From positions 2,389,313 to 2,453,312 of the forward strand of contig NZ_KI912608.1 in assembly GCF_000519265.1 (NCBI RefSeq): a stretch of 64,000 bases of DNA, read 5' to 3'. Numbering within the stretch: the stretch's first letter is position 1; each line of letters begins with the position of its first letter. Below are positions 1-64,000 of the stretch, piece after piece. Origin of the DNA: Desulfonatronum lacustre DSM 10312 (GTDB taxonomy: Bacteria; Desulfobacterota; Desulfovibrionia; Desulfovibrionales; Desulfonatronaceae). The notes below the pieces were generated by a model. It saw nothing but the letters and a program-made list of their open reading frames with translations. It made no database searches and had not been told where the DNA came from. A program made the position numbers and the translations under genes.

Positions 1-607
1 CACGGGGTACGCCCCCCCGGTTCAGGAACTGGAAACCCTCGCCCGCCGACTCCCGTCGCGGACGTTGCTGGTGGTGGACGAAGCCTACATGGATTTCGCC
101 TCGCCCATGGACCAGTACTCCTTGCTGTCTCGGCTGCGCGATTTTCCCAACGTGGTCGTGCTGCGGACATTTTCCAAGCTCTACGGGCTGGCGGGGCTGC
201 GGCTGGGATACGGGGTCATGCCGCCCTGGCTGGCGGATGCGTTGATCCGGGTCAAGCCGCCCTTCAGCGTGAACATCCTCGCGGAAAACGCCGGTCTGGC
301 CGCCTTGCGCGACGTTCATTTCGTCCAGGCCTCCCTGGAATGCGTCCAGGCCGGAAGGGCCTGGCTGACGACGGAATTGACCCGGCTCGGTTGCCGCGTC
401 TTTCCTTCGCAGGCCAATTTCCTGCTGTTCAAGCCAGGGCACGACGCTTTGTCCGCCTTGGACGTCTTCCAGAAACTCCTGGAGCAAGGGGTGATCATCC
501 GGCCCCTGAAGAGTTACGGAATGGAGGAATATCTGCGGGTGACCGTTGGAACGGGAGAGGAGAATCGAATTTTCCTCCGGGAACTGGAGGCCGTGCTCCA
601 TGGCTGA
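1..607 (+). CDS. hisC: Histidinol-phosphate aminotransferase, 5' truncated by window edge
   Basis: This is the C-terminal 200 or so residues of a class I/II PLP-dependent aminotransferase. The frame is open from base 2, beginning with a TGYAPP segment that matches the conserved NPTG substrate region of HisC. Downstream are VVDEAY (aspartate contacting the PLP ring nitrogen), RTFSKLYGLAGLRLGY (Schiff-base lysine and phosphate-binding arginine) and a C-terminal RPLKSYG/LRVTVGT stretch typical of HisC. The enzyme converts imidazole-acetol phosphate to histidinol phosphate in histidine synthesis. Its stop overlaps the cmk start (ATGgcTGA), so the two are probably translationally coupled. The start lies outside the window. 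The paralogous HisC-like threonine-phosphate decarboxylase (CobD) is possible, but the motif context fits HisC better. Confidence 0.88.
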   Translation, partial: TGYAPPVQELETLARRLPSRTLLVVDEAYMDFASPMDQYSLLSRLRDFPNVVVLRTFSKLYGLAGLRLGYGVMPPWLADALIRVKPPFSVNILAENAGLAALRDVHFVQASLECVQAGRAWLTTELTRLGCRVFPSQANFLLFKPGHDALSALDVFQKLLEQGVIIRPLKSYGMEEYLRVTVGTGEENRIFLRELEAVLHG

Positions 608-1310
608 ACATCATCCCGCGCGGACATCAAAAGATCTTCTTGAACAGCCTTTGGTCGTCACCCTGGACGGGCCGGCCGGATCGGGCAAGACCACCGTGGC
701 CAGGATGGTCGCCGATGGGCTGGGCATTGCCTACCTGGACAGCGGAGCCATGTTTCGGGCTTTTGCCCTGCGCCTGGGAGCGCAAAGCTGGACCTGGAGC
801 GAGGAGGTTCTGCGGGAACGCCTGGCCGGGTTGGAATTCACCCTGCGGGGACAAGGCGGTCAGGCCGCGCTATTCCTGAATGGAGAACCACTGGGCGAGG
901 AAATCCGGCGCGAGGAGGTCGGGATGTGGGCCTCAAATCTGGCCAAGGTGGGCATGGTTCGGGAAATCCTCAAGCAGGCCCAGCAGCGCCTGGGAGCCGG
1001 AACCTCCCTGGTGGCCGAAGGCCGGGACATGGGCAGCGTGGTCTTCCCCCGGGCCCGGTACAAATTTTTTCTGGACGCGGCGCCCGAGGAGCGGGCCAGA
1101 CGGCGCTGGCTGCAACTCAAGGAGATGGGCGTCGAGGAGGACCTGGACGCCCTGATCGCCAATCTGCGCCACCGCGACGATCAGGACCGCAACCGATCCA
1201 TCGCTCCGCTCAAGCCCGCGGACGACGCCGTGATCATCGATACGGCGGGCTTGACTCCGGGGGAGGTCGGCGGCGTGGTCGTCGAAAAGGTGCTGCGCGA
1301 CTCGGGCTAA
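600..1310 (+). CDS. cmk: Cytidylate kinase
   Basis: A 236-residue (d)CMP kinase that phosphorylates CMP/dCMP with ATP in pyrimidine nucleotide recycling. The P-loop GPAGSGKTT sits at residues 24-32, followed by AYLDSGAMFRA (CMP-binding; usually DTGAMYRA), EGRDMGSVVFP (usually EGRDIGTVVFP) and RHRDDQDRNRSIAPLKPADDAVIIDT (usually RDxxDSxRxxxPLxxAxDAxxxDT). Length matches the family. I chose ATG 600, inside the end of hisC, because the P-loop then falls at the usual distance from the N-terminus; a longer in-frame ORF from 546 only adds hisC-overlapping residues. The stop overlaps the stop of the convergent small ORF by three bases. Confidence 0.93.
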   Translation: MAEHHPARTSKDLLEQPLVVTLDGPAGSGKTTVARMVADGLGIAYLDSGAMFRAFALRLGAQSWTWSEEVLRERLAGLEFTLRGQGGQAALFLNGEPLGEEIRREEVGMWASNLAKVGMVREILKQAQQRLGAGTSLVAEGRDMGSVVFPRARYKFFLDAAPEERARRRWLQLKEMGVEEDLDALIANLRHRDDQDRNRSIAPLKPADDAVIIDTAGLTPGEVGGVVVEKVLRDSG

Positions 1311-1507
1311 TCCGCCCCGGTCTTATCCATCCGGTGATCCATGGCCTCGCTGAGGCGCTGGGCCACATCTTCGCGGCGCAGGTCGATCTTTTCCTGGACC
1401 CGGCACCGGAAGAGGACTTTTTTCAGATCCTTGGCGAGCTGTTCCAGTTCTTCCACGGACAGTTCAGCGCAGAGGCTGAGGATTTGGTCAATCTTGGCTT
1501 GGCTCAT
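1307..1507 (-). CDS. Small helical protein of unknown function
   Basis: A 66-residue ORF whose start lies inside the 3' end of mazG (21-bp overlap) and whose stop overlaps the cmk stop from the other side. The sequence is charged and predicted largely helical (LSVEELEQLAKDLKKVL, then EDVAQRLSEAMDHRM), without membrane segments or a recognised domain. A GAGG sequence lies about 12 bases upstream of the ATG. Tight packing behind mazG-cvpA on the same strand suggests it is the last cistron of that operon. I do not recognise the family. It is a real gene more likely than not, because its composition is protein-like and no other frame here codes. Confidence 0.55.
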   Translation of the reverse strand: MSQAKIDQILSLCAELSVEELEQLAKDLKKVLFRCRVQEKIDLRREDVAQRLSEAMDHRMDKTGAD

Positions 1508-2285
1508 GGCGTTGTTTCACCTCGTTCCACAGGGCGTTCCAGGAATCCAGGTCCAGCCCTTCCAGGTCGATCCCTTTGGTTTCGGCCAACTGGGCCAGCT
1601 TGTCGAAGCGGTTCAGGAATTTGCGGTTGGCCCGGTCCAGGGCTTCGTTGGCCTTTAGTCCATGCCGTCGTCCGTATTCCACCAGGGTGAAGAGGTAGTC
1701 CCCGTATTCGTCCAGGGCTTTTTCGGCTGAATTGCCGTCTTCGCCCTGGACGGTGTGCCATTCTTGCCATTCCTGGTTCAGTTGTTCCCGCACACCGTCC
1801 GTATCCGACCAGGTAAAGCCCAGCCGTGCGGCCTTGGAATTGATGCGGTAGGCCCGCAACAGGGGTGGCAGCGTCGACGGGATGCCTTCAAAAGGGCCGC
1901 GGTCGGCCTTTTCCTTCTTTTTTTCCTTTTCCCAGTTGGCCCAGAGGGCGTCCAGGTTCGCGAAAGAGGCGTCGGCAAAGACGTGGGGATGGCGTCGGAC
2001 CATCTTGGCCGCGGCCTGGTCCAGGACGTCTTCCAGGGTAAAGCGTCCGTCCCGTTCCATCAGCCGGGTCACGAAAAGCAGCAGGAACCAGACATCGCCC
2101 AGTTCCTCGCGGACGTCGTCCGGTTTGTTCGAGCGGATGGCGTCCACCAGTTCATGCACTTCCTCAACCAGATAGTCGGCCAGGGTCGGCGGGGTCTGCT
2201 CCCGGTCCCAGGGGCAGCCTTCAGGGCCGAGCAGTCGTTCCAGTACGTCCCGCAGGCGCAACAGCGCGGTTTGATCGCCGGTCAT
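1488..2285 (-). CDS. mazG: Nucleoside triphosphate pyrophosphohydrolase MazG
   Basis: A 265-residue all-alpha NTP pyrophosphohydrolase, close to the length of two-domain E. coli MazG. The N-terminal domain carries CPWDREQTPPTLADYLVEEVHELVDAI followed by REELGDVWFLLLFV, the EExxE...ExxD magnesium/NTP-binding signature. A second weaker copy (LDEYGDYLFTLVEYGRR) lies in the C-terminal half. It removes aberrant or excess (d)NTPs by hydrolysing them to NMP and pyrophosphate in the cytoplasm. The start overlaps the cvpA stop by 4 bp (ATGA type), so cvpA, mazG and the small ORF form one minus-strand operon. Confidence 0.92.
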   Translation of the reverse strand: MTGDQTALLRLRDVLERLLGPEGCPWDREQTPPTLADYLVEEVHELVDAIRSNKPDDVREELGDVWFLLLFVTRLMERDGRFTLEDVLDQAAAKMVRRHPHVFADASFANLDALWANWEKEKKKEKADRGPFEGIPSTLPPLLRAYRINSKAARLGFTWSDTDGVREQLNQEWQEWHTVQGEDGNSAEKALDEYGDYLFTLVEYGRRHGLKANEALDRANRKFLNRFDKLAQLAETKGIDLEGLDLDSWNALWNEVKQRHEPSQD

Positions 2286-2863
2286 GGCCGCTGACCTCCC
2301 TGGTCGCCGGACAACCGTTCCTGAACGTTTTCGCGCCAGGTCTGGCGCAAGGGCTGGCTCTTTTCCTCGAATTCAAGGCGCATCTCTCTGGGCAGCAGAT
2401 CCGCCAGGATGGCCGCGAAGCGATTGACCTGGGGGGCCATCCGGGATGAGGCCAGAATCTCGGCCTTTGGCGAAAGAAACGTGGTCAGAACCAGGACCAG
2501 AAGAACGCAGATCAGTCCGCCTTTCAACAGTCCAATCACGCCTCCGGCAAAGCGATCCACCCAGCCCAGCAGGACGACCTTCAACAGGTGCCGCAGGACC
2601 GCGGCGACCATCAGGACGCCCACCAAGCCGGTGCAGAAGACCAGGGCGTAGCTGATCAACTGGGCCGTGCCGCGATCCGGGAGAATGCTCTCCACCAGGG
2701 GCAGGAGCATGGTGTGGTATTTGTTGGCCAGGAAGAATCCGACGATCAGGCCGGCGACGGAGGAAATCTCACCGATGAATCCGCGAAACAGGCCGCGGAT
2801 CAGGGTGAATCCCAGGGTGACCAGAATCAGGATGTCCAGGGTGTTCAAATCAGCTATAGGCAT
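2282..2863 (-). CDS. cvpA: CvpA family membrane protein
   Basis: A 193-residue protein with about four hydrophobic segments (LDILILVTLGFTLIRGLF, ISSVAGLIVGFFLA, LISYALVFCTGLVGVLMVAAVL, GGVIGLLKGGLICVLLVLVLTTF), the CvpA/colicin V production family pattern. In enteric bacteria CvpA is linked to colicin V export and envelope integrity; its role here is unknown. I use the ATG at 2863 (MPIADLNTLDIL), because the family starts just before the first helix; the ORF extends upstream to 3274 through sequence of non-protein-like composition. It is first in the cvpA-mazG operon, with a 4-bp overlap. Confidence 0.85.
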   Translation of the reverse strand: MPIADLNTLDILILVTLGFTLIRGLFRGFIGEISSVAGLIVGFFLANKYHTMLLPLVESILPDRGTAQLISYALVFCTGLVGVLMVAAVLRHLLKVVLLGWVDRFAGGVIGLLKGGLICVLLVLVLTTFLSPKAEILASSRMAPQVNRFAAILADLLPREMRLEFEEKSQPLRQTWRENVQERLSGDQGGQRP

Positions 2864-3260
2864 GAGGGTGTCCAGAGATAGGCGTGAGGGTGAGCCCGGG
2901 AAGGGCTTTCGTGATGGATACGGGACGTGAACGGCTCGTATCATCTGACGAACGACGTTTGGAATCTGCCATGTTTCGCGGGTACGGGCAACACCGGCGG
3001 CTCGTGTCGCGGTCAGGGTTCCGGATGATTCGTGAAAGGCGGAATACCCAGGTTCAGCGGTTAGGGTGAGCGGAGCGGAAGGCCGGTCTTTCGGCCCTGT
3101 GCTTGTTGACGGTTTTTTTTCCGCCTTTGACCTAAAAACGAATGCCTTGGCAAAAAGCACCAAGTAAACAAAAACTGACCGGAAAGAACCTGATTTGAAG
3201 AGCAGCGTCGGGGAGCGCCCTCCACGGCGTACCGGTCGAGAATCCCAGGAGATTATGGAA
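2864..3260. other. Divergent intergenic region, no gene seen
   Basis: About 400 bases separate the divergent cvpA and DUF294 genes. No convincing ORF on either strand: the cvpA-frame extension and the first 22 codons of the DUF294 ORF lack protein-like sequence. A TTGACG at 3106-3111 could be a -35 element for the plus-strand gene, but no good -10 follows at 16-18 bases. A short GGCCG/CGGCC hairpin lies near 3081-3096. Promoters for both directions presumably lie here; I cannot place them with confidence. Confidence 0.4.
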
Positions 3261-5195
3261 ATGTTCACCGTCAAGGCACCACAAAGTCACTCGCTCAATC
3301 CCGGCGTTGTCCTGGAATTTCTGCAACGGACCCTGCCGTTTAACGAACTGAGCCCTGGTGCCCTGGAAGAACTGGCCGAGGACGCGGCGTTGGATTTTTT
3401 CCCCAAGGGGACCGTGGTCCTGACGCAAGGGGTCACGGATATCGTCCATCTGTACCTGATCCAAAAAGGCGGCGTGAAGCTCTATTTACAGGACGAATCC
3501 GGAGAGGTGACCCTGAAGGATTTTCGCGGCGAAGGCGGCGTGTTCGGGGCCTTGGGCATCATCCGCGGCGCCAAGGCCAGCATGACCGTGGAGGCGCTGG
3601 AAGATACGTTCTGCTTCTTGTTGAACAAGCAGACATTCTTGAACCTGGTCAAGAACGATCCTCGCTTGGCCCAGTACTACCTGAAATCTTTTTCCGAAAA
3701 TTACATCCACAAGTCCTTTTCCGAGCTGCGCCGACAGCGGCTGACGCCCAAAGGCGAGGGCTCCTTGATCCTGTTCAGCGTCCCTGTTTCGGACATGATC
3801 AAGCGCGACGTGGAGGCCGCTCCTGGAACCTATTCCGTACAAAAGGCCGCGGAGTACATGGCCCGGCACCGGATCGGCTCCCTGCTGGTGGAGGACGCCA
3901 AGGGCATTGTCCGCGGGATCATCACGGACAAGGATTTGCGCTCCAAGGTGGTGGCCAAGGGGCTGGAATACCGTACGCCGCTTCGGGAGATCATGAGTTC
4001 CCCGGTGCGGACTATCCCGGCGGACGCGGTCTGCTTTGACGCCCTGCTGGCCATGATGACCCACCAGATCCATCACTTGGCCGTGGAGGACGGGGGCAAG
4101 ATCGTCGGCGTGATCACCAGCCATGACATCATGGTGCTCCAAGGCCAGTCGCCGTTGTATCTGTTCCGGGAAATCCTGGCTCAACAGACCTTCGAGGGCA
4201 TACACGAGGTTTCCAGGCATGTCCCCCAGGTGGTCCGGCCGCTGATCGAGGAAGGCGGGAAGGCCAACAACATCACCCGGGTGATCACGGTGCTCAACGA
4301 CCTGATCCTGGATCGCCTGTTGACCATGCTTCAGGAGCAACTCGGTCCGCCGCCGTTGCCGTTTTGTTGGATGCTCATGGGCAGCGAGGGCCGCAAGGAG
4401 CAGACCTTTCGCACGGACCAGGACAATGCTCTGATTTACGCTGATCCCCGGGACGACCAGGAAGCCCAGCGGGCCGATGCGTACTTTACCAAGTTCGCGG
4501 AAGAAGCCATCGAACATCTGGTCAAGTGCGGCTTCCCCCGGTGCTTGGGGGACATCATGGCCTCCAATCCCAAGTGGCGTTTGCCGTATTCAGGTTGGCG
4601 GGCCAACTTCGACCGCTGGGTCAGCGTGCCCGAGCCCCAGGAAGTGCTGCACTCCACGATCTTTTTCGATTTTCGGGCCGGTTACGGCGACAAGGCCCTG
4701 GCCGAGCGGCTGCGCGACCATCTGACCAAGACCGTGCAGGGCAAGGAGCTGTTTTTTCGCCATTTGGCCCAGGACTGCTTCACCTCCCGCCCGCCGCTCT
4801 CGTTTTTCCGCAACTTCATCGTGGAGCGCGACGGGGAGCACAAAAACCGACTGGACCTCAAAGCCAGAGGCCTTGTTCCCTTCTGGGATTTCGCCAGGCT
4901 GATGGCCCTGCGCCACGGCAGCCAGGAGACGAACACCCTGCGCAGACTCAAGGCTGTGGCCGACGGCGGGCATATCCCCGAGGAGCTCTACCGCAAAGCC
5001 CGAGAGGCCTACGAGTTTCTGATGCAACTCCGGCTGGTGCATCAACTGAAGTTGCTGGAGGGGGGCAAGACCCCGAACAACTTCGTCGATCCGGCGGAAC
5101 TGACCGACCTGGAAAAACAAACCCTGAAAGGCGCGTTTTCGGTAATCACCAGCCTGCAAAACTTCTTGAAGTCGGCCTTCATGCTCAACGTCTAA
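3261..5195 (+). CDS. Cyclic-nucleotide-binding/CBS/DUF294 nucleotidyltransferase-like protein
   Basis: A 644-residue cytoplasmic protein with four modules: an N-terminal cNMP-binding (CAP_ED) fold around residues 15-130, a CBS pair around 155-290 (ending GVITSHDIMVLQG), a DUF294 nucleotidyltransferase-like domain (GSEGRKEQTFRTDQDNAL, the GlnD-like G-S-x-x-R/TDQDN signature) around 320-450, and a DUF294 C-terminal helical domain to the end. The family is thought to sense nucleotides and modify or regulate partners; the target is unknown. ATG 3261 is preferred because AGGAG lies 9 bases upstream; ATG 3255 and a longer ORF from 3195 are alternatives. Followed 9 bases later by a DnaQ-like exonuclease and then a DUF4212/SSS symporter, a recurrent neighbourhood that suggests regulation of that transporter. 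Confidence 0.88.
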   Translation: MFTVKAPQSHSLNPGVVLEFLQRTLPFNELSPGALEELAEDAALDFFPKGTVVLTQGVTDIVHLYLIQKGGVKLYLQDESGEVTLKDFRGEGGVFGALGIIRGAKASMTVEALEDTFCFLLNKQTFLNLVKNDPRLAQYYLKSFSENYIHKSFSELRRQRLTPKGEGSLILFSVPVSDMIKRDVEAAPGTYSVQKAAEYMARHRIGSLLVEDAKGIVRGIITDKDLRSKVVAKGLEYRTPLREIMSSPVRTIPADAVCFDALLAMMTHQIHHLAVEDGGKIVGVITSHDIMVLQGQSPLYLFREILAQQTFEGIHEVSRHVPQVVRPLIEEGGKANNITRVITVLNDLILDRLLTMLQEQLGPPPLPFCWMLMGSEGRKEQTFRTDQDNALIYADPRDDQEAQRADAYFTKFAEEAIEHLVKCGFPRCLGDIMASNPKWRLPYSGWRANFDRWVSVPEPQEVLHSTIFFDFRAGYGDKALAERLRDHLTKTVQGKELFFRHLAQDCFTSRPPLSFFRNFIVERDGEHKNRLDLKARGLVPFWDFARLMALRHGSQETNTLRRLKAVADGGHIPEELYRKAREAYEFLMQLRLVHQLKLLEGGKTPNNFVDPAELTDLEKQTLKGAFSVITSLQNFLKSAFMLNV

Positions 5196-5204
5196 CCTGC
5201 CGTA

Positions 5205-5954
5205 ATGCATATGCTGACCATGACTCATCCATTGCAAAGCCTCTTCTCCTGGTGGCCCTTCTTGCCCTGGAGCCGCCGGGACGAACACGCCCTGCTCAAG
5301 GCCAACCGCGAGTACTTTACCGCTTTCAGCCAGGACAAACCCCTGACGGAGTACGAGTTCGTGGTCTTTGACACGGAATTGACCGGCTTGAACGAGCGAC
5401 GGGACGAGGTCGTATCCATCGGCGCGGTGCGGATCCGGGAAATGCGCATTGATCTGCAGAACTGCTTTTACACCTGTATTCAGCCGAATCAATACGTTCC
5501 CAAAAGCAGCACCCTGATTCACCGGATCACCCCTTGCCAGACCGAAGAGGCTCCCAAGCTGGAGACCGTACTTCCGGAGTTCGTCTCGTTCTGCGGGCAG
5601 GCCCTGCTGGTGGGGCACAACATCGGGCTGGACATCGGGTTCATGAACCGGGCCTTGAAGAAGCATTTGGGCGGGGCCCTGCACAACCCCTGCCTGGATA
5701 CCATGCGACTGGCCATGCTGTACAAGGAGTCGCAGTGGGAGAACTACTACGACCGCTACAACCTCAACGTTTCCTATACGCTGACCGACCTGAGCAAGGA
5801 GTACGGCCTGCCCCTGTTCGACGAGCACAACGCCCTGCAGGACGCCATGCAGACCGCGTACTTGTTTTTGTTCTTCGTGCACAAACTGCACGGAGGGAAA
5901 ATCAAGACCCTGCGGGATTTGTTCCTGGCCGGGAGGAGCTGGCGCTGGGTATAG
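5205..5954 (+). CDS. DnaQ-like 3'-5' exonuclease domain protein
   Basis: A 249-residue protein with a DEDDh-type exonuclease fold. The Exo I motif is VVFDTELTGL (D and E metal ligands), Exo II is VGHNIGLDIGFMNRAL, and Exo III is FDEHNALQDAMQTAYLFL (H and D). It is close to the epsilon subunit of DNA polymerase III and to the exonucleases found beside DUF294 proteins, with an N-terminal extension of about 50 residues (FSWWPFLPW). The substrate is unknown; it may act on nucleic acid or a small RNA. The start codon is uncertain (ATG at 5205, 5211 or 5220) and no strong ribosome site is seen. It lies 9 bp after the DUF294 gene and is likely cotranscribed. Confidence 0.85.
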   Translation: MHMLTMTHPLQSLFSWWPFLPWSRRDEHALLKANREYFTAFSQDKPLTEYEFVVFDTELTGLNERRDEVVSIGAVRIREMRIDLQNCFYTCIQPNQYVPKSSTLIHRITPCQTEEAPKLETVLPEFVSFCGQALLVGHNIGLDIGFMNRALKKHLGGALHNPCLDTMRLAMLYKESQWENYYDRYNLNVSYTLTDLSKEYGLPLFDEHNALQDAMQTAYLFLFFVHKLHGGKIKTLRDLFLAGRSWRWV

Positions 5955-5960
5955 ATCAGC

Positions 5961-5982
5961 ATCGAAATCGAAATCGAAATCG
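5961..5982. repeat. Short tandem repeat (ATCGAA units)
   Basis: Just after the exonuclease stop, the hexamer ATCGAA is repeated more than three times in a row (5961-5982), flanked by GATCAGC and GTGATCA. It lies in a 165-base gap before the symporter small-subunit gene. Function unknown; probably a simple-sequence expansion. Confidence 0.7.
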
Positions 5983-6119
5983 TGATCAAAGTCGGTGCTT
6001 GTATTATATCAATTTAGCAGAGAACAAATTTGCCCTGGCGGCACCCTGCAAAGGGATGGACAATAGGGTCCATTCCAAGCAGTTTTTGTATAGACAACCT
6101 GAATCCTTGGGAGGGGAGC

Positions 6120-6371
6120 ATGAAGACACGAATGGATGAGTACTGGGGGAAGAACTTGCGATTGATCGCCATTCTTCTGGGGATTTGGGCCGTCGTAGGC
6201 TATGTGTTCGGGATCCTTCTGGTGAACCCGCTGAACAATTTCAGTCTGGGTGGATTCCCGCTGGGCTTTTGGTTCGCCCAGCAGGGGTCGATTTACGTCT
6301 TCGTCGTGCTGATTTTCGTCTACTGCTATCTGATGAACAAGATGGACAAGGAATACGACGTACAAGAGTAG
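6120..6371 (+). CDS. DUF4212 sodium:solute symporter small subunit
   Basis: An 83-residue membrane protein with two helices (LIAILLGIWAVVGYVFGILLV and GSIYVFVVLIFVYCYLM), the layout of the DUF4212 family that accompanies VC_2705-type sodium:solute symporters. It probably forms a complex with or stabilises the large subunit encoded next. I use ATG 6120, preceded by GGGAGGGGAGC, instead of the longer ORF from 6030; this gives the usual family length and places W/Y-rich helix 1 near the N-terminus. Confidence 0.85.
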   Translation: MKTRMDEYWGKNLRLIAILLGIWAVVGYVFGILLVNPLNNFSLGGFPLGFWFAQQGSIYVFVVLIFVYCYLMNKMDKEYDVQE

Positions 6372-6443
6372 CGGTATTCATTGGCATTCATGTCCATGAT
6401 CCGGCATCGCCGGTGCGTCATGGGCGAACACGAGGAGCATCCC

Positions 6444-8219
6444 ATGTCGATCTTAGCCTGGACCTATATCATGGTCTTCATAACATTCGGATTGTATTTA
6501 ACCATTGCCTGGCGCTGCCGCGTGCAGGACACCAAGGGGTTTTACGTTGCCGGCGGCGGGGTGCCGCCCCTGGCCAACGGCCTGGCCACGGCCGCGGACT
6601 GGATGAGCGCGGCCTCGTTCATTTCCATGGCCGGGATGATCTCCTTTCTGGGTTACACCGGCGCGGTGTATCTGATGGGCTGGACCGGCGGCTACGTGCT
6701 CTTGGCCTTGCTTTTGGCCCCGTATCTGCGCAAATTCGGCAAGTTCACGGTGCCGGACTTCGTGGGCGACCGCTACTACTCCAGCACGGCCCGGCTGGTG
6801 GCCCTGATCTGCGCCATCTTCGTCTCCATCACCTACGTTGTCGGCCAGATGCGCGGCGTGGGCATCGTGTTCAGCCGGTTTCTGGAAGTGGACGTGAACA
6901 CCGGGGTGTTCATCGGCATGGCCATCGTTTTTTTCTACGCGGCCCTGGGCGGAATGAAGGGCATCACCTGGACCCAGGTGGCCCAGTACTGCGTTTTAAT
7001 CACGGCCTTCGTGATCACCGCCGTGTCCTTGTCCATAAAAGTCACGGGCAATCCCATCCCCCAACTGGGGTTTGGCTCGACCATCGCCGAGGGCCAGTAC
7101 GCCGGGCAGTACCTGCTCACGGCCCTGGACAGTATTGCCACGGACCTGGGATTTCGTGAGTATACCTCGGCCTTTGGCCCGGGGAACATGAACATGCTCT
7201 CGGTGATCTGCATCACCATGGCCCTGATGGTCGGCACCGCCGGCCTGCCCCACGTGATCATCCGCTTCTACACCGTGCCCAGCGTGAAGGCCGCCCGGAT
7301 CAGCGCGGGTTACGCCTTGCTGTTCATCGCCATCCTGTACACCACCGCCCCGGCCGTGGCCGCCTTTGCCCGGTACAACATCATCGACAGCCTGAACGAG
7401 CAACCTTATGCCGATGCCCCGACCTGGTTCACCAACTGGGAACAGACCGGATTGGTGGCCTGGGTGGATAAGAACGACGACGGGATCATGCAGTTTAGAG
7501 CCGGGGCGCCTTTTGTTGGAATCCCTCGGTTCACCGGAGAAACCGGGCCGCAAGGTCAGCGGTTGGTGGCCAACGACCCCACGGACAATCCCAACGAGCT
7601 GTACATCGACCGGGACATCATCGTGTTGGCCAACCCGGAAATCGCCAACCTGCCGAACTGGGTCATCGCGCTGGTGGCGGCCGGAGGTCTGGCCGCGGCA
7701 TTGTCCACGGCCTCGGGATTGCTGATCGTTATTTCCTCCTCGGTGTCCCATGATCTCTACTACCGGATGATCAACCGCCAGGCCACGGAAAAACAGCGCA
7801 TGCTGGTCAGCCGGATCATGATCGGCGTGGCCGTGGTCATTGCCGGGTACTTCGGCATCAATCCACCAGGATTCGTGGCCCAGATCGTGGCCTTTGCCTT
7901 CGGTCTGGCCGCCTCGTCCTTCTTCCCGGTGATCATCATGGGCATCTTCTCCAAGCGGATGAACAAGGAAGGAGCCATCGCCGGGATGACCGCGGGCATC
8001 GGGTTCACCATGTTCTACATCATCCAGACCCGCTTCTTCGGCGTTGACCCCTGGTTCTTCGGGATCACCGCGGAAGGCATCGGGACCATAGGCATGCTCT
8101 TGAACTTCGCCGTGGCCCAGATCGTCTCCTCCATGACCAAGGCGCCGCCCCAGGAGATCCAGGACCTCGTGGAATCCATCCGCTCGCCGCGCGGCGCCGG
8201 AGCGGCCGTGGATCACTAA
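6444..8219 (+). CDS. Sodium:solute symporter, VC_2705 subfamily (ActP-like large subunit)
   Basis: A 591-residue inner-membrane SSS-family cotransporter with about 13 hydrophobic helices. SSS hallmarks include YVAGGGVPPLANGLATAADWMSAASFISMAGMI near the N-terminus and LAAALSTASGLLIVISSSVSHDLYYR in the second half (sodium-site serines). A soluble insert (residues about 310-400: DAPTWFTNWEQTGLVAWVDKNDDG and so on) is characteristic of the large VC_2705-type branch compared with ActP. The substrate is probably a small organic acid such as acetate, by family analogy only. Start ATG 6444 has GAGGAG six bases upstream; the ORF is open from 6381. The preceding DUF4212 gene is its partner, and the upstream DUF294/exonuclease pair may regulate it. 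Confidence 0.9.
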   Translation: MSILAWTYIMVFITFGLYLTIAWRCRVQDTKGFYVAGGGVPPLANGLATAADWMSAASFISMAGMISFLGYTGAVYLMGWTGGYVLLALLLAPYLRKFGKFTVPDFVGDRYYSSTARLVALICAIFVSITYVVGQMRGVGIVFSRFLEVDVNTGVFIGMAIVFFYAALGGMKGITWTQVAQYCVLITAFVITAVSLSIKVTGNPIPQLGFGSTIAEGQYAGQYLLTALDSIATDLGFREYTSAFGPGNMNMLSVICITMALMVGTAGLPHVIIRFYTVPSVKAARISAGYALLFIAILYTTAPAVAAFARYNIIDSLNEQPYADAPTWFTNWEQTGLVAWVDKNDDGIMQFRAGAPFVGIPRFTGETGPQGQRLVANDPTDNPNELYIDRDIIVLANPEIANLPNWVIALVAAGGLAAALSTASGLLIVISSSVSHDLYYRMINRQATEKQRMLVSRIMIGVAVVIAGYFGINPPGFVAQIVAFAFGLAASSFFPVIIMGIFSKRMNKEGAIAGMTAGIGFTMFYIIQTRFFGVDPWFFGITAEGIGTIGMLLNFAVAQIVSSMTKAPPQEIQDLVESIRSPRGAGAAVDH

Positions 8220-8247
8220 TTGACGCGATCCCTCGCGCTTGAAGCAA

Positions 8248-8291
8248 CAGCCCCCTTCCCGCATTCCACGCGGGAAGGGGGCTGTTTTTTT
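8248..8291 (+). terminator. Rho-independent terminator after symporter
   Basis: A perfect 15-bp GC-rich stem (8248-8262 with 8270-8284, loop ATTCCAC) is followed immediately by seven T residues (8285-8291). It lies 28 bases after the symporter stop and closes the DUF294-exonuclease-symporter unit. Confidence 0.95.
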
Positions 8292-8413
8292 GGTTGATCC
8301 GCAGAGCTTTCCAGCTTTTCTTCTTGCGGGGGACCGTTGATTTTGGCATGAGTTGAAACCAGGAATGGAAGTGTCCACCCTTTTGCACACCTCGCCACTG
8401 ATCCCCTTCAGCC

Positions 8414-10759
8414 ATGGGGCCGCTCATGCCGGAACAGAACACCCAAAACGACAGCGATCCGCTTCCTGGCTTTGATCTCCAGGACATCTTCGACAACGCC
8501 CCCATCGGCATTTTTACGTCCACGCCCGAGGGACGCTTCATTTCGGCCAACCCCTCCATAGCCAGAATACAGGGATATGATTCACCAGAAGAGCTGATTG
8601 AATCGGTCACGGACATCGCCGCACAGGTGTATGCCGACCCGGAAGACCGGAAGGAATTCATCCGTTTGCTGGAAGAGCACGGCGAGGTGGTCAATCATGA
8701 ATGTCGGTTCCGTCGTCGTGACGGGACGGCGTACTGGGTATCCAGCAGCGTTCGGACTTTGAGAAATTCCGAAGGGCGTATTGTTGCTTATCAAGGATTC
8801 ACCACGGATATTTCCGAGCGTAAACGGATCGAGCGACACTATCAGGACCTTTTGGAGAACATCAACGACGTCGTTTTTTTTGTGGATTTGGACGGGCGGA
8901 TCACCTACCTCAGTCCTTCCGCAAAGAATTTCATGGGGGAAAAGGCTGTTGACCTTCTTGGTCGTAACTTTCGTGAACTCATCGATCCCAGAGATATCCC
9001 CCTGATTGAGCACGCTTGGGAAAATGTTCTGCGAGGCCGGTTGGAGCCCGATCAATACAGGCTCTGCCTGGAACCAGGCGAAACTTTATGGGTGCGCACC
9101 TCAAGCCGTCCGATGGTGAAAGATGGCGTGGTCGTCGGCATTGTCGGCGTGCTCACGGACATCACGGAGCAGAAACGGGCCGAGGATGCGCTACGCGAGA
9201 GTGAAGCACGTTTCCGAAGTTTGTTGGAACATATCCCCACTGTTGCGGTTCAGGGGTATGGAATGGATGGCGTGACGCTCTTTTGGAACAAGGCGTCAGA
9301 GAAATTCTATGGATATTCACAGGATGAAGCCATAGGGAAAAATCTTGTCGACCTGATCATTCCGGATGACATGCGAGCGAATGTTGTTCAGGAAATCAAA
9401 TCCATGTCCGAAACCAGAAGGCCTCTTCCATCCGCGGAGCTTCATCTCAGGCGCAAGGACGGGTCACGCATCCCGGTTTATTCCAGTCACGCCATTATCC
9501 AGAGACCTGGCCAACCTCCTGAGATGTTCTGCATTGATGTCGACCTGACTGAGTTGAAACTGGCCGAGGGAGCCTTGCTGGCAGCCAAGAAACAAGCCGA
9601 AGCCGCCAGCAAGGCCAAGTCCGAATTCCTGGCCAACATGTCCCACGAAATCCGCACCCCGCTCAACGGGATCATGGGCATGATGCAGCTTTTGGAGACC
9701 ACCACTCTGGACGCCGACCAACGACAGTACGTCCAATTGTGCACGTCCTCGGCCAACCGACTAACCCGGCTGCTCTCCGACATCCTGGACCTGTCCAGGG
9801 TCGAAGCGGGTAAGTTGACCATCCACGAGGCCGAGTTCGTCGTCCAGGAGCTTGCCGATTCCGTGTCCGGCCTGTTTACCTTCAATGCCAGAGGCAAGGG
9901 CGTGGCCTTGGAGTGCAGCGTTGATCCGGCTGTTCCCTCCAGACTCATTGGTGATGAGGCGCGGGTCCGTCAGATTCTCTTCAACCTTGTTGGCAACTCA
10001 TTGAAGTTTACGGATAAAGGACATGTCCGAGTTGAGATGACTTCATTGGCATCGGATAAGAATGACAGCGCCAATGTGCTTTTCACCGTCACGGATACGG
10101 GCATCGGCATTCCTGAATATGAGGTGAAAAACCTCTTTGATTCCTTCTTTCAGGTGGACGGTTCCTATACCCGAAATTTTCAGGGAGCCGGTCTCGGCCT
10201 GGCCATTGTGAAGCGCCTCGTGGACTTGCTGGGCGGGAAGGTTACCGTGAAAAGCGACGTCGGCAAAGGCACCTCCATGCGTGTGCTCCTCCCGTTCAAA
10301 CTACCTGGCGGCATGGGCATCCCTGGTCAGGGCGAGATGACGGGCCAACATCATGAAGCCAAGCACAGACTGCGCATTCTCTTGGTCGAGGACGAACCGT
10401 CAAACGCCCTGCCGATCCGCAAACTATTGGAAAAAGCTGGCCATACTGTGACGCTGGCCAAGGATGGGCAACAGGCTTTGGACTTGTTCAAAGATCAGGA
10501 TTTCGACCTTATCCTGATGGACATCCAGATGCCGGTGATGAACGGAGTCGAAGCCACCAAGGGCATTCGCTCATCCACCGACCTCGGTCCCAAGAAAGAC
10601 ATCCCCATCATCGCCCTGACCGCCTATGCCATGTTTGGAGATAAGGAAAAATTCTTGGAGGCCGGGATGGACGATTATTTGGCCAAACCGGTGCGGATGG
10701 AGGATTTGGAAAAAGTGCTGGAGAAACACTTACGCACAATCCAAAACATGGAGGAGTAA
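8414..10759 (+). CDS. PAS-domain hybrid sensor histidine kinase/response regulator
   Basis: A 781-residue cytoplasmic hybrid kinase with no membrane segments. Three PAS/PAC units occupy about residues 20-140, 145-265 and 265-390 (each with a PAS core such as GIFTSTPEGRFISANPS and a PAC end such as YQGFTTDISERKRIE). A HisKA domain follows with the H-box NMSHEIRTPLNG (phospho-acceptor His411), then HATPase (N-box NLVGNSLKFTDKG, G1 DTGIGIP, G2 GAGLGLAIVKRLV) and a C-terminal receiver domain with acceptor Asp703 in LILMDIQMP. The signal is unknown. No cognate regulator is adjacent; the vWA gene downstream is separated by about 240 bases. Start is uncertain between ATG 8414 and ATG 8426. Confidence 0.93.
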   Translation: MGPLMPEQNTQNDSDPLPGFDLQDIFDNAPIGIFTSTPEGRFISANPSIARIQGYDSPEELIESVTDIAAQVYADPEDRKEFIRLLEEHGEVVNHECRFRRRDGTAYWVSSSVRTLRNSEGRIVAYQGFTTDISERKRIERHYQDLLENINDVVFFVDLDGRITYLSPSAKNFMGEKAVDLLGRNFRELIDPRDIPLIEHAWENVLRGRLEPDQYRLCLEPGETLWVRTSSRPMVKDGVVVGIVGVLTDITEQKRAEDALRESEARFRSLLEHIPTVAVQGYGMDGVTLFWNKASEKFYGYSQDEAIGKNLVDLIIPDDMRANVVQEIKSMSETRRPLPSAELHLRRKDGSRIPVYSSHAIIQRPGQPPEMFCIDVDLTELKLAEGALLAAKKQAEAASKAKSEFLANMSHEIRTPLNGIMGMMQLLETTTLDADQRQYVQLCTSSANRLTRLLSDILDLSRVEAGKLTIHEAEFVVQELADSVSGLFTFNARGKGVALECSVDPAVPSRLIGDEARVRQILFNLVGNSLKFTDKGHVRVEMTSLASDKNDSANVLFTVTDTGIGIPEYEVKNLFDSFFQVDGSYTRNFQGAGLGLAIVKRLVDLLGGKVTVKSDVGKGTSMRVLLPFKLPGGMGIPGQGEMTGQHHEAKHRLRILLVEDEPSNALPIRKLLEKAGHTVTLAKDGQQALDLFKDQDFDLILMDIQMPVMNGVEATKGIRSSTDLGPKKDIPIIALTAYAMFGDKEKFLEAGMDDYLAKPVRMEDLEKVLEKHLRTIQNMEE

Positions 10760-10996
10760 ATGAGTCGAGCCTGAAAAGCCATTATCGCCAATAGAGCGCA
10801 CCATGTGCGGCGGATGGCTTTTGGTATCGAAAACAGCCAGAGCATAAAAAGAGCAAAATCTAACTTTCTCGATTAAGAGATTACTGCGAAAAGACACGAG
10901 AGGCCAAAACGAGTCATTCCCGCGTAGCCTGTTCTCTTTAAGACGGTAGTATTTCCGCAAGAATTGTCCGACAACAAAACAACAGGGAGGTGTATC

Positions 10997-13252
10997 TTGT
11001 ACGTTGCACAAAAATCATGGTTTCTTTTTCGGATGGTATGCTGCCGTGAATCTTTTTTTGTCGCGACTTGTTTTTTGGGGGCTGTTTTTTGGGCTTGTTC
11101 GGTGCTGATCATTGATGCAGGCGGGAAAGAAGCGAAGGCTTGGGCTCTTCATGCCCAACTCTCTGAGCTGGAAGGCGCTCATGGCCATCCTGGCGGCAAT
11201 TTGTCGGATCTGGAAGGATCATATGGGCATCCGGCAGCGGATCAAACCGTACAAGAGAGGGCTTCGGCCCATGGTCCCATCCCACCGGTTGAGGACGGCA
11301 TTGATTGTTCAGGTGGCGGGGTCTGCCTGGAAACGGAAACCCAGCTTTCGCTGCGTGTTCTTCCGCGTCCCTTTTCTCATATCTACGCCCTGCCACAGGC
11401 TGATGCGGACGGGATCGTTTCCGCCAACATCCCGGCGTTCCGACCATTGTATGTCTTTGAGCGCAAGGACCTGGATCTGCGTGACGCCCCTGCTCCCAAG
11501 GGATGGTACCGTGTTGGACCGTCCAGCAAAGAGTCCATTGGTTGGATGCAGGCCCAGGACGTGATGGAATGGCGTCAGGCCCTACTGGTGTCCTATACCC
11601 ATCCCGGTGGACTGCTCGAAGGCCGCAATCCGGTGCTGATGTTTCACGATGCGCAGCCTTTGCGGGACCTGCTGGATTCCTTCGACATGGGGGACCAGGC
11701 CAAAACATTGTATCAGCGCATTGATGCCGACGACATCCCGGAAGAGATCATCAGCATGGAACCGAAACGATTCGTGGATATTACCGAACAGTTTTACATC
11801 CTCCCGATTTTGCAGTGGGAGCAGACCCAGATCATGGGTGACGACGTGCGCCTTCTGCAACTTGCCGCGGCGGTGCCAAGCCAACGCGGAGCCGATACAT
11901 TGGCGGACGATGCCTACCGCGACCAGGCGGCGAAGGATCGTGGATCCGGCGAGGGCGCACGATTGGAAGACATTCAGGTGGATATCGTGTTCGTCATCGA
12001 CACGACCCGCAGCATGCAGCCGTTCATCGACATGACCAAGGTCGCCGTATCCAACATGGTCCGTTCTTTCTCCGAGGATACGTCCGAGCGTTTTCGGTTT
12101 GGACTGGTCGGCTTCCGAGATGATATCAAGACGATCCCATACCTGGAGTACACGGCCAAGAATTTTACTCCTCAATTGGTCGAGGGCCCGACCATGGTCC
12201 GATTGATGGAGGAAGAGTTCAGGGCAACGGAGGTGGGCAGTCTGGATTATGCCGAAGAAGTTTTTGCGGGAGTGGATTTGGCACTGCGTTCAGATTGGCG
12301 GAAAGACGCGCTGAAAATCATTATTCTCATTGGCGATGCCAGCTCTCACCCCAAAGGTCATCTCCAAAACGTCACCGGCAAGGATGAAAGCGACTTGCGC
12401 CTGGAAGCCGACGACGCTCGCGTGCATCTCACCGCGATTCACTTGAAGTTTCCACCAGCCGCTGAAGACCATCCCATCTCTGAACCTCAGTTTTTGAAGC
12501 TCTCCCAGGTTCGAGGTCTGAATGATTCCTCCTACATCGCGATCAACGCTTCAAAAGAGGATGAATACCAGGCCATGGTGGATGATACGGTTCGCGAAAT
12601 TAATGCGCTTCTCAACAAGGCCGTTGGAGTGGATACAGCGACTGAGCCGGAAATGTCACCAACCCTGACTCCCGAGCAGGCCGCTGCCGCGCAACAGGGA
12701 CGCGAGGCGATCACCAAGGTTTGGGAAGCGGCTCTGGTGGAATACATCGGCAAAGCCGCCACCCCGCCCAAGGATATCACGGCCTGGGTGCTGGACCGTG
12801 ATCTGGTGCATACCGCGGACCGTGCCCTGGACGTACGGATCTTGATTACCAGGGATCAACTGAGTTCTCTGGCTCTGGCCCTGGATCAGGTGGTTCAGGC
12901 CTTGATGCGTGCTGAAATCACCCAAGCCCGCTTTTTCGAGTCTCTGCAGAGCGTTGCCGGCCAGACCATGAAACGTCCGGAGGATTTGGCCCAGGCCGAG
13001 CAGTTGGCTGATTCAGGACTTTTGCCCTCGTTCATCAGTTCATTGCCGTATCAAAGCGACATTCTGGCCTTAAGCGACGAGATGTTTGCCGGCATGACGG
13101 CCGACCAGCGTTCCCAGCTGGAATGGAACATCCTCGCCAAACTGGAACAGTACCGGGCCATCAACGAACAGGTGGACGCCTGGTTTCGCCTGAACGACAC
13201 CGATCCGGATCAGGATTTGGTATACCCGCTCCACCTGGATTACCTGCCCTGA
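10997..13252 (+). CDS. Membrane-anchored or exported von Willebrand factor A domain protein
   Basis: A 751-residue protein opening with a hydrophobic stretch (SFFVATCFLGAVFWACSVLII) that is either a signal peptide or an anchor. Residues about 325-530 form a vWA domain: VDIVFVIDTTRSMQPF gives a metal-ion site DxTxS (Asp335, Thr337, Ser339), then FGLVGFRDD (the family second aspartate region) and IIILIGDASSHP. A region before it (WYRVGPSSKESIGWMQAQDVMEW) resembles a bacterial SH3-like fold. I chose TTG 10997, since AGGGAGG lies six bases upstream; the ORF opens from TTG 10964 without a ribosome site. It is the first gene of the long exported-protein cluster and directly precedes the ABC ATPase/FtsX pair, suggesting an envelope role. 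Exact function unknown. Confidence 0.8.
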   Translation: MYVAQKSWFLFRMVCCRESFFVATCFLGAVFWACSVLIIDAGGKEAKAWALHAQLSELEGAHGHPGGNLSDLEGSYGHPAADQTVQERASAHGPIPPVEDGIDCSGGGVCLETETQLSLRVLPRPFSHIYALPQADADGIVSANIPAFRPLYVFERKDLDLRDAPAPKGWYRVGPSSKESIGWMQAQDVMEWRQALLVSYTHPGGLLEGRNPVLMFHDAQPLRDLLDSFDMGDQAKTLYQRIDADDIPEEIISMEPKRFVDITEQFYILPILQWEQTQIMGDDVRLLQLAAAVPSQRGADTLADDAYRDQAAKDRGSGEGARLEDIQVDIVFVIDTTRSMQPFIDMTKVAVSNMVRSFSEDTSERFRFGLVGFRDDIKTIPYLEYTAKNFTPQLVEGPTMVRLMEEEFRATEVGSLDYAEEVFAGVDLALRSDWRKDALKIIILIGDASSHPKGHLQNVTGKDESDLRLEADDARVHLTAIHLKFPPAAEDHPISEPQFLKLSQVRGLNDSSYIAINASKEDEYQAMVDDTVREINALLNKAVGVDTATEPEMSPTLTPEQAAAAQQGREAITKVWEAALVEYIGKAATPPKDITAWVLDRDLVHTADRALDVRILITRDQLSSLALALDQVVQALMRAEITQARFFESLQSVAGQTMKRPEDLAQAEQLADSGLLPSFISSLPYQSDILALSDEMFAGMTADQRSQLEWNILAKLEQYRAINEQVDAWFRLNDTDPDQDLVYPLHLDYLP

Positions 13253-13285
13253 CGATTAGGCGGATATCCGGGATCTTTTGCCGAT

Positions 13286-13330
13286 CCGTTTCGGCGGGGG
13301 CTCGCAGACTGCGCGTTCCCGCCGAAACGG
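13286..13330. repeat. Perfect 13-bp inverted repeat between vWA and ABC genes
   Basis: CCGTTTCGGCGGG (13286-13298) is matched exactly by its reverse complement at 13318-13330 with a 19-base loop. No T-tract follows on either strand, so it looks like an mRNA hairpin or protein-binding site within an operon and not a strong terminator. Confidence 0.75.
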
Positions 13331-13368
13331 AGCATGTTGATGTGAATCGTTGACCGAAGGTTGTCGGC

Positions 13369-14121
13369 ATGAATGAAACGGTTTTTTCGCCGCCCCTGCT
13401 TCTGATGGATGACGTACGCAAGCGACGGGAACAGCCCGGCAGCGTTTTCGAGCTGCATGTCCCGTTGCTTCAGGTCCGGCCGGGAGAAATGGTCGCCTTG
13501 ATCGGAGATAGCGGGTGCGGCAAAAGCACATTGCTGGACATGATTGCCCTGGTCATGCAGCCGACGCGCTCAACGCGTTTTACATTGTGTTTCGGCTCCG
13601 GAGTCGACAAATGGGATGTCCAGGCATTGTGGAAGAAGAATGACGAGTCGAACCTGGCTGCCTTGCGCAGGTCGTATATGGGATATGTCCTGCAGACTGG
13701 AGGGCTGCTGTCTTTCCTCAAGGTCAGGGACAACGTGCTCCTGCCTGCCAGGATCAAAGGCGACATCGACTGTTCAAAACGACTCCCGGATATCGCCCAT
13801 CGACTGGGCGTGCATGACTGTCTGGACCGCATGCCCACGTCCCTGTCCATCGGGCAGCGTCAACGTGTTGCCATCCTGCGAGCCCTTGTCCACGGCCCCC
13901 CCCTGGTCCTGGCCGACGAGCCCACCGCGGCCGTGGACAAACCGCGAGCCCAATTGATCATGCGGGATTTGCAGGCCCTGGCCCGGGAGAATCAAGTTGC
14001 CGTGGTGGTGGTGACCCACGACACGGAGCTGATCGCCGACGCGGACCGCATTTATACCTTCACTCTGAGCCAGGTCGCTCAGGGTGAGATCCATTCACAT
14101 TGCCGGCCGAGGGATAACTGA
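13369..14121 (+). CDS. ABC transporter ATP-binding protein, MacB/LolD type
   Basis: A 250-residue ABC ATPase. Walker A is GDSGCGKST (residues 46-54), the signature is LSIGQRQR (third position Ile in place of the usual Gly), Walker B is LVLADEP followed by TAAVD, and the switch histidine is in VVVVTHD. The gene pairs with the FtsX-type permease that follows after 21 bases, the standard layout of mechanotransmitting LolCDE/MacB/FtsEX machines, which extract or signal across the envelope and do not pump through a channel. The LSIGQ variant may alter ATPase kinetics. Substrate unknown. Confidence 0.9.
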   Translation: MNETVFSPPLLLMDDVRKRREQPGSVFELHVPLLQVRPGEMVALIGDSGCGKSTLLDMIALVMQPTRSTRFTLCFGSGVDKWDVQALWKKNDESNLAALRRSYMGYVLQTGGLLSFLKVRDNVLLPARIKGDIDCSKRLPDIAHRLGVHDCLDRMPTSLSIGQRQRVAILRALVHGPPLVLADEPTAAVDKPRAQLIMRDLQALARENQVAVVVVTHDTELIADADRIYTFTLSQVAQGEIHSHCRPRDN

Positions 14122-14142
14122 GGGATAACCGGGGGACAACTG

Positions 14143-15981
14143 ATGTCGGACATGGCATCTTCATCGCGCCCGTTGCGGGCCGTACCCGCCCTGGCCGCGG
14201 CAAACCTGCGCCACGAATGGGTGCTGACCACATGCCTCGTCATTGCCTTGGCCGCGGTTATCGCGCCGCTTTTGGTGTTGTTGGGCTTGCGACATGGAAC
14301 CATTGAGACCCTGCGCGGACGATTGGTGGAGGACCCGGTCTATCGCGAAGTGCGTCCAAGCCAGACATTGACCTTGGACGCCCACTGGTTCGACAGGGTC
14401 CGGGAATGGCCGGAAGTTAAATTTCTCACACCCACTGTTTTGCCGCTCTCTTCCGTTGTTCACGTGTCCCATCCGCAAACCGGGAAACTGGAACTGTTCG
14501 ATCTCATTCCCACCGCCCTCGGCGACCCGCTTTTGCTGGAGAACAATGCGCCGATCCCAGAAGAAGGCGAATGCGTCCTGACTGCGGAGGCTGCCTCGCG
14601 TCTGGGGATCAGTCGGGATGATTGGCTTGATGTGCGGGTAACCCGGACCCGTGCCGGAAGAAGCGAGATGACCCAGGACAGGCTGCGCGTGGCCGGGGTG
14701 CTCGCCCCGCGAGCCGGATCATTGCCCCGGGTTTATGCGACCTTGGCCTTTGTGCAGGACGTGGAGGGCTACAAGGAGGGCTACGGCGCTCCGGAACGGG
14801 GCTGGCCCGGAGACACCCCCGAACCCTACCTGAGTTTCGACGGCGTGGCGGTTTACCTCCCGGATGCGATAGATCCGATCACCCGCACCGGATTGGCCAT
14901 CAATACCGGATTTGCCCGCGTTGACGCCTTGACCCCGGAACAGGCGGCGGCCAAGGTCGGCATCTCTTTGCCCGAGACTTGGCAGGCCCTTGACCTCCAT
15001 GCCCCCGGGGCCACGGTGACCCCATCAAGCATTCGCGCACTGGCCCAAAAACTCCGGGGAAGAGACAGTATTCTCTTGCCCTATGTGCAGGGTATTGTTC
15101 TGGATATGGATGGATTCGGCACAGTGCCCCCGGTGGGCCTGTCCCTGGATTCCCGACAAGCTGCCAAGCTCGGCCTGTCTGCTTTGCCCTGGGGGGCTTT
15201 CACCGGTGCAGGCGAAAACGGCAATCGTCTAACCCAAGCACTGACACCTACTGAATCCAAAACCGTCTTCACGGTACGCAGCGAAGGCGTGGCCGCCATG
15301 GATTTTTCACTGCAACCCATGGGGCTCAGCCCACTGGACCGGGTCGTGGTTCCCGCGGAACTGTTGGGAGTATTGCGTACCGCCCAATTGCGCGGGGTGC
15401 TTTATCAGCCCGAAAATGGCGGGTTCATCATGGCCCGGGGCGGATTCCGCGGTTTTCGATTGTACACAGGCAGCATCGACGACGTACCTGCCGTATACCG
15501 GCGATTGCAGAACGAGGGCATTGAAAGCATCGCGCAGGTCGAGACCATAGAACGAATTCAAGTGCTGGATACGGGACTGGGCCGGTTGTTCTGGCTCATC
15601 GCCACCCTGAGCGTCGGCGGCGGAACGGCCGTCCTGCTCTCCAGTCTGTACGCCGCGGTGGAACGACTCAAGCGTGATTTGGGGATTCTGCGACTGGTGG
15701 GTTTTTCCAGAAATCATGTTTTTTTCTTTCCCCTGGTCCAGGCCATGATCATCGCGATTTTGGGACTGGCCGTGGGCATGGGTGCCTCTTTTGTCCTGGC
15801 CTCGGTGATCAACCAATCTTTTGCCCGGGAACTGGGCCCGGGAGAACAGTTCTGCCGCCTCCCGGCGGAATATCTCCTGATCGCAATTCCGGCCACGTTG
15901 ACCCTGGCCCTGATCAGTTCACTGGTTGCCGCCAAGCGTGCGACACAGATCGATCCCGCGGAGGCCATTCGTGAAAACTAG
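14143..15981 (+). CDS. FtsX/MacB-type ABC transporter permease
   Basis: A 612-residue permease with one N-terminal helix (WVLTTCLVIALAAVIAPLLVLLGL), a large periplasmic region of about 430 residues (MacB periplasmic-core-like) and three C-terminal helices (LFWLIATLSVGGGTAVLLSSL, VFFFPLVQAMIIAILGLAVGMGASFVLA, YLLIAIPATLTLALISSLVA), with the conserved RLVGFSRNHVFFFPLVQA coupling helix and final IDPAEAIREN. This is the type VII ABC permease topology. It partners the ATPase just upstream. The periplasmic domain probably contacts one of the adjacent exported proteins (vWA, FGE-fold or lipoproteins). Its end overlaps the next gene by 11 bp. Confidence 0.88.
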   Translation: MSDMASSSRPLRAVPALAAANLRHEWVLTTCLVIALAAVIAPLLVLLGLRHGTIETLRGRLVEDPVYREVRPSQTLTLDAHWFDRVREWPEVKFLTPTVLPLSSVVHVSHPQTGKLELFDLIPTALGDPLLLENNAPIPEEGECVLTAEAASRLGISRDDWLDVRVTRTRAGRSEMTQDRLRVAGVLAPRAGSLPRVYATLAFVQDVEGYKEGYGAPERGWPGDTPEPYLSFDGVAVYLPDAIDPITRTGLAINTGFARVDALTPEQAAAKVGISLPETWQALDLHAPGATVTPSSIRALAQKLRGRDSILLPYVQGIVLDMDGFGTVPPVGLSLDSRQAAKLGLSALPWGAFTGAGENGNRLTQALTPTESKTVFTVRSEGVAAMDFSLQPMGLSPLDRVVVPAELLGVLRTAQLRGVLYQPENGGFIMARGGFRGFRLYTGSIDDVPAVYRRLQNEGIESIAQVETIERIQVLDTGLGRLFWLIATLSVGGGTAVLLSSLYAAVERLKRDLGILRLVGFSRNHVFFFPLVQAMIIAILGLAVGMGASFVLASVINQSFARELGPGEQFCRLPAEYLLIAIPATLTLALISSLVAAKRATQIDPAEAIREN

Positions 15982-17629
15982 ACTGACAGTATTTCTTTGG
16001 ACCTGTTTCATGATGCTGATGCCGGTTTCGGCAGTGGGAGAAGTGAAGCCCGGTCCGAGCAATCCCAAGCCTGACCCCGAGGACGTCGTTCTCCCCATGC
16101 CCAATGACGATCTGATGGTTTTCCGGGCCGTGCGGGTGCCGGGCAAAGGTTTCTGGGGCAGCCGGGAGCAGGTGGTTCAGATCGGCGACGCCGGCGGCAG
16201 CGTGTTCGAGGGGTTACAGCGAACCCAAGTCAGTGGATCTTTTGCGGATCCGGACAAAGAAGGCAGGGTGATCTATCTGGCCAAGTACGAGTTGACCAAA
16301 GGTCAATACGTTTCCGTGATGGGCATGGATGCGTTTTTGGCCGTCAGCGGCGATCCGGAAGATCAAAACATTCCCCAACTGCAGGGGCGCTCCCGCCAGG
16401 AAGCCCTGATGATGCCGCTTGCGTTTGTCAGCTACTTTGATGTGCTCCAGTTTATTCGAGAATACAATCAGTGGCTGTTTGCGCCAGGACATCCAGAACG
16501 GCTGAAAAATATGCCCGGTATTGATGACGTGCCGGGCTTCCTGCGCCTGCCCACCGAAGAGGAATGGGAATATACGGCCCGCGGCGGCCTGGCGGCCATC
16601 CAGGAAGGAACCTTTGAGGACGGTTTGCCGTTCAACCCTCGAGAGCTCAATGAATACGCATGGCACCTGGGCAATGCCAGACACAAGGCTCGGCCCATCG
16701 GCTTGCGCAAGCCTTGTCGGCTGGGTTTCTACGACCTTTTCGGCAATGTTCAGGAAATGACCGCCGGCCTTTTCCGGCCGGAGGTGTTCCAGGGACAACC
16801 CGGAGGCGTGGCTGTTCGAGGGGGAAGTGTCTCCACGCCGCAAGGAGATTTACGTTCCGCCTCACGTGCCGAGTTGGACATTTACGGATGGGATCAGGAC
16901 CGTGGGCTGGTTGTTGAGCGACGTTCCTTCAACACTGGTGCTCGACTGGCCATCGGCGCCAATGTGGTGGTCAATTCGGCAGTTCGCGCGCGCATCGAAC
17001 AGGAATATGAAAACTACAAGGCCGAAGCCCGGCGATCCATGCCCGTGGGGCGGACTTTGGATAATCTGGTGACCCAGGCTGCCGTTCAACTGGGATCCGT
17101 GGACCCTATCCTGGAGCGGCTCATGGAGCAAAATCCCGATCTGCGGGATGCCTTGCTGACCGTGCAAAGCTCCATGGACAAGGCACGGGAACGTCTGGAC
17201 CTGGCCCAGCGCGAATCCGCCCGCAGCGTGGCCCAGGATGCTTCACGCAATGGCGTGAACCTCAGCGTCTATCTGACCAGACTGGAACGCCTGCGTCAGG
17301 CCCGAGAAAAGGCCTTGAAACTGCTGGAACATTCCTCCCGATATCAGGATCAGGTTGCCGCGGTGGAGAATTCGATTCGCGATATTGAAGGCGCCCTCCA
17401 AGAACAATTACGCGGTTATCGAGAGAAAATCGCCCTGCTGGGGGAATACGAGCCGCTGTATTTCGACCATGCCTTCGCTACGCTGAAAGAGACGGAGTTG
17501 TCCTCCAGGGAAAGGACGGTCTTGGAACTGGTTGGTTTGCACGCGCGTGAATTTGCTGAAGTCCGCAGAGCCGATACCGAAACCTGGCTTGCGGCATTTG
17601 AGGAACGGTTTGGGGATTTCAAGGATTAG
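15971..17629 (+). CDS. Exported FGE/SUMF1-fold protein with C-terminal coiled coil
   Basis: A 552-residue protein with a signal peptide (TVFLWTCFMMLMPVSAVGEV). The formylglycine-generating-enzyme/SUMF1 fold spans about residues 90-330: YLAKYELTKGQYVSVM, FLRLPTEEEWEYTARGG, GFYDLFGNVQEMTAG, AVRGGS, NTGARLAI. The copper-binding cysteine pair of true FGE is not visible (a single Cys occurs in RKPCRLGFYD), so catalysis of formylglycine is unlikely; such domains often act as binding modules. The last 200 residues are helical and coiled-coil-like. GTG 15971 is chosen because GCGGAGG lies six bases upstream and the signal peptide then starts correctly; the gene overlaps the permease end. Likely part of the same envelope complex. 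Confidence 0.82.
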   Translation: MKTRLTVFLWTCFMMLMPVSAVGEVKPGPSNPKPDPEDVVLPMPNDDLMVFRAVRVPGKGFWGSREQVVQIGDAGGSVFEGLQRTQVSGSFADPDKEGRVIYLAKYELTKGQYVSVMGMDAFLAVSGDPEDQNIPQLQGRSRQEALMMPLAFVSYFDVLQFIREYNQWLFAPGHPERLKNMPGIDDVPGFLRLPTEEEWEYTARGGLAAIQEGTFEDGLPFNPRELNEYAWHLGNARHKARPIGLRKPCRLGFYDLFGNVQEMTAGLFRPEVFQGQPGGVAVRGGSVSTPQGDLRSASRAELDIYGWDQDRGLVVERRSFNTGARLAIGANVVVNSAVRARIEQEYENYKAEARRSMPVGRTLDNLVTQAAVQLGSVDPILERLMEQNPDLRDALLTVQSSMDKARERLDLAQRESARSVAQDASRNGVNLSVYLTRLERLRQAREKALKLLEHSSRYQDQVAAVENSIRDIEGALQEQLRGYREKIALLGEYEPLYFDHAFATLKETELSSRERTVLELVGLHAREFAEVRRADTETWLAAFEERFGDFKD

Positions 17630-17737
17630 TCGATGTGCGATAATTGCGTCTAATGGTTGAGCACCGGTGGTTGACGGCCGACATGAGCGCCGAAAACTGT
17701 TTTGAATAATTGCATGTCTGCTTGCAAAGGAGGGATT

Positions 17738-18403
17738 ATGTTCAGGAGAGTGATTGCGATCCTTGTGTTGTTGTGCCTTGTGGTTGGAGGATGTGCGTCG
17801 ACAAGCGACCAGACCAAGACAAAAGCCGGCGGAACAGCCCTTGGTGCCGTGCTCGGCGGAGTCCTGGGATACGCCATCGGCGGCACGGAAGGGGCTGCTA
17901 TTGGGGCGATTGTTGGTGGAGGCGCTGGATTTGTGGCCGGCAATGTGGTCGCCAAGCGCAAGGCCCAGTATGCCAGCACGGAAGAATTTCTGGATGCGGA
18001 GATCATCCGGGTGGCGGAGTTCAACGAAACCACGCGCACCTACAATGCCAGGCTCCGAGAGGATATTCATGCCCTGACCACGGAATCGGAGCAGCTCAGG
18101 GCGAATTATTCCGGAAAGAAGTCTCAAAAAAAGGAGATTGAGAAGAAACGCGCCGAGCTGCAAAAGCGGATGCAAAGCGCTGAAGAGCTGCAAAAAAATT
18201 TGAATCAAGAGTTGGAGGTACAGACGGCCATTCTTGAGGAGGAGCGCAAGAGCCAGGAGCAGGCAGCGAAACAAAAAAATGAACAGGAAGGGGCTCAGAT
18301 CGCCAAGCTCGAAAAAGAGGTTGAGGAACTCCGCGCCAATATCGCCCAGTTGCAAGAAGGAAGCGTGCAATTGGCCGGCATCGACGAACGTTTGTCCATC
18401 TGA
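17738..18403 (+). CDS. Glycine-zipper lipoprotein with coiled coil
   Basis: A 221-residue predicted lipoprotein: signal sequence ending VVGGC with lipidated Cys19, then a glycine-zipper segment (GTALGAVLGGVLGYAIGGTEGAAIGAIVGGGAGFVAG) that could insert in or span a membrane, and a long charged coiled coil (residues about 90-215, EIEKKRAELQKRMQ, EKEVEELRANIAQLQ). ATG 17738 follows AAAGGAGGG; the ORF is open from 17702. The next gene is a second coiled-coil lipoprotein, so the two may pair. Function unknown. Confidence 0.8.
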   Translation: MFRRVIAILVLLCLVVGGCASTSDQTKTKAGGTALGAVLGGVLGYAIGGTEGAAIGAIVGGGAGFVAGNVVAKRKAQYASTEEFLDAEIIRVAEFNETTRTYNARLREDIHALTTESEQLRANYSGKKSQKKEIEKKRAELQKRMQSAEELQKNLNQELEVQTAILEEERKSQEQAAKQKNEQEGAQIAKLEKEVEELRANIAQLQEGSVQLAGIDERLSI

Positions 18404-18456
18404 GGAAAGCAGATTTGCTGGTCCGTAACAGGAGATTCCAGCCTGGAGGAGGATAA

Positions 18457-19029
18457 ATGCAACGGACATCGAGATGGGGGATGTGGTGCACGATTGTCAG
18501 CCTTTTTTTCCTGGGAGGTTGCGCCGCATCGCCTGATCCCCGTGAAGGTGGATTTTTCGGAGGGATACATGGTCTGTCTTCCGGAAAGTACGAACAGCGC
18601 GTCAAAGAACGGGAAGAGCGGCTGGAACGAATGCGGGCACTGCAGGAAGAAATGCGCGCTGAAGGTCGGGAATTAGAGATGACAAAGGCTGATTTGGAGC
18701 AGGCAATGCAGGATGAGCAACAGGAGTTGACCGCTCTGGACCAGGACGTCAGGGCCATGGAGGCCGACCTTGCCACGCTTGCCGCAGGTGATGCGCAACA
18801 GGCCAAGCAGATTGAGGAGATCCGGCGGCGTTTGCACACCCTCCAGGCTGAGATGAACCGGCAACAAACGGCCCTGAACGCTCATCAAGCAGACGTGGAC
18901 TCGCTGGAGGGCAAGGGCACGGAACCCGGCGAGGCTGCTCTTCGGCTCCGTCAACTCACGGAACAGCGCAATGCGCTGCGTCGGGAGTATGAATTGCTGC
19001 TCGACTTGTCACTTGATTTGGCGCGTTGA
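18457..19029 (+). CDS. Coiled-coil lipoprotein
   Basis: A 190-residue predicted lipoprotein: MQRTSRWGMWCTIVSLFFLGGC, with lipobox LGGC (Cys22), then an almost entirely coiled-coil body rich in Glu, Gln, Arg and Leu. GGAGGATAA sits directly upstream of ATG 18457. It follows the glycine-zipper lipoprotein by 53 bases and precedes the S41 protease by 9 bases, so the three are probably one transcriptional unit. No recognised domain beyond the coiled coil. Confidence 0.8.
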   Translation: MQRTSRWGMWCTIVSLFFLGGCAASPDPREGGFFGGIHGLSSGKYEQRVKEREERLERMRALQEEMRAEGRELEMTKADLEQAMQDEQQELTALDQDVRAMEADLATLAAGDAQQAKQIEEIRRRLHTLQAEMNRQQTALNAHQADVDSLEGKGTEPGEAALRLRQLTEQRNALRREYELLLDLSLDLAR

Positions 19030-19038
19030 CGGTGAAGC

Positions 19039-20448
19039 ATGGGGGGGACGGGATGGCTTCGATTCCTGGTTCCGGCTTGGCTGTCCATGCTGCTCCTGAT
19101 TGCTCCGGAACAGGTCCTGAACGCCGGCGAACCTCCCCTGGAGGAAATTCGTCGTGCGTTTCGTGAACATCTGCCTGGGGGGCCCAACGAGGAACTTCTG
19201 CGTGGCTTGAACAGGGAAAACCTGGATGCGGTCCTGCGGGAACTGGATCCCCATGCCCGTTTTTTCCCCGCAGGTCAGGGGCTGGATTCCGATCTGGAAG
19301 TGAAGGCCGGGGCCGGCATTGGCGCGGAACTTTTTTTTCGTGACGAATCGACACATCTTTCCGCGTATCCGGGAGGCCCACTGGCCCTCGCCGGCTTTGT
19401 GGACAGAGTTGTGCTGCTGGCCGTGGACGATGTTCCGGTTCATGGCTTGGCTGCGGGGGACACGGCCAAGTTGCTCCGGGGCGCGTCCGGCAGCCGCGTC
19501 CGGCTGACGGTTGCACCAGTTTCCAACGGCCAAACAAGTCAGGCGGCACTTTTGCGGGAAGTCTTTCATCCGTTGGCCGTTGCACCAATCCAGATCGACG
19601 ACATCGTGGTTCTTCAACTGCGCCGATTTGAGGCCGGAAAGACCTGCGCGGCCCTGCGGGCCAGCATCGAATTTCTCGGCTCGCGACAAAATCCTTTGTT
19701 TCTCGATCTTCGTGAATCCACTGGAGGAGATGTTTACGAGGCCATGGACTGTGCGGCGTTGTTTGTTCCCGAGGGACAGGTGTTGGGCGGTTTGCGGCGT
19801 AGCGGAAGCAGCGGGGTCATGTTCCGCTCTCCCGGCGGGAAAAAATATGCTCTTTCCGTAGTTATTCTCATCGGACCGGATACCGCCAGTGCGGCCGAGA
19901 CTTTTGCGGGAGCGCTTCAGCATCACGACCGTGCCGTTTTGGTCGGCCGACAAACCTACGGCAAATGTTCCACGCAAACTGAACGGCATCTTTCGGATGG
20001 TTCCCTGTTGCGCCTGACCAACGGCGTCGTTCTCAGGCCGGATGGAACAACGTGTCAGGGAGAGGGGTTGCTGCCGGATGTATCCATTCATGACGACCAA
20101 CTTTTCGATACCGAAGCAATGATCCGTCACGCTCTGGAGGGTAAATTGCCAAAGCAAACAATCCCTCTCTCGGATGATCGCGAGATGCTGCGGCGACTGC
20201 ACACGGAGAATCGGTTGACCGTGCGAGCCTTGCGGGCCTGGGACCGGTTGCCGTCCAAATACATGCGGCTGATGCTGGATATGTTGGCCTTGGATCAGGA
20301 TCTTCTCGGTGCGGATGCGCTTCAGGTCCGGACATGGGCCGAGGAAGCAACTACCGACGAAACAAGCTCCATGGCTCCCTTTGCCGCTGAATTGAATGAG
20401 TTGGCCGCGTTCATGATGGAAGGCGGCTGGGACAGGCCCGATTTCTGA
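19039..20448 (+). CDS. Exported S41-family (C-terminal processing) serine protease with VRALRAW module
   Basis: A 469-residue protein with an N-terminal signal sequence (FLVPAWLSMLLLIAPEQVLNAG). An N-terminal helical part leads to a PDZ-like segment (about residues 95-160) and a CtpA/Tsp-type peptidase core: GPDTASAAETFAGAL with catalytic Ser284, and VGRQTYGKCSTQ with general-base Lys309, 25 residues apart as in Tsp. The tail (about residues 385-465) is a separate module, RLTVRALRAWDRLPSKY...DLLGADALQVRTWAEEA...FAAELNELAAFM, which recurs in two other proteins of this cluster. It probably cleaves periplasmic proteins near their C-termini; a processing role for cluster products is inference. 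Confidence 0.85.
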   Translation: MGGTGWLRFLVPAWLSMLLLIAPEQVLNAGEPPLEEIRRAFREHLPGGPNEELLRGLNRENLDAVLRELDPHARFFPAGQGLDSDLEVKAGAGIGAELFFRDESTHLSAYPGGPLALAGFVDRVVLLAVDDVPVHGLAAGDTAKLLRGASGSRVRLTVAPVSNGQTSQAALLREVFHPLAVAPIQIDDIVVLQLRRFEAGKTCAALRASIEFLGSRQNPLFLDLRESTGGDVYEAMDCAALFVPEGQVLGGLRRSGSSGVMFRSPGGKKYALSVVILIGPDTASAAETFAGALQHHDRAVLVGRQTYGKCSTQTERHLSDGSLLRLTNGVVLRPDGTTCQGEGLLPDVSIHDDQLFDTEAMIRHALEGKLPKQTIPLSDDREMLRRLHTENRLTVRALRAWDRLPSKYMRLMLDMLALDQDLLGADALQVRTWAEEATTDETSSMAPFAAELNELAAFMMEGGWDRPDF

Positions 20449-20487
20449 CGTATTTACTCAGCAGATTTTCATGACAAGACATGGAGT

Positions 20488-20658
20488 GTTCCGGCTTGTC
20501 TCGATTTTTTGGCATCGCCTGTCTGACTGAACCAGGATTCGTTCATCGAACCATTGCCGGACGCCTGAAGTGCCAACTATTTTTTATTCGGGCAATGGTT
20601 CGATGTTACGAAGCCGGTGAAGGAGTTGCGAGGCCGAAAAATCGAGACAAGCCGGAAC
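20488..20658. repeat. Large nested inverted repeat
   Basis: In the 346-base gap between the S41 gene and the next gene, a perfect 22-bp inverted repeat (20488-20509 with 20637-20658) encloses a second perfect 15-bp pair (CATCGAACCATTGCC, 20544-20558, with 20591-20605), with partly paired sequence between. The whole segment folds into one long stem-loop. An outer TACTCAG/CTGAGTA pair (20455-20461 and 20663-20669) may extend it. No transposase and no clear target duplication. It could be a MITE-like element, a structured RNA or a strong attenuator. Confidence 0.75.
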
Positions 20659-20794
20659 GCAACTGAGTAGTTATTTTCCAATCATTTCATGGTCGCAAGA
20701 TGCTATCTCAACGTCTCGTGTCACCAAATTTTTGTCATTCTTTCTGATGCGATGGAATAATCGCAAAATCCTTCAGCCTTCGGAGGACAACGAC

Positions 20795-21511
20795 GTGACG
20801 AATTGGCAACTGATTTCCAGAGCAGCTGTACTCGTGGTGTCGGCTCTTGTGTTACTCCTGGGGATGGCGCACGCCAATGAACAAGTTCCCGGTCAAAAAC
20901 CGATGCTGGTCATTGATGACGCCTTTCAATTCAATCCTGGAGCATGGGCCGACTATCAGATGCATGACAAGGCCAAGCAGGAAAGCTACCGGATGAAATT
21001 TGCGACGTTGACCCGGGAATCAAGACAGGGGCGGCCCCATATCTGGATGGAGATCGATATTGCCATGCCGGGTCAGCCCCGGGTGGTGACCAAAATTCTG
21101 GCCGAGGAAACAAAGGCCGGACCCGGCGATCCGCAGGAGGTCATCGTGCAGATGGATGGACACAAGCCGTTTACCGTGCCCCAGAGTTTTCTCAAGGGCG
21201 ACGACCAGGAGGTCGGTCAGATGCAGGGCTACGGCAATGTGAAAAAGCTGGAGAACAGGCAGTTGACCGTCAATGGGCGCTCATTTTCCGTTTGGCACAT
21301 TCAGGCGGAGGCTGACGACGGCACTGAGATGACGGCCGAAGTCAGCGAGGAACTCCCGCCACTTGGCATTTTCAAGGCGGAAACACCGGAAATGACCATG
21401 ACGCTCTTGGATTGGGGCATGGGTGCCCAAACAGCCATTCAAGGAACGCCCATGAACTTCTGGATGTGGATCATTGATCAGATCGGTTCGGCGCTTTCGA
21501 ACAGCAATTAG
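20795..21511 (+). CDS. Exported protein of unknown function
   Basis: A 238-residue protein with a clear signal peptide (AAVLVVSALVLLLGMAHA|NE). The mature part is soluble, beta-rich looking (DDAFQFNPGAWADYQMHDKA; KLENRQLTVNGRSFSVWHIQAE) and shaped like an outer-membrane lipoprotein-sorting or DUF-type periplasmic domain, though I do not recognise a family. GTG 20795 is chosen because CGGAGG lies eight bases upstream and it opens directly on the signal peptide; the ORF extends to 20732. It lies between the S41 protease and a large exported protein. Confidence 0.7.
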   Translation: MTNWQLISRAAVLVVSALVLLLGMAHANEQVPGQKPMLVIDDAFQFNPGAWADYQMHDKAKQESYRMKFATLTRESRQGRPHIWMEIDIAMPGQPRVVTKILAEETKAGPGDPQEVIVQMDGHKPFTVPQSFLKGDDQEVGQMQGYGNVKKLENRQLTVNGRSFSVWHIQAEADDGTEMTAEVSEELPPLGIFKAETPEMTMTLLDWGMGAQTAIQGTPMNFWMWIIDQIGSALSNSN

Positions 21512-21640
21512 CTCCGACAAGGCTTCGATGGATGGAGAATCCGGGCGGCTCCTTGCAATTTTATTCACCATGCTTGCACTGTCCGGGCAAGGCTGTTTCG
21601 TCTTGCTTGAGATTAGCCACTGGTCATAGGGAGAAGGTCT

Positions 21641-24304
21641 ATGGATGTGAGGATGAACGACGGAAAAAAGATGCAAAAGCTTTATCAACTGCTTTTCGGG
21701 CTCGGCGTTCTACTGATGAGTGTTGGTTTCTTCCCGGATACGCCGCATGCTCAACAAGAACCAACTCAAATAGCTCAGGAACTCCGTGAATTGGCGCAGC
21801 AGGGCATGCTGACGGTACGAGCGCTGCGAGCCTGGGGAATGTTGCCGGATCATTTCGTTTCCCTAGCCTTGGCTCTGCAAGCGCACCAGGTGGACCTACT
21901 CGGCGCCGATGTGACTCAGGTCCGGGAAATCGCGGACTTGGCCGCCGCGGATGATGCCTTGGCAACGTATGCACCTGATCTGCGGGAGCTGGCCGTATTC
22001 ATGGCGCAGGTCACGGATACGCCGGACCAGGATACGCCAATGGCGGCCGTTGAACGACTGGTTGCCGCACAGGCCACGGGAGACCCCGACGCGGTCCGGG
22101 CTGTTTTGGCCACACGGCACCTGGATGCGCAGGCACGACAAGATCTGCAAAAAGTGGTGGAGCGTGTAGCGCCAATGCTTCAGCTGAAAGATATCAAGCT
22201 CAATGCGGTTGCTGTCGGCGTGAACGAAGATGTTGGTCGCGCCCTGGTGCGCTATGAATACGCGGTGATTGTATCGGCTGAAAACGAGACCATTTCGCAG
22301 CGTGGGGCGAATATGGCCCTTGTCCTGCGCGAAGGTGGTGTCTGGAAGGTGGCCCAAACCTGGGCGGACGAACTGCTGACCATGGAGGTTATGGCCGATG
22401 AGCTGGTACCCGTGGTTAATGGTTGGACAAAAAAACAGCCCGATTTAGTCCATTTTGCGTACCAATCCGGACTGTCGGCTTCAGATTCAGGTTTTTATAA
22501 AGTAGCCCAGGGAGGTGGAGGTGGTTCGTTTGGCAGCCCCGATCCTTTGTCCTTGGAAAGAGGCTTGACCGATTTACGTACTGCCAACCAAGTGATCAAC
22601 CAGACCGTCAGAACGCAGGTCTGGGACGACCGACAATTACTGCTCGATTCCGCCGGTTCCGCAGCAGGAGCCGTGCCCATTGTTGGAGATTTGTATTCCA
22701 ATTGGTTTACAATAATGGGTACGCTGAAAACGATTCAAAATCTGCCTCAAACCGTCCGAGACGGCCATGTCCAGGCGACCATGCTGGATGTCGCCTTGAT
22801 TTCCTGGGCTCCAGTCCAGGTTGTTGCCGAATTTGTCCCCGGGGTTGACCACCTGACGGATGCTGTTGCCGCCGGTGTTTCCCAGATGCGCTACAACTCC
22901 ATCCAGCGTGACAACTACCTCTCCATTCGTCTGAAAATGTTGAACATGGACTTCAGTGACCTGGCAAAGCATTTGTTGTCTGTTCCGACAGCGGAATATG
23001 CGGCACTAGTCGAATCGGAAAAACCAAAAGAGATTATTTCAGGCAGTCGATATGAATGGCATGGAGACCACTACGCACCGCATACAATGCGGATCGTCAA
23101 TGATGCTCTTGTCTTGAACGATCCACGTCTGGTATTCGAAGTAGGGGCGCAATGGGTCGTCAAGCAAAGTGAAAGTCAGGCCATGCATGATGCTTTTTTG
23201 CATATGGGAGCACGCCGGACAAGCATTGCTGCATCCGACTCCGTCGCTGTACTGATGTTGCGCTTCACACCGCAGGTCGTGGAGAGCATTGCTAAGGGGG
23301 ATGAGGTTCTTCGTGGCTTTCACCTGCGGTCATTTTCGGGCAGGCCGTATGTCGTCTACGAGTTGAGCTGCAATCGCGGCGTCCAGGAAATAGCCGTGAC
23401 GCTGCGAGATGGTTCCGTGACAGCACCGGTAACCATCGAGAACCTGGTTTTCAATGCCATCAAGGCAGTAGCGGTTGAATTTGCTGATGGACGGCGGACG
23501 GAGGAGGTTTCTATACCAGAAGGAGAAACGCTGGAGCGGCTTCGTTTCGTGCCGATTTGGGCCGAAGATGCACCAGATGGCCTGGCTCTTTCCAGCCTTG
23601 TCGGCCATCCATGTCTTACCTTTCAGGAACTTGATGATCATCCGGAACCCGTCATCCAAGACCGGATGCGTGGGACTTGGCCGAATGCGGATCTTGATTT
23701 CACGGCACTGCGCACAGGCGAGGAGCGTGTGCTTGTGCAGTGGCCGGGTGGCGAGGCTTATGGTTCATTGGAAAGCATCCTCGTTTTTCGTGGAGAGGAG
23801 AATTCAGGTTTTCATCGAGGTGAACTTGTTTTTTCCATCATGTTGGATGAGCAAGAGATTATTGAGATGCGACCCAAAACCTATGACGGTCCGGGCTGCA
23901 ACATTCCACTGACTCCTCCATCCGATAGCGGGGTGGAGATCAGGCTGAGACTTGAAGTCAGCCCGGACGGACACGTAACGGGAGAAATGGACGCGATAAA
24001 TTTCCATTGGATATCTGATGTCTCTGCTTCCGCGACAGGTGTATTCAAGAATGGCAGGCTAACCATCGACGGAATATGGGAGGCTGAAACGCATACCCGG
24101 GTTTCTCATATCAATGCATTGCATTATGGAACGTTCATAATTGATGTTGAACTTGAAGAAACAGATTTCAAATATTTCAATTTGAAAGACCTTGGAAGCA
24201 ATGCAACGGTCAGCACAGAATGGAATTCTCAAAGTGGGGGTATAAAAAGCGGAAAATGTGAATATGAAACAGTGAATATCCGTTATCATCGGCTGTCTTT
24301 TTAA
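21641..24304 (+). CDS. Large exported protein with N-terminal VRALRAW module
   Basis: An 887-residue protein with an N-terminal signal sequence (LYQLLFGLGVLLMSVGFF...HAQQ). Directly after it (about residues 45-125) is LAQQGMLTVRALRAWGMLPDHF...DLLGADVTQVREIADLAAADD...APDLRELAVFMAQ, the module also found in the S41 protease and in the propeller protein at 37087. A segment around residues 130-260 looks like an NTF2/SnoaL-type fold (VALVRYEYAVIVSAENETIS...GGVWKVAQTW). A Gly/hydrophobic central part (AGAVPIVGDLYSNWFTIMGTLKTIQNL) follows, then beta-rich C-terminal domains. Base composition becomes AT-richer after about 23.9 kb. No overall family recognised. GGAGAAGG precedes ATG 21641; ATG 21653 or 21671 are alternatives. 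Confidence 0.75.
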   Translation: MDVRMNDGKKMQKLYQLLFGLGVLLMSVGFFPDTPHAQQEPTQIAQELRELAQQGMLTVRALRAWGMLPDHFVSLALALQAHQVDLLGADVTQVREIADLAAADDALATYAPDLRELAVFMAQVTDTPDQDTPMAAVERLVAAQATGDPDAVRAVLATRHLDAQARQDLQKVVERVAPMLQLKDIKLNAVAVGVNEDVGRALVRYEYAVIVSAENETISQRGANMALVLREGGVWKVAQTWADELLTMEVMADELVPVVNGWTKKQPDLVHFAYQSGLSASDSGFYKVAQGGGGGSFGSPDPLSLERGLTDLRTANQVINQTVRTQVWDDRQLLLDSAGSAAGAVPIVGDLYSNWFTIMGTLKTIQNLPQTVRDGHVQATMLDVALISWAPVQVVAEFVPGVDHLTDAVAAGVSQMRYNSIQRDNYLSIRLKMLNMDFSDLAKHLLSVPTAEYAALVESEKPKEIISGSRYEWHGDHYAPHTMRIVNDALVLNDPRLVFEVGAQWVVKQSESQAMHDAFLHMGARRTSIAASDSVAVLMLRFTPQVVESIAKGDEVLRGFHLRSFSGRPYVVYELSCNRGVQEIAVTLRDGSVTAPVTIENLVFNAIKAVAVEFADGRRTEEVSIPEGETLERLRFVPIWAEDAPDGLALSSLVGHPCLTFQELDDHPEPVIQDRMRGTWPNADLDFTALRTGEERVLVQWPGGEAYGSLESILVFRGEENSGFHRGELVFSIMLDEQEIIEMRPKTYDGPGCNIPLTPPSDSGVEIRLRLEVSPDGHVTGEMDAINFHWISDVSASATGVFKNGRLTIDGIWEAETHTRVSHINALHYGTFIIDVELEETDFKYFNLKDLGSNATVSTEWNSQSGGIKSGKCEYETVNIRYHRLSF

Positions 24305-24416
24305 AAAAACACGCGGGTGCCGAGAATTGCTGGAAGATTACAATCAAGGCAAGCCCGACCAGCCCAGTGTTTACGATCAGAATATGCTGAATAGTTTCGT
24401 CACTGTTATCTTTTCT

Positions 24417-24668
24417 TTATAACTGAAACAGCAACGTATGCGTCTGTCCCGTGCCCGCTTCCCTGATCTGCAGCCGCAGCTGGCTGGCTGTTCCGGCCTC
24501 GTTGGGAAAGAAGAGGAAGCCGCGGGCCAGGTCGCCGCTTTGGATGGCCTTGTTTTCCAGTTTGCTTGGTGGCCAGGTCGCGGGATATCTGCCGTCCGGG
24601 AATAATGCTGCCGGAGCAGAGATGTTCTTTACATCTACAAAGGTCCAAGCGTAATTGCAACGAATCGG
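24417..24668 (-). pseudogene. Truncated gene remnant (C-terminal fragment, no start)
   Basis: The 416-base gap between two plus-strand genes contains, on the minus strand, an 83-codon protein-like reading frame bounded upstream by TAA (24669-24671) and ending in TAA at 24417. It reads NYAWTFVDVKNISAPAALFPDGRYP...LENKAIQSGDLARGFLFFPNEAG...LLFQL. No ATG, GTG or TTG start precedes it and there is no ribosome site, so it looks like the 3' end of a gene whose front has been lost. Continuing in the same frame past the stop is a short hydrophobic stretch (HILIVNTGLVGLALIVIFQQF) that may be a second scrap. Nature of the parent gene unknown. Confidence 0.55.
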
Positions 24669-24720
24669 TTAAACGGTTGCTATTCGTCGATCATTTCCTT
24701 TTGCAACCAGGAGCATGAGC

Positions 24721-25872
24721 ATGGATTGTGCCGAACAGTCAAATAAGAGATTGCCGGAGCGGTTCCTGTTGATTGCCGGGGGGACTGTGGTGATTCTTTT
24801 GGCATTGGGCGGCTGCCTGATGCAGTGGATGTACGGCGACATCCCCAACCGTCTGGTAATGGATCCCCATATCTACGCCCTGAACGGGTCGAACAGCCGA
24901 TACGACGACTTCAATGCCGTGGCCGCTCCGCCGTCCCTGACCATGGACGCTCTGATCGTCTTCTCCAGCAACGCCCGGACGCATGGCGAGCGGTTCAGCA
25001 TGGAGACGGGGCGGTTCGAACTTGTGCAAAATCCCTACTCCCAGAGCAAGGACAAACGACCTCCTCCTGCGCGGATTGAAGCACAACGCACCGGCCCTTT
25101 TCCGCTTATCCCCCCCGCCTCCGGCAACCTGCGCGGCCCCACGCCGCTGGTTTCCTCGACCATTGCCGAACGAGATTACGCTGCACCTCAATTCTCTTAT
25201 CACATGACCCTGGAACTGACCCAGGACAAGGCACCGTTGCCCTGGAACGGTAAGGGGGTTTTGCCGAACGGCGGGGTCTGGATGTTTGACTCGGATCAAA
25301 CAGGACACCGCAACCTGTATTTTGTGGACGACGCGGGCCTGGTCAGGCCATTTTTCGGCAACGATCCCCAATCTGACGACGCCTATGCCACGTATGATTT
25401 CGAACGTCACGAACTCTACTTCAGTTCCAATCGCTCCGGACGATTCCAGCTCTACCGCTATCGCAACCACTCCAGGAACACCCGCTTTTCCGAATGGCTG
25501 GACAATCCGGCCTTGGCCTCGGTCATAGAGCCGGCAGAAGAATTTTTCGCCGACGCCGACTCGATGGCTCCGTTCGTGGAGGGCAATTTGCTGGTTTTTG
25601 CCTCCAATCGTACCGGCACCCATGGCGGATTTGACCTCTACGCTTCCATTTACAGCGACAGCCGCTGGTCAGCACCGCGGAACATGCAAGACTTGATGCC
25701 CAAAGGCGTAGCCCTGAACACCCCAGCCAACGAGTTCCGGCCTTCGCTCCTGACCATACGTTTGAAGAACTACCATGAACTGAGTGTGCTGCTTTTTTCC
25801 TCGGATCGTCCGGGAGGACAGGGCGGCTATGACTTGTATGTCACGGCCCTGCCCCAGAGCAAGGAATGGTGA
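24721..25872 (+). CDS. Membrane-anchored PD40/TolB-like beta-propeller protein
   Basis: A 383-residue protein with one N-terminal hydrophobic segment (FLLIAGGTVVILLALGGC, possible lipid Cys32). The body has WD40-like PD40 motifs: ELYFSSNRSGRFQLYRY, LLVFASNRTGTHGGFDLYA and LLFSSDRPGGQGGYDLYVTAL, as in TolB and OmpA-associated propellers, so a five- or six-bladed periplasmic propeller is likely. It probably binds protein or peptidoglycan-associated partners. ATG 24721 is chosen over ATG 24715, because AGGAG is seven bases from the former and one base from the latter. It is followed 71 bases later by another propeller protein. Confidence 0.75.
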   Translation: MDCAEQSNKRLPERFLLIAGGTVVILLALGGCLMQWMYGDIPNRLVMDPHIYALNGSNSRYDDFNAVAAPPSLTMDALIVFSSNARTHGERFSMETGRFELVQNPYSQSKDKRPPPARIEAQRTGPFPLIPPASGNLRGPTPLVSSTIAERDYAAPQFSYHMTLELTQDKAPLPWNGKGVLPNGGVWMFDSDQTGHRNLYFVDDAGLVRPFFGNDPQSDDAYATYDFERHELYFSSNRSGRFQLYRYRNHSRNTRFSEWLDNPALASVIEPAEEFFADADSMAPFVEGNLLVFASNRTGTHGGFDLYASIYSDSRWSAPRNMQDLMPKGVALNTPANEFRPSLLTIRLKNYHELSVLLFSSDRPGGQGGYDLYVTALPQSKEW

Positions 25873-25943
25873 GCTTAAGCGGCTCTCGTCGAAGGTGGCG
25901 AAACGAGTGACACCGCGGAAAACCGCTTTTTAACAGGTGCTGT

Positions 25944-28022
25944 ATGTTGATTTCCCGTAATACGATCCTTGAAACATTTCTTGTCCTGGTTCTGGTGGTT
26001 GCCGCGGTGATGCCGGTTGGGCGTTGTATGGCTTCCGAATCTGACCCGGAACCCGCAGCGGATGCCCCGCGAATCATGCAGATTCTGGCCCTGCCCGACG
26101 GCCGGATAGCGGCGTTGAGTCCGGAAAAAGGCGGGCTTTATGTCTCCGAGCCCGGTGGGCGGAAGTGGCGCAAATGGCCCGACGTTCCGGAGGTCTTCAT
26201 CCACCATCTGGCCTTGAGCCCTGACCGGGTCCTGTATCTGACCACGCCGGGCGGGTTGTTGCGTTGGGAGGGGGTTGACCGGACCTGGGAGCAGGTGGCG
26301 GAAGGATCGGTCTCCCGGATTTTTTTCGGCCCGCCAGGGACGGACTCTTTGTCGGACTCCGTGTCGGCCACGGCTTTGTTCAAATTGTGGGGCCAAGGGA
26401 TTTTTGGCGGTCCGGCCCAGGCCTTGTCCGCCACGCGCATTCAGGCGGAGCGGGCTGCCCGGGAAAAGACCGGAGCGGACCGCGCGGCCTTGCAGCAAAA
26501 GGTCGATGAGCTGGGCCGAGAAATGCGCGCCCTGGCATCTCCGGACGAATCACGCGAGCTGAGTTCGGAAGAGGCGCGGGAACAACTCGAGGCCCTGGGC
26601 CGGGAGTCCGAGGGCAATCCCTGGGTCTCCCTGAGCCAGGGGCTTCCCGATGACCCGGTTCAATCCGCCCTGCTCCGGGCAGGGGATGACTGGTTTGCCG
26701 CGACATTCGGCCGAGGGGTGTTTCGTTCCCGTTCCGCGGGCGCGTCCTGGGAGCCGGCTTCCCAGGGGCTGGCCAGCCCCTGGGTCCTGACCCTGGCTGT
26801 GAGCCCTTGGGGCGAACTGTACGCCGGGACCTACGGCGGGGGGTTGTACCGCTGGAATGACGAGACTGCCTTGTGGAGCATGGCGGACCCTCTGTTCGCG
26901 GGAACGGACGTCCAGGAGCTGGCCTTCGGCCAAGGTGGAGAAGTATTGGCCGCCAGCGCGGGGCGTGGCCTGTTTCTCTCCCTGGACCACGGTCGATCCT
27001 GGCATCGGGTGGACGCCGATCTTCCCGGAGCCGACGCGCAAAGCGTCGCCGTGGGGACCGACGGATCGCTCTGGGTCGGGTTCTGGGACCAGGGGCTCTT
27101 TGTCTCCAACGATCGAGGGGCTTCCTGGCGGCCCAGGCCGTTTGCCTATGTCGTGCATGTGGCGGACCTCGCCTTTTCCCGTGACGGCGTCGGATATGCC
27201 GTCCTGGCTGGATTGGGCCTGTTTCGGACTTTGGATGGCGGCCGCCAATGGACGCCGCTGCGCATTCCGGTCCGGCCGGCCCGGGATCTGCGGCTGGCCG
27301 TGACGGCTGACGGACGGCTGTTTCTCGGTTCCCTCCGGGAAGGATTATGGACGTCCGGCTCGCGAGGCGAAACCTGGGACCGAAACGTGGATGGCCTGAC
27401 GGGCGAAGGGGTGCGGGCGGTCGTGGTCAGTCCCGCTGGAGCGGTCCTGGCCATCCCTTCCGATGCTTCAGGGCTTTACGAGCGCTCCGAATCCGGCCAG
27501 TGGCGGCTGCTTCCGCTGATCGACGAAGACGGATTGCCCTACAGTGTCTGGGAAATCATCTTTCTTCCGGATGGTCGGGGCGTTGCCGCGGGATACATGG
27601 AAATGCTGCTCTCCGAAGATGGCGGCAAAACCTGGCAAAGAAAGCATTTCGGCCAACCCTTTCGGGCCCTGGCCGTGGACGTTTCAGGCACGATCTACAG
27701 CCAGCGGATGATGAACACCTTTGCCCTGCGCCGGGGTACGGACAAGTGGGAAGAGGCGCCAGACATTCCTCGTGACGCGTACCGATTTTTTCGCGCACTG
27801 GGCCAGGGACGATGGGTCGCGGCCCGTCAGGAAATCGGGGTTGATTTTCTCCTGGGCGAGGGCGTTTCCCTGGCTGTTGCCGACCGTGGGCTGATGAACC
27901 GGCACGTGCTGTCCCTGGACGTTGCGCCGGACGGAGCCGTGTTTGCGGGGTTACAAGATGGAATGATGGTCACCCGGGACAGAGGCAAGTCCTGGCAGCC
28001 GGTCGTGGTGGTCCAAGAGTAG
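25944..28022 (+). CDS. Exported YCF48/BNR-type beta-propeller protein
   Basis: A 692-residue exported protein (signal FLVLVLVVAAVMPVGRCMAS). The body carries repeated BNR/sortilin-like units with Asp-box-like sequences: LYVSEPGGRKWRKW, VFRSRSAGASWEPA, LFLSLDHGRSWHRV, LFVSNDRGASWRPR, LFRTLDGGRQWTPL, LWTSGSRGETWDRN, LLSEDGGKTWQRK and VTRDRGKSWQPV. These are typical of a Ycf48/VPS10-like propeller. A charged coiled-coil-like insert (residues about 165-225) splits the first blades. Such propellers act as binding scaffolds; the ligand is unknown. Its TAG stop is the first part of a REP-like palindrome. Confidence 0.82.
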   Translation: MLISRNTILETFLVLVLVVAAVMPVGRCMASESDPEPAADAPRIMQILALPDGRIAALSPEKGGLYVSEPGGRKWRKWPDVPEVFIHHLALSPDRVLYLTTPGGLLRWEGVDRTWEQVAEGSVSRIFFGPPGTDSLSDSVSATALFKLWGQGIFGGPAQALSATRIQAERAAREKTGADRAALQQKVDELGREMRALASPDESRELSSEEAREQLEALGRESEGNPWVSLSQGLPDDPVQSALLRAGDDWFAATFGRGVFRSRSAGASWEPASQGLASPWVLTLAVSPWGELYAGTYGGGLYRWNDETALWSMADPLFAGTDVQELAFGQGGEVLAASAGRGLFLSLDHGRSWHRVDADLPGADAQSVAVGTDGSLWVGFWDQGLFVSNDRGASWRPRPFAYVVHVADLAFSRDGVGYAVLAGLGLFRTLDGGRQWTPLRIPVRPARDLRLAVTADGRLFLGSLREGLWTSGSRGETWDRNVDGLTGEGVRAVVVSPAGAVLAIPSDASGLYERSESGQWRLLPLIDEDGLPYSVWEIIFLPDGRGVAAGYMEMLLSEDGGKTWQRKHFGQPFRALAVDVSGTIYSQRMMNTFALRRGTDKWEEAPDIPRDAYRFFRALGQGRWVAARQEIGVDFLLGEGVSLAVADRGLMNRHVLSLDVAPDGAVFAGLQDGMMVTRDRGKSWQPVVVVQE

Positions 28023-28066
28023 GGGCGGTTCGCGAACCGCCCCAGCCTGAACGAACCGCCCCCTAC
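28020..28066. repeat. REP-like palindromic element
   Basis: TAGGGGCGGTTCGCGAACCGCCCC (a 22-bp perfect palindrome at 28022-28043 plus flank) is followed by a second right arm, CGAACCGCCCCCTAC (28052-28066). The arms belong to the same GTAGGGGCG/CGCCCCTAC class as the element at 61110-61137. Its first TAG is the stop codon of the upstream propeller gene. Confidence 0.75.
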
Positions 28067-28091
28067 CAAGGAATCGAAGGATCAAAAAATC

Positions 28092-29411
28092 ATGAACCTG
28101 ACATTGCGACGCATTCTGGCCGCGTACGCCTTGGTGGCCGTGGCCATGGCCTGGTGGTTTCCCGCACCCCTGTTGATCCGCGTTGAGCTGATGGACTGGG
28201 GCAAACGGTACGAAGCCCGCTATACGCCTCCTAAAAACATGTGGGGAGCCATGGAAATGGGCAAGGCCCTGATCCAATCCGGAACCGCTCCCGTACCGTT
28301 GACCAGGTTCATCGACCAGGAGATCAGGGACGCGGTCTTTCCGGCCGCTGATCCGGCCTGGAGCGAGGTGGTCGCGGGCCTGGAACAGGATATGGCCCAT
28401 GGTCGGCGACCATTGCGCTATGCCCGACCGTCCGACAGCCCCTTCCAGGAGCTGGACGGCAACCTGCGGTTCGTGGAGTGGCGGGACGAACAGGGCATCC
28501 GACATCTGGAATACCGCTCTGTCGCTGCCAGGGAATTTGAGGATCAGCCGATTCCGAACACGGTTCGCTTTCCGTTTCGGGAGTACGGGCTTGTTCTGCT
28601 CATTGGCGGCCTGGGCCTTGGATACTGGGGGATAAGGGGAAATGGCGGAGACGATCTGATCGCCACGAGCACCGCGGCCATGGGCGTGCGCTGGTCGGCA
28701 TTTTGCGCGGCTCTCTTTTCAGGCATGATTCTTTGGCCGTTTATTCATCAAACCGTGGGCACGGACTACAGTTTTGCCTCCATTCTCATGGGCGGCCTGT
28801 TTTTTTTCGCAGCCCTGATCGGGGTCTGGCTCTTCCGCAGACAACTTGCCATGGTCAAGGCCTTGATCCAGGACGGCAAGGCCCTGGCTCATTTTACCTA
28901 TTCTTCCGAGGAATGGCTTCGCTTCGCGCACTGGGACCATGCGGAGAGCGCCTCGGAAAAGCGCTTCCTGTTTCTGCTGATCTTCGCCATCACCTTGGTG
29001 ATCGGCCTGGGATTCATGGCCGTGATGCGCGATGAGGCCTCTGTCTGGGTGTTCGGCGTGCTGATGGGCTTCATGGCCCTGCTCGGGATATTGGTCCTGG
29101 TGGTCCCCAGGCTCAGCTATCGTCGCAATCTGCGTCGGCCAGGGCAGGTCTTCATCGGTTCCCAGGGCATCTACCTGAACGGTTCGGTCCATTCCTGGAA
29201 CACCTGGGGCACCCGGTTCGAGTCCGCGGAATATCTCGAAGAACCGTTGCCCCATATCCTGCTCGTCTATTCCCAGCTCCAGGTGGCGGGGAAGTCCTTG
29301 CAAAGCTATCGCCAATACATCCCGCTACGCATTCCGATACCAATGGGACAAGAAATGCAGGGGCATAATGTGGTGGAGCGGTTGAATGCCTTGCGACCGG
29401 CAGATGGATAA
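28092..29411 (+). CDS. Polytopic membrane protein of unknown function
   Basis: A 439-residue integral membrane protein. A first helix (ILAAYALVAVAMAWWFPAPLLI) is followed by a soluble, probably periplasmic stretch of about 140 residues. Five more helices follow (EYGLVLLIGGLGLGYWGI, WSAFCAALFSGMILWPFI, FASILMGGLFFFAALIGVWLF, FLFLLIFAITLVIGLGFMAV, VWVFGVLMGFMALLGILVLVV) and a soluble C-terminal domain of about 90 residues ending LNALRPADG. No family recognised. It sits between exported propeller proteins in the same orientation and could be a membrane partner of the cluster. Confidence 0.75.
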   Translation: MNLTLRRILAAYALVAVAMAWWFPAPLLIRVELMDWGKRYEARYTPPKNMWGAMEMGKALIQSGTAPVPLTRFIDQEIRDAVFPAADPAWSEVVAGLEQDMAHGRRPLRYARPSDSPFQELDGNLRFVEWRDEQGIRHLEYRSVAAREFEDQPIPNTVRFPFREYGLVLLIGGLGLGYWGIRGNGGDDLIATSTAAMGVRWSAFCAALFSGMILWPFIHQTVGTDYSFASILMGGLFFFAALIGVWLFRRQLAMVKALIQDGKALAHFTYSSEEWLRFAHWDHAESASEKRFLFLLIFAITLVIGLGFMAVMRDEASVWVFGVLMGFMALLGILVLVVPRLSYRRNLRRPGQVFIGSQGIYLNGSVHSWNTWGTRFESAEYLEEPLPHILLVYSQLQVAGKSLQSYRQYIPLRIPIPMGQEMQGHNVVERLNALRPADG

Positions 29412-29470
29412 ATTTCCAACACGCTCATAGCCCTGACGAGAAAACAACAGCTATTAAGAGAGGCATGCCA

Positions 29471-30976
29471 ATGACCAGTTTGTCAGCAGTGGTTTCTTCC
29501 TTCCGGATCATGAGGATTATTTCCTTGTCCATTGGCCTGTTATTCCTGGTTCCGAAGATTCTTTGCGCCGAGTTCGTACCGCATCAGGAGTCTGGGGCTG
29601 GGGAAGTTATGACCATGGAGACTGCGGAAGGCATCTTGAAAGAGGCGCTAAACCGAAAATTGATCGATATGGGCATTGAGAATGCCGGACCCAAGATCGC
29701 GTTGATTCCGGCCACGGATATCGGCGGTGCTGCGGGGGCGTATATTGAAGGAGATTTTGACGGTCTTGAACGCTGGATGAAAACCATTGTCGCAAAAACT
29801 CTTGTCGCCGCAGGGACAGGAATAGCCGTTGGAACCGGCACTGTTGCCGCTACGCCGGTCGTGGTGGGCATAGTGACAGCAACAGTGACCCAAATTGCAA
29901 TCGACAGATACTATTTTCTGCAGGATCTTGAGGAAGTTGAGAAAAGGAGAAAGATGGCGGAATACTATCAGAAAAGTCTTACCGAATTTCAAATTTCGGA
30001 AATGAACTTTTATGAAAAGTATCTTCAGGACATTCAAGCAGAAATCGACGGTAAAGACATGTATTTTGCTTTGGCCAAATACAAAGACTATATGGATCAT
30101 TTGCAATTGATCCATGATCATTTGCAAACCGACTACAATACCGTTGAAGAACGCCTGCGTGCCCGCCTCGAAGAGTATCCTCAGGCTGGAATATTTCTGC
30201 CTGGCATGACTGAGTCGCATAAGACGTTTCGAATTTCTTCCGAGAAAAGCCATATCTATAAAAAAACCATGTTCATTAAAAGCCTGATGGAAAAAGCCAA
30301 ACGAAGTTTTCCGCAATTCGCTAAAAACGATCCTGTTCGGGTTTCCATCAATGACCCTGAAGATGGAAAAGTAACTGGACCGGACGATTGCAGCTCTTTT
30401 TCACACAATTTTCAGGCGAAAATAGATCTTCATCGTCAAATAAGTCAAGAATTTGGCACAAATGCAGCGCAATATTTCGAACATTACGAAGACGATTTGA
30501 AAGAAAGACTTCTGTCAAATGATATCCATGGATTTCTTTCAAGAAAATTGAGCAACAATACGTATGAGAATGTCCTGCGAAACAGCTATTATTATTACGA
30601 ATGCCAGATTGATGGAACAGCTGAGGGGAGCAGCCACAATGGCGTAGTCCGGATGGGAGATATGATCGATTTCGGATGGTATATGGATCCAAAAAACAAA
30701 GATCAACATAACATTTCGATTAAATTGTATCTTGTTACTGATGAAAGCGTGGATCGATCCATTTTATGGAACAGTGACGCCTGGTCCGGCATGAAAAAAA
30801 CCTTGATCTCGGAGGATTCCATCAACATTACGGTGGATTGCAAGGAAATGAAGGAAAAAAGCTATGTCACGTCACGCCATCGACAAAGCGACTGGTATTG
30901 CACCAACCGTCCCGTGATCCAGGCGCCGGTGACGTTGCCGCCGATCATTTCAATCACGGAGGAGAATCAGCAATGA
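29471..30976 (+). CDS. Exported protein of unknown function, AT-rich
   Basis: A 501-residue protein with a signal sequence (IMRIISLSIGLLFLVPKILCAE). A Gly/Ala/Val hydrophobic segment (TLVAAGTGIAVGTGTVAATPVVVGIVTATVTQIAI, residues about 115-150) resembles pore-forming or membrane-inserting hairpins. A helical middle follows (VEKRRKMAEYYQKSLTEFQ), then a C-terminal domain with a few cysteines (YYYECQIDG, NITVDCKEM, WYCTNRP). Codon use and base composition are clearly more AT-rich than the flanking genes, suggesting a different origin. ATG 29471 is chosen (AGAGAGG seven bases upstream) over ATG 29465. The stop overlaps the next start (ATGA), so it is coupled to the giant gene. Confidence 0.7.
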   Translation: MTSLSAVVSSFRIMRIISLSIGLLFLVPKILCAEFVPHQESGAGEVMTMETAEGILKEALNRKLIDMGIENAGPKIALIPATDIGGAAGAYIEGDFDGLERWMKTIVAKTLVAAGTGIAVGTGTVAATPVVVGIVTATVTQIAIDRYYFLQDLEEVEKRRKMAEYYQKSLTEFQISEMNFYEKYLQDIQAEIDGKDMYFALAKYKDYMDHLQLIHDHLQTDYNTVEERLRARLEEYPQAGIFLPGMTESHKTFRISSEKSHIYKKTMFIKSLMEKAKRSFPQFAKNDPVRVSINDPEDGKVTGPDDCSSFSHNFQAKIDLHRQISQEFGTNAAQYFEHYEDDLKERLLSNDIHGFLSRKLSNNTYENVLRNSYYYYECQIDGTAEGSSHNGVVRMGDMIDFGWYMDPKNKDQHNISIKLYLVTDESVDRSILWNSDAWSGMKKTLISEDSINITVDCKEMKEKSYVTSRHRQSDWYCTNRPVIQAPVTLPPIISITEENQQ

Positions 30977-33900
30977 CCAGACTCGGCCTTGCTCGAAGAA
31001 ATCTCGGATCAGTCAGGGTTGCTCCTCGGTTTGCAGGACTTTTCATCGGCCTTTTTCTGGCCGTTTTGGCGCTGAACCTCATACTTCCCGGACGGCTGGA
31101 GGCAGGGTTTTCCGGTCCTTTGGCCGTCCAGATAACGGCTTCGGGCAGTGAGGGAAATGCAACTCCGCTGGCAGGGGTGACGGTGTATCTCGGCGGGCGT
31201 CATGCCGCCACTGGTGCGGAGGGCGTGGCGGTTTTCACCGGACTGCCGACCGGGGCGTACGCACTGTCCGTGCACCATCCTGGTTTTGACCGCGTGGCAC
31301 GGCAGGTCGAGATACCGGGAGGACAGCGCCAGCCCATTCCCGTGCAGCTTGAATCGACGCAAACCCAGGAATGGACGGCGCAAGTGCTCATGGACGGGTT
31401 GGATATTCCCGTTGCCGGAGCCCGGGTGGATTTGATCCCCAAGGACGTGAACGCCGTTCTGTCTGGGCCGGTGCGCATGGTCAGCGACTGGGAGGGCGCG
31501 TTGAGCGCTGTTGCCGTGCCCCACGGCAGATACGGTCTGGAAATCCAGGCCATGGGATTCGAGCCGCTGCGCCAGGAACTGACCATTGGCGAAGCTCTCG
31601 AAACGCCTGCCTTCCTCCTGCGCCGACTGTCCGAATCCGCCCGCCTGTCCGTGCAGGTGACGGACAGCGGCGGAAAACCTCTGCCCGACGCGGAGGTGGT
31701 CCTGGCCGAGGTCTGGCCCAGCGGCGTTCTGGCCACGGGGCGGACCGACATGAGTGGAGCAGTTGTCTTTGACAACTTGCGGGTCGGTCCGATCAACCGG
31801 CCCGATGCCGAGGGGCGGATGGTCGTGTCCCGCCGCACCCTGACCGTGCGGGCCGAGGCCCAGGGGCATGTTCCGGCAGTGGTCCGGGCAAGCCTGGCCG
31901 GTGAGCCGCAAGAGGTGCGCATTGCTCTGACGCCGGAGGTCGGGCGCGAACTGCGAGAGCCCGGCCCTAACGGGTCCGAGCCTTTGGAACTCGGGGTGCC
32001 TGTCTCCTTTGCCATTTCCCGGATCGGCCAGAAATATCAATTCCTGCTTCGCCTGCCGGAACCGGCCCTGCTCAAGCTGAACATTGCCCAGGGCGGGCCC
32101 ATTGGGACGCATCTTCGCTTGTACGACGGCCAGGGACAATTGCTCCAGGAACGCGGCGCCTATGCCGGGCACGCCAATGGCTTTGAACGGGCCGTGGCCG
32201 CGGGCAGCTACCATGTGGAAATTTCTGAACGGGGAGGCAACAACGCTTCGGAAACACCGCTGACATTTACGGCGTCCAGCGAGCCGGCCGTTGATCCTCT
32301 GGAACCCAATGACAGCGATGACGCCGCGTCCTTGCTGCAGCCGGGCGAACAGATGGTCGGCCTGATCTGGCCGCGCGGCGACCGGGACGTATTTCGGATT
32401 CAGGTGGAACGTCCTGGCTTTCTGCGCATCCATGACCAGGGCATTGCCTTGGAGCGGCATGTCATTGTCCGCGATGCAGCGGGAAAGATGCTCGGCGAAC
32501 GGGGCGTCTACACCAACATGCCCATTAATCTGGTCGTGCAGGTTGCTCCGGGCTTGCATTTCGTGGAGGTTCGGGAGTGGGGCGACAATGGCGAGTCCCT
32601 GACCCCGTACAGGATGAGCGTGGATCTGTTGCCGGACGACGGCGTGGATGATCCGCCGCTGGGCAGTGGCAGCGTGGCCGCGGTGCGGACCCTGGATATT
32701 GAGTCCCTGGTGGGAAGTACGATTTTGCCCATTGGCGACATCGACGTGTTCAGTCTTGCCGTTCCCGGCGCCGGACGCCTGCATCTGCAGAGCAGCGGCA
32801 AGATGGAGCGCCACGTGCAGCTTTTTGACAGGTCCGGCAAGCTGCTTGCCGAACGCGGCGCGTACAGCAATGGTCTCCTGACATTTTCCTGGTTCGTGGA
32901 TGGACCGGAGACGTTTTTCGTGGCCATCCGCGAATGGGGCGACAATAATTGGTCGCCCAGCGCGTATGTCCTTTCCGCATGGCTGGAGCCGGCTGATGAA
33001 CTCGATTTTCTTCAGCGCAACGACGACATTGCCCGGGCTTTGCCCCTTGGCTTGGGGGAGACCATTCACGGCAGTTATTTTCCCATGGGGGATCGAGACG
33101 TCTTTGCCGTGGAAACCGATTTTCCGGGTTATCTGCGGGTCAGTGCCCAGTCTCCCCTGGAAACCCATCTGCGTATTCTGGACGCGGACGACGCACTGGT
33201 CGCCGAGCGCGGGGCGTACAGCGGCAAAACGGCTGAATTGGCCCCGCCTGTCCAGGCCGGACGCTATTTCGTGATGGTCGGCGAGTGGGGCGACAACAAC
33301 GCCTCGGTGGAGCCGTACATCCTGTCCGTGGCCCTGGACCGGGTGGAGCCCGACGAAACCTGGCCCTTGGCGGATGATCCGCCCCGCCGTCTGGCGGACG
33401 GAGAGGCCCGGGCCTTCAGCATCGATCACCGTGGGGACCGGGACCGCTTCCTGTTCGACATGCCCGTTGCCGGTGACGTGACCTTGAGTGTGGCCGCACC
33501 CTTGGAAACGTTGATCCGAGTCTTTGACGACCGCACCGGCGAACGGTTGAAGGAGTGGGGACGGTATGCGCCGACCCGGTTCAATGAGGTTTTGCCCGTC
33601 CAAGGACCGACCCGGTTGCGGGTGGAACTGACCGAATGGGGCGACAACAGTGCCAGTCTGGAACCCGGCTTCATCATGCTGGACACCCGCAACCGGTCCC
33701 TTGTCGCGGATATGGTCCGGGCCCAGGTAGACCCCTTGCGTCCGCAACGGGTCGTGTTTCAGCGTCACCGGACCGAATACACCGACGCGCCGCAACGCTG
33801 CGGCATGGACCTGAACGGCGACGGCCGCGAAGATGTCCGCCTGGATGGCGAGGAACCGGTTTCCGGCGACTTTCCGGAACAGGGGCTGTACGTGGTGGAG

Positions 33901-36900
33901 GCCGTCTGTTCCGGAACGGACGGCCAGCGCTCCCGGCAGCGCTTCTGGGTCCAGGCCACCGGCCCTCGGGACCGGGCCGGAATGCTGGTCACGGTGAACA
34001 ATCTGTCCGAGGGCCAGGTCGTCTCCGCGCCGCTGACCCCCCAGGCCCAGGCCGTCAGCTTTGATGGACTGCCCATCTCCCGTGTGGAATTTTTCCTGGA
34101 CGGCAAGTCTCTCGGCAGTGACGGCCAGCCGCCCTACGAGGCTGCCGTGAACTGGCCGGGACTTTCCGGTGGGCAGCATGTCCTGACCGTTGTGGCCAGG
34201 GAACGGGGCGGCAATGAGGCCAAACTGGAACGCAGCTTTGTGCTTTCCGACTACTTCGATCTGACTCCGCCCAACGGGGCCATGCTCACCGGGGAAACGG
34301 TTACGGTCAGTTGGCAGGCGCCCACGTTCGGTCCGGCCCGGGTGCGTTACCGGCCCCAGGGCGGGGATGATGAGGACTGGACCGAGATCACGGGGCAATC
34401 CGCAAGGCAGCGGGTGGTTCGTCTGCCGGGTCTGGAGACCGGGGTGACCTACGAGTTCCAGCCCTTGGGCGGACCTGATCCAGCGGTTGACCCCGGCCCG
34501 ATCCGCGTTCTGACCCGGGTCAAGGGGTTGGCTTTCGGCCGCGCCCAGTACGCCGCGAACATCCGGCGCGACTATGATCAGCGGGTGGGTGTGAGCGTGC
34601 GCAACAATGGTGACGAACCGCTGATGGTCCGCCTGGAGAGCGGCCAGCCCGAAGACCCGTTGATGCTGGCCAGTTTCGTGGGCACAGGCTCGGAAGACAG
34701 GCCTTTTGCCTTGGCGGCCGGGGAAGAGCGGGAATTCCAGTTCGCCATCAGCGCGCAAAACGTGAACACCGAAGAGCATCGCATTCCGATCCGTATTGTC
34801 TCTGAAACCGGCCTGAGCGACGAGAGCGAGATTGTCGTGCATGTCCGGCTGCCGCACGTTGAGCTGGAGTGGTCGGACCTTGGCCCGTCACCGGGCGGCA
34901 TGGGGCGTACTCTGCGGTTGACGAATCTCGGTGATGCCCTCACCGATCTGTCCGTGCAGCCCGCCAAAGCTCATGCCGTGGTTCTGTCGCCCACGGTGCG
35001 GCATGGTTTGCTGCCCCGCGGCGCACGAATGGATTTCGTGGTCACACCACGTTTCTACGATGGTTTTACCGGGGTAAAGACGGAAATCCTGGCTCTTGGT
35101 CTGGACAAGACCTTTGCATTCCCTTTTGCGATGCAGCTTGAGCCCGGGCAGGCAATGCACCGGGTCTGGCTGTTGCCGGGGATTGATCCCGACGATCCCA
35201 TGGCTCGTAATATTGAGGCGGACTTGCCGGAACGGATCGACCGCGCCAGGGCTGTTGGCCTGGACGAACTGGACTGGCAAAACCTGGGGACGGGCAGCGA
35301 CACAACCGGTGATGGCCGACCCGACCGTTGGGTGTTGGTCAGGGATGGTATCGAATGGACCGGAACGGACGGCGACGGCGACGGAATTGTGGACCATGCA
35401 GCCGCGGATGTGGATCGGAACGGAATGAGTGAATTTGCCGCCCTGCGACGCGGTGATCGCTGGCAGCCGACCAATGTGGTGGAGGCTTGGTTGGAGATGA
35501 CTTTCGCCTTGCGCGGCGCCCGCGACAGCTACAAGCCCCATGACGTGGAGGTGGTCCTCAACGACGTGGTCATCGGCGTGCTCAAGGACATGTTGCCGGA
35601 AGGCAACTTCAGCTTCCGCATTCCCCCCAATGCCCTACGCTTCGACGAGTCCGGCCTGCCCGGGGACAATCGGGTCGGCCTGCGCACCACCCATCTGCGT
35701 GGGGGGCACTATGCCGTGAACAGCGACTTTCGCTTCAAGTTCCGGCTCACCGCGACTCCGGCCTGGACGGTGGGCGCGTCCGTCGAGGAAGCGAGAATGC
35801 AGGCCGTGGCCATGAGCGGAGTATCCTTGACGGCGCCCGATCTGAGCCTGTCCGCGGCGCAACTTGAGATCCTTGGACCTGCCGAACCCAATGCCGGGGA
35901 TGAGATGCGCCTGCGTTTCCCGGTGCGCAATCTTGGAGCATCCACGGCAACCGACGTGGCAGTGGCGCTGCTGCGCATCCTGCCCGGAGGCAGCCGCGAA
36001 GAACTGGCTCGGACCACGGTCCCGGAGGTGGGACTGGATCAGCCAAGCTACGGCGCCATGGACTGGCGAATTCGCGGTGGGCTGAACAACCTCGCCCTGG
36101 TCGTCGATCCGGAGAACATGTTTGATGATCCTGATTTGGCGAACAACGAAGCCTTGTTTACCCTCACCGCCGCCGGCGACGACACGCCCCCCGTGCTGCG
36201 CATCCTCCAACCCACGGTCGGCGTGGTGCAAGACACCGTGGTGATGCTGGAGTTGGAGGTTGACGACGAAGCCGGACCGGTTTCCCCGCTGGTGTCCATT
36301 GATCGCGGGCTCTGGACCGAATTGCCGGCCACCCGTGGTCGGCTCGGTGTTCCGTTGCTGCTCCAGCCGGGCGCGCATACCATCGATGTCCGTGTCGTGG
36401 ACGGGTCGGGGAACGAAGCTTCTCAGACCTTGGAGTTGACCATCGAGCGGACGTTGCCCGTTGCCCGACTGATTTCGCCGGTGGACGGCGCAACGGTCAG
36501 CGAATCCATCCTTTCGGTTGATGTTCAGGTCCCCGGAGATGTCGGTCTTGTGGCGGCACGGACCGCAGGTGGTCCGTGGCACAAGGCGAGTCTGCTCGGA
36601 GACGTGGCTCAGGTCGAATTGCCTCTGCGGTTTGGTTCGCAAACGCTTGAAGTCATGGTCGCGGATCGCCATGGAGCCATGCGTCTTCTCAGCGCCGGGA
36701 TAACCCGCACCACCCAGCCCACAGCGGATGAACGGCTGTCCGGTCCGGCGGCTTCGGATCAAGGGCTACTCTGGCCCCATGGGCATCCCAATCTGGAGAT
36801 CGATCTGTTCCAGGCGTCCAGCGGGGTCCTGCGTCGACTGGCCATGAATCCGGAACAGGAAGCGATCCGACTCTGGGAAGAAGCCCGCCGCCGCCAGGTT

Positions 36901-37038
36901 CAGGGAGACTATGCCGGGGCGTTGACCCTCTACCGGGACAGTCTGATGCTCAAACCGGACCCGCAAACCGAAGACCGGGTCAAACGCCTGGAGGCCTATC
37001 TGGGAATTCGCCGCATCAATCCGGTGCTGCCGAAGTAG
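30973..37038 (+). CDS. 2021-residue exported multidomain repeat protein
   Basis: A giant exported protein: signal/anchor FAGLFIGLFLAVLALNLILPGRLEAGF, then three carboxypeptidase-regulatory-like (CarboxypepD_reg) beta domains (about residues 50-310; VTVYLGGRHAATGAEGVAVFTGLPTG). Next are five tandem pre-peptidase-C-terminal-like repeats of about 117 residues, each with ERGAY-like and EWGDN-like motifs (Glu419, 535, 654, 771, 888). Ig/FN3-like and CARDB-like beta domains follow, with Asp-rich calcium-type loops (DLNGDGRED; TTGDGRPDRW; DGDGDGIVDH) and a short TPR-like end (EQEAIRLWEEARRRQVQGDYAGALTLYRDSL). Probably a surface or periplasmic adhesin/scaffold; no catalytic domain seen. ATG 30973 (GGAGGAG seven bases upstream) overlaps the previous stop. 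Confidence 0.83.
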   Translation: MTRLGLARRNLGSVRVAPRFAGLFIGLFLAVLALNLILPGRLEAGFSGPLAVQITASGSEGNATPLAGVTVYLGGRHAATGAEGVAVFTGLPTGAYALSVHHPGFDRVARQVEIPGGQRQPIPVQLESTQTQEWTAQVLMDGLDIPVAGARVDLIPKDVNAVLSGPVRMVSDWEGALSAVAVPHGRYGLEIQAMGFEPLRQELTIGEALETPAFLLRRLSESARLSVQVTDSGGKPLPDAEVVLAEVWPSGVLATGRTDMSGAVVFDNLRVGPINRPDAEGRMVVSRRTLTVRAEAQGHVPAVVRASLAGEPQEVRIALTPEVGRELREPGPNGSEPLELGVPVSFAISRIGQKYQFLLRLPEPALLKLNIAQGGPIGTHLRLYDGQGQLLQERGAYAGHANGFERAVAAGSYHVEISERGGNNASETPLTFTASSEPAVDPLEPNDSDDAASLLQPGEQMVGLIWPRGDRDVFRIQVERPGFLRIHDQGIALERHVIVRDAAGKMLGERGVYTNMPINLVVQVAPGLHFVEVREWGDNGESLTPYRMSVDLLPDDGVDDPPLGSGSVAAVRTLDIESLVGSTILPIGDIDVFSLAVPGAGRLHLQSSGKMERHVQLFDRSGKLLAERGAYSNGLLTFSWFVDGPETFFVAIREWGDNNWSPSAYVLSAWLEPADELDFLQRNDDIARALPLGLGETIHGSYFPMGDRDVFAVETDFPGYLRVSAQSPLETHLRILDADDALVAERGAYSGKTAELAPPVQAGRYFVMVGEWGDNNASVEPYILSVALDRVEPDETWPLADDPPRRLADGEARAFSIDHRGDRDRFLFDMPVAGDVTLSVAAPLETLIRVFDDRTGERLKEWGRYAPTRFNEVLPVQGPTRLRVELTEWGDNSASLEPGFIMLDTRNRSLVADMVRAQVDPLRPQRVVFQRHRTEYTDAPQRCGMDLNGDGREDVRLDGEEPVSGDFPEQGLYVVEAVCSGTDGQRSRQRFWVQATGPRDRAGMLVTVNNLSEGQVVSAPLTPQAQAVSFDGLPISRVEFFLDGKSLGSDGQPPYEAAVNWPGLSGGQHVLTVVARERGGNEAKLERSFVLSDYFDLTPPNGAMLTGETVTVSWQAPTFGPARVRYRPQGGDDEDWTEITGQSARQRVVRLPGLETGVTYEFQPLGGPDPAVDPGPIRVLTRVKGLAFGRAQYAANIRRDYDQRVGVSVRNNGDEPLMVRLESGQPEDPLMLASFVGTGSEDRPFALAAGEEREFQFAISAQNVNTEEHRIPIRIVSETGLSDESEIVVHVRLPHVELEWSDLGPSPGGMGRTLRLTNLGDALTDLSVQPAKAHAVVLSPTVRHGLLPRGARMDFVVTPRFYDGFTGVKTEILALGLDKTFAFPFAMQLEPGQAMHRVWLLPGIDPDDPMARNIEADLPERIDRARAVGLDELDWQNLGTGSDTTGDGRPDRWVLVRDGIEWTGTDGDGDGIVDHAAADVDRNGMSEFAALRRGDRWQPTNVVEAWLEMTFALRGARDSYKPHDVEVVLNDVVIGVLKDMLPEGNFSFRIPPNALRFDESGLPGDNRVGLRTTHLRGGHYAVNSDFRFKFRLTATPAWTVGASVEEARMQAVAMSGVSLTAPDLSLSAAQLEILGPAEPNAGDEMRLRFPVRNLGASTATDVAVALLRILPGGSREELARTTVPEVGLDQPSYGAMDWRIRGGLNNLALVVDPENMFDDPDLANNEALFTLTAAGDDTPPVLRILQPTVGVVQDTVVMLELEVDDEAGPVSPLVSIDRGLWTELPATRGRLGVPLLLQPGAHTIDVRVVDGSGNEASQTLELTIERTLPVARLISPVDGATVSESILSVDVQVPGDVGLVAARTAGGPWHKASLLGDVAQVELPLRFGSQTLEVMVADRHGAMRLLSAGITRTTQPTADERLSGPAASDQGLLWPHGHPNLEIDLFQASSGVLRRLAMNPEQEAIRLWEEARRRQVQGDYAGALTLYRDSLMLKPDPQTEDRVKRLEAYLGIRRINPVLPK

Positions 37039-37086
37039 GGCTCGGCAACCATACATATGATCACTTTACAAACCAGGAGAGGGCAG

Positions 37087-39144
37087 ATGGTGCAGGGGTT
37101 GATGAACCGGCTTGCCGTAGCTGTTAAAAAGGGAGGAAGGGGAATGCGTATTCTGATCGGTCTGTTGGCGGTAATCATGGTTGGTGGATTGCATGCCGCC
37201 GGAGCGACCCGGGCCTTTGGCGCAGTGGAACAGCAAAGCCAAGCCGGAGTTGAAATAGCCCACGGTCCGGATGGCTTGCTGGAACTGGAGCAGCAGGGTC
37301 AGGTCACTGTGCGGGCCTTACGAGCCTGGGGACGACTGCCTGATCATTTTTTGCAACTGGGACAACGGTTGCGTCAGGATCACGGACTGGATCTGTTGGC
37401 GGCGAACCTGGAGCAGATCAAGGCCTGGATTGCCCAGGCTGAAGCAGGAGATGCCGGGCTGGCCCCGTTTAAACAAGAGTTGTCCGATCTGGCGGCGTTC
37501 ATGCAAGGCGGGGAGTATCTTGACTGGCAGGATGTTCAGGACATGGCCACGGTTGCCCAGGGTTCTGTCGTGCGCCAGGATGGACGACGATGGGTCAGAT
37601 CGGAAAGTCAGGGGCTCAATCCGGCCGAACCTCAAGTTCATGAATCATCGACTGAAATACCTGATGTCATGGTTGAAGAAACACCAATACGGTCAACAGC
37701 GGCAGTGGGGCCGGAAAGTCCAGAGGTCGACGGTTTGGGAGATGTCTCTCCGGATGGAGCCGACCTTGTTGAGGGCCGGGAAAAGCCGGTGGCCGGTCCT
37801 GGCGCTGATCCGAATTGGGAGTGGCCCATGGCCGCACCGGAGAGCATGAATTTCGAGTTGCCGGAACGCGCCTTGGCGAAACAAGAAATTCGGATGTCCG
37901 ACGACATGCGCCACATGGCCTGGCTGGAGGGGGAGGAGGGACAAAGGCGCGTTCTGCTGAACGGCAATCCAGGCAAATGGTATGACTACATTGGAGGAGG
38001 CTATTCCCTGCACTTCTCATCCAACGGCGAAACGTTCTGTTTCGAGGCGGAGCTGGGAGAAATGGAGATCCCAGTATGCAATGGAGTTGAAGGACCCATT
38101 TTTGAAGATATTGAAGCTGTAACCATCAGCGAAGATGGAACTCGGACCCTTGTTGCCGGACGGGTGAGCAAGGGCGTGTACCGGTTGTTCCTGAATGGCG
38201 AACTGATTCGCGAAACAGATGCGGAGATTCGCAGACCCATCCTGTCCGCAGACGGCACAGTCGCTTGGTCGGAGAAAAACCGAGACAACGGTTCAGAAAA
38301 GATGATGACCTCACAGGGTCGCGAAGATCAGCCTTACCAGACCATCTATGATCGGAAATTTACAGCGGAAAGCAGTGACCTGCTGTATATCGCGGTAAAG
38401 GAAGACAGCCTGCGTTTTCTCGTACGCAATGGCGAAGAACTGCAGCCGACCATGGGCTCGGGATACAAGTTTTCAGCGACGCCGGACGGGGCTCATTACG
38501 CCTATGTCAGCCCCTGCGAAGAATTTCTGTCCTGCATGGTCATCAACGGACGGGTCGGTCCACCTTACGATAATATTTGGGATCCTGCCTTACTCAGCGA
38601 GGATGGAACACGTTCGGCGTATGTCGCCAAAACCGAAGATAGCGCAGCATTGGTGCTGAATGAGTCGGAATTTCGACATGGTTTCGGCAATCTGAAGAAC
38701 ATTGTCGGCCTGACCTTCAGCCCGGATGGTCGGCGCTGGGCAGCAGGACTGCAACTCGCGGACGACGAGTATGTTTTGATGGTGGATGGAGAGGAAATCG
38801 CCCGCCGGGCCGGACAGCCCCGGCAACTCGTGTTCAGTCCGGATGGAACCAAGGTTGCCTGGCTGGAAAAGCAGGGCCGGTTCTGGCGAGTTCTTTTGGA
38901 TGGCGTCGAGGGGCCCGGGGACAGGGAAATCTTTGACCAGGCGCCTCCCCAGTTCAGTCCGGACAGCCGACACCTGGTCTATTTTCATCGCGATAAGGAA
39001 AGGATGCACATCGCCGTATTCAACGGCCCGGAGCGCAGCCACGAAATGATTCCGCCCTATGCCGTCTTTTCCGAGCACGGAGCCATGTACATGGCCGGGG
39101 AGGGGCATCGCTTCCAGCGCATGATCCTCCCTTTGGACGAGTGA
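37087..39144 (+). CDS. Exported protein: VRALRAW module plus WD40-like propeller
   Basis: A 685-residue exported protein. The signal region (MRILIGLLAVIMVGGLHAAGATRAFG) is followed by the VRALRAW module (LEQQGQVTVRALRAWGRLPDHF...DLLAANLEQIKAWIAQAEAGD...FKQELSDLAAFM), shared with the S41 protease and the protein at 21641. A Pro/Glu-rich linker leads to a C-terminal PD40/WD40-like propeller (RMSDDMRHMAWLEGEEGQRRVLLNG, AVTISEDGTRTLVAG, PILSADGTVAWSEK, LTFSPDGRRWAAG, LVFSPDGTKVAWLEK, QFSPDSRHLVYF). The start is uncertain: ATG 37087 (AGGAG, seven bases upstream) and ATG 37144 (GGAGG, seven bases upstream, directly at the signal peptide) are both plausible. Role unknown. Confidence 0.75.
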   Translation: MVQGLMNRLAVAVKKGGRGMRILIGLLAVIMVGGLHAAGATRAFGAVEQQSQAGVEIAHGPDGLLELEQQGQVTVRALRAWGRLPDHFLQLGQRLRQDHGLDLLAANLEQIKAWIAQAEAGDAGLAPFKQELSDLAAFMQGGEYLDWQDVQDMATVAQGSVVRQDGRRWVRSESQGLNPAEPQVHESSTEIPDVMVEETPIRSTAAVGPESPEVDGLGDVSPDGADLVEGREKPVAGPGADPNWEWPMAAPESMNFELPERALAKQEIRMSDDMRHMAWLEGEEGQRRVLLNGNPGKWYDYIGGGYSLHFSSNGETFCFEAELGEMEIPVCNGVEGPIFEDIEAVTISEDGTRTLVAGRVSKGVYRLFLNGELIRETDAEIRRPILSADGTVAWSEKNRDNGSEKMMTSQGREDQPYQTIYDRKFTAESSDLLYIAVKEDSLRFLVRNGEELQPTMGSGYKFSATPDGAHYAYVSPCEEFLSCMVINGRVGPPYDNIWDPALLSEDGTRSAYVAKTEDSAALVLNESEFRHGFGNLKNIVGLTFSPDGRRWAAGLQLADDEYVLMVDGEEIARRAGQPRQLVFSPDGTKVAWLEKQGRFWRVLLDGVEGPGDREIFDQAPPQFSPDSRHLVYFHRDKERMHIAVFNGPERSHEMIPPYAVFSEHGAMYMAGEGHRFQRMILPLDE

Positions 39145-39265
39145 TGGACCTGCATCAATGGGGACATGCAACGAAATTTCCGTGGAACTTTCTGATTTTT
39201 CCGAGCGCCGGTTGGATTCTTGTTGCTTAATTTTAAACCACCTTCAAAACTGAAACGAGGTGTAC

Positions 39266-40948
39266 ATGGCACGGCCAATTCTATCCATGTCCATAATGTT
39301 GTGTCTGCTTTTTGCCGGATTATGCTGGACCTCGCCTGTCTCGGCCCAGGGCCGCAAGGGCGATGTCTACTTCGTGGAAACGGATGTGGATCTGAACCGT
39401 GACGGCTCGGCGGTGGTAGCCTATACCGTGCAGTGGCGGGTGGTGGGGGACCGGTTGCGGGGGTTTGTGTTTTCCGGGAATGACCGCTTGCGGGTGGGCC
39501 CGTTCAGTGAGAAATCCCATGCCGTGGACGATGATGGGAACCGGTATGATCTGGAAATCAACCGGATGCAGCCGGGTGCGTATGAAATCCTGCTGGCCCG
39601 TGGGCAGGGGGTCCGTTCAGGGCATGTGACCTATCGATTCTGGTTTCCGACAAATTTTGCCGCGGCCGGATATGTTGCGCCGACCACGGCCGAGGACGGG
39701 CGGGAACTGGTGGTCTTCAACTGGTCGCCGGTGCAGTGGGACGAGGCGGAGCGCCAGCGTCATTACACCCTGCGGGTGCATACCCCGCACCAACTGCCGG
39801 CGGATGTCATTGATCCGCGGGCGTATGTTCTGGAAAATGATTTCGTCCTCACCGAGCCCTGGGTCAACGACCGCTACCGGATCGACTACCAGCGCGGCGA
39901 GCATGGCCGACTGGTGCTGCTCTTTCACCGGGACTCGCCGGGCAACAAGTATCATTTGCGGGTCCAATATTACCTGCCGGCGGATTGGTTTGATTTGGCC
40001 GGGGCGGCGCCGCTCCCCCAAGCTTCAGCAACGCAACGCACCGACCCGGTTCGGACGCCGACAGGATTGGCTGTCGCGGAAAAGAGCTTCCGTTCTCTGC
40101 TGAACGGCAGCCCAAATCTGCTTTTTCTGCTCGGCGCTGCGGGACTTTTGGCCTTGTTCTACGTCCTGATGATCGGAAAGCAACGTTCCATGGTCAAAGC
40201 CCATCGCGGCCTGGATGAAATCCGCTGGGAAGGATTGGACTGGACCCCGCCCAAACTGGTGCTGGCCAACTTCCGGATCAAGGGCAAGGTTTGCAAGGAG
40301 CTCACTCCATTGGAAGCCGCATTTTACCTGGAAGTTCCCTTCCGGCAGATCCTCAGCGCAATGTTTCACTCACTGCGGCGCGAAGGCTATCTTGAAGTGA
40401 TTGCCGAGAGCCCAACCCTCAAGGCCAGGGTCCTGCGCCCGCCTGAAAACCAGATGGACATCTACGAGCGGATGTTCATCCACGCGTTTGCCAACGACGG
40501 AGAGTTGTCCCAGCAAGAGCTGGAGGAAATCATGAACATGGCCGTGCGGGCCATCCAGCAAAAGGCCTGGGATTGCGACGTGCAGGCCACCCAGGACTAC
40601 TGGCGGGAACGTATCGCCGAGTACGACCGGGAAGAGCGCGAAACCGCCGGCCGCCGGAACAATCGAGACGATTCCCAATACAATCGCTGGTACTGGTGGT
40701 ATCACAACAGTCACGGCTATTATGGTCGGCGGTATGCCTATGAGGACGACCCCTGGCGGCACGAATCCGTGATGCCCATGGACAGCGACCACCTCCAGCG
40801 CAGCTTCATCAACACCTCCCCGGCCTTTGACATGAACGTCTGCCACGACGCCTGTCATTCGGCCTGTCACTCGGCATGCCATTCCGCCTGTCACTCGGCC
40901 TGTCATTCCGCCTGCCATTCGGCCTGCGTCAGCGGAGGGTCGCGGTGA
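39266..40948 (+). CDS. DUF2207-like membrane protein with C-terminal Cys-repeat tail (probable rSAM substrate)
   Basis: A 560-residue protein: signal peptide to about residue 28 (AQG), a periplasmic beta-rich DUF2207-like domain (VDLNRDGSAVVAYTVQWRV...FWFPTNFAAAGYV), one helix at about 288-308 (LLFLLGAAGLLALFYVLMIG) and a cytoplasmic C-terminal half (LTPLEAAFYLEVPFRQILSAMFHSLRREGYLEV, winged-helix-like). This ends in an aromatic/His-rich segment (NRWYWWYHNSHGYYGRRYAYE) and eight cysteines spaced exactly four residues apart (Cys526-Cys554): CHDA, six CHSA units and CVSG. The predicted topology puts the tail in the cytoplasm, where the radical SAM enzyme encoded next could act on it. The next gene's GTG overlaps this stop. 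ATG 39266 has ACGAGG upstream. Confidence 0.82.
   Translation: MARPILSMSIMLCLLFAGLCWTSPVSAQGRKGDVYFVETDVDLNRDGSAVVAYTVQWRVVGDRLRGFVFSGNDRLRVGPFSEKSHAVDDDGNRYDLEINRMQPGAYEILLARGQGVRSGHVTYRFWFPTNFAAAGYVAPTTAEDGRELVVFNWSPVQWDEAERQRHYTLRVHTPHQLPADVIDPRAYVLENDFVLTEPWVNDRYRIDYQRGEHGRLVLLFHRDSPGNKYHLRVQYYLPADWFDLAGAAPLPQASATQRTDPVRTPTGLAVAEKSFRSLLNGSPNLLFLLGAAGLLALFYVLMIGKQRSMVKAHRGLDEIRWEGLDWTPPKLVLANFRIKGKVCKELTPLEAAFYLEVPFRQILSAMFHSLRREGYLEVIAESPTLKARVLRPPENQMDIYERMFIHAFANDGELSQQELEEIMNMAVRAIQQKAWDCDVQATQDYWRERIAEYDREERETAGRRNNRDDSQYNRWYWWYHNSHGYYGRRYAYEDDPWRHESVMPMDSDHLQRSFINTSPAFDMNVCHDACHSACHSACHSACHSACHSACHSACVSGGSR
40841..40936 (+). repeat. 12-bp in-frame tandem repeat encoding the CHSA tail
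   Basis: Eight 12-bp units encode Cys-His-Asp-Ala, six Cys-His-Ser-Ala and Cys-Val-Ser-Gly. Units differ at synonymous positions (TGC/TGT, CAT/CAC, TCG/TCC, GCC/GCA), so the protein sequence is kept while the DNA has drifted. The GGAGGG that serves as ribosome site for the radical SAM gene lies at the end of the repeat (40934-40939). Confidence 0.95.
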
Positions 40949-42423
40949 TCGGGTTGCGCCGCTTTTTCGGCGGACGCCGTACGCCCCCTGTGCCGCCTGC
41001 GTTGGGGTGGGTGGATGAATTCATCACCAATGTCCGGCCCTTCGTGGTGGTCCGCCTGGAGGACAATCTGCTCATCCGGATGCCCAACCAGGCCCATCGC
41101 CTGAATCCGACGGGGGCACAGGTGCTGCACTTTTTGCTGTCCGGCGGAAAAATTGGCGAGCTCGTCGCGCGGATCGGCGAACAACAGCTGGACCGGTTGC
41201 GTGATGTGGCCCTGTTTCTCCATGCAATCCGGCGCTGTCTTTCCGGTGACCTGCGCGAGGACAATGCCGGATGCGCCGTGGAAATCGCACCTTTGGAAAC
41301 GGTATTCAGCGCCTTGCCGGTGTTGTCCGAGATGGCCCTGACCCGACGATGCAATCTGCGCTGCGTCTTTTGCTATGCCGGTTGTGCCGGGGCTTGCGGA
41401 AAAGTGAATGCCGCGGGAAATCCGCAAGAAAAGGGTGCTGATACTTTGGAGATGAGCACACGCGAAGTGAAGACCATCCTGGAACGAATTCGCAACCAGG
41501 CCCATGTACCGTCGGTCAGCTTCACCGGCGGGGAGCCGACCCTGCGTCCTGATCTGCCGGAGTTGATTCGCCACGCGTCCCGAGAACTGAGCATGCGCGT
41601 CAACCTGATCTCCAACGGCACGCTGATCACGCCCGGACTGGCGAACGAACTGGCCGACGCCGGGCTGGCCTCGGCCCAGATCAGCATCGAGGGACCGGAC
41701 GGGGCCAGTCATGACGCCATCACCCAGGTTCCGGGCTCCTTTGTCCGGTCCTGCCGGGCGGTGGAGCGGCTGCGCGATGTCGGGATCACGGTGCATTGCA
41801 ATACGACCATCAATCGCCGCAATCTGGAAGTGGTGACGGACATGCCTGTATTCGTGCGCGATGTCCTGCATGGCGAACGGTTCAGCATGAACATGGTCAT
41901 TCCGGCCGGAAGCGCGAGTCAAAATGAGAATCCGGATCAGCAGTCCAACCCGTCGATCCTAGTACGCTATACGGAAATGGCCTCCGTGGTCCTGGCCGTG
42001 CAACAGGCCGCCGCGGCTGCGGGAGTGGAGTTCATGTGGTATTCGCCCACGCCGCTCTGCCTGTTCAATCCGATTCTGGCTGAGCTGGGCAACAAGGGCT
42101 GCAGTGCCTGCGACGGGCTGCTCTCGGTGGATTCCTTCGGCCGGATTCTGCCCTGTTCCTCCTGCGAAGATCCCATGGGCAATCTGCTGGATGAAGATTT
42201 TCAGACCATCTGGGAGCGGTCCGGCTCGACAACCTATCGCAACAAAGGCCTGGCGCATCCATCCTGTCGGCAGTGCGACCACTTTCCGTTCTGCCACGGC
42301 GCCTGTCCCTTGTACTGGCAGCATTTCGGCTTTGCGGAACTGGAGGATGCCCGCGGGTTTACCGCATGTCCCGCGCCCCGCATCCCGCTTGAACGACCTG
42401 TCGGCCGCACTGTCTCTTCTTGA
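40945..42423 (+). CDS. Radical SAM/SPASM peptide maturase with N-terminal PqqD-like domain
   Basis: A 492-residue cytoplasmic enzyme. Residues about 20-105 resemble a PqqD/RRE peptide-binding domain (LEDNLLIRMPNQAHRLNPTGAQVLHFLLSGGK). The radical SAM core has CNLRCVFC (Cys136, 140, 143) for the catalytic 4Fe-4S cluster and SFTGGEPTLRPDL. The SPASM region carries further Cys ligands: CSAC (386/389), ILPCSSC (404/407) and SCRQCDHFPFCHGACPLYW. Such enzymes install thioether, C-C or epimer modifications on ribosomal peptides. The likely substrate is the Cys tail encoded just upstream. GTG 40945 (GGAGGG five bases before) overlaps the upstream stop by 4 bp; the longer ORF from ATG 40876 reads the repeat in another frame and is rejected. 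Confidence 0.92.
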   Translation: MIGLRRFFGGRRTPPVPPALGWVDEFITNVRPFVVVRLEDNLLIRMPNQAHRLNPTGAQVLHFLLSGGKIGELVARIGEQQLDRLRDVALFLHAIRRCLSGDLREDNAGCAVEIAPLETVFSALPVLSEMALTRRCNLRCVFCYAGCAGACGKVNAAGNPQEKGADTLEMSTREVKTILERIRNQAHVPSVSFTGGEPTLRPDLPELIRHASRELSMRVNLISNGTLITPGLANELADAGLASAQISIEGPDGASHDAITQVPGSFVRSCRAVERLRDVGITVHCNTTINRRNLEVVTDMPVFVRDVLHGERFSMNMVIPAGSASQNENPDQQSNPSILVRYTEMASVVLAVQQAAAAAGVEFMWYSPTPLCLFNPILAELGNKGCSACDGLLSVDSFGRILPCSSCEDPMGNLLDEDFQTIWERSGSTTYRNKGLAHPSCRQCDHFPFCHGACPLYWQHFGFAELEDARGFTACPAPRIPLERPVGRTVSS

Positions 42424-42454
42424 ACAACCTTCACGCCCAAGAGAGGTTTGATCC

Positions 42455-43471
42455 ATGACCACTGCCAGTCCGCCCCGGGATCTTTCCGCAGGTTCGTCCC
42501 TGTTTACCCTTTCCGCCCAGGAGCAAGGCATTGTTGTTTTTCACTTTCGACCATCCATGCCTTATGGGAAACGCTTGGCTGTTTCCTTTGCCATGGTCGT
42601 TGCCGGATTGGTGATCCAAGCCTTGACCGGAATGTTCTGGGTTGGAGCACCTGTATTGTTTGCCGGCTCCCTGCTGCTCTGCGTCCGGGGGTATCACAAC
42701 CGGGTGGAAAGCGGCAGTTTCAATCCGGATGCTGCGTGGGAAAACGTGGACATCCAGCGCTTACGGGACTTGCAGGAGATCGACAAAAAAATGCTGCGCT
42801 GGAACCGCTCCTTCATGGACGTGACCAATTCCTGGGGCGTTATCACCCTGATTCTCGTGGCAGGACCAGCTCTTTACAGCCTGGTTCATCACCTGGAATT
42901 CGGTCATGGAGTCTTTGCGCCAAGTGTCGAGATGCTGCTGTTCAATGCGCTGATCCTGCTTACGCCGCACTGGGTAACGGGTACTCGGAGAATTTTGCGT
43001 CTGCCCAAGCTGATGGTCAAGGTGGAGAGTTTGCAGTCCCTTCTGGAGAATGCCGAGAAACTGGTCGGACCGGATCAGGTCACGGTGATAATGTTGCTCA
43101 AGGGCAAGACCAAGATCCCCGATGATGTCAAATTGCGGATTCAGATTCCCGATGCACCCAAGGATTTTCTGGGCATGTACGTCCAGGTAGTGACCAATGA
43201 CGTGAAGGGAACGAGTTATCCGTACGTGTATGTTGTTCTGGTTGCCAAACAGGGGTATGGCTTGGAGGCGGCCACGGCCGGGATTGCCCCGCCCAAGGGA
43301 ATTATCAAGGAATACCAGGAACAGGACGATGTGGAGATCATAGTTCTGCGCCAGCAAACCACCAAAACCAGCGGCTACCATACCAAACCCTCCAAGGCCT
43401 CGGTAATTTTCACCAACGGGCTGAACATGGCCAAGGCAGCGGTGAGCGGAGAGAATGGAACGGTATTGTAA
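42455..43471 (+). CDS. Membrane protein of unknown function next to rSAM maturase
   Basis: A 338-residue protein with four hydrophobic segments in two pairs: RLAVSFAMVVAGLVIQALTGMFWVG, GAPVLFAGSLLLCV, SWGVITLILVAGPALYSLVHHL and VEMLLFNALILLTPHWV. A cytoplasmic C-terminal domain of about 150 residues follows (VKVESLQSLLENAEKLV, LRIQIPDAPKDFLGMYVQVVTNDVKGTSYPYVYVVLVAK). No Cys-rich motif and no known family. GAGAGG lies eight bases before ATG 42455. The gene is 31 bases after the radical SAM gene and 39 bases before the M48 gene, so it is probably part of the same operon. Confidence 0.75.
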   Translation: MTTASPPRDLSAGSSLFTLSAQEQGIVVFHFRPSMPYGKRLAVSFAMVVAGLVIQALTGMFWVGAPVLFAGSLLLCVRGYHNRVESGSFNPDAAWENVDIQRLRDLQEIDKKMLRWNRSFMDVTNSWGVITLILVAGPALYSLVHHLEFGHGVFAPSVEMLLFNALILLTPHWVTGTRRILRLPKLMVKVESLQSLLENAEKLVGPDQVTVIMLLKGKTKIPDDVKLRIQIPDAPKDFLGMYVQVVTNDVKGTSYPYVYVVLVAKQGYGLEAATAGIAPPKGIIKEYQEQDDVEIIVLRQQTTKTSGYHTKPSKASVIFTNGLNMAKAAVSGENGTVL

Positions 43472-43510
43472 TTGTTGTGGGCGAGTATCAGCAAGGAAAA
43501 GGAGAACCTC

Positions 43511-44863
43511 GTGCATCATCCGGCAAATCGAATCAGCACACGGTCCATGAACAGGCGGGATTTTCTCTGGTTGGCCACGGCTTCCACCGCCGGATTGGCC
43601 ACGGGTTGCGCTATCAATCCGGTCACCGGGGAACAGCAATTGATGTTTTTGTCCGAAGAGAGCGAAATTCAACTGGACCGGGAGAATTCCCCACATCAGT
43701 TTTCCGCGGATTACGGCGCGGTGCAGGATCAGCGCTTGAACCAGTATCTGGCCACGGTGGGACAGAGCATGACCGGAAACACCCATCGGGCGCACATGCC
43801 ATACTCGTTTCGCTGTGTGAACGCCACCTACGTCAATGCCTATGTGTTTCCCGCCGGCAGCGTGGCCACGACCCGCGGGATCATGCTGGAAATGAAAGAC
43901 GAGGGCGAGTTGGCCGGGTTGCTGGGACACGAACTGGGGCACGTCAATGCCCGGCATACGGCTTCGCGGATGTCCGTGGGCATTTTGACGAGTCTGGTGT
44001 TGATGGGAGCCTCAATGGCTTTGGCGTCCCAGGATGAAACTCTGGGTGCCATTGCCGCGGGCCTGGGCGGGGTTGCCGCCGGAGCCTTGCTGGCTCACTA
44101 CAGCCGAAGCGATGAGCGTCAGGCCGACGACCTGGGCATGGAGTACATGACCAAATCCGGCTATAGCCCGGAAGGTATGGTCGGGCTGATGGACGTGCTG
44201 CGCCGGATGCAAAAGAATAAACCGTCGGCCATTGAGATGATGTTTTCGACCCATCCCATGAGTGAAGAGCGCTATCAAACCGCGGTTCAGAACTCCAGTA
44301 CCACGTACACATCAGCCCGGGAGTACCCCGTGTACCGGGAGCGCTACATGGACCACACCGCCGGCCTGCGCAAAATCAAGGGGGCCATCGAAAAGATGCA
44401 GGAAGGCGAGAAGCAGATGAACCAGGAGCAGTTTCCCAAGGCGGAAACAGCTTTGAGCGACGCCCTAAAACAGGCGCCGGAGGATTATGCGGGGTTGGTG
44501 CTGATGTCCAAGTGTCAATTGGCCCTGGAACAGCCCAAGCGAGCTGAATTTTTCGCGGAAAAGGCCAGGCGGGTCTATCCGGCCGAGGCCCAGGCCCAGC
44601 ATTTGAGCGGCGTGGCCAAGCTGAACCTGAAGCAGTTTGATGCTGCGTATGCGCAATTCGACCGTTATGAGAAGATGCTTCCCGGCAACCCCAACACGGT
44701 CTTTTTGAAAGGGGTTACCTCGGAGAGCATGGGAAGGAAAGGCCGCGCCGCGGAGGAATACCAACGCTTCCTAGGCAGTGTGAACACCGGGGACAAGGCC
44801 CAATACGCTTATGGTCGGCTGGTGGAATGGGGCTACGTCTCTCCACCGGCACAGCAGCAATAG
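43511..44863 (+). CDS. M48-family metalloprotease lipoprotein with TPR-like tail
   Basis: A 450-residue exported metallopeptidase of the BepA/LoiP type. The N-terminus has a Tat-like, lipobox signal (NRRDFLWLATASTAGLATGC; lipid Cys33), followed by the conserved NPVTGEQQLMFLSEESE region. The zinc motif is HELGH (His140, Glu141, His144) with third-ligand helix DERQADDLGMEYM. The last 150 residues are TPR-like helices (FPKAETALSDALKQAPEDYAGLVLMSKCQLAL). BepA-type proteases assemble or degrade outer-membrane proteins. GTG 43511 is chosen because AAAAGGAG is six bases upstream; an ORF from 43472 has no ribosome site. Its position after the radical SAM pair may be functional or incidental. Confidence 0.88.
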   Translation: MHHPANRISTRSMNRRDFLWLATASTAGLATGCAINPVTGEQQLMFLSEESEIQLDRENSPHQFSADYGAVQDQRLNQYLATVGQSMTGNTHRAHMPYSFRCVNATYVNAYVFPAGSVATTRGIMLEMKDEGELAGLLGHELGHVNARHTASRMSVGILTSLVLMGASMALASQDETLGAIAAGLGGVAAGALLAHYSRSDERQADDLGMEYMTKSGYSPEGMVGLMDVLRRMQKNKPSAIEMMFSTHPMSEERYQTAVQNSSTTYTSAREYPVYRERYMDHTAGLRKIKGAIEKMQEGEKQMNQEQFPKAETALSDALKQAPEDYAGLVLMSKCQLALEQPKRAEFFAEKARRVYPAEAQAQHLSGVAKLNLKQFDAAYAQFDRYEKMLPGNPNTVFLKGVTSESMGRKGRAAEEYQRFLGSVNTGDKAQYAYGRLVEWGYVSPPAQQQ

Positions 44864-45209
44864 ATCGCAGTTTCTTTCTCGTTTTCAGCCAAATTTCAGT
44901 TGCAAGGCCTCTTGCCGGTCAAAAGCAGGGTTGCAGGAAGTCAAGCTGGGCGAAAGCAGCCTGAGCCCCCTGAATGAATAGCCCCCGCGATCACACGGCG
45001 CATAGCAGACAGGGCAGAGCTTCGCGGGGCATCCTTATGGGGCGGTTTCCGAAAAATACGTTCCTCTTTTTTGTCCACCGTTGCCTCTGGAAGAGGGACG
45101 GGGCTTCAGAATTTCTTCGCGGCCGCTTGCACTGCGACCTGCCGCCGTTTGATGAGACAGGTCGCGTTTTCATCAGATAGCAGGCCGGTTTATCAAAACC
45201 GGCATCATT
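44864..45209. other. Convergent intergenic region, no gene seen
   Basis: About 345 bases between the M48 gene and the convergent Memo-like gene. The short ORFs here have no ribosome site or protein-like sequence. It contains two hairpins: GCGACCTG/CAGGTCGC (45134-45141 and 45158-45165) and GCCGGTTT/AAACCGGC (45184-45191 and 45196-45203, loop ATCA). Confidence 0.5.
45134..45170 (+). terminator. Possible terminator for the rSAM/M48 operon
   Basis: An 8-bp perfect stem (45134-45141 with 45158-45165, 16-base loop) is followed by GTTTT at 45166-45170. The loop is long and the T-run short, so this is only a candidate end point for transcripts from the M48 side. Confidence 0.4.
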
Positions 45210-46013
45210 CTACTCCACCACCACCCCGGCGTAGCCCACCACCTGGGAAAAGTCCCCGGTCGCGTCGCCGGAGGTGGCGTAGGCGATCAGGCGGGCCTGG
45301 GTCGCTCCAAGTGCGTTGGCCGCGGCCAGCCCCAGGGTCATGGGCAGCATCCCGCACATGGAGATCCGCTGATCGCGCACTGTGGCGTAGAGCTTTTCCG
45401 GGTCGCGTTCCAGGGCGGCTTGCAGGGCCAGGCCGTCCAGTTCCTTGGCCCGCTGGGCGGAAACGAAGTGACTCATGTCCGAACTGACGAGGATCAGTAC
45501 TGGTTTGGGCCACTTTGCGAGCACCTCGGCCAGTTCCTGAGCCGTGCGCAACAACACGTCCAGGCGCGGTTCGGCCACGGCCAGCGGGACGATCCTCGTT
45601 TGGGGTTGGACGGCCCAGAGAAAAGGCAGGAGGACCTCCAGGGAGTGCTCCTGGAGATGGGCCTGGTGGTCCGCTTGAATTGCGGGAGCAGCCTCCAGGA
45701 TGTGTCCGGCCAGCCTTTCGTCCACGTCCAGGTGCGCGCCGGGCAGCAGCCAGCGACCATCGGGCCACAAGGCCAAGGGCTGTCCGAGTCCGGTATGGTT
45801 CGGGCCCAGCAGGAGCACGGTTTCCGTCGGGATCACTTCAGACAGGGTCTTGCCGGCCACGGACCCGGAGTACGCGTATCCGGCGTGGGGCAACATGGCC
45901 AGCAGGGCTTTGCGCGGCGTGGATTCCGGAGGGAGATGGCTGCGGACTTCCGCCTCCCAGGCCTGTCTGGTGCCGGGATAAAACCGCCCGGCGACAACGG
46001 GGTTGCGGTCCAT
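45210..46013 (-). CDS. Memo-like protein (AmmeMemoRadiSam system protein B family)
   Basis: A 267-residue MEMO/LigB-fold protein: PVVAGRFYPGTRQAWEAEV at the N-terminus, then MLPHAGYAYSGSVAGKT, LLLGPNHTGLG, EHSLEVLLPFL, VSSDMSHFV and CGMLPMTLGLAAA. These motifs line the usual Memo pocket (His, His, Cys). It often occurs with an AMMECR1 domain and a radical SAM protein (the AmmeMemoRadiSam system); those companions are not seen here. ATG 46013 is chosen since GGAGG lies seven bases upstream; ATG 46031 has none. Monocistronic in this window. Confidence 0.9.
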   Translation of the reverse strand: MDRNPVVAGRFYPGTRQAWEAEVRSHLPPESTPRKALLAMLPHAGYAYSGSVAGKTLSEVIPTETVLLLGPNHTGLGQPLALWPDGRWLLPGAHLDVDERLAGHILEAAPAIQADHQAHLQEHSLEVLLPFLWAVQPQTRIVPLAVAEPRLDVLLRTAQELAEVLAKWPKPVLILVSSDMSHFVSAQRAKELDGLALQAALERDPEKLYATVRDQRISMCGMLPMTLGLAAANALGATQARLIAYATSGDATGDFSQVVGYAGVVVE

Positions 46014-46277
46014 GACGATTCCTCCGATCAAGATTTAGGATGGCGGGTTCAGAGCGGTTGAAAAACACCAAGACAGTCGGGCAGCAAGGCCCAAATCCTA
46101 CGCCAAAACCCCAACGCTGCCCAGGCGTGACGGTGAAGAATTTTGCTGCATTTTTATCAAGATGACGCATTCAATAGCTTAAATTTAAATTATTTGGATA
46201 TCATCTTTAAATTCAACCTTTAACTTCTAATTCAATACAAATAGCCCATAATCTTGATATTCAGCTCAAAAACAGGC
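46014..46277. other. AT-rich intergenic region upstream of groES
   Basis: This AT-rich stretch between the divergent Memo-like gene and groESL holds no ORF on either strand that I would support. It must contain the promoter for the Memo-like gene, but I cannot place it. The groES promoter and CIRCE element follow at 46278-46344. Confidence 0.5.
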
Positions 46278-46306
46278 TTGCCTTTCCTGAGCATCTCATG
46301 AATAAG
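46278..46306 (+). promoter_or_regulatory. Probable groESL promoter
   Basis: TTGCCT (46278-46283) and AATAAG (46301-46306) are separated by 17 bases and lie directly before the CIRCE operator, so transcription would begin within or next to the operator. The -10 match is imperfect, so the exact boxes are uncertain. Confidence 0.5.
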
Positions 46307-46311
46307 TCGCC

Positions 46312-46344
46312 TTGCTAGCACTCACCGTCTTCGAGTGCTAGCAA
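46312..46344 (+). promoter_or_regulatory. CIRCE operator (HrcA binding site)
   Basis: TTGCTAGCACTC, nine bases, then GAGTGCTAGCAA: a perfect 12-bp inverted repeat matching the CIRCE consensus (TTAGCACTC-N9-GAGTGCTAA) except at the T/C, A/G edges. It lies 27 bases upstream of groES, so HrcA repression with heat induction is expected. hrcA itself is not in the window. Confidence 0.95.
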
Positions 46345-46370
46345 AACAAACCAATTCGGAGGAGAAAAAA

Positions 46371-46661
46371 ATGAAACTGAAGCCATTGAATGATCGTGTT
46401 CTGGTAAAGCGGCTCGAGGGCGAGGAAGTGACCAAGGGAGGGATCATCATCCCTGATTCCGCCAAGGAAAAGCCGATGAAGGGCGAAGTGGTCGCCGTGG
46501 GCCCCGGCAAGGTGGGCGACGACGGCAAGCGCGCCGAGATGGCCGTGGCCGCCGGAAACAAGGTGCTCTTCAACAAGTACGCCGGCACCGAGATGAAGGT
46601 CGACGGCGAAGAGTTCCTGGTGATGCGCGAGGACGACATCCTGGCCATCATTGAAGACTAG
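46371..46661 (+). CDS. groES: Co-chaperonin GroES
   Basis: A 96-residue 10-kDa chaperonin that caps the GroEL ring. It begins [47 protein letters not shown], including the mobile loop (GGIIIPD) that binds GroEL, and ends [19 protein letters not shown] 46371 follows CGGAGGAG; the longer ORF from 46335 runs into the CIRCE region and is rejected. First gene of the CIRCE-controlled groESL operon, 71 bases before groEL. Confidence 0.98.
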
Positions 46662-46732
46662 GCCTTTCGCATCGCGATTCGACCAGGCACATCAACGACA
46701 CCAACGAATTTTAGGACGCAAGGAGAATAACC

Positions 46733-48379
<1,647 letters not shown>

Positions 48380-48414
48380 ACGCCTGTCCACGAGAACGGA
48401 CACTGCTTCTCAGC

Positions 48415-48450
48415 AAAAGGCCGGACATTTTTGTCCGGCCTTTTGTTTTT
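48415..48450 (+). terminator. Rho-independent terminator after groEL
   Basis: A 13-bp perfect stem AAAAGGCCGGACA / TGTCCGGCCTTTT (48415-48427 and 48432-48444, loop TTTT) followed by GTTTTT. Ends the groESL transcript. Confidence 0.95.
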
Positions 48451-48586
48451 GGTGCGACAAGCAGGTCTTGCGCGCTTGCGCGAATTGCCGGGTTTGCTTT
48501 AACACGGTTTCAGGGCAAGGGTATGCGCGGGTCTAGTTGCCTGGTTTTCGAGAACGACATGAATCGTATGGGCAAGGGGTGGTCGG

Positions 48587-49597
48587 ATGAAACGGTGTTT
48601 TGAAGATCTCTGCGGAACCATGGATCGGCTGGGGGTGCCCCGGGAGTCCAAATGGCGCGGCTTGATACTGTATATGCGCAGCATCAGGGACTACGATTTT
48701 TTGACCCCGACACAACGCGAGCGAACCCAGGAACTGGTCATGGAGGTGCTGCGCAAGAAGGACTTTTCCGATGAAGCCTTCCGCAGACTGGTCCGGGACA
48801 ACGAGGGGATCATCAACGACCAGTGGCGGGAAAGACTGACCGAGGCCCTGCAGGATACCGCGCAGTTGATCAAACAATTTCAAGATCTGTTGGCGCATAG
48901 GAAAAACGACGTCCAGGAATTGAGCGCGATGACCCTGGAAACCATTCAGCGCGAACAACCCCTGGACGAAATGGTGCGTGGTATTCAGGGCGGCTTTCAG
49001 AAGATCGAGGGCCTGTTGCAACAGGATTTGGAAACCATCGTCTCCATGGGACTGACCGACGATTTGACCAAGCTGAACAACCGTCGGGCCCTGGACGCCT
49101 TTCTGAGCCGGGCCATTACCGAGGCCGTGGCTTCCGGAAAACCCTTGTCCCTTATTTTCATGGACATCGATCACTTCAAGAAATTTAACGACGACTACGG
49201 CCATCTGGTGGGGGATCAAGCCCTGGTCACGGTGGCCGCGATGATCCGATCCTTCGTCGAGTTCCAGGCCAAATTGAATTCGCGCGAATTTTTTCCGGCC
49301 CGTTTCGGAGGAGAAGAGTTCGCCCTGGTTCTGCCCGAGATTTCCGGGGAGGAGGCCGTGGCGCTGGCGGAGACGATCCGCAAGAAGATCGAGAACTACA
49401 ATTTTCTGGTTCGCGACGCCGATGGCGAGGTGCTCTCGGCTGGAATCAAGATCACCATCAGCGCCGGAGTCGCGGAACTGCATGCCGGGTGCGGGCTGTG
49501 CCCAGGTATTTCCTCCCTGCTCGACGTCGCGGACAAGGCTTTGTATCAGGCCAAAAGCAGCGGCAGGAACAGGGTCGAGTTGTACTCGAAGGACTAG
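48587..49597 (+). CDS. Diguanylate cyclase (GGDEF domain)
   Basis: A 336-residue cytoplasmic protein. The N-terminal 160 residues are helical and of unknown type (RDYDFLTPTQRERTQELVMEVL...DEMVRGIQGGFQKIEGLLQQDLETIV), probably a sensory or dimerisation region. The C-terminal GGDEF domain starts with DDLTKLNNRRALDAFLSRAI, has the metal site MDIDHFKKFNDDYGHLVGDQAL and the active motif RFGGEEFALV (GGEEF at 241-245). No RxxD inhibitory site precedes the motif. It makes cyclic di-GMP from two GTP. No membrane segment. It is convergent with hflX, which ends 20 bases away. Confidence 0.92.
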   Translation: MKRCFEDLCGTMDRLGVPRESKWRGLILYMRSIRDYDFLTPTQRERTQELVMEVLRKKDFSDEAFRRLVRDNEGIINDQWRERLTEALQDTAQLIKQFQDLLAHRKNDVQELSAMTLETIQREQPLDEMVRGIQGGFQKIEGLLQQDLETIVSMGLTDDLTKLNNRRALDAFLSRAITEAVASGKPLSLIFMDIDHFKKFNDDYGHLVGDQALVTVAAMIRSFVEFQAKLNSREFFPARFGGEEFALVLPEISGEEAVALAETIRKKIENYNFLVRDADGEVLSAGIKITISAGVAELHAGCGLCPGISSLLDVADKALYQAKSSGRNRVELYSKD

Positions 49598-49616
49598 GCC
49601 GGAAAAGAACTCTCCC

Positions 49617-51143
49617 CTACACCACCGACGTCGGCAGGGCGGCCATGATCCGTTGGACCAAGTGCTCCAGCCCCTCGCCGGACGCCACGGAGATCCCTAC
49701 GCCTTCCGGAAAAAGTCGGCCAAGTTCAAGCCGATCTTCCGCGGCGAGCAGGTCGAGTTTGTTGAGCACCAGCAAAGCCGGAATTTCGTGCAGCCCCATG
49801 TCCGTCAAAATGACACGGACGTCCCTGACCTGGCGCTCCAGCTCCGGATGAGAGGCGTCGGCCACGTGCAGAAACAGGTCCGCCTCGTCCAACTCTTCCA
49901 ACGTGGCCCGGAAGGCCTCCTTGAGTTCCGGCGGCAGACGGCGGATGAACCCCACGGTATCCGTGAGAATTACTTCCCGGTGTTCCGGAAAACGGACCCG
50001 GCGGCTTGTTGGGTCCAGGGTGGCGAAGAGCTTGTTTTCGGCCAGCACCTCGCTGGACGTCAGCACGTTCAACAAGCTGGACTTGCCCGTGTTGGTATAA
50101 CCGACCATGGCCACGACGGGCAGCCCCACCTTTTGCCGCCTGGTCCGGGTGGCTTCCCTCCGGCGGCGAAGCACATCCAATTCCTGCTTGATTTTGGCGA
50201 TCCGCTGGCGGACCTTGCGCCGATCCAACTCCAGCTTCGTCTCCCCCGGTCCTCGTCCCCCGATCCCTCCGGCCAAACGGCTCATGGCCCTGTCCTGCCG
50301 GACCAGCCTCGGCATGGCATAGCGCAACTGGGCCATCTCCACTTGCAGTTTTCCGGCCCTGGTCTTGGCGTGCTGGGCGAAAATGTCCAGAATCAGCTGG
50401 GTCCGGTCCAGAACCTTGCGCTCGCTGAGCTGGGTCAGGTTGCGGATCTGGGTGGGACTTAAATCCTGATCGAAAAGCAGCAGACCGGCATTGGCCCGCA
50501 GGGCTTGAACCTCCAGTTCAGCCAGCTTGCCCTTGCCCAGAATGTGCTTGGGATTTTGGCGCGTCACCCGCTGGATCACCAGGCCGACCACGTTGATTCC
50601 GGCGGTCCGGGCCAGTTCCGTCAGTTCCTGGAGGTTGCGCTCCTGCTCGGCCCGGGAGAGCGTGTCCACGCTGACCAGCAGGGCCCGGTCCCCGGGCCGT
50701 CCGGCGTCCGGGGAGGCGTCCTGGGCGGCGATGGTCCTTCCCAGTTCCTCTTCAATGGCTTCGGTTTGCTCCACGAAATCGACGTGCACCTGGTCCCAGG
50801 AGACGGGTTTGGAAACGCGGTACGGTCCCTGGTCCGACACACCGGGCAGCAGGTGAGCCCAGGACAGCACGCTGGGCAGGCCCGAGGGGTCCAGGCCCAG
50901 GGCGGCGATGGAGTCCAGACGCAGAAAGATCAGGTCCATCAGATCTTCTTCGTTCAGGGAGTCTTGATTCAGGTGGGTGTGCAGCAGGCGCAGCCCGCGC
51001 AGACGACCCGGCCCGTGGCGGCCGGGAGGGAGTTCAGGGATGAGAATGCCGTGAGCGTCGCCCACGACGATGATTTTCGGACGACCCTGGCGATCAATGA
51101 GCAGTCCGATCTGGCGGCCCAGGTCCGTGCTGAGCATGGCCAA
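49617..51143 (-). CDS. hflX: Ribosome-associated GTPase HflX
   Basis: A GTPase with the HflX N-terminal domain (DRQGRPKIIVVGDAHGILIPEL; HPKHILGKGKLAEL-type segment NPKHILGKGKLAEL; LLLFDQDLSPTQIRNL), the linker VDRTQLILDIFAQHAKTRAGKLQVEMAQLRY and RLAGGIGGRGPGETKLELDRR, and the G domain (VGYTNTGKSSL, DTVGFIRRLPPELKEAFRATLEE, LNKLDLL). It splits or rescues stalled ribosomes. The first usual start codon is TTG 51143, giving 508 residues, but 41 upstream codons back to 51266 read as the conserved HflX N-terminus (VHGNTAGLKPSQIKALTRLHQ). An ATA at 51266, seven bases after GGAGAGG and overlapping the upstream stop, is the likely true start (549 residues). Confidence 0.93.
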   Translation of the reverse strand: MAMLSTDLGRQIGLLIDRQGRPKIIVVGDAHGILIPELPPGRHGPGRLRGLRLLHTHLNQDSLNEEDLMDLIFLRLDSIAALGLDPSGLPSVLSWAHLLPGVSDQGPYRVSKPVSWDQVHVDFVEQTEAIEEELGRTIAAQDASPDAGRPGDRALLVSVDTLSRAEQERNLQELTELARTAGINVVGLVIQRVTRQNPKHILGKGKLAELEVQALRANAGLLLFDQDLSPTQIRNLTQLSERKVLDRTQLILDIFAQHAKTRAGKLQVEMAQLRYAMPRLVRQDRAMSRLAGGIGGRGPGETKLELDRRKVRQRIAKIKQELDVLRRRREATRTRRQKVGLPVVAMVGYTNTGKSSLLNVLTSSEVLAENKLFATLDPTSRRVRFPEHREVILTDTVGFIRRLPPELKEAFRATLEELDEADLFLHVADASHPELERQVRDVRVILTDMGLHEIPALLVLNKLDLLAAEDRLELGRLFPEGVGISVASGEGLEHLVQRIMAALPTSVV

Positions 51144-51262
51144 CTCCCGGGCCTGTTCCAGGGTGTAGCCGCCCAGCGCGGGGTAGCGCCGTTGGTGGAG
51201 ACGGGTCAGGGCCTTGATCTGGCTCGGCTTGAGTCCGGCGGTGTTGCCGTGAACTTGGGCGG

Positions 51263-51874
51263 CTATGTCGCGACCTCTCCGAAGTCTTTTTCCAGATAGC
51301 CCGCGATCATCGCGTCATAGGCGGAGGTCAGACGGAAGGTCTTGGCCGCGGTTTCGCGGCGCAGGGCCAAGCTGACATGATAGTGCTGGGAGCCCAGTTC
51401 GGCCATGATCCTGGGATAGTCGTCAGGGCCGGGAACCACCAGCACGCTGTGAAAGTTTTTCGCCGCGGCGCGGAGCATGGTCGGACCGCCGATGTCGATC
51501 TGTTCGACGCAGGCCCTCAGGGCCAGATTTTTCGCCAAAGCTTTGGCGAAATCGTACAAGTTGACGCAGATCAGGTCCAAGGGCAGCAGGTTGCGTTGGG
51601 TCAGGGTCCGAAGGTGTTCGGGATTGTCCTTGTCCGCCAGCAACGGGCCATGGATGTGCGGGTGCAGGGTCTTCACCCGCCCGTCGAGGATTTCGGGGAA
51701 CCCGGTGACCTCACTGACGGCACGGACCGGAAGTCCGGCGTCCAGGAGCGTCTTGCGCGTCCCTCCGGTGGAAATGAGCCGGACCCCGCCCTGGTGCAGA
51801 AACGTCGCGAACTCCGCCAAGCCGGTTTTGTCCGTGACGCTGAGCAGGGCCTGTCTGATGGGCAATAATTGCAT
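51263..51874 (-). CDS. purH: Stand-alone IMP cyclohydrolase (PurH N-terminal domain)
   Basis: A 203-residue MGS-fold protein equal to the N-terminal half of bifunctional PurH: ALLSVTDKTGLAEFATFLHQGGVRLISTGGTRKTL, VSEVTGFPEILDGRVKTLHPHIHGPLLADKDN, VNLYDFAKAL and VEQIDIGGPTMLRAAAKNFHSVLVV. It closes the IMP ring from FAICAR in purine synthesis. The AICAR formyltransferase half is missing, so this organism must supply that step by a separate protein, as in other Desulfovibrionales. ATG 51874 has GGGAGG about six bases upstream. It precedes hflX with a 4-base overlap (ATAG). Confidence 0.92.
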   Translation of the reverse strand: MQLLPIRQALLSVTDKTGLAEFATFLHQGGVRLISTGGTRKTLLDAGLPVRAVSEVTGFPEILDGRVKTLHPHIHGPLLADKDNPEHLRTLTQRNLLPLDLICVNLYDFAKALAKNLALRACVEQIDIGGPTMLRAAAKNFHSVLVVPGPDDYPRIMAELGSQHYHVSLALRRETAAKTFRLTSAYDAMIAGYLEKDFGEVAT

Positions 51875-52082
51875 ACCGTCCTCCCTGGCTTCGGACATGC
51901 CACAAGCCCGAAATCTTGGCAAGACGGCGCCTTGGCCCTGTATATGGGGAAATCCTTTCCTCTGGACGATCCGTCCGGACCGGGACTGAAGCCCGACCCG
52001 GACGATTTCGGTCACGACAGAGGAGAAATCACGGGATGCGCAGTGGTCTTTGGCAAAGGGAGTTTTTCAACGTCACTGGTTG

Positions 52083-52646
52083 CTACTGGGCCAGTTCCAT
52101 CAGGAGTTCTTTCGCCGGATCATAGGAGGGATCGCTCTCCAGGGCCCGTTCAAGTTGTTCGCGAGCCTTACCCACCTGACCAAGCTTGACCAGGATACCT
52201 GCCAACGTGAACCGGATTTCAGCCTTGTCCGGATTGAGTTCCAGGAAGTTCTCCAAAGGGGCGAGGATCGCGTCCAGACGGTTCAGGCCGTGGCCGGCCT
52301 GAACGAGACCGTAGAGGGCCACCAAATTTTCCGGATTGTGTTCCAGGGCTTGGGAGAAATGGGTAAAGGCGCTGTCCAGGGCGCCGGTTTCCATTTCCAC
52401 CAGGGCCATTCCGGCCAGGGACTTGTCGTTGGCTTCGATTTCCGAGGCTCGACGATACAGGCTGAGGGCGTTTTCCAGGTGTCCGCGCTGCACCGCCACC
52501 GTGGCCAGGCCCAAGTAGGGATCCGGATGGGTTCCGTTGGAATTGGCGGCCTTCTCATAATATTGCTCGGCCTTGTCCAGTTCACCCATGAACAAATAGC
52601 ATTCCCCGAGTTCCTTGTTGATTTCGTAGTCGAGATGGCTGGTCAT
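52083..52646 (-). CDS. TPR-repeat protein
   Basis: A 187-residue soluble protein made of about five tetratricopeptide repeats: CYLFMGELDKAEQYYEKAANSNGTHPDPYLGLATVAVQRGHLENALSLYRRASEIEANDKSLAGMALVEMETGALDSAFTHFSQALEHNPENL and so on. It is likely a protein-binding scaffold. AGGAGAG precedes ATG 52646; the longer ORF from 52727 has no ribosome site. It is divergent from the flagellar operon; a role in motility is possible but not shown. Confidence 0.88.
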   Translation of the reverse strand: MTSHLDYEINKELGECYLFMGELDKAEQYYEKAANSNGTHPDPYLGLATVAVQRGHLENALSLYRRASEIEANDKSLAGMALVEMETGALDSAFTHFSQALEHNPENLVALYGLVQAGHGLNRLDAILAPLENFLELNPDKAEIRFTLAGILVKLGQVGKAREQLERALESDPSYDPAKELLMELAQ

Positions 52647-52801
52647 GATGGTCTCTCCTCTGAGTTGTTTGATCCGTATTGACGTCTGTTCGACTGACGT
52701 CCGACCTTTGTTGCGGAAGCTTTGCATCCTTCATGCCAATAATTCGCTGCAATCCTTGCCGCGCTTGATCGGCCCGCCTTCATCCGATCCTCTGTGTATC
52801 G

Positions 52802-52819
52802 TTGGAACGGGAGTTGCTT
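52802..52819 (+). promoter_or_regulatory. Sigma-54 promoter of the flagellar operon
   Basis: TTGGAACG-GGAG-TTGCTT has the -24 GG and -12 GC exactly 10 bases apart, with a single departure from consensus TGGCAC-N5-TTGC (A for C at the fourth position). It lies 88 bases upstream of the flgB start. RpoN control of basal-body genes is common in flagellated proteobacteria. Confidence 0.8.
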
Positions 52820-52855
52820 ATATCCATGGCAATCAACCGCGCCCCATCGGGCTTG

Positions 52856-52888
52856 TTTTCGGGGTGATAATTACAAACATCCCGAAAA
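52856..52888 (+). repeat. 8-bp inverted repeat in the flgB leader
   Basis: TTTTCGGG (52856-52863) and CCCGAAAA (52881-52888) flank 17 bases, 36 bases downstream of the sigma-54 -12 element and just before the flgB ribosome site AGGAGGAATGG. Could be a leader hairpin affecting translation or an operator. Confidence 0.6.
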
Positions 52889-52906
52889 TACAGGAGGAAT
52901 GGAATC

Positions 52907-53317
52907 ATGAAAAGCCTGTTTGGATCTCATATTCATCTCCAGGGAAAGGTCCTGGACATGCGCCTGGAACGTCAAAATGTCGTCGCTGGGAACCTGGCGA
53001 ACATCAAGACTCCCGGCTACAAGGCCCGGAGTCTGGAGTTCGAGGAGGATTTGCAACGGGCTCTGGGCCTGGACGCCCGGGGGAAGATGACCCGGACCAG
53101 TCCCGACCATTTGCCGGCGGAGTTCGATGCCCGAAAATTTTCCGCGGACTTCATCAAGGATCTCAAGCCTCGGGTGGTGCAGGGCGAGGACGCCGTGGAC
53201 CTGGACAAGGAAATGACCACCATGGCCAAGAACACTCTGCTCTACAACACCCTGATCACCACGCTGCAAAAGAACTTCGAAGGACTGAAAACCGTCATTA
53301 CCGAGGGAGGCAGATAA
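52907..53317 (+). CDS. flgB: Flagellar proximal rod protein FlgB
   Basis: A 136-residue rod protein: MKSLFGSHIHLQGKVLDMRLERQNVVAGNLANIKTPGYKA, with the flagellar rod signature NLANIKTPGYKA. It forms the proximal rod of the basal body after export by the flagellar type III system. First gene of flgBC-fliEFGHI; AGGAGGAATGG precedes the ATG. The last base of the TAA stop is the first base of the flgC ATG. Confidence 0.96.
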   Translation: MKSLFGSHIHLQGKVLDMRLERQNVVAGNLANIKTPGYKARSLEFEEDLQRALGLDARGKMTRTSPDHLPAEFDARKFSADFIKDLKPRVVQGEDAVDLDKEMTTMAKNTLLYNTLITTLQKNFEGLKTVITEGGR

Positions 53318-53754
53318 TGGACTTCATGACCGCCCTGGAGATCGGCGCGTCGGGTCTGAGCGCCGAGCGGACGCACCTGAACGTCATCTCCATGAATCTG
53401 GCCAACGTGAACACGACGCGAACCCCGGAAGGCGGACCGTATCGTCGCAAGAGCGTCGTCTTTCAATCCACGCCCCTGGATTCTCCCTTTACCAAGGCCA
53501 TGCGTTCCGAGTTGGAGCGGGAAGTCAAGGGCGTGAAGGTTTCCGGCGTGGTCACGGACCAGCGGCCCTTCAAACGGGTTTACGACCCCGGACATCCAGA
53601 CGCGGATGGGCAGGGCTACGTCAGCTTGCCGGACATCAACGTGGTCGAAGAGATGGCCAACATGATGACCGCTCTGCGCACCTACGAAGCCAACGCGGCC
53701 ACGATCTCCTCGGCCAAGACCATGTTCAACAAGGCCCTGGAGTTGGGCCGATAA
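53317..53754 (+). CDS. flgC: Flagellar rod protein FlgC
   Basis: A 145-residue rod protein: MDFMTALEIGASGLSAERTHLNVISMNLANVNTTRTPEGGPYRRK, ending NMMTALRTYEANAATISSAKTMFNKALELGR, both hallmark FlgC ends. It starts in the TAATG overlap with flgB, so translation is coupled. The open frame extends far upstream (52645), but that part overlaps flgB and is not coding. Confidence 0.96.
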   Translation: MDFMTALEIGASGLSAERTHLNVISMNLANVNTTRTPEGGPYRRKSVVFQSTPLDSPFTKAMRSELEREVKGVKVSGVVTDQRPFKRVYDPGHPDADGQGYVSLPDINVVEEMANMMTALRTYEANAATISSAKTMFNKALELGR

Positions 53755-53790
53755 CCTTCTTTTCGCTGACGCGAACTCACGGAGGACGTT

Positions 53791-54096
53791 ATGTCCATAT
53801 CCCCCATTGCCTTGAAGGCCTACAACCAAGCATCGCAAATGGCGCGGCCCGAGACCATCAAGCCGCATGAAGAGGTCCGCTCGTTCACCGATACGTTGAA
53901 GGGTTCGCTGGCCGAGGTGAACAACCTCCGTCATGAGTCCATCGGGATGATCGAATCCTTTGCCTCCGGCTCGAATCAGAACGTGCACGAGTTGATGATC
54001 TCCATGCAGAAAGCCAGCTTGTCCATGAGCATGACCTCCGCCGTGCGCAACAAGATCATGGAAGCCTATAAGGAAGTGCTGCGGATGCCTTTCTAA
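53791..54096 (+). CDS. fliE: Flagellar hook-basal body protein FliE
   Basis: A 101-residue adaptor between MS ring and rod: SFTDTLKGSLAEVNNL, then ELMISMQKASLSMSMTSAVRNKIMEAYKEVLRMPF, matching the conserved FliE C-terminus. GGAGG lies upstream of ATG 53791. Third gene of the operon, 36 bases after flgC. Confidence 0.95.
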   Translation: MSISPIALKAYNQASQMARPETIKPHEEVRSFTDTLKGSLAEVNNLRHESIGMIESFASGSNQNVHELMISMQKASLSMSMTSAVRNKIMEAYKEVLRMPF

Positions 54097-54226
54097 TGTT
54101 TGAGGGTTCAGCGTTTACGGTTCATGGTTGGGGCAAGCGGCTCCGACCTTTGATCCATGCTCATTCCCTTCCAACCTCTTCCCGAGAATCTTCAGCCAAC
54201 CTTCAACAATCACGTCGGAGCCAGCC

Positions 54227-55828
54227 ATGCCTCCTTTTCTGGAAAATCTGAAAGCCAAGGCCCTGCAAATCTGGAGCGATTCCAGCGCATCTCAGCGCAT
54301 CATGGTCGGCGGTTTGGCGGCGACCCTGGTTTTGGTCTTTTTCCTGCTCATGTACTGGATCGGTCGCCCGGATTACGCGGTTTTGTACGACCGCCTGACT
54401 CCCGAGGACGCCAGTCGGGTGAGCACCATCCTGCAGACCGGCAAGGAACCGTACCGGCTGGCGGACAACGGGCAGACCATTCTGGTCCCGGCGGATCGGG
54501 TTCATGAACTGCGGTTGCGTGTCGCCGGGGAGGGAGCGCTGCGCGGTCCGGGGTTGGGGTTCGAGTTGTTCGACGACGTCAAACTCGGCCAGACCGACTT
54601 CATCCAACGCATCAACTACCAGCGGGCCCTGCAAGGCGAGCTGTCCAGAACGATTTCCGAATTTCCGGAGGTGGAAAGCACCCGGATTCATTTGGTCATT
54701 CCGCATCGCAGCCTGTTCATCGAAGAGCAGAGTCCGCCGTCCGCGGCCGTGATTCTGACCATGAAACAGGGCTCCAGGCTGGACAACCGCCAGGTCCAGA
54801 GCGTGGTCAACCTGGTTACATCCTCGGTGGAAGGATTGACTCAGGATCACATCACCGTGTCCGACACCACCGGGCAGGTCCTGTACCAGCCCAAGAGTTC
54901 GGACACTTTGGAAGGTATGACCAACACTCAGTTGGAGTACAAGCTGCAACTGGAACAGAACCTGGAACGGCGCATCAGCCAAATGTTGATTCCGCTGTTC
55001 GGCCACGACCAAGTCATCGCCAAGGTGAACACGGAACTGGATTTCAGTCGACGGACCATCGTTAGAGAGTTGTTCGACCCGGACAGCGCCGTGGTCCGCA
55101 GCGAACAGAAAAGTGACGAAACCAGCATCGGACAGTCCAACCTGGAAGCCGGGGTTCCCGAACCGCAGTTTCAGGGGGACGGCTTCGCCGGCCAGGGTAC
55201 CTATCAGGAAAGCGCTCGTTCCCAGTCCACGACCAATTTTGAAATCAACCGCGAAGAACAGCAGATCGTCATGCCTCTGGGCGAGTTGCAGCGATTGAGC
55301 GTGGCGGTTATCGTCGATGGAACATACGAGCCGGTGGCCGAGGGCCAAGGACATGTCTTCGTGCCGCGCAGCGCCCAGGAACTGCAACGGATCGAACAGC
55401 TGGTCCGCAACGCCATCGGCTTTGATGGGGCCCGGGGCGACAGCGTGGAGGTCTCCAGTATTTCCTTCGGCGCTCCGGAAATGATCCCGCCGCCGAGCCT
55501 GGCGGACGTCATTCTGGATTACGGTCGGCAGTTCGGCAAACCGATCCTGAATTTCCTGCTGGTCCTGCTTTTTCTGCTCCTGGTGGTCCGCCCCGTGGTG
55601 ATGGCCATGATCCGTCCGCGTGTCGCCGAGCAAGACGAGGGCGCGATGGATGAATTGGAAGGGACGGAAGCGATGGCTCTGGAAGGTGCCGAGGCTCAAG
55701 AGTCCGAGGGTATGTTGGCTCAGCGCCGCCTGGAAGAGCTGAAGCAGGCCACCGCGGAGCTGTTTCAGAAGAACATGGAGCAGAGCGTCCAAGTTCTGAA
55801 GATCTGGCTGAAAGAGGAGAACGCCTGA
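54227..55828 (+). CDS. fliF: Flagellar MS-ring protein FliF
   Basis: A 533-residue inner-membrane ring protein: N-terminal helix (MVGGLAATLVLVFFLLMYWIG), YscJ/FliF domain (DYAVLYDRLTPEDASRVSTILQ, GLGFELFDDVKLGQTDFIQRINYQRALQGELSRTI, VESTRIHLVIP), second domain, C-terminal helix (ILNFLLVLLFLLLVVRPVV) and a FliG-binding cytoplasmic tail (QATAELFQKNMEQSVQVLKIWLKEEN). ATG 54227 has CGGAG six bases upstream; the frame opens earlier (54128) without support. One base separates its stop from the fliG GTG. Confidence 0.97.
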   Translation: MPPFLENLKAKALQIWSDSSASQRIMVGGLAATLVLVFFLLMYWIGRPDYAVLYDRLTPEDASRVSTILQTGKEPYRLADNGQTILVPADRVHELRLRVAGEGALRGPGLGFELFDDVKLGQTDFIQRINYQRALQGELSRTISEFPEVESTRIHLVIPHRSLFIEEQSPPSAAVILTMKQGSRLDNRQVQSVVNLVTSSVEGLTQDHITVSDTTGQVLYQPKSSDTLEGMTNTQLEYKLQLEQNLERRISQMLIPLFGHDQVIAKVNTELDFSRRTIVRELFDPDSAVVRSEQKSDETSIGQSNLEAGVPEPQFQGDGFAGQGTYQESARSQSTTNFEINREEQQIVMPLGELQRLSVAVIVDGTYEPVAEGQGHVFVPRSAQELQRIEQLVRNAIGFDGARGDSVEVSSISFGAPEMIPPPSLADVILDYGRQFGKPILNFLLVLLFLLLVVRPVVMAMIRPRVAEQDEGAMDELEGTEAMALEGAEAQESEGMLAQRRLEELKQATAELFQKNMEQSVQVLKIWLKEENA

Positions 55829-55829
55829 A

Positions 55830-56831
55830 GTGGCAGATAAAATATCCGGTACGCAGAAGACGGCCATCCTGCTGTTGGCCTTGGGAGACAAGTGCGCCGT
55901 GGACGTGTTCAAACGCCTGGATCGTCGCGAGATCACCCAGGTGAGCAAGGCCATGGTGGAGATGGATTCGGTCCCCAAGGAGATGGTCGAGGAGGTGCTC
56001 AAGGAGTTCAACCAGGTCCTGGCCCTGGGCGAAAACATGCTGGTCGGCAGCCCGGACCGGGTGCGCAAGATGCTCCAGGGGCTGGACAGCGAAACGGCCA
56101 AATTCGTCTTGGACTCCTTGGAACTGGACACCGGGCCGGGGCCGTTCAAGGCTTTGGAAAGCATCAGCCCGAAGTTGCTGGCCCAGATTCTGCGCAACGA
56201 ACACCCTCAGACACTGGCCTTGATTCTGGGTCACCTGGAGTCGGAGCAGGCCGCCGGGCTGCTCCAGAACATGACCGCCGGGGTCCGGGCCGAAGTGCTG
56301 ATCCGCTTGGCCCGCCTGGAGGCCGTTCCCGCGGACATGCTGGAGGACGTGGGCAAGGTGCTGGATCGGCAACTGATCGCCATGGGCGGTCGCGAAGGCC
56401 GGAAAGTCGGCGGAGTGTCGTCGGTGGCCGAGATCCTCAACGCAGTGGAACGCGCCACGGAAGAGGAAGTGTTGGCGGACATCGAAGAGGAATCCACTCA
56501 GCTGGCCGAGGAAATCCGACAGCTCATGTTCGTGTTCGAGGATATCAAGACCCTGGACGACCGTGGCATTCGGGAACTGCTCAAGGAGGTCAGCAACGAC
56601 GAACTGACCCTGGCCTTGAAGGGTGCCAGCGAAGAATTGCGGGCCAAATTCTTTTCCAACCTGTCCGAACGCGCGGCCACCATGATCAAGGAAGATCTGG
56701 AAATCATGGGACCGGTCAAGCTGTCCGAGGTGGAAACGGCCCAGATGAACGTGGTCAAGGTGGTTCGTCGGCTGGAAGCCGAGGGCCGGATCATCATCAC
56801 GGGCAAGGGAGGCGGCGATGTCCTTCTCTAA
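55830..56831 (+). CDS. fliG: Flagellar motor switch protein FliG
   Basis: A 333-residue C-ring protein that couples the stator to rotation. FliG features: KTAILLLALGDKCAVDVFKRLDRREI, LLAQILRNEHPQTLALILGHLESEQAA (middle domain, EHPQ motif), MFVFEDIKTLDDRGIRELLKEV (torque helix region) and FFSNLSERAATMIKEDLEIMGPVKLSEVETAQ. It starts with GTG at 55830, one base after fliF. The end overlaps the fliH start by 14 bases. Confidence 0.97.
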   Translation: MADKISGTQKTAILLLALGDKCAVDVFKRLDRREITQVSKAMVEMDSVPKEMVEEVLKEFNQVLALGENMLVGSPDRVRKMLQGLDSETAKFVLDSLELDTGPGPFKALESISPKLLAQILRNEHPQTLALILGHLESEQAAGLLQNMTAGVRAEVLIRLARLEAVPADMLEDVGKVLDRQLIAMGGREGRKVGGVSSVAEILNAVERATEEEVLADIEEESTQLAEEIRQLMFVFEDIKTLDDRGIRELLKEVSNDELTLALKGASEELRAKFFSNLSERAATMIKEDLEIMGPVKLSEVETAQMNVVKVVRRLEAEGRIIITGKGGGDVLL

Positions 56832-57540
56832 TCCTGATGGCGTCCGATCCGGAGGGAAAATCCTCATCGGTCCCCGCTCCGTGGGGTTGTCCGAATTGAC
56901 TCTGGCCGGCGGGCGTCAAGCCGCCTGGAGCATGGAGGCCGAAGAGGAATACTTGGTCCGGGTCCGGGCCAAGGCCCAGGTCATGGCCAAGGATATCCTG
57001 GCCCAGGCCATGGAAGAGGCAAAGCAAATCAAGGTCCAGGCCAGGGACGAAGGCTTTCGCGAGGGCCAAGCCAAGGCCGATACCCAGTTGAAGCAAGTCC
57101 TGGAACAGGCCGCCGGGCAGTGCGCCGCGGTGATCAGCTCCATTGAAGAACAGGGCCGAGCCGTGTGGCAAACTCACCGCGGCGACCTGGTGATGCTCTT
57201 GCACGTCATGGTGGAAAAAGCCATCGCCGTGGAGCTGGACGTGCATCGCCGGGAGAGCATGGCCAATCTGCTGGACCAGGCCGTGGACATGATCGACGCC
57301 AAGCGCAAGGTGATCATTGCCGTCAATCCGCAAGACCGCGGACTGATCGAAGACCTCTTGACCTTGGGAAAATCGGACGGCGACCGTCTGACGGCCTGGA
57401 AAGTCAAGGATGATCCACGAATCGAACCCGGCGGGCTGATCCTGGAGTGCGATCACGGGATGGTGGACAACACCGTCGCGTCACGCAAAGCCGGCCTGCG
57501 TGAAATTCTGGACCAACTGACCCTGGAGGAAAACGGCTGA
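56818..57540 (+). CDS. fliH: Flagellar export ATPase regulator FliH
   Basis: A 240-residue stator-like protein of the flagellar type III export apparatus. An N-terminal disordered stretch is followed by a long helical Ala/Glu-rich coiled coil (RVRAKAQVMAKDILAQAMEEAKQIKVQARDEGFREGQAKADTQL) and a C-terminal FliH/HrpE domain (AIAVELDVHRRESMANLLDQAVDMI; GGLILECDHGMVDNTVASRKAGLREILDQL). It regulates FliI. Overlaps fliG by 14 bases and fliI by 1 base (TGATG). Confidence 0.93.
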   Translation: MSFSNPDGVRSGGKILIGPRSVGLSELTLAGGRQAAWSMEAEEEYLVRVRAKAQVMAKDILAQAMEEAKQIKVQARDEGFREGQAKADTQLKQVLEQAAGQCAAVISSIEEQGRAVWQTHRGDLVMLLHVMVEKAIAVELDVHRRESMANLLDQAVDMIDAKRKVIIAVNPQDRGLIEDLLTLGKSDGDRLTAWKVKDDPRIEPGGLILECDHGMVDNTVASRKAGLREILDQLTLEENG

Positions 57541-58865
57541 TGGGGCTTTGTCCGCAAAGTTGCGCCAACGTGCTCCGAGAGACGGACCCGGCCCGAACCT
57601 TCGGCAAGGTTTCCAAGGTCGTCGGCCTGCTGGTGGAAGGCCGGGGCATGAAGGCTTCCCTGGGATCGTTCTGCCGCCTGCTCTCGGACGACGACCCGGA
57701 AGGCATTCCCGCCGAGGTGGTCGGATTCCGTAACGGTTCGGTGCTGTTCATGCCCTACGGCGAAATGCGGGGCATCCGGCCCGGCAATCTGATTCAGAAT
57801 TCCAACACTCCGCCTCTGTTCCCCGTGGGCAAGCGGATGTTGGGTCGGGTCCTGGACGCCTTCGGCCAACCCATGGATTCGGGCCCCGTGCTGCAACCAT
57901 CCCAGTACTATCCTCTGCACGCCGAACCGCTCAACCCCCTGAAACGCCCTCGGATTCACGCTCCGCTGGACACCGGGGTCCAGGCCATCAACGGCCTGCT
58001 GACCCTGGGAAAGGGCCAGCGGGTGGGGATCATGGCCGGTTCCGGGGTGGGCAAGAGCACCATGATGGGCATGATCGCTCGCTACACCAAGGCGGATGTG
58101 AACGTCATCGCCCTGGTGGGCGAGCGGGGACGCGAAGTTTTGGATTTCATGGAAAAAGATTTGGGACCGGAGGGCTTGGCCCGCTCGGTGCTGATCGTGG
58201 CCACCTCGGAACAGGGGCCGCTGGTCCGGATGCGGGCCGCGTTCGCGGCCACGGCCGTGGCCGAATATTTCCGGGACAAGGGCCAGGACGTGATCCTGAT
58301 GATGGACTCCGTGACCCGGTTCGCCATGGCCGCCCGCGAGGTGGGTCTGGCCGCCGGGGAACCGCCCACCACCAGAGGGTACACGCCCACGGTGTTCGCC
58401 ATGCTGCCCCGGCTCCTGGAGCGGGCCGGAAACAGCGAGCAGGGCAGCATCACCGGGATTTACACCGTGTTGGTGGAAGGCGATGATTTTACCGAACCCG
58501 TGGCCGACGCGGTCCGCTCCATCCTGGACGGCCACATCGTGCTCACCCGGGAGCTGGCCGATCAGGGCCATTACCCGGCCATTGACGTGCTCAAAAGCGT
58601 CAGCAGGTTGCGCGCGGACGTCACCCCGCCGGAAGTCCTTCAGGCCGGCCGGGAGGTAATTCGCTCCCTGGCCACGTTCAAAAAGGTGGAGGATATGGTG
58701 AATATCGGGGCCTATGCCAAGGGCAGCAGTCAGGAAATTGACATGGCACTGCAACGCATCGGCCCGATCCAGAACTACCTCCGCCAACAGGTGGACGAGT
58801 GTCGCCCCCTTGAGGACAGTTTTTCCGGGCTGTTCGCTTTGTTGGACAAGGACGCCGGGAAGTGA
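57540..58865 (+). CDS. fliI: Flagellar export ATPase FliI
   Basis: A 441-residue F1-like ATPase that energises flagellar protein export. Walker A is GIMAGSGVGKST (about residues 162-173), Walker B is VILMMDSVTRFAMAAREVGLAAGEPPTTRGYTPTVFAMLPRLLERAG (with the signature catalytic Glu in GERGREV), and the N-terminal domain has LVEGRGMKASLG. Last flagellar gene in this block; fliJ does not follow. Its TGA overlaps the GTG of cobB (GTGA), so the cobalamin genes may be in the same transcript. Confidence 0.97.
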   Translation: MGLCPQSCANVLRETDPARTFGKVSKVVGLLVEGRGMKASLGSFCRLLSDDDPEGIPAEVVGFRNGSVLFMPYGEMRGIRPGNLIQNSNTPPLFPVGKRMLGRVLDAFGQPMDSGPVLQPSQYYPLHAEPLNPLKRPRIHAPLDTGVQAINGLLTLGKGQRVGIMAGSGVGKSTMMGMIARYTKADVNVIALVGERGREVLDFMEKDLGPEGLARSVLIVATSEQGPLVRMRAAFAATAVAEYFRDKGQDVILMMDSVTRFAMAAREVGLAAGEPPTTRGYTPTVFAMLPRLLERAGNSEQGSITGIYTVLVEGDDFTEPVADAVRSILDGHIVLTRELADQGHYPAIDVLKSVSRLRADVTPPEVLQAGREVIRSLATFKKVEDMVNIGAYAKGSSQEIDMALQRIGPIQNYLRQQVDECRPLEDSFSGLFALLDKDAGK

Positions 58866-60451
58866 CGCCATGTCGTGAAGCCGACCGGGACAACGGACCG
58901 TTCGGCAAGGCCAGGGGACTGGTGGTGGCCGGAACCCACAGCGGATGCGGCAAAACCCTGGCCACGCTGGGGCTGGCGGCCGCTTTCCGGGAACGAGGGC
59001 TCCGGGTCCAGGGATTCAAGGTCGGGCCGGACTTCATTGATCCCACGCATTTGGCCGCGGTCAGCGGCCGTTTCGTCCACAATCTGGATGGCTGGATTCT
59101 GAGCCGAGACGTGGTTCTGGAGCTGTTCCACCGGTACGCCCGGGACGTGGACGTCTGCCTGGTGGAAGGGGTGATGGGCCTGTTCGACGGCGCATCCGGC
59201 TCGGAGGAGAGCGGTTCCACGGCCCAGATGGCCAAATGGCTGGGCTTGCCCGTGGTTCTTGTGGTGGACGCCCGGTCCCAGGCCCGCTCCGCCGCGGCCC
59301 TGGTGCGCGGCTTTCGGGACTTTGATCCGGAACTGCGACTGGCCGGGGTGATCTTTACCCAGGTGGGCGGGCCAAGCCATGAAGCCTTGCTCCGCGAAGC
59401 CATGGCCGCGTACCTGCCGGAGCTGCCTTGCCTTGGTCTTTTGCCTCGCCGACCGGATCTGGTCCTGCCCTCCCGGCACCTCGGGTTGGTCATGGCCGCT
59501 GATTTGGGCCGGTCCCCGACGGAAAAGTCGTCCGAAGACGCGACGGGGGGGACATCAGGGGGGATATCGAGGGCAGAAAATCAGGGTCGGGAACAAACCA
59601 CGTTCTGGGACTCCCAGCGTCGGGAAAGCTTGGCCGCCTGGGCCGAACAAGGACTGGATTTGGATCGAATCCAGCGAATCAGCGCACAGCCGGGCTTCGC
59701 GAACCCTGCTTCAGCAGGCCGGGCGACCGAATCGGCGTCGCCACTCAGGATCTGCCCCAAGGTGGCCCCCAGAGTGGTCTCCGGAGTGCCTCACGGAGTG
59801 ACCATCGGCGTGGCCAGAGATCCGGCCTTCTGTTTTTATTACCAGGAAAACTTGCGATTACTGGAACGGGCCGGGGCGCGGCTGGTCTTTTTTTCTCCCC
59901 TCACGGACGAGCGGTTACCAGAAGGCGTGGCCGGATTGTACCTGGGAGGTGGTTACCCGGAACTCTATTCCGACGGGCTGGCCGCGAACCATGCCCTGCG
60001 CGAGGCGATTCGAACGGCCGCCCAGGAAGGGATGCCCGTTTATGCCGAATGCGGGGGCATGATGTACCTGCTTTCCGAGCTGGAGGACGTGGACGGGAAG
60101 CGTTTTCCCATGGTCGGCCTTTTACCGGGTCGGGCCAAGATGCTTTCCCGATTCCAGGCCCTGGGCTACAGGAAGGTGGAACTGCTTGCCGATAGCGTTT
60201 TGGGGCCCGTAGGGACCGTGCTGCGCGGCCATGAGTTTCATTATTCCAAGCTGGAAGGGCTTTCGGAAAACGCCTGCGAGCCGGCCTTTCGGGTCGCGGA
60301 TCGCCGGGATCGGGAGAGCCTGGCTGGTTTTCGACACAGCAACGTGATGGCCTCGTACGTCCACCTGCATTTCGGCTCTCATCCACCGGCCGCCGCCGCG
60401 TTCACGCGGGCCTGCGAGCGCTTTGCGGCCAACCGCAACCAAAGGATTTGA
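58862..60451 (+). CDS. cobB: Cobyrinate a,c-diamide synthase
   Basis: A 529-residue amidotransferase (CobB/CbiA) that amidates the a and c side chains of cobyrinic acid with glutamine and ATP. The N-terminal CbiA domain has P-loop GTHSGCGKT (about residues 24-32), FKVGPDFIDPTHL and VEGVMGLFDG. The C-terminal GATase_3 has GLYLGGGYPELY, nucleophile Cys in YAECGGMMYL, and HLHFGSHP. It is longer than the usual 450-470 residues: a low-complexity, Gly/Ser/Arg-rich stretch of about 80 residues (from about 218 to 300) sits between the domains. The GTG start overlaps the fliI stop by 4 bases; the frame has no better start. Confidence 0.92.
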   Translation: MTPCREADRDNGPFGKARGLVVAGTHSGCGKTLATLGLAAAFRERGLRVQGFKVGPDFIDPTHLAAVSGRFVHNLDGWILSRDVVLELFHRYARDVDVCLVEGVMGLFDGASGSEESGSTAQMAKWLGLPVVLVVDARSQARSAAALVRGFRDFDPELRLAGVIFTQVGGPSHEALLREAMAAYLPELPCLGLLPRRPDLVLPSRHLGLVMAADLGRSPTEKSSEDATGGTSGGISRAENQGREQTTFWDSQRRESLAAWAEQGLDLDRIQRISAQPGFANPASAGRATESASPLRICPKVAPRVVSGVPHGVTIGVARDPAFCFYYQENLRLLERAGARLVFFSPLTDERLPEGVAGLYLGGGYPELYSDGLAANHALREAIRTAAQEGMPVYAECGGMMYLLSELEDVDGKRFPMVGLLPGRAKMLSRFQALGYRKVELLADSVLGPVGTVLRGHEFHYSKLEGLSENACEPAFRVADRRDRESLAGFRHSNVMASYVHLHFGSHPPAAAAFTRACERFAANRNQRI

Positions 60452-60453
60452 TC

Positions 60454-61113
60454 ATGACCGAGTTGGAGCCGATCCCCCTGAATTCCGCCGGGCTGGATAT
60501 CGAGACCGAGTCCATGCGGATCATCGATGCCGAAGTTCCGCCTCCGAGGCCCTTTGGCGACGCCGAGTGGCCGGTTGTCCGGCGGATGATCCACGCCAGC
60601 GCGGACTTTGAACTCTTGGACCTGGTTCGGTTTCACCCCCGGGCCGTGACGGCCGGGCTGGAAGCCTTGCGCCGAGGTTGTCCGGTGATCACGGACACCC
60701 GCATGGCCCAGGCGGGCCTGTCTCCAAGGCTGTACGCTCCCCTCGGGTGCGAGGTGCATTGCCTGATCAGCGACCCTGAAACCCTGGAACAATCCCGGCT
60801 TACCGGCTCCACCCGCGCCGCCGCGGCGGTGGACGTGGCGGCCCAGCTCTTCCAAGAGGCCATATGGGTGGTGGGCAACGCCCCCACGGCTCTGCTCCGT
60901 CTTCTGGAGTTGATACAAGGCAAAGCCGTGATCCCGAGCCTGGTCATCGGCATGCCGGTGGGGTTCGTCCAAGCCGAGGAATCCAAACAAGCCCTGCTGG
61001 AATCCGAAGGGATCCCCTTCATCCTGATTCGCGGCCGCAAAGGCGGTTCGGCCCTGGCCGCCGCGGCTCTGAACGCCCTGGCCGGGATGGCCCTTGCCGA
61101 TGTTCCGGTGTAG
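60454..61113 (+). CDS. cbiC: Precorrin-8X (cobalt-precorrin-8) methylmutase
   Basis: A 219-residue CbiC/CobH that moves the methyl from C-11 to C-12 to form (cob)hydrogenobyrinate. Key sequence: RRMIHASADFELLDLVRF, with catalytic His47, then PVITDTRMAQAGLS, GNAPTALLRLLEL, IGMPVGFVQAEESKQAL and GRKGGSALAAAALNAL. ATG 60454 with AAGGA seven bases upstream is chosen over TTG 60448. Two bases after cobB. Its TAG stop is part of the REP-like palindrome that follows. Confidence 0.94.
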   Translation: MTELEPIPLNSAGLDIETESMRIIDAEVPPPRPFGDAEWPVVRRMIHASADFELLDLVRFHPRAVTAGLEALRRGCPVITDTRMAQAGLSPRLYAPLGCEVHCLISDPETLEQSRLTGSTRAAAAVDVAAQLFQEAIWVVGNAPTALLRLLELIQGKAVIPSLVIGMPVGFVQAEESKQALLESEGIPFILIRGRKGGSALAAAALNALAGMALADVPV

Positions 61114-61137
61114 GGGCGACCGGCCGGTCGCCCCTAC
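61110..61137. repeat. 28-bp perfect palindrome (REP-like)
   Basis: GTAGGGGCGACCGG followed directly by its reverse complement. Same class as the element at 28020-28066 (arms GTAGGGGCG...CGCCCCTAC). The TAG inside the left arm is the stop codon of cbiC. No T-tract; likely a repeated extragenic palindrome that stabilises or partly terminates mRNA. Confidence 0.9.
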
Positions 61138-61182
61138 GGTCGTTGACACGGAAAACCGTACACAGAATCCTTCCATCCCGAC

Positions 61183-62331
61183 ATGAACCATCGCGCCAAG
61201 GTACGAATCGGCTTCACCACCGGGTCTTCGGCCACGGCCGCGACCAAGGCCGGGGTGTTGTTTCTGGTGCGCGGGGTGAGGCCCAAGCGCGTCGACATTC
61301 CCTGCCCGGAGGGGCATGTCCGGCTGGTAATCCCGCTGGAAAGCCTGGAGGTGGAGACATCGCCCGCCGGCGAGCGTGCAGTCCTGGTCACGGTGCGCAA
61401 GCAGGCCGGAGACGACCCGGACGCCACCCACGACGCGGTCATTTCGGCTCGCGTCCATTTGGAACCGTGGCCTCGGCCCGAGGTGGTGGTCCGGGGAGGA
61501 AAAGGGGTGGGCATGGTCACCAGGCCCGGATTGCCCGTGTCCGTGGGCCGGGCGGCCATCAATCCGGGGCCGCTGCGGCAGATCCAACGGGCTTTATTGG
61601 AAACACTGGAGCAGCTTGGATGCGTCGCCAGAGTCCACGTGCTGGTGGAGGTCCCTCGGGGCGAGGAACTGGCGGCCAAGACCCTGAACCCCAGATTGGG
61701 CATTGTCGGCGGGATTTCCATCCTCGGGACCCGGGGCACGGTGAAGGCCTTCAGCCATGCGGCGTGGAAAGAGACGATCATCCAGTGTCTGGACGTGGCT
61801 CGGGCCGAAGGCCTGGACACCGTGGCCCTGAGCACCGGGGGGAAGGGGCAGCGCTTTCTGGAGGCCGCCTTCCCCCGACTTCCCCGAACCGCCTTCATTC
61901 AAGCAGGGGATCATCCAGGATTCGCCATGCGCCAGGCTGCCCGACGCGGGATGCGCAAGGTGATCTGGGGGGGCTTCTGGGGCAAGCTGCTTAAAATGGC
62001 CCAGGGACGACCGCAAACCCATGCCCGACTTTTTGCCGTGGACCTGCCTGCCTTGGCCGAACTGGCGGCGAGCTTGGGCATGGAATCGGATGCAACCGAG
62101 AAAATCGCTCGGGCCAACACGGCCAGAGAAGCCCTGGACATCCTGCGCAGCAGGGATCGCTTCGCCGCAGTGACGTCGGAAGCCCTTGTTCGAGCTCTTG
62201 ATCACTGCCGCATTTGGGGTCGACAATTGGTGGACGTGGAATTGATTTTATTGGACTATGATGGTCAGATATTGCACAGGGCGGAACACAAGGCCTCCAA
62301 CTCGACGGAGAGCCGTTCGACTTCCGCCTGA
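61183..62331 (+). CDS. cbiD: Cobalt-precorrin-5B C(1)-methyltransferase CbiD
   Basis: A 382-residue CbiD for the anaerobic (cobalt-early) cobalamin pathway. N-terminus RIGFTTGSSATAATKAGVLFLVRG is the family signature, followed by VVVRGGKGVGMVTRPGLPVSVGRAAINPGPLRQI, GGISILGTRGTVKAFSHAAWKETI and LSTGGKGQRF...QAGDHPGFAMRQAARRGMRKVIWGGFWGKLLKMAQG. Its presence instead of aerobic CobF/CobG fits an anaerobe. Start ATG 61183 lies 70 bases after cbiC. No other cob/cbi genes lie in this window. Confidence 0.95.
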   Translation: MNHRAKVRIGFTTGSSATAATKAGVLFLVRGVRPKRVDIPCPEGHVRLVIPLESLEVETSPAGERAVLVTVRKQAGDDPDATHDAVISARVHLEPWPRPEVVVRGGKGVGMVTRPGLPVSVGRAAINPGPLRQIQRALLETLEQLGCVARVHVLVEVPRGEELAAKTLNPRLGIVGGISILGTRGTVKAFSHAAWKETIIQCLDVARAEGLDTVALSTGGKGQRFLEAAFPRLPRTAFIQAGDHPGFAMRQAARRGMRKVIWGGFWGKLLKMAQGRPQTHARLFAVDLPALAELAASLGMESDATEKIARANTAREALDILRSRDRFAAVTSEALVRALDHCRIWGRQLVDVELILLDYDGQILHRAEHKASNSTESRSTSA

Positions 62332-62340
62332 GCCTCGAAT

Positions 62341-62366
62341 CCCGACAACGACACCCGACAACGACA
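62341..62366. repeat. 13-bp direct tandem repeat
   Basis: CCCGACAACGACA occurs twice back to back (62341-62353 and 62354-62366) just upstream of the MOSC ribosome site GGAGGAAA. Probably a slippage duplication that lengthens the leader. Confidence 0.85.
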
Positions 62367-62383
62367 TCGGAGGAAATCAAACC

Positions 62384-62818
62384 ATGGGAAAAATTATCGC
62401 GGTCTGCACCAGCCCCAAGAAGGGCCAGCGGAAAAAGAATATTGATCAGGGAGAACTCGTGGCCGAGCATGGCCTGCAAGGCGACGCCCACGCCGGGCCC
62501 TGGCATCGGCAGGTCAGTCTGCTGGCCATGGAAAGCATCAAAAAAATGCAGGCCGCCGGCCTGAAGGTCGGCCCGGGAGACTTCGCGGAAAACCTGACCA
62601 CCGAAGGCATCGACCTACCCAGCCTGCCCCTGGGCACCAAGCTGCGCATCGGCCCGCAAGCCCTGGGCGAGGTCACCCAAATCGGCAAGGAATGTCACAC
62701 CCGATGCGCCATTTTTCACCAGGCTGGAGATTGCGTGATGCCCAAAGAAGGCATTTTCATCCAGGTCCTGACCGGAGGGACCGTCCGAGTGGGGGACGTG
62801 GTGGAAGTGGACAACTGA
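62384..62818 (+). CDS. MOSC domain protein
   Basis: A 144-residue stand-alone MOSC (molybdenum cofactor sulfurase C-terminal) protein: GELVAEHGLQGDAHAG, HRQVSLLAMESIKKMQ, GDFAENLTTEGIDL, LPLGTKLRIG, GKECHTRCAIFHQAGDCVMPKEGIFIQVLTGGTVRVGDVV. The conserved Cys residues (CHTRC; DC) are those thought to carry sulfur. MOSC proteins are linked to molybdenum-cofactor chemistry; exact role unknown. ATG 62384 follows GGAGGAAATCAAACC; the longer ORF from 62258 runs through cbiD and is rejected. Confidence 0.9.
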   Translation: MGKIIAVCTSPKKGQRKKNIDQGELVAEHGLQGDAHAGPWHRQVSLLAMESIKKMQAAGLKVGPGDFAENLTTEGIDLPSLPLGTKLRIGPQALGEVTQIGKECHTRCAIFHQAGDCVMPKEGIFIQVLTGGTVRVGDVVEVDN

Positions 62819-62923
62819 GGAGGAAGAGACGCCTTTCGCCACTATCTTGAAAAACGAGAACAGCAGGGTCACGCTTTCCGAAAACAGCAGACATGGAATA
62901 ACCGGCCTGAAGGTCGGAAAGAA

Positions 62924-62955
62924 AAAGGGTTGCAAGCACAAGCTTGCAACCCTTT
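62924..62955. terminator. Bidirectional terminator between MOSC gene and tRNAs
   Basis: A 14-bp perfect stem AAAGGGTTGCAAGC / GCTTGCAACCCTTT (62924-62937 and 62942-62955, loop ACAA). It is followed by AATTTTAATT on the plus strand and preceded by an A-run (a T-run on the minus strand), so it can end transcripts from both the MOSC gene and the minus-strand tRNA pair. Confidence 0.9.
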
Positions 62956-62964
62956 AATTTTAAT

Positions 62965-63042
62965 TGGCGTCCCCAAGGGGATTCGAACCCCTGTTACCGG
63001 CGTGAAAGGCCGATGTCCTGGACCAGGCTAGACGATGGGGAC
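62965..63042 (-). tRNA. tRNA-Glu (anticodon UUC)
   Basis: Read on the minus strand, GTCCCCATCGTCTAGCC begins a complete cloverleaf: 7-bp acceptor closed by GGGGAC, D-loop with CCTGGTCCAGG, anticodon loop CTTTCAC (UUC), T-arm GGGGTTCGAATCCCC, and encoded 3' CCA (62965-62967). Transcribed after the tRNA-Gln gene, 13 bases away, probably as one transcript. Confidence 0.97.
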
Positions 63043-63055
63043 ACTGGGTATGATG

Positions 63056-63129
63056 TGGCTGGGGGACTAGGATTTGAACCTAGGTTGACGGAGTCAGAGT
63101 CCGTAGTCCTGCCGCTAGACGATCCCCCA
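63056..63129 (-). tRNA. tRNA-Gln (anticodon CUG)
   Basis: On the minus strand: acceptor TGGGGGA/TCCCCCA with discriminator G, D-arm GTCTAGCGGCAGGAC, anticodon stem ACGGA/TCCGT with loop CTCTGAC (CUG), T-arm CCTAGGTTCAAATCCTAGG-type arm, and encoded CCA. First of the tRNA-Gln/tRNA-Glu pair. Confidence 0.96.
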
Positions 63130-63144
63130 GCGCAAAGTCCGTAC

Positions 63145-63172
63145 AACTATGCAAAAGGGGGCCGTTTGTCAA
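63145..63172 (-). promoter_or_regulatory. Promoter of the tRNA-Gln/Glu pair
   Basis: On the minus strand a perfect TTGACA (63167-63172) is followed 16 bases later by ATAGTT (63145-63150), just ahead of tRNA-Gln. The strong -35 and weak -10 fit a stable-RNA promoter. Confidence 0.6.
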
Positions 63173-63233
63173 CATTTTTTGCGAAAAAAACCTTTTTTCC
63201 ACTCAAGACCGAAAAGAAATATTTCGGAATCCG

Positions 63234-63581
63234 CTATGCAGCAGCCGCCAAACGGCGAGTCCGCTTTTTCAACAGATTAATTTTGCGGCGCAAGCGATTC
63301 CGGTCCTTGCGCTGGGTGCCGGGCAGTTGATCTTTTTCAGTGCGCAGCGTACGCACCTGACGCTTCAACGACCAAATCTGGTCCTTATACGGAGAAGGCC
63401 CCTTGTTCTCTTCGTCCGTACTGAAACCAAGAGCTTCGCGCACGGCGACCACGAGGGCGTCTTTATCCATTCCGCTGGCCCCGGTAATCTGGGGAATCTG
63501 AGAAATGCACAATTCACGAAGTTCCTTGGCGGTCATCTTGTCCAAGGGTTTTTTCAAAACAATATTCTTTTCCTCACTCAT
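63234..63581 (-). CDS. Small basic protein with Rho_N/SAP-like domain
   Basis: A 115-residue protein. Residues about 12-55 (LDKMTAKELRELCISQIPQITGASGMDKDALVVAVREALG) match the Rho termination factor N-terminal/SAP-like helical fold. The C-terminal half is strongly basic (LKRQVRTLRTEKDQLPGTQRKDRNRLRRKINLLKKRTRRL), suggesting RNA or DNA binding and a coiled coil. GGAGAAAGGA precedes ATG 63581. It lies 19 bases after the DUF721 gene, probably in one operon. A nucleic-acid-binding role is inferred from the fold. Confidence 0.8.
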   Translation of the reverse strand: MSEEKNIVLKKPLDKMTAKELRELCISQIPQITGASGMDKDALVVAVREALGFSTDEENKGPSPYKDQIWSLKRQVRTLRTEKDQLPGTQRKDRNRLRRKINLLKKRTRRLAAAA

Positions 63582-63600
63582 TCCTTTCTCCTTGACTATC

Positions 63601-64000
63601 TCACTCGGGGCGGTCGTCCACCCGGTTCGTTGTTGCCGCGCACGGTTCGCTTTTGTTGCGCGATTTCACCTGTTCAAGCGATCGAACATATTTCCGGTAG
63701 CAACGCTCGAGCGCTGGGACGGCGGAAAACCGTTTAACCGGGTGGTTCGTTCCTTCCAGCCTCACGCCTGCTTGCACATAGATTTCCGGCGAAAAGCGCG
63801 AAGCGGTCTTTTTCCCTTCCCGCAGAGCGGTTCCCATTGCATCCGCTACCGCGACCAAGGAAGATCGGCCACCTAGCAGATCAAGACGGACTTTGTCAAA
63901 GACTTTTTCTCCCAAGGCGGCATTGACGGCTCGCAGAATCGTCGGCGCGTGGAAATGCATCTCCTGCATTACCATGGGGTCCTCAACGCCCAGCAGCAGC
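63601..64000 (-). CDS. DUF721/DciA-like protein, 5' end outside the window
   Basis: The frame is open to the window edge, upstream of the first ATG (63975): it reads LLLGVEDPMVMQEMHFHAPTILRAVNAALGEKVFDKVRLDLL, typical of DUF721 (DciA-like) proteins, some of which help load the replicative helicase. About 90 less conserved residues follow, ending in a basic tail. So the visible 133 codons are the C-terminal part only. It is upstream of the Rho_N-like gene on the same strand. Confidence 0.72.
   Translation of the reverse strand, partial: LLLGVEDPMVMQEMHFHAPTILRAVNAALGEKVFDKVRLDLLGGRSSLVAVADAMGTALREGKKTASRFSPEIYVQAGVRLEGTNHPVKRFSAVPALERCYRKYVRSLEQVKSRNKSEPCAATTNRVDDRPE

Follow-up and report, generated by a model that had tools for sequence, protein, structure and literature searches.

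A membrane protein with an invariant eight-cysteine tail and its coupled radical SAM/SPASM enzyme in Desulfonatronum lacustre and distant bacteria

In a 64,000-nucleotide stretch of the Desulfonatronum lacustre DSM 10312 genome (contig NZ_KI912608.1; hereafter the window), the gene of a membrane protein, MemP, is followed by those of a radical SAM/SPASM enzyme and of a further membrane protein, P3 (Table 1). The C-terminal tail of MemP is under extreme selection, and the coupling between it and the radical SAM/SPASM gene is strict both ways, by genome if not always by adjacency. The invariance of the tail and the constant company of enzyme and partner point to chemical modification in place: the three genes probably form a cassette whose membrane-anchored protein has a built-in modifiable core, the tail, and whose enzyme modifies this core oxidatively.

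Table 1. Features of the three-gene locus, in window coordinates
Feature	Position	Strand	Remarks
MemP	39266..40948	+	560 aa; predicted signal peptide, periplasmic beta domain, one TM helix, cytoplasmic C-half, Cys-repeat tail
Periplasmic beta-sandwich domain of MemP, aa 29-243	39350..39994	+	AlphaFold model
Single TM helix of MemP, aa 285-303	40118..40174	+	Followed by GKQRSMVKAHRG (positive inside); hydropathy scan
TIGR04222-like cytoplasmic region of MemP, aa 340-433	40283..40564	+	E 3.5e-7, under curated cut-off
Invariant tail of MemP, VCHDA(CHSA)6CVSG, aa 525-557	40838..40936	+	Eight Cys, spacing 4; proposed modified core
Putative radical SAM/SPASM maturase, 492 aa	40945..42423	+	GTG start; motif CNLRCVFC
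PqqD-like segment of maturase (plausible RRE), aa 38-80	41056..41184	+	PF05402 sub-threshold
SPASM domain of maturase, aa 386-445	42100..42279	+	Conserved Cys 386, 389, 404, 441, 444, 450, 454
P3	42455..43471	+	Membrane protein; N-terminal TM helices, C-terminal soluble domain (aa 187-338)

MemP and the conservation of its tail

The product of the open reading frame at 39266-40948 terminates in ...FDMNVCHDACHSACHSACHSACHSACHSACHSACVSGGSR. Its cysteines at positions 526, 530, 534, 538, 542, 546, 550 and 554 bear out to the base the first-pass annotation of this DNA, which had recorded eight Cys at exact four-residue spacing from Cys526 to Cys554; eight Cys and seven His fall within 30 residues. 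Homologues were sought with an alignment of the MemP body from which the tail had been left out to avoid circularity, one genome per species being scanned with the patterns WY[YW]WYHN and [HYL]FVET[DE]VD. This tail-blind search returned 17 MemP homologues from seven phyla, about 50% identical in the body, whose records name Desulfobacterota orders, Pseudomonadota (Chromatiaceae, Sedimenticola), Cloacimonetes, Aminicenantes, Gemmatimonadota, Planctomycetota, Chloroflexi and one unclassified bacterium. VCHDA(CHSA)6CVSG is the C-terminal tail in all 17, and in four Desulfovibrionales-type genomes the tails are the same in protein and differ in codons. Across 20 non-redundant MemP sequences the tail comprises 33 consecutive invariant residues with 0 of 33 codon columns invariant; the 190 sequence pairs show zero replacements and a mean of 18.4 synonymous codon differences of 33, and in the rest of MemP invariant runs reach four residues at most. 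The conservation of the tail is far beyond chance. Tandem repeats with a 12-base unit are prone to slippage, so the constant copy number means that exactly eight Cys are under selection.

Some other matches to the tail were set aside. One in G400 (L008/L012) is a 36-residue frame within the 12-base minisatellite of another gene, one in G406 was taken as chance, and CHSA-type repeats in viral contigs occur only in short repetitive ORFs unrelated to MemP. At one locus, L032, MemP carries a frameshift, probably through misassembly.

By profile comparison, MemP is a remote relative of the DUF2207 and TIGR04222 proteins. The TIGR04222 model aligns with it at profile positions 28-120 of 229 and scores 30.1 bits, short of the curated cut-off of 43; C343 in this region is the sole invariant Cys of MemP besides those of the tail. 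The first-pass label 'DUF2207-like' stands as a remote likeness only: 8 of 15 MemP relatives match PF09972 weakly (best E 5.8e-5) and hhalign gives the MemP profile a probability of 53.5% against the DUF2207 set, but the window protein has no match in Pfam, PF09972 (DUF2207; gathering score 24.4) included. The topology predicted earlier, with a periplasmic beta domain, one helix and a cytoplasmic C-half, is supported by an AlphaFold model and a hydropathy scan. In the model, the beta-sandwich domain resembles the membrane-proximal domain of ribophorin I/Ost1 in its fold (Z 16.6, rmsd 2.6, 180 aligned in structure comparison with 8agb_E), as it does the N-domain of M1 aminopeptidases, and a helix of residues 283-318 spans the TM segment, directly C-terminal of which the hydropathy scan places basic residues. 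Because MemP has a single TM helix, the tail should lie in the cytoplasm on this predicted topology. The linker and the tail are modelled at low confidence, and the helix drawn for the tail (pLDDT ~40) was not used as evidence. An Rfam scan of the locus detected no RNA element, and a promoter and terminator scan gave results near the shuffled expectation.

The coupled enzyme and the third gene

The MemP stop and the GTG start of the enzyme overlap as GTGA at 40945-40948, as first described. Reading the enzyme as a radical SAM protein with a SPASM domain also proved sound: in the window enzyme PF04055 (Radical_SAM) scores 92.9 bits (cut-off 29.5) and PF13186 (SPASM) 26.3 bits (cut-off 21.5), all 16 members of the enzyme family match SPASM, and the CxxxCxxC motif (C136, C140, C143) is kept in 16 of 16. 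The SPASM Cys pattern has the invariant blocks C389-x9-G-x4-C404 and C441-x2-C444-x5-C450-x3-C454; C147, C372 and C386 are additional invariant cysteines, and the final SPASM Cys is not conserved among the enzymes. For CteB, a substrate thiol has been proposed as a ligand at the auxiliary cluster site (PMC8326336); by analogy, the apparent lack of a conserved final Cys ligand at the second auxiliary cluster might open a position there for a thiol of the substrate. The RRE/PqqD-like domain is weaker than was stated earlier, as PF05402 reaches 14.7 bits in the window enzyme, under its gathering score of 23.4; the segment has sub-threshold matches in 6 of 16 enzyme relatives, the enzyme of the sister system described below reaches 20.4 bits (E 6.6e-4), and the N-terminal segment may plausibly act as an RRE. 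The best curated match of the enzyme, AhbD heme b synthase, scores 134.6 bits, so far under its cut-off of 500 that the named subfamily is silent on the chemistry. The solved structures nearest to the enzyme profile are those of SkfB (best) and PqqE; SkfB is a thioether-forming maturase. The plasmids searched held no relative of the enzyme.

The enzyme gene lies directly downstream of MemP at 16 of 17 loci. In the 17th, from Cloacimonetes (L019), an enzyme orthologue and P3 are found together on a different contig of that genome, so that the expectation of an always adjacent SPASM gene holds everywhere but there. Among 395 genomes of the phylum, the enzyme profile exceeds 700 bits only in two, both with MemP, and the next-best level, about 250 bits, is the sister system. 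In Gemmatimonadota, the enzyme occurs in 3 of 249 genomes with the MemP tail directly upstream in each of the three. Tail-less homologues or lone enzymes at high frequency, which the first-pass annotation had named as evidence against its own reading, did not appear: all 17 homologues are tailed, and no close enzyme orthologue without MemP in its genome was found among the sampled genomes, many of them MAGs, which the coupling tests cover. MemP and enzyme distances are correlated (r=0.88, Mantel p 0.0002), a value that shared ancestry or co-transfer of the cassette could inflate. Of the proteins encoded in the window, the five at and around the locus gave no MNIO match; at the other loci the neighbouring genes were inspected only by eye. 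One of the three Gemmatimonadota genomes with the system carries a second, partial enzyme with P3 on another contig, where the sequence upstream is absent.

P3 is the next gene after the enzyme at all loci with enough sequence and stays with the enzyme where MemP has moved elsewhere (the L019 genome). Its homologues occur in 1 of 292 genomes of the phylum, the window's own, and in the sampled genomes P3 is found only with the MemP/enzyme system. Its C-terminal domain is well predicted (mean pLDDT 81.7) and in structure comparison comes closest to YbjN-like proteins and class I type III secretion chaperones, with several SycT, InvB and YbjN entries among the matches; a Foldseek search gave E 0.018-0.041. 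In the secretion chaperones, this fold binds polypeptide segments. A chaperone role of P3 is only a lead, since the match to Spa15 (rmsd 3.1, 116 aligned) has a middling Z of 8.2, in a range that allows a mere common arrangement. P3 had been missed at first pass, as had the sister CACACA system.

The sister system and the possible chemistry of the tail

In four genomes from another family of the phylum, a DUF2207-like protein with the tail CACACACAGCACACAG is encoded with a related enzyme, which hhalign aligns with the cassette enzyme at a probability of 100%. The sister MemP ends in GGGGCACACACAGCACACAGGGR in all four genomes; its tail CACACACAGCACACAGGGR is identical in 4 of 4, with the gene of the homologous enzyme next to it downstream, and the stretch CACACACAG consists only of Cys, Ala and Gly, without His. 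In profile comparison the sister MemPs match both MemP (97.5%, 125 columns) and DUF2207 (93.7%, 290 columns).

We strongly infer that the MemP tail is the substrate of the enzyme. In the mechanism that we propose, MemP would be exported and anchored by its single TM helix with the C-half and the tail remaining cytoplasmic; the enzyme would dock on it, probably via the PqqD-like N-terminal domain, and would oxidatively modify the eight-Cys tail in place, one repeat after another. P3, with its secretion-chaperone-like domain, would probably hold or present the tail, although this role is a guess. The most economical bonds would be thioethers from Cys sulfur to the alpha-carbon of flanking Ala or Gly, a bond type guessed as the simplest, given that the one feature common to the CHSA and CACACAG tails is Cys beside Ala/Gly. 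Sactisynthases bond Cys sulfur to an alpha-carbon from which they have abstracted a hydrogen, and Ala can serve as the acceptor for SkfB (PMC8326336). PapB links the Cys of a CX3D/E motif to its Asp/Glu; the CX3C spacing of the CHSA tail offers no Asp, Glu or Thr acceptor at i+4, unlike ranthipeptides such as PapA (PMC9413430). Rather than being released as a peptide, the mature tail would stay bound to the membrane as a metal- or redox-active element; the metal or redox use is our best guess in view of the Cys density and the copper context of the MNIO-modified relatives.

The tail could instead carry another modification, such as epimerization, a C-C crosslink through His, a cyclopropane or dehydration, which we regard as possible but on balance doubtful. 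The SPASM/PqqE-like group performs many chemistries (PMC8326336), and the His and Ser of every CHSA repeat are equally invariant, but the sister tail, made of Cys, Ala and Gly only, implies that His/Ser chemistry is not the common reaction. That the tail is an unmodified sensor or chelator binding Cu, Zn, Ni or Fe-S, the enzyme acting on another target of the pathway, is unlikely. Its cysteines and histidines would suit soft metals, and copper is a theme in the discussion of TIGR04222 and bufferin relatives (PMC12452194). In metal-binding tails, however, repeat number and intervening residues can normally vary, whereas here Ser and Ala are invariant across phyla like the rest of the 33 residues, and the sister tail without any His still keeps a homologous enzyme. 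CXXXCH is a rare heme motif, and literal CHSACH strings in the tail resemble it; covalent heme c sites at these repeats are nevertheless very improbable, as the candidate sites overlap, the tail is predicted to be cytoplasmic and His is absent from the sister tail. Finally, 12-base tandem repeats also exist as junk (for instance L012 1448-1555 and the viral contigs L075-L077), but a minisatellite or dual-coding artefact drifting without function is refuted: in 20 genomes the copy number stays constant and no residue is replaced, although synonymous changes abound. We also rejected dual coding of the tail and the 5' end of the enzyme gene, because a gap separates them in several genomes, e.g. 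L020 and L030, where the enzyme start is clear of the tail; the gene overlap does not explain the conservation of the tail.

Relation to known systems

The claim that no system of this architecture had been described was too strong, since Cys-tailed TIGR04222 membrane proteins were proposed in 2025 as in-place substrates of MNIO enzymes (PMC12452194). With these the cassette shares a large membrane protein with a low-complexity Cys C-terminus, an adjoining gene of an oxidative RiPP-type enzyme and, in the C-half of MemP, the sub-threshold match to the TIGR04222 model. It differs from them in having a radical SAM/SPASM enzyme and not an MNIO, and in the extra gene P3; moreover, their tails are periplasmic and variable, whereas MemP has one TM segment and a tail that is predicted to be cytoplasmic and is fixed in length and sequence. 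Like DUF2207 proteins (YciQ-type, PF09972/PF20990), MemP has a signal peptide, an N-terminal beta domain, a TM segment, a cytoplasmic part and a low-complexity tail. In 12 DUF2207 proteins sampled in the phylum, no Cys occurs within the last 60 residues, the tails being mostly Gly/Ser-rich, and no radical SAM gene lies in the ~3 kb of DNA around each. As the ordinary DUF2207 tails sampled are mostly Gly/Ser and free of Cys, the Cys-rich tails look like a modified form of the low-complexity tail of the superfamily.

Tandem Cys at a spacing of 4 or 5 beside a SPASM enzyme is also a property of the TIGR04117 CXXX-repeat targets of NCBIfam and, to judge by their names, of its ACGX and Cys-every-fifth targets. 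MemP scores 11.1 bits against TIGR04117, below the cut-off of 50, and its Cys repeat is the C-terminal segment of a 560-residue anchored protein. Like PapB and SkfB, the cassette enzyme is a radical SAM protein with SPASM/twitch, and with a candidate (sub-threshold) RRE, that would act on spaced Cys; PapA and SkfA, however, are small, leader-bearing peptides, whereas MemP is large and its CHSA repeats are without an Asp/Glu acceptor at i+4. Nor does a membrane protein of this size fit the definition of a RiPP, with a short precursor of leader and core, a formal point that leaves the proposed RiPP-like action untouched. In the open-access literature searched, which leaves out most subscription papers, we found no description of the cassette, no CHSACHSA motif in the relevant sense, no DUF2207 paired with radical SAM and no ACGX together with radical SAM.

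To our knowledge, nearly all that is known of radical SAM peptide chemistry comes from small peptides released by cleavage. If our reading is true, a fixed 33-residue core spanning phyla on a big membrane protein extends this chemistry to permanent protein cofactors or metal sites. Tentatively, and with rather less than even expectation, the cassette may represent a new radical SAM class in which a full-size anchored protein bears a permanent crosslinked cytoplasmic Cys core, served by a dedicated membrane chaperone and forming a membrane-bound metal or redox centre, with at least two tail chemistries (CHSA, CACACAG). The same reading, if true, yields a search rule, namely DUF2207/TIGR04222-type proteins with Cys in their low-complexity tails, and since the tail is exactly invariant, a single peptide with a single enzyme represents the entire family, which makes a clean test case.

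Besides P3 and the sister system, a further case is new here: in G173, a true TIGR04222 protein (106 bits) has a Gly/Ser/Cys tail ending GCSGGCGGSSGCSGGCSGGGCGGCGGD, and the gene after it encodes a different SPASM enzyme. Together with the sister system, this indicates that the pairing of a Cys-tailed membrane protein with a SPASM enzyme arose or diversified more than once.

Distribution and possible transfer of the cassette

The cassette of Desulfobulbus alkaliphilus is as close to the window's (74% for the Cys-tailed membrane protein MemP) as those of congeneric species are, which suggests lateral transfer. In one Cloacimonetes genome the cassette is split, the enzyme and the third-gene membrane protein P3 lying together on a contig separate from that of MemP. 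In one Gemmatimonadota genome, another contig carries an additional, incomplete copy of the enzyme together with P3; the gene upstream falls beyond the available sequence.

Related tails

In the sister cassette, the tail of the DUF2207-like membrane protein, CACACACAGCACACAGGGR, is invariant (four genomes, one family). The SPASM radical SAM gene following a true TIGR04222 protein has the ACGX system enzyme as its top NCBIfam match, scoring below that model's cut-off. One sequence that resembles the tail, a 12-base minisatellite in L012 with a YPAC reading on one strand, was rejected as repeat noise.

Neighbouring genes in the window

The M48 metalloprotease gene is probably not a cassette member, since it lies close to P3 in locus L015 as well but is absent near P3 in L014. 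The beta-propeller protein encoded ahead of the cassette resembles TmcD weakly (62 bits, cut-off 440).

Coordinates of the features compared
Feature	Locus	Positions
Cassette, D. alkaliphilus	L018	2220-6423
Split cassette, MemP alone	L019	
Split cassette, enzyme and P3	L054	7910-10327
Second, partial enzyme and P3 (separate contig)	L074	2-2178
Sister cassette (membrane protein, radical SAM/SPASM enzyme)	L052	5220-8281
Sister cassette	L053	5020-7992
Sister cassette	L011	4523-7678
Sister cassette	L044	
TIGR04222 protein with Gly/Ser/Cys tail, then SPASM radical SAM gene (- strand)	L055	293-2250
Minisatellite	L012	1448-1555
2066-aa protein with CARDB-like stretches and '(P/R)GDRDVF...WGDN' as a repeated unit	window	30838-37038
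Beta-propeller protein	window	37057-39144
BepA-like M48 metalloprotease containing TPR repeats, immediately 3' of P3	window	43472-44863
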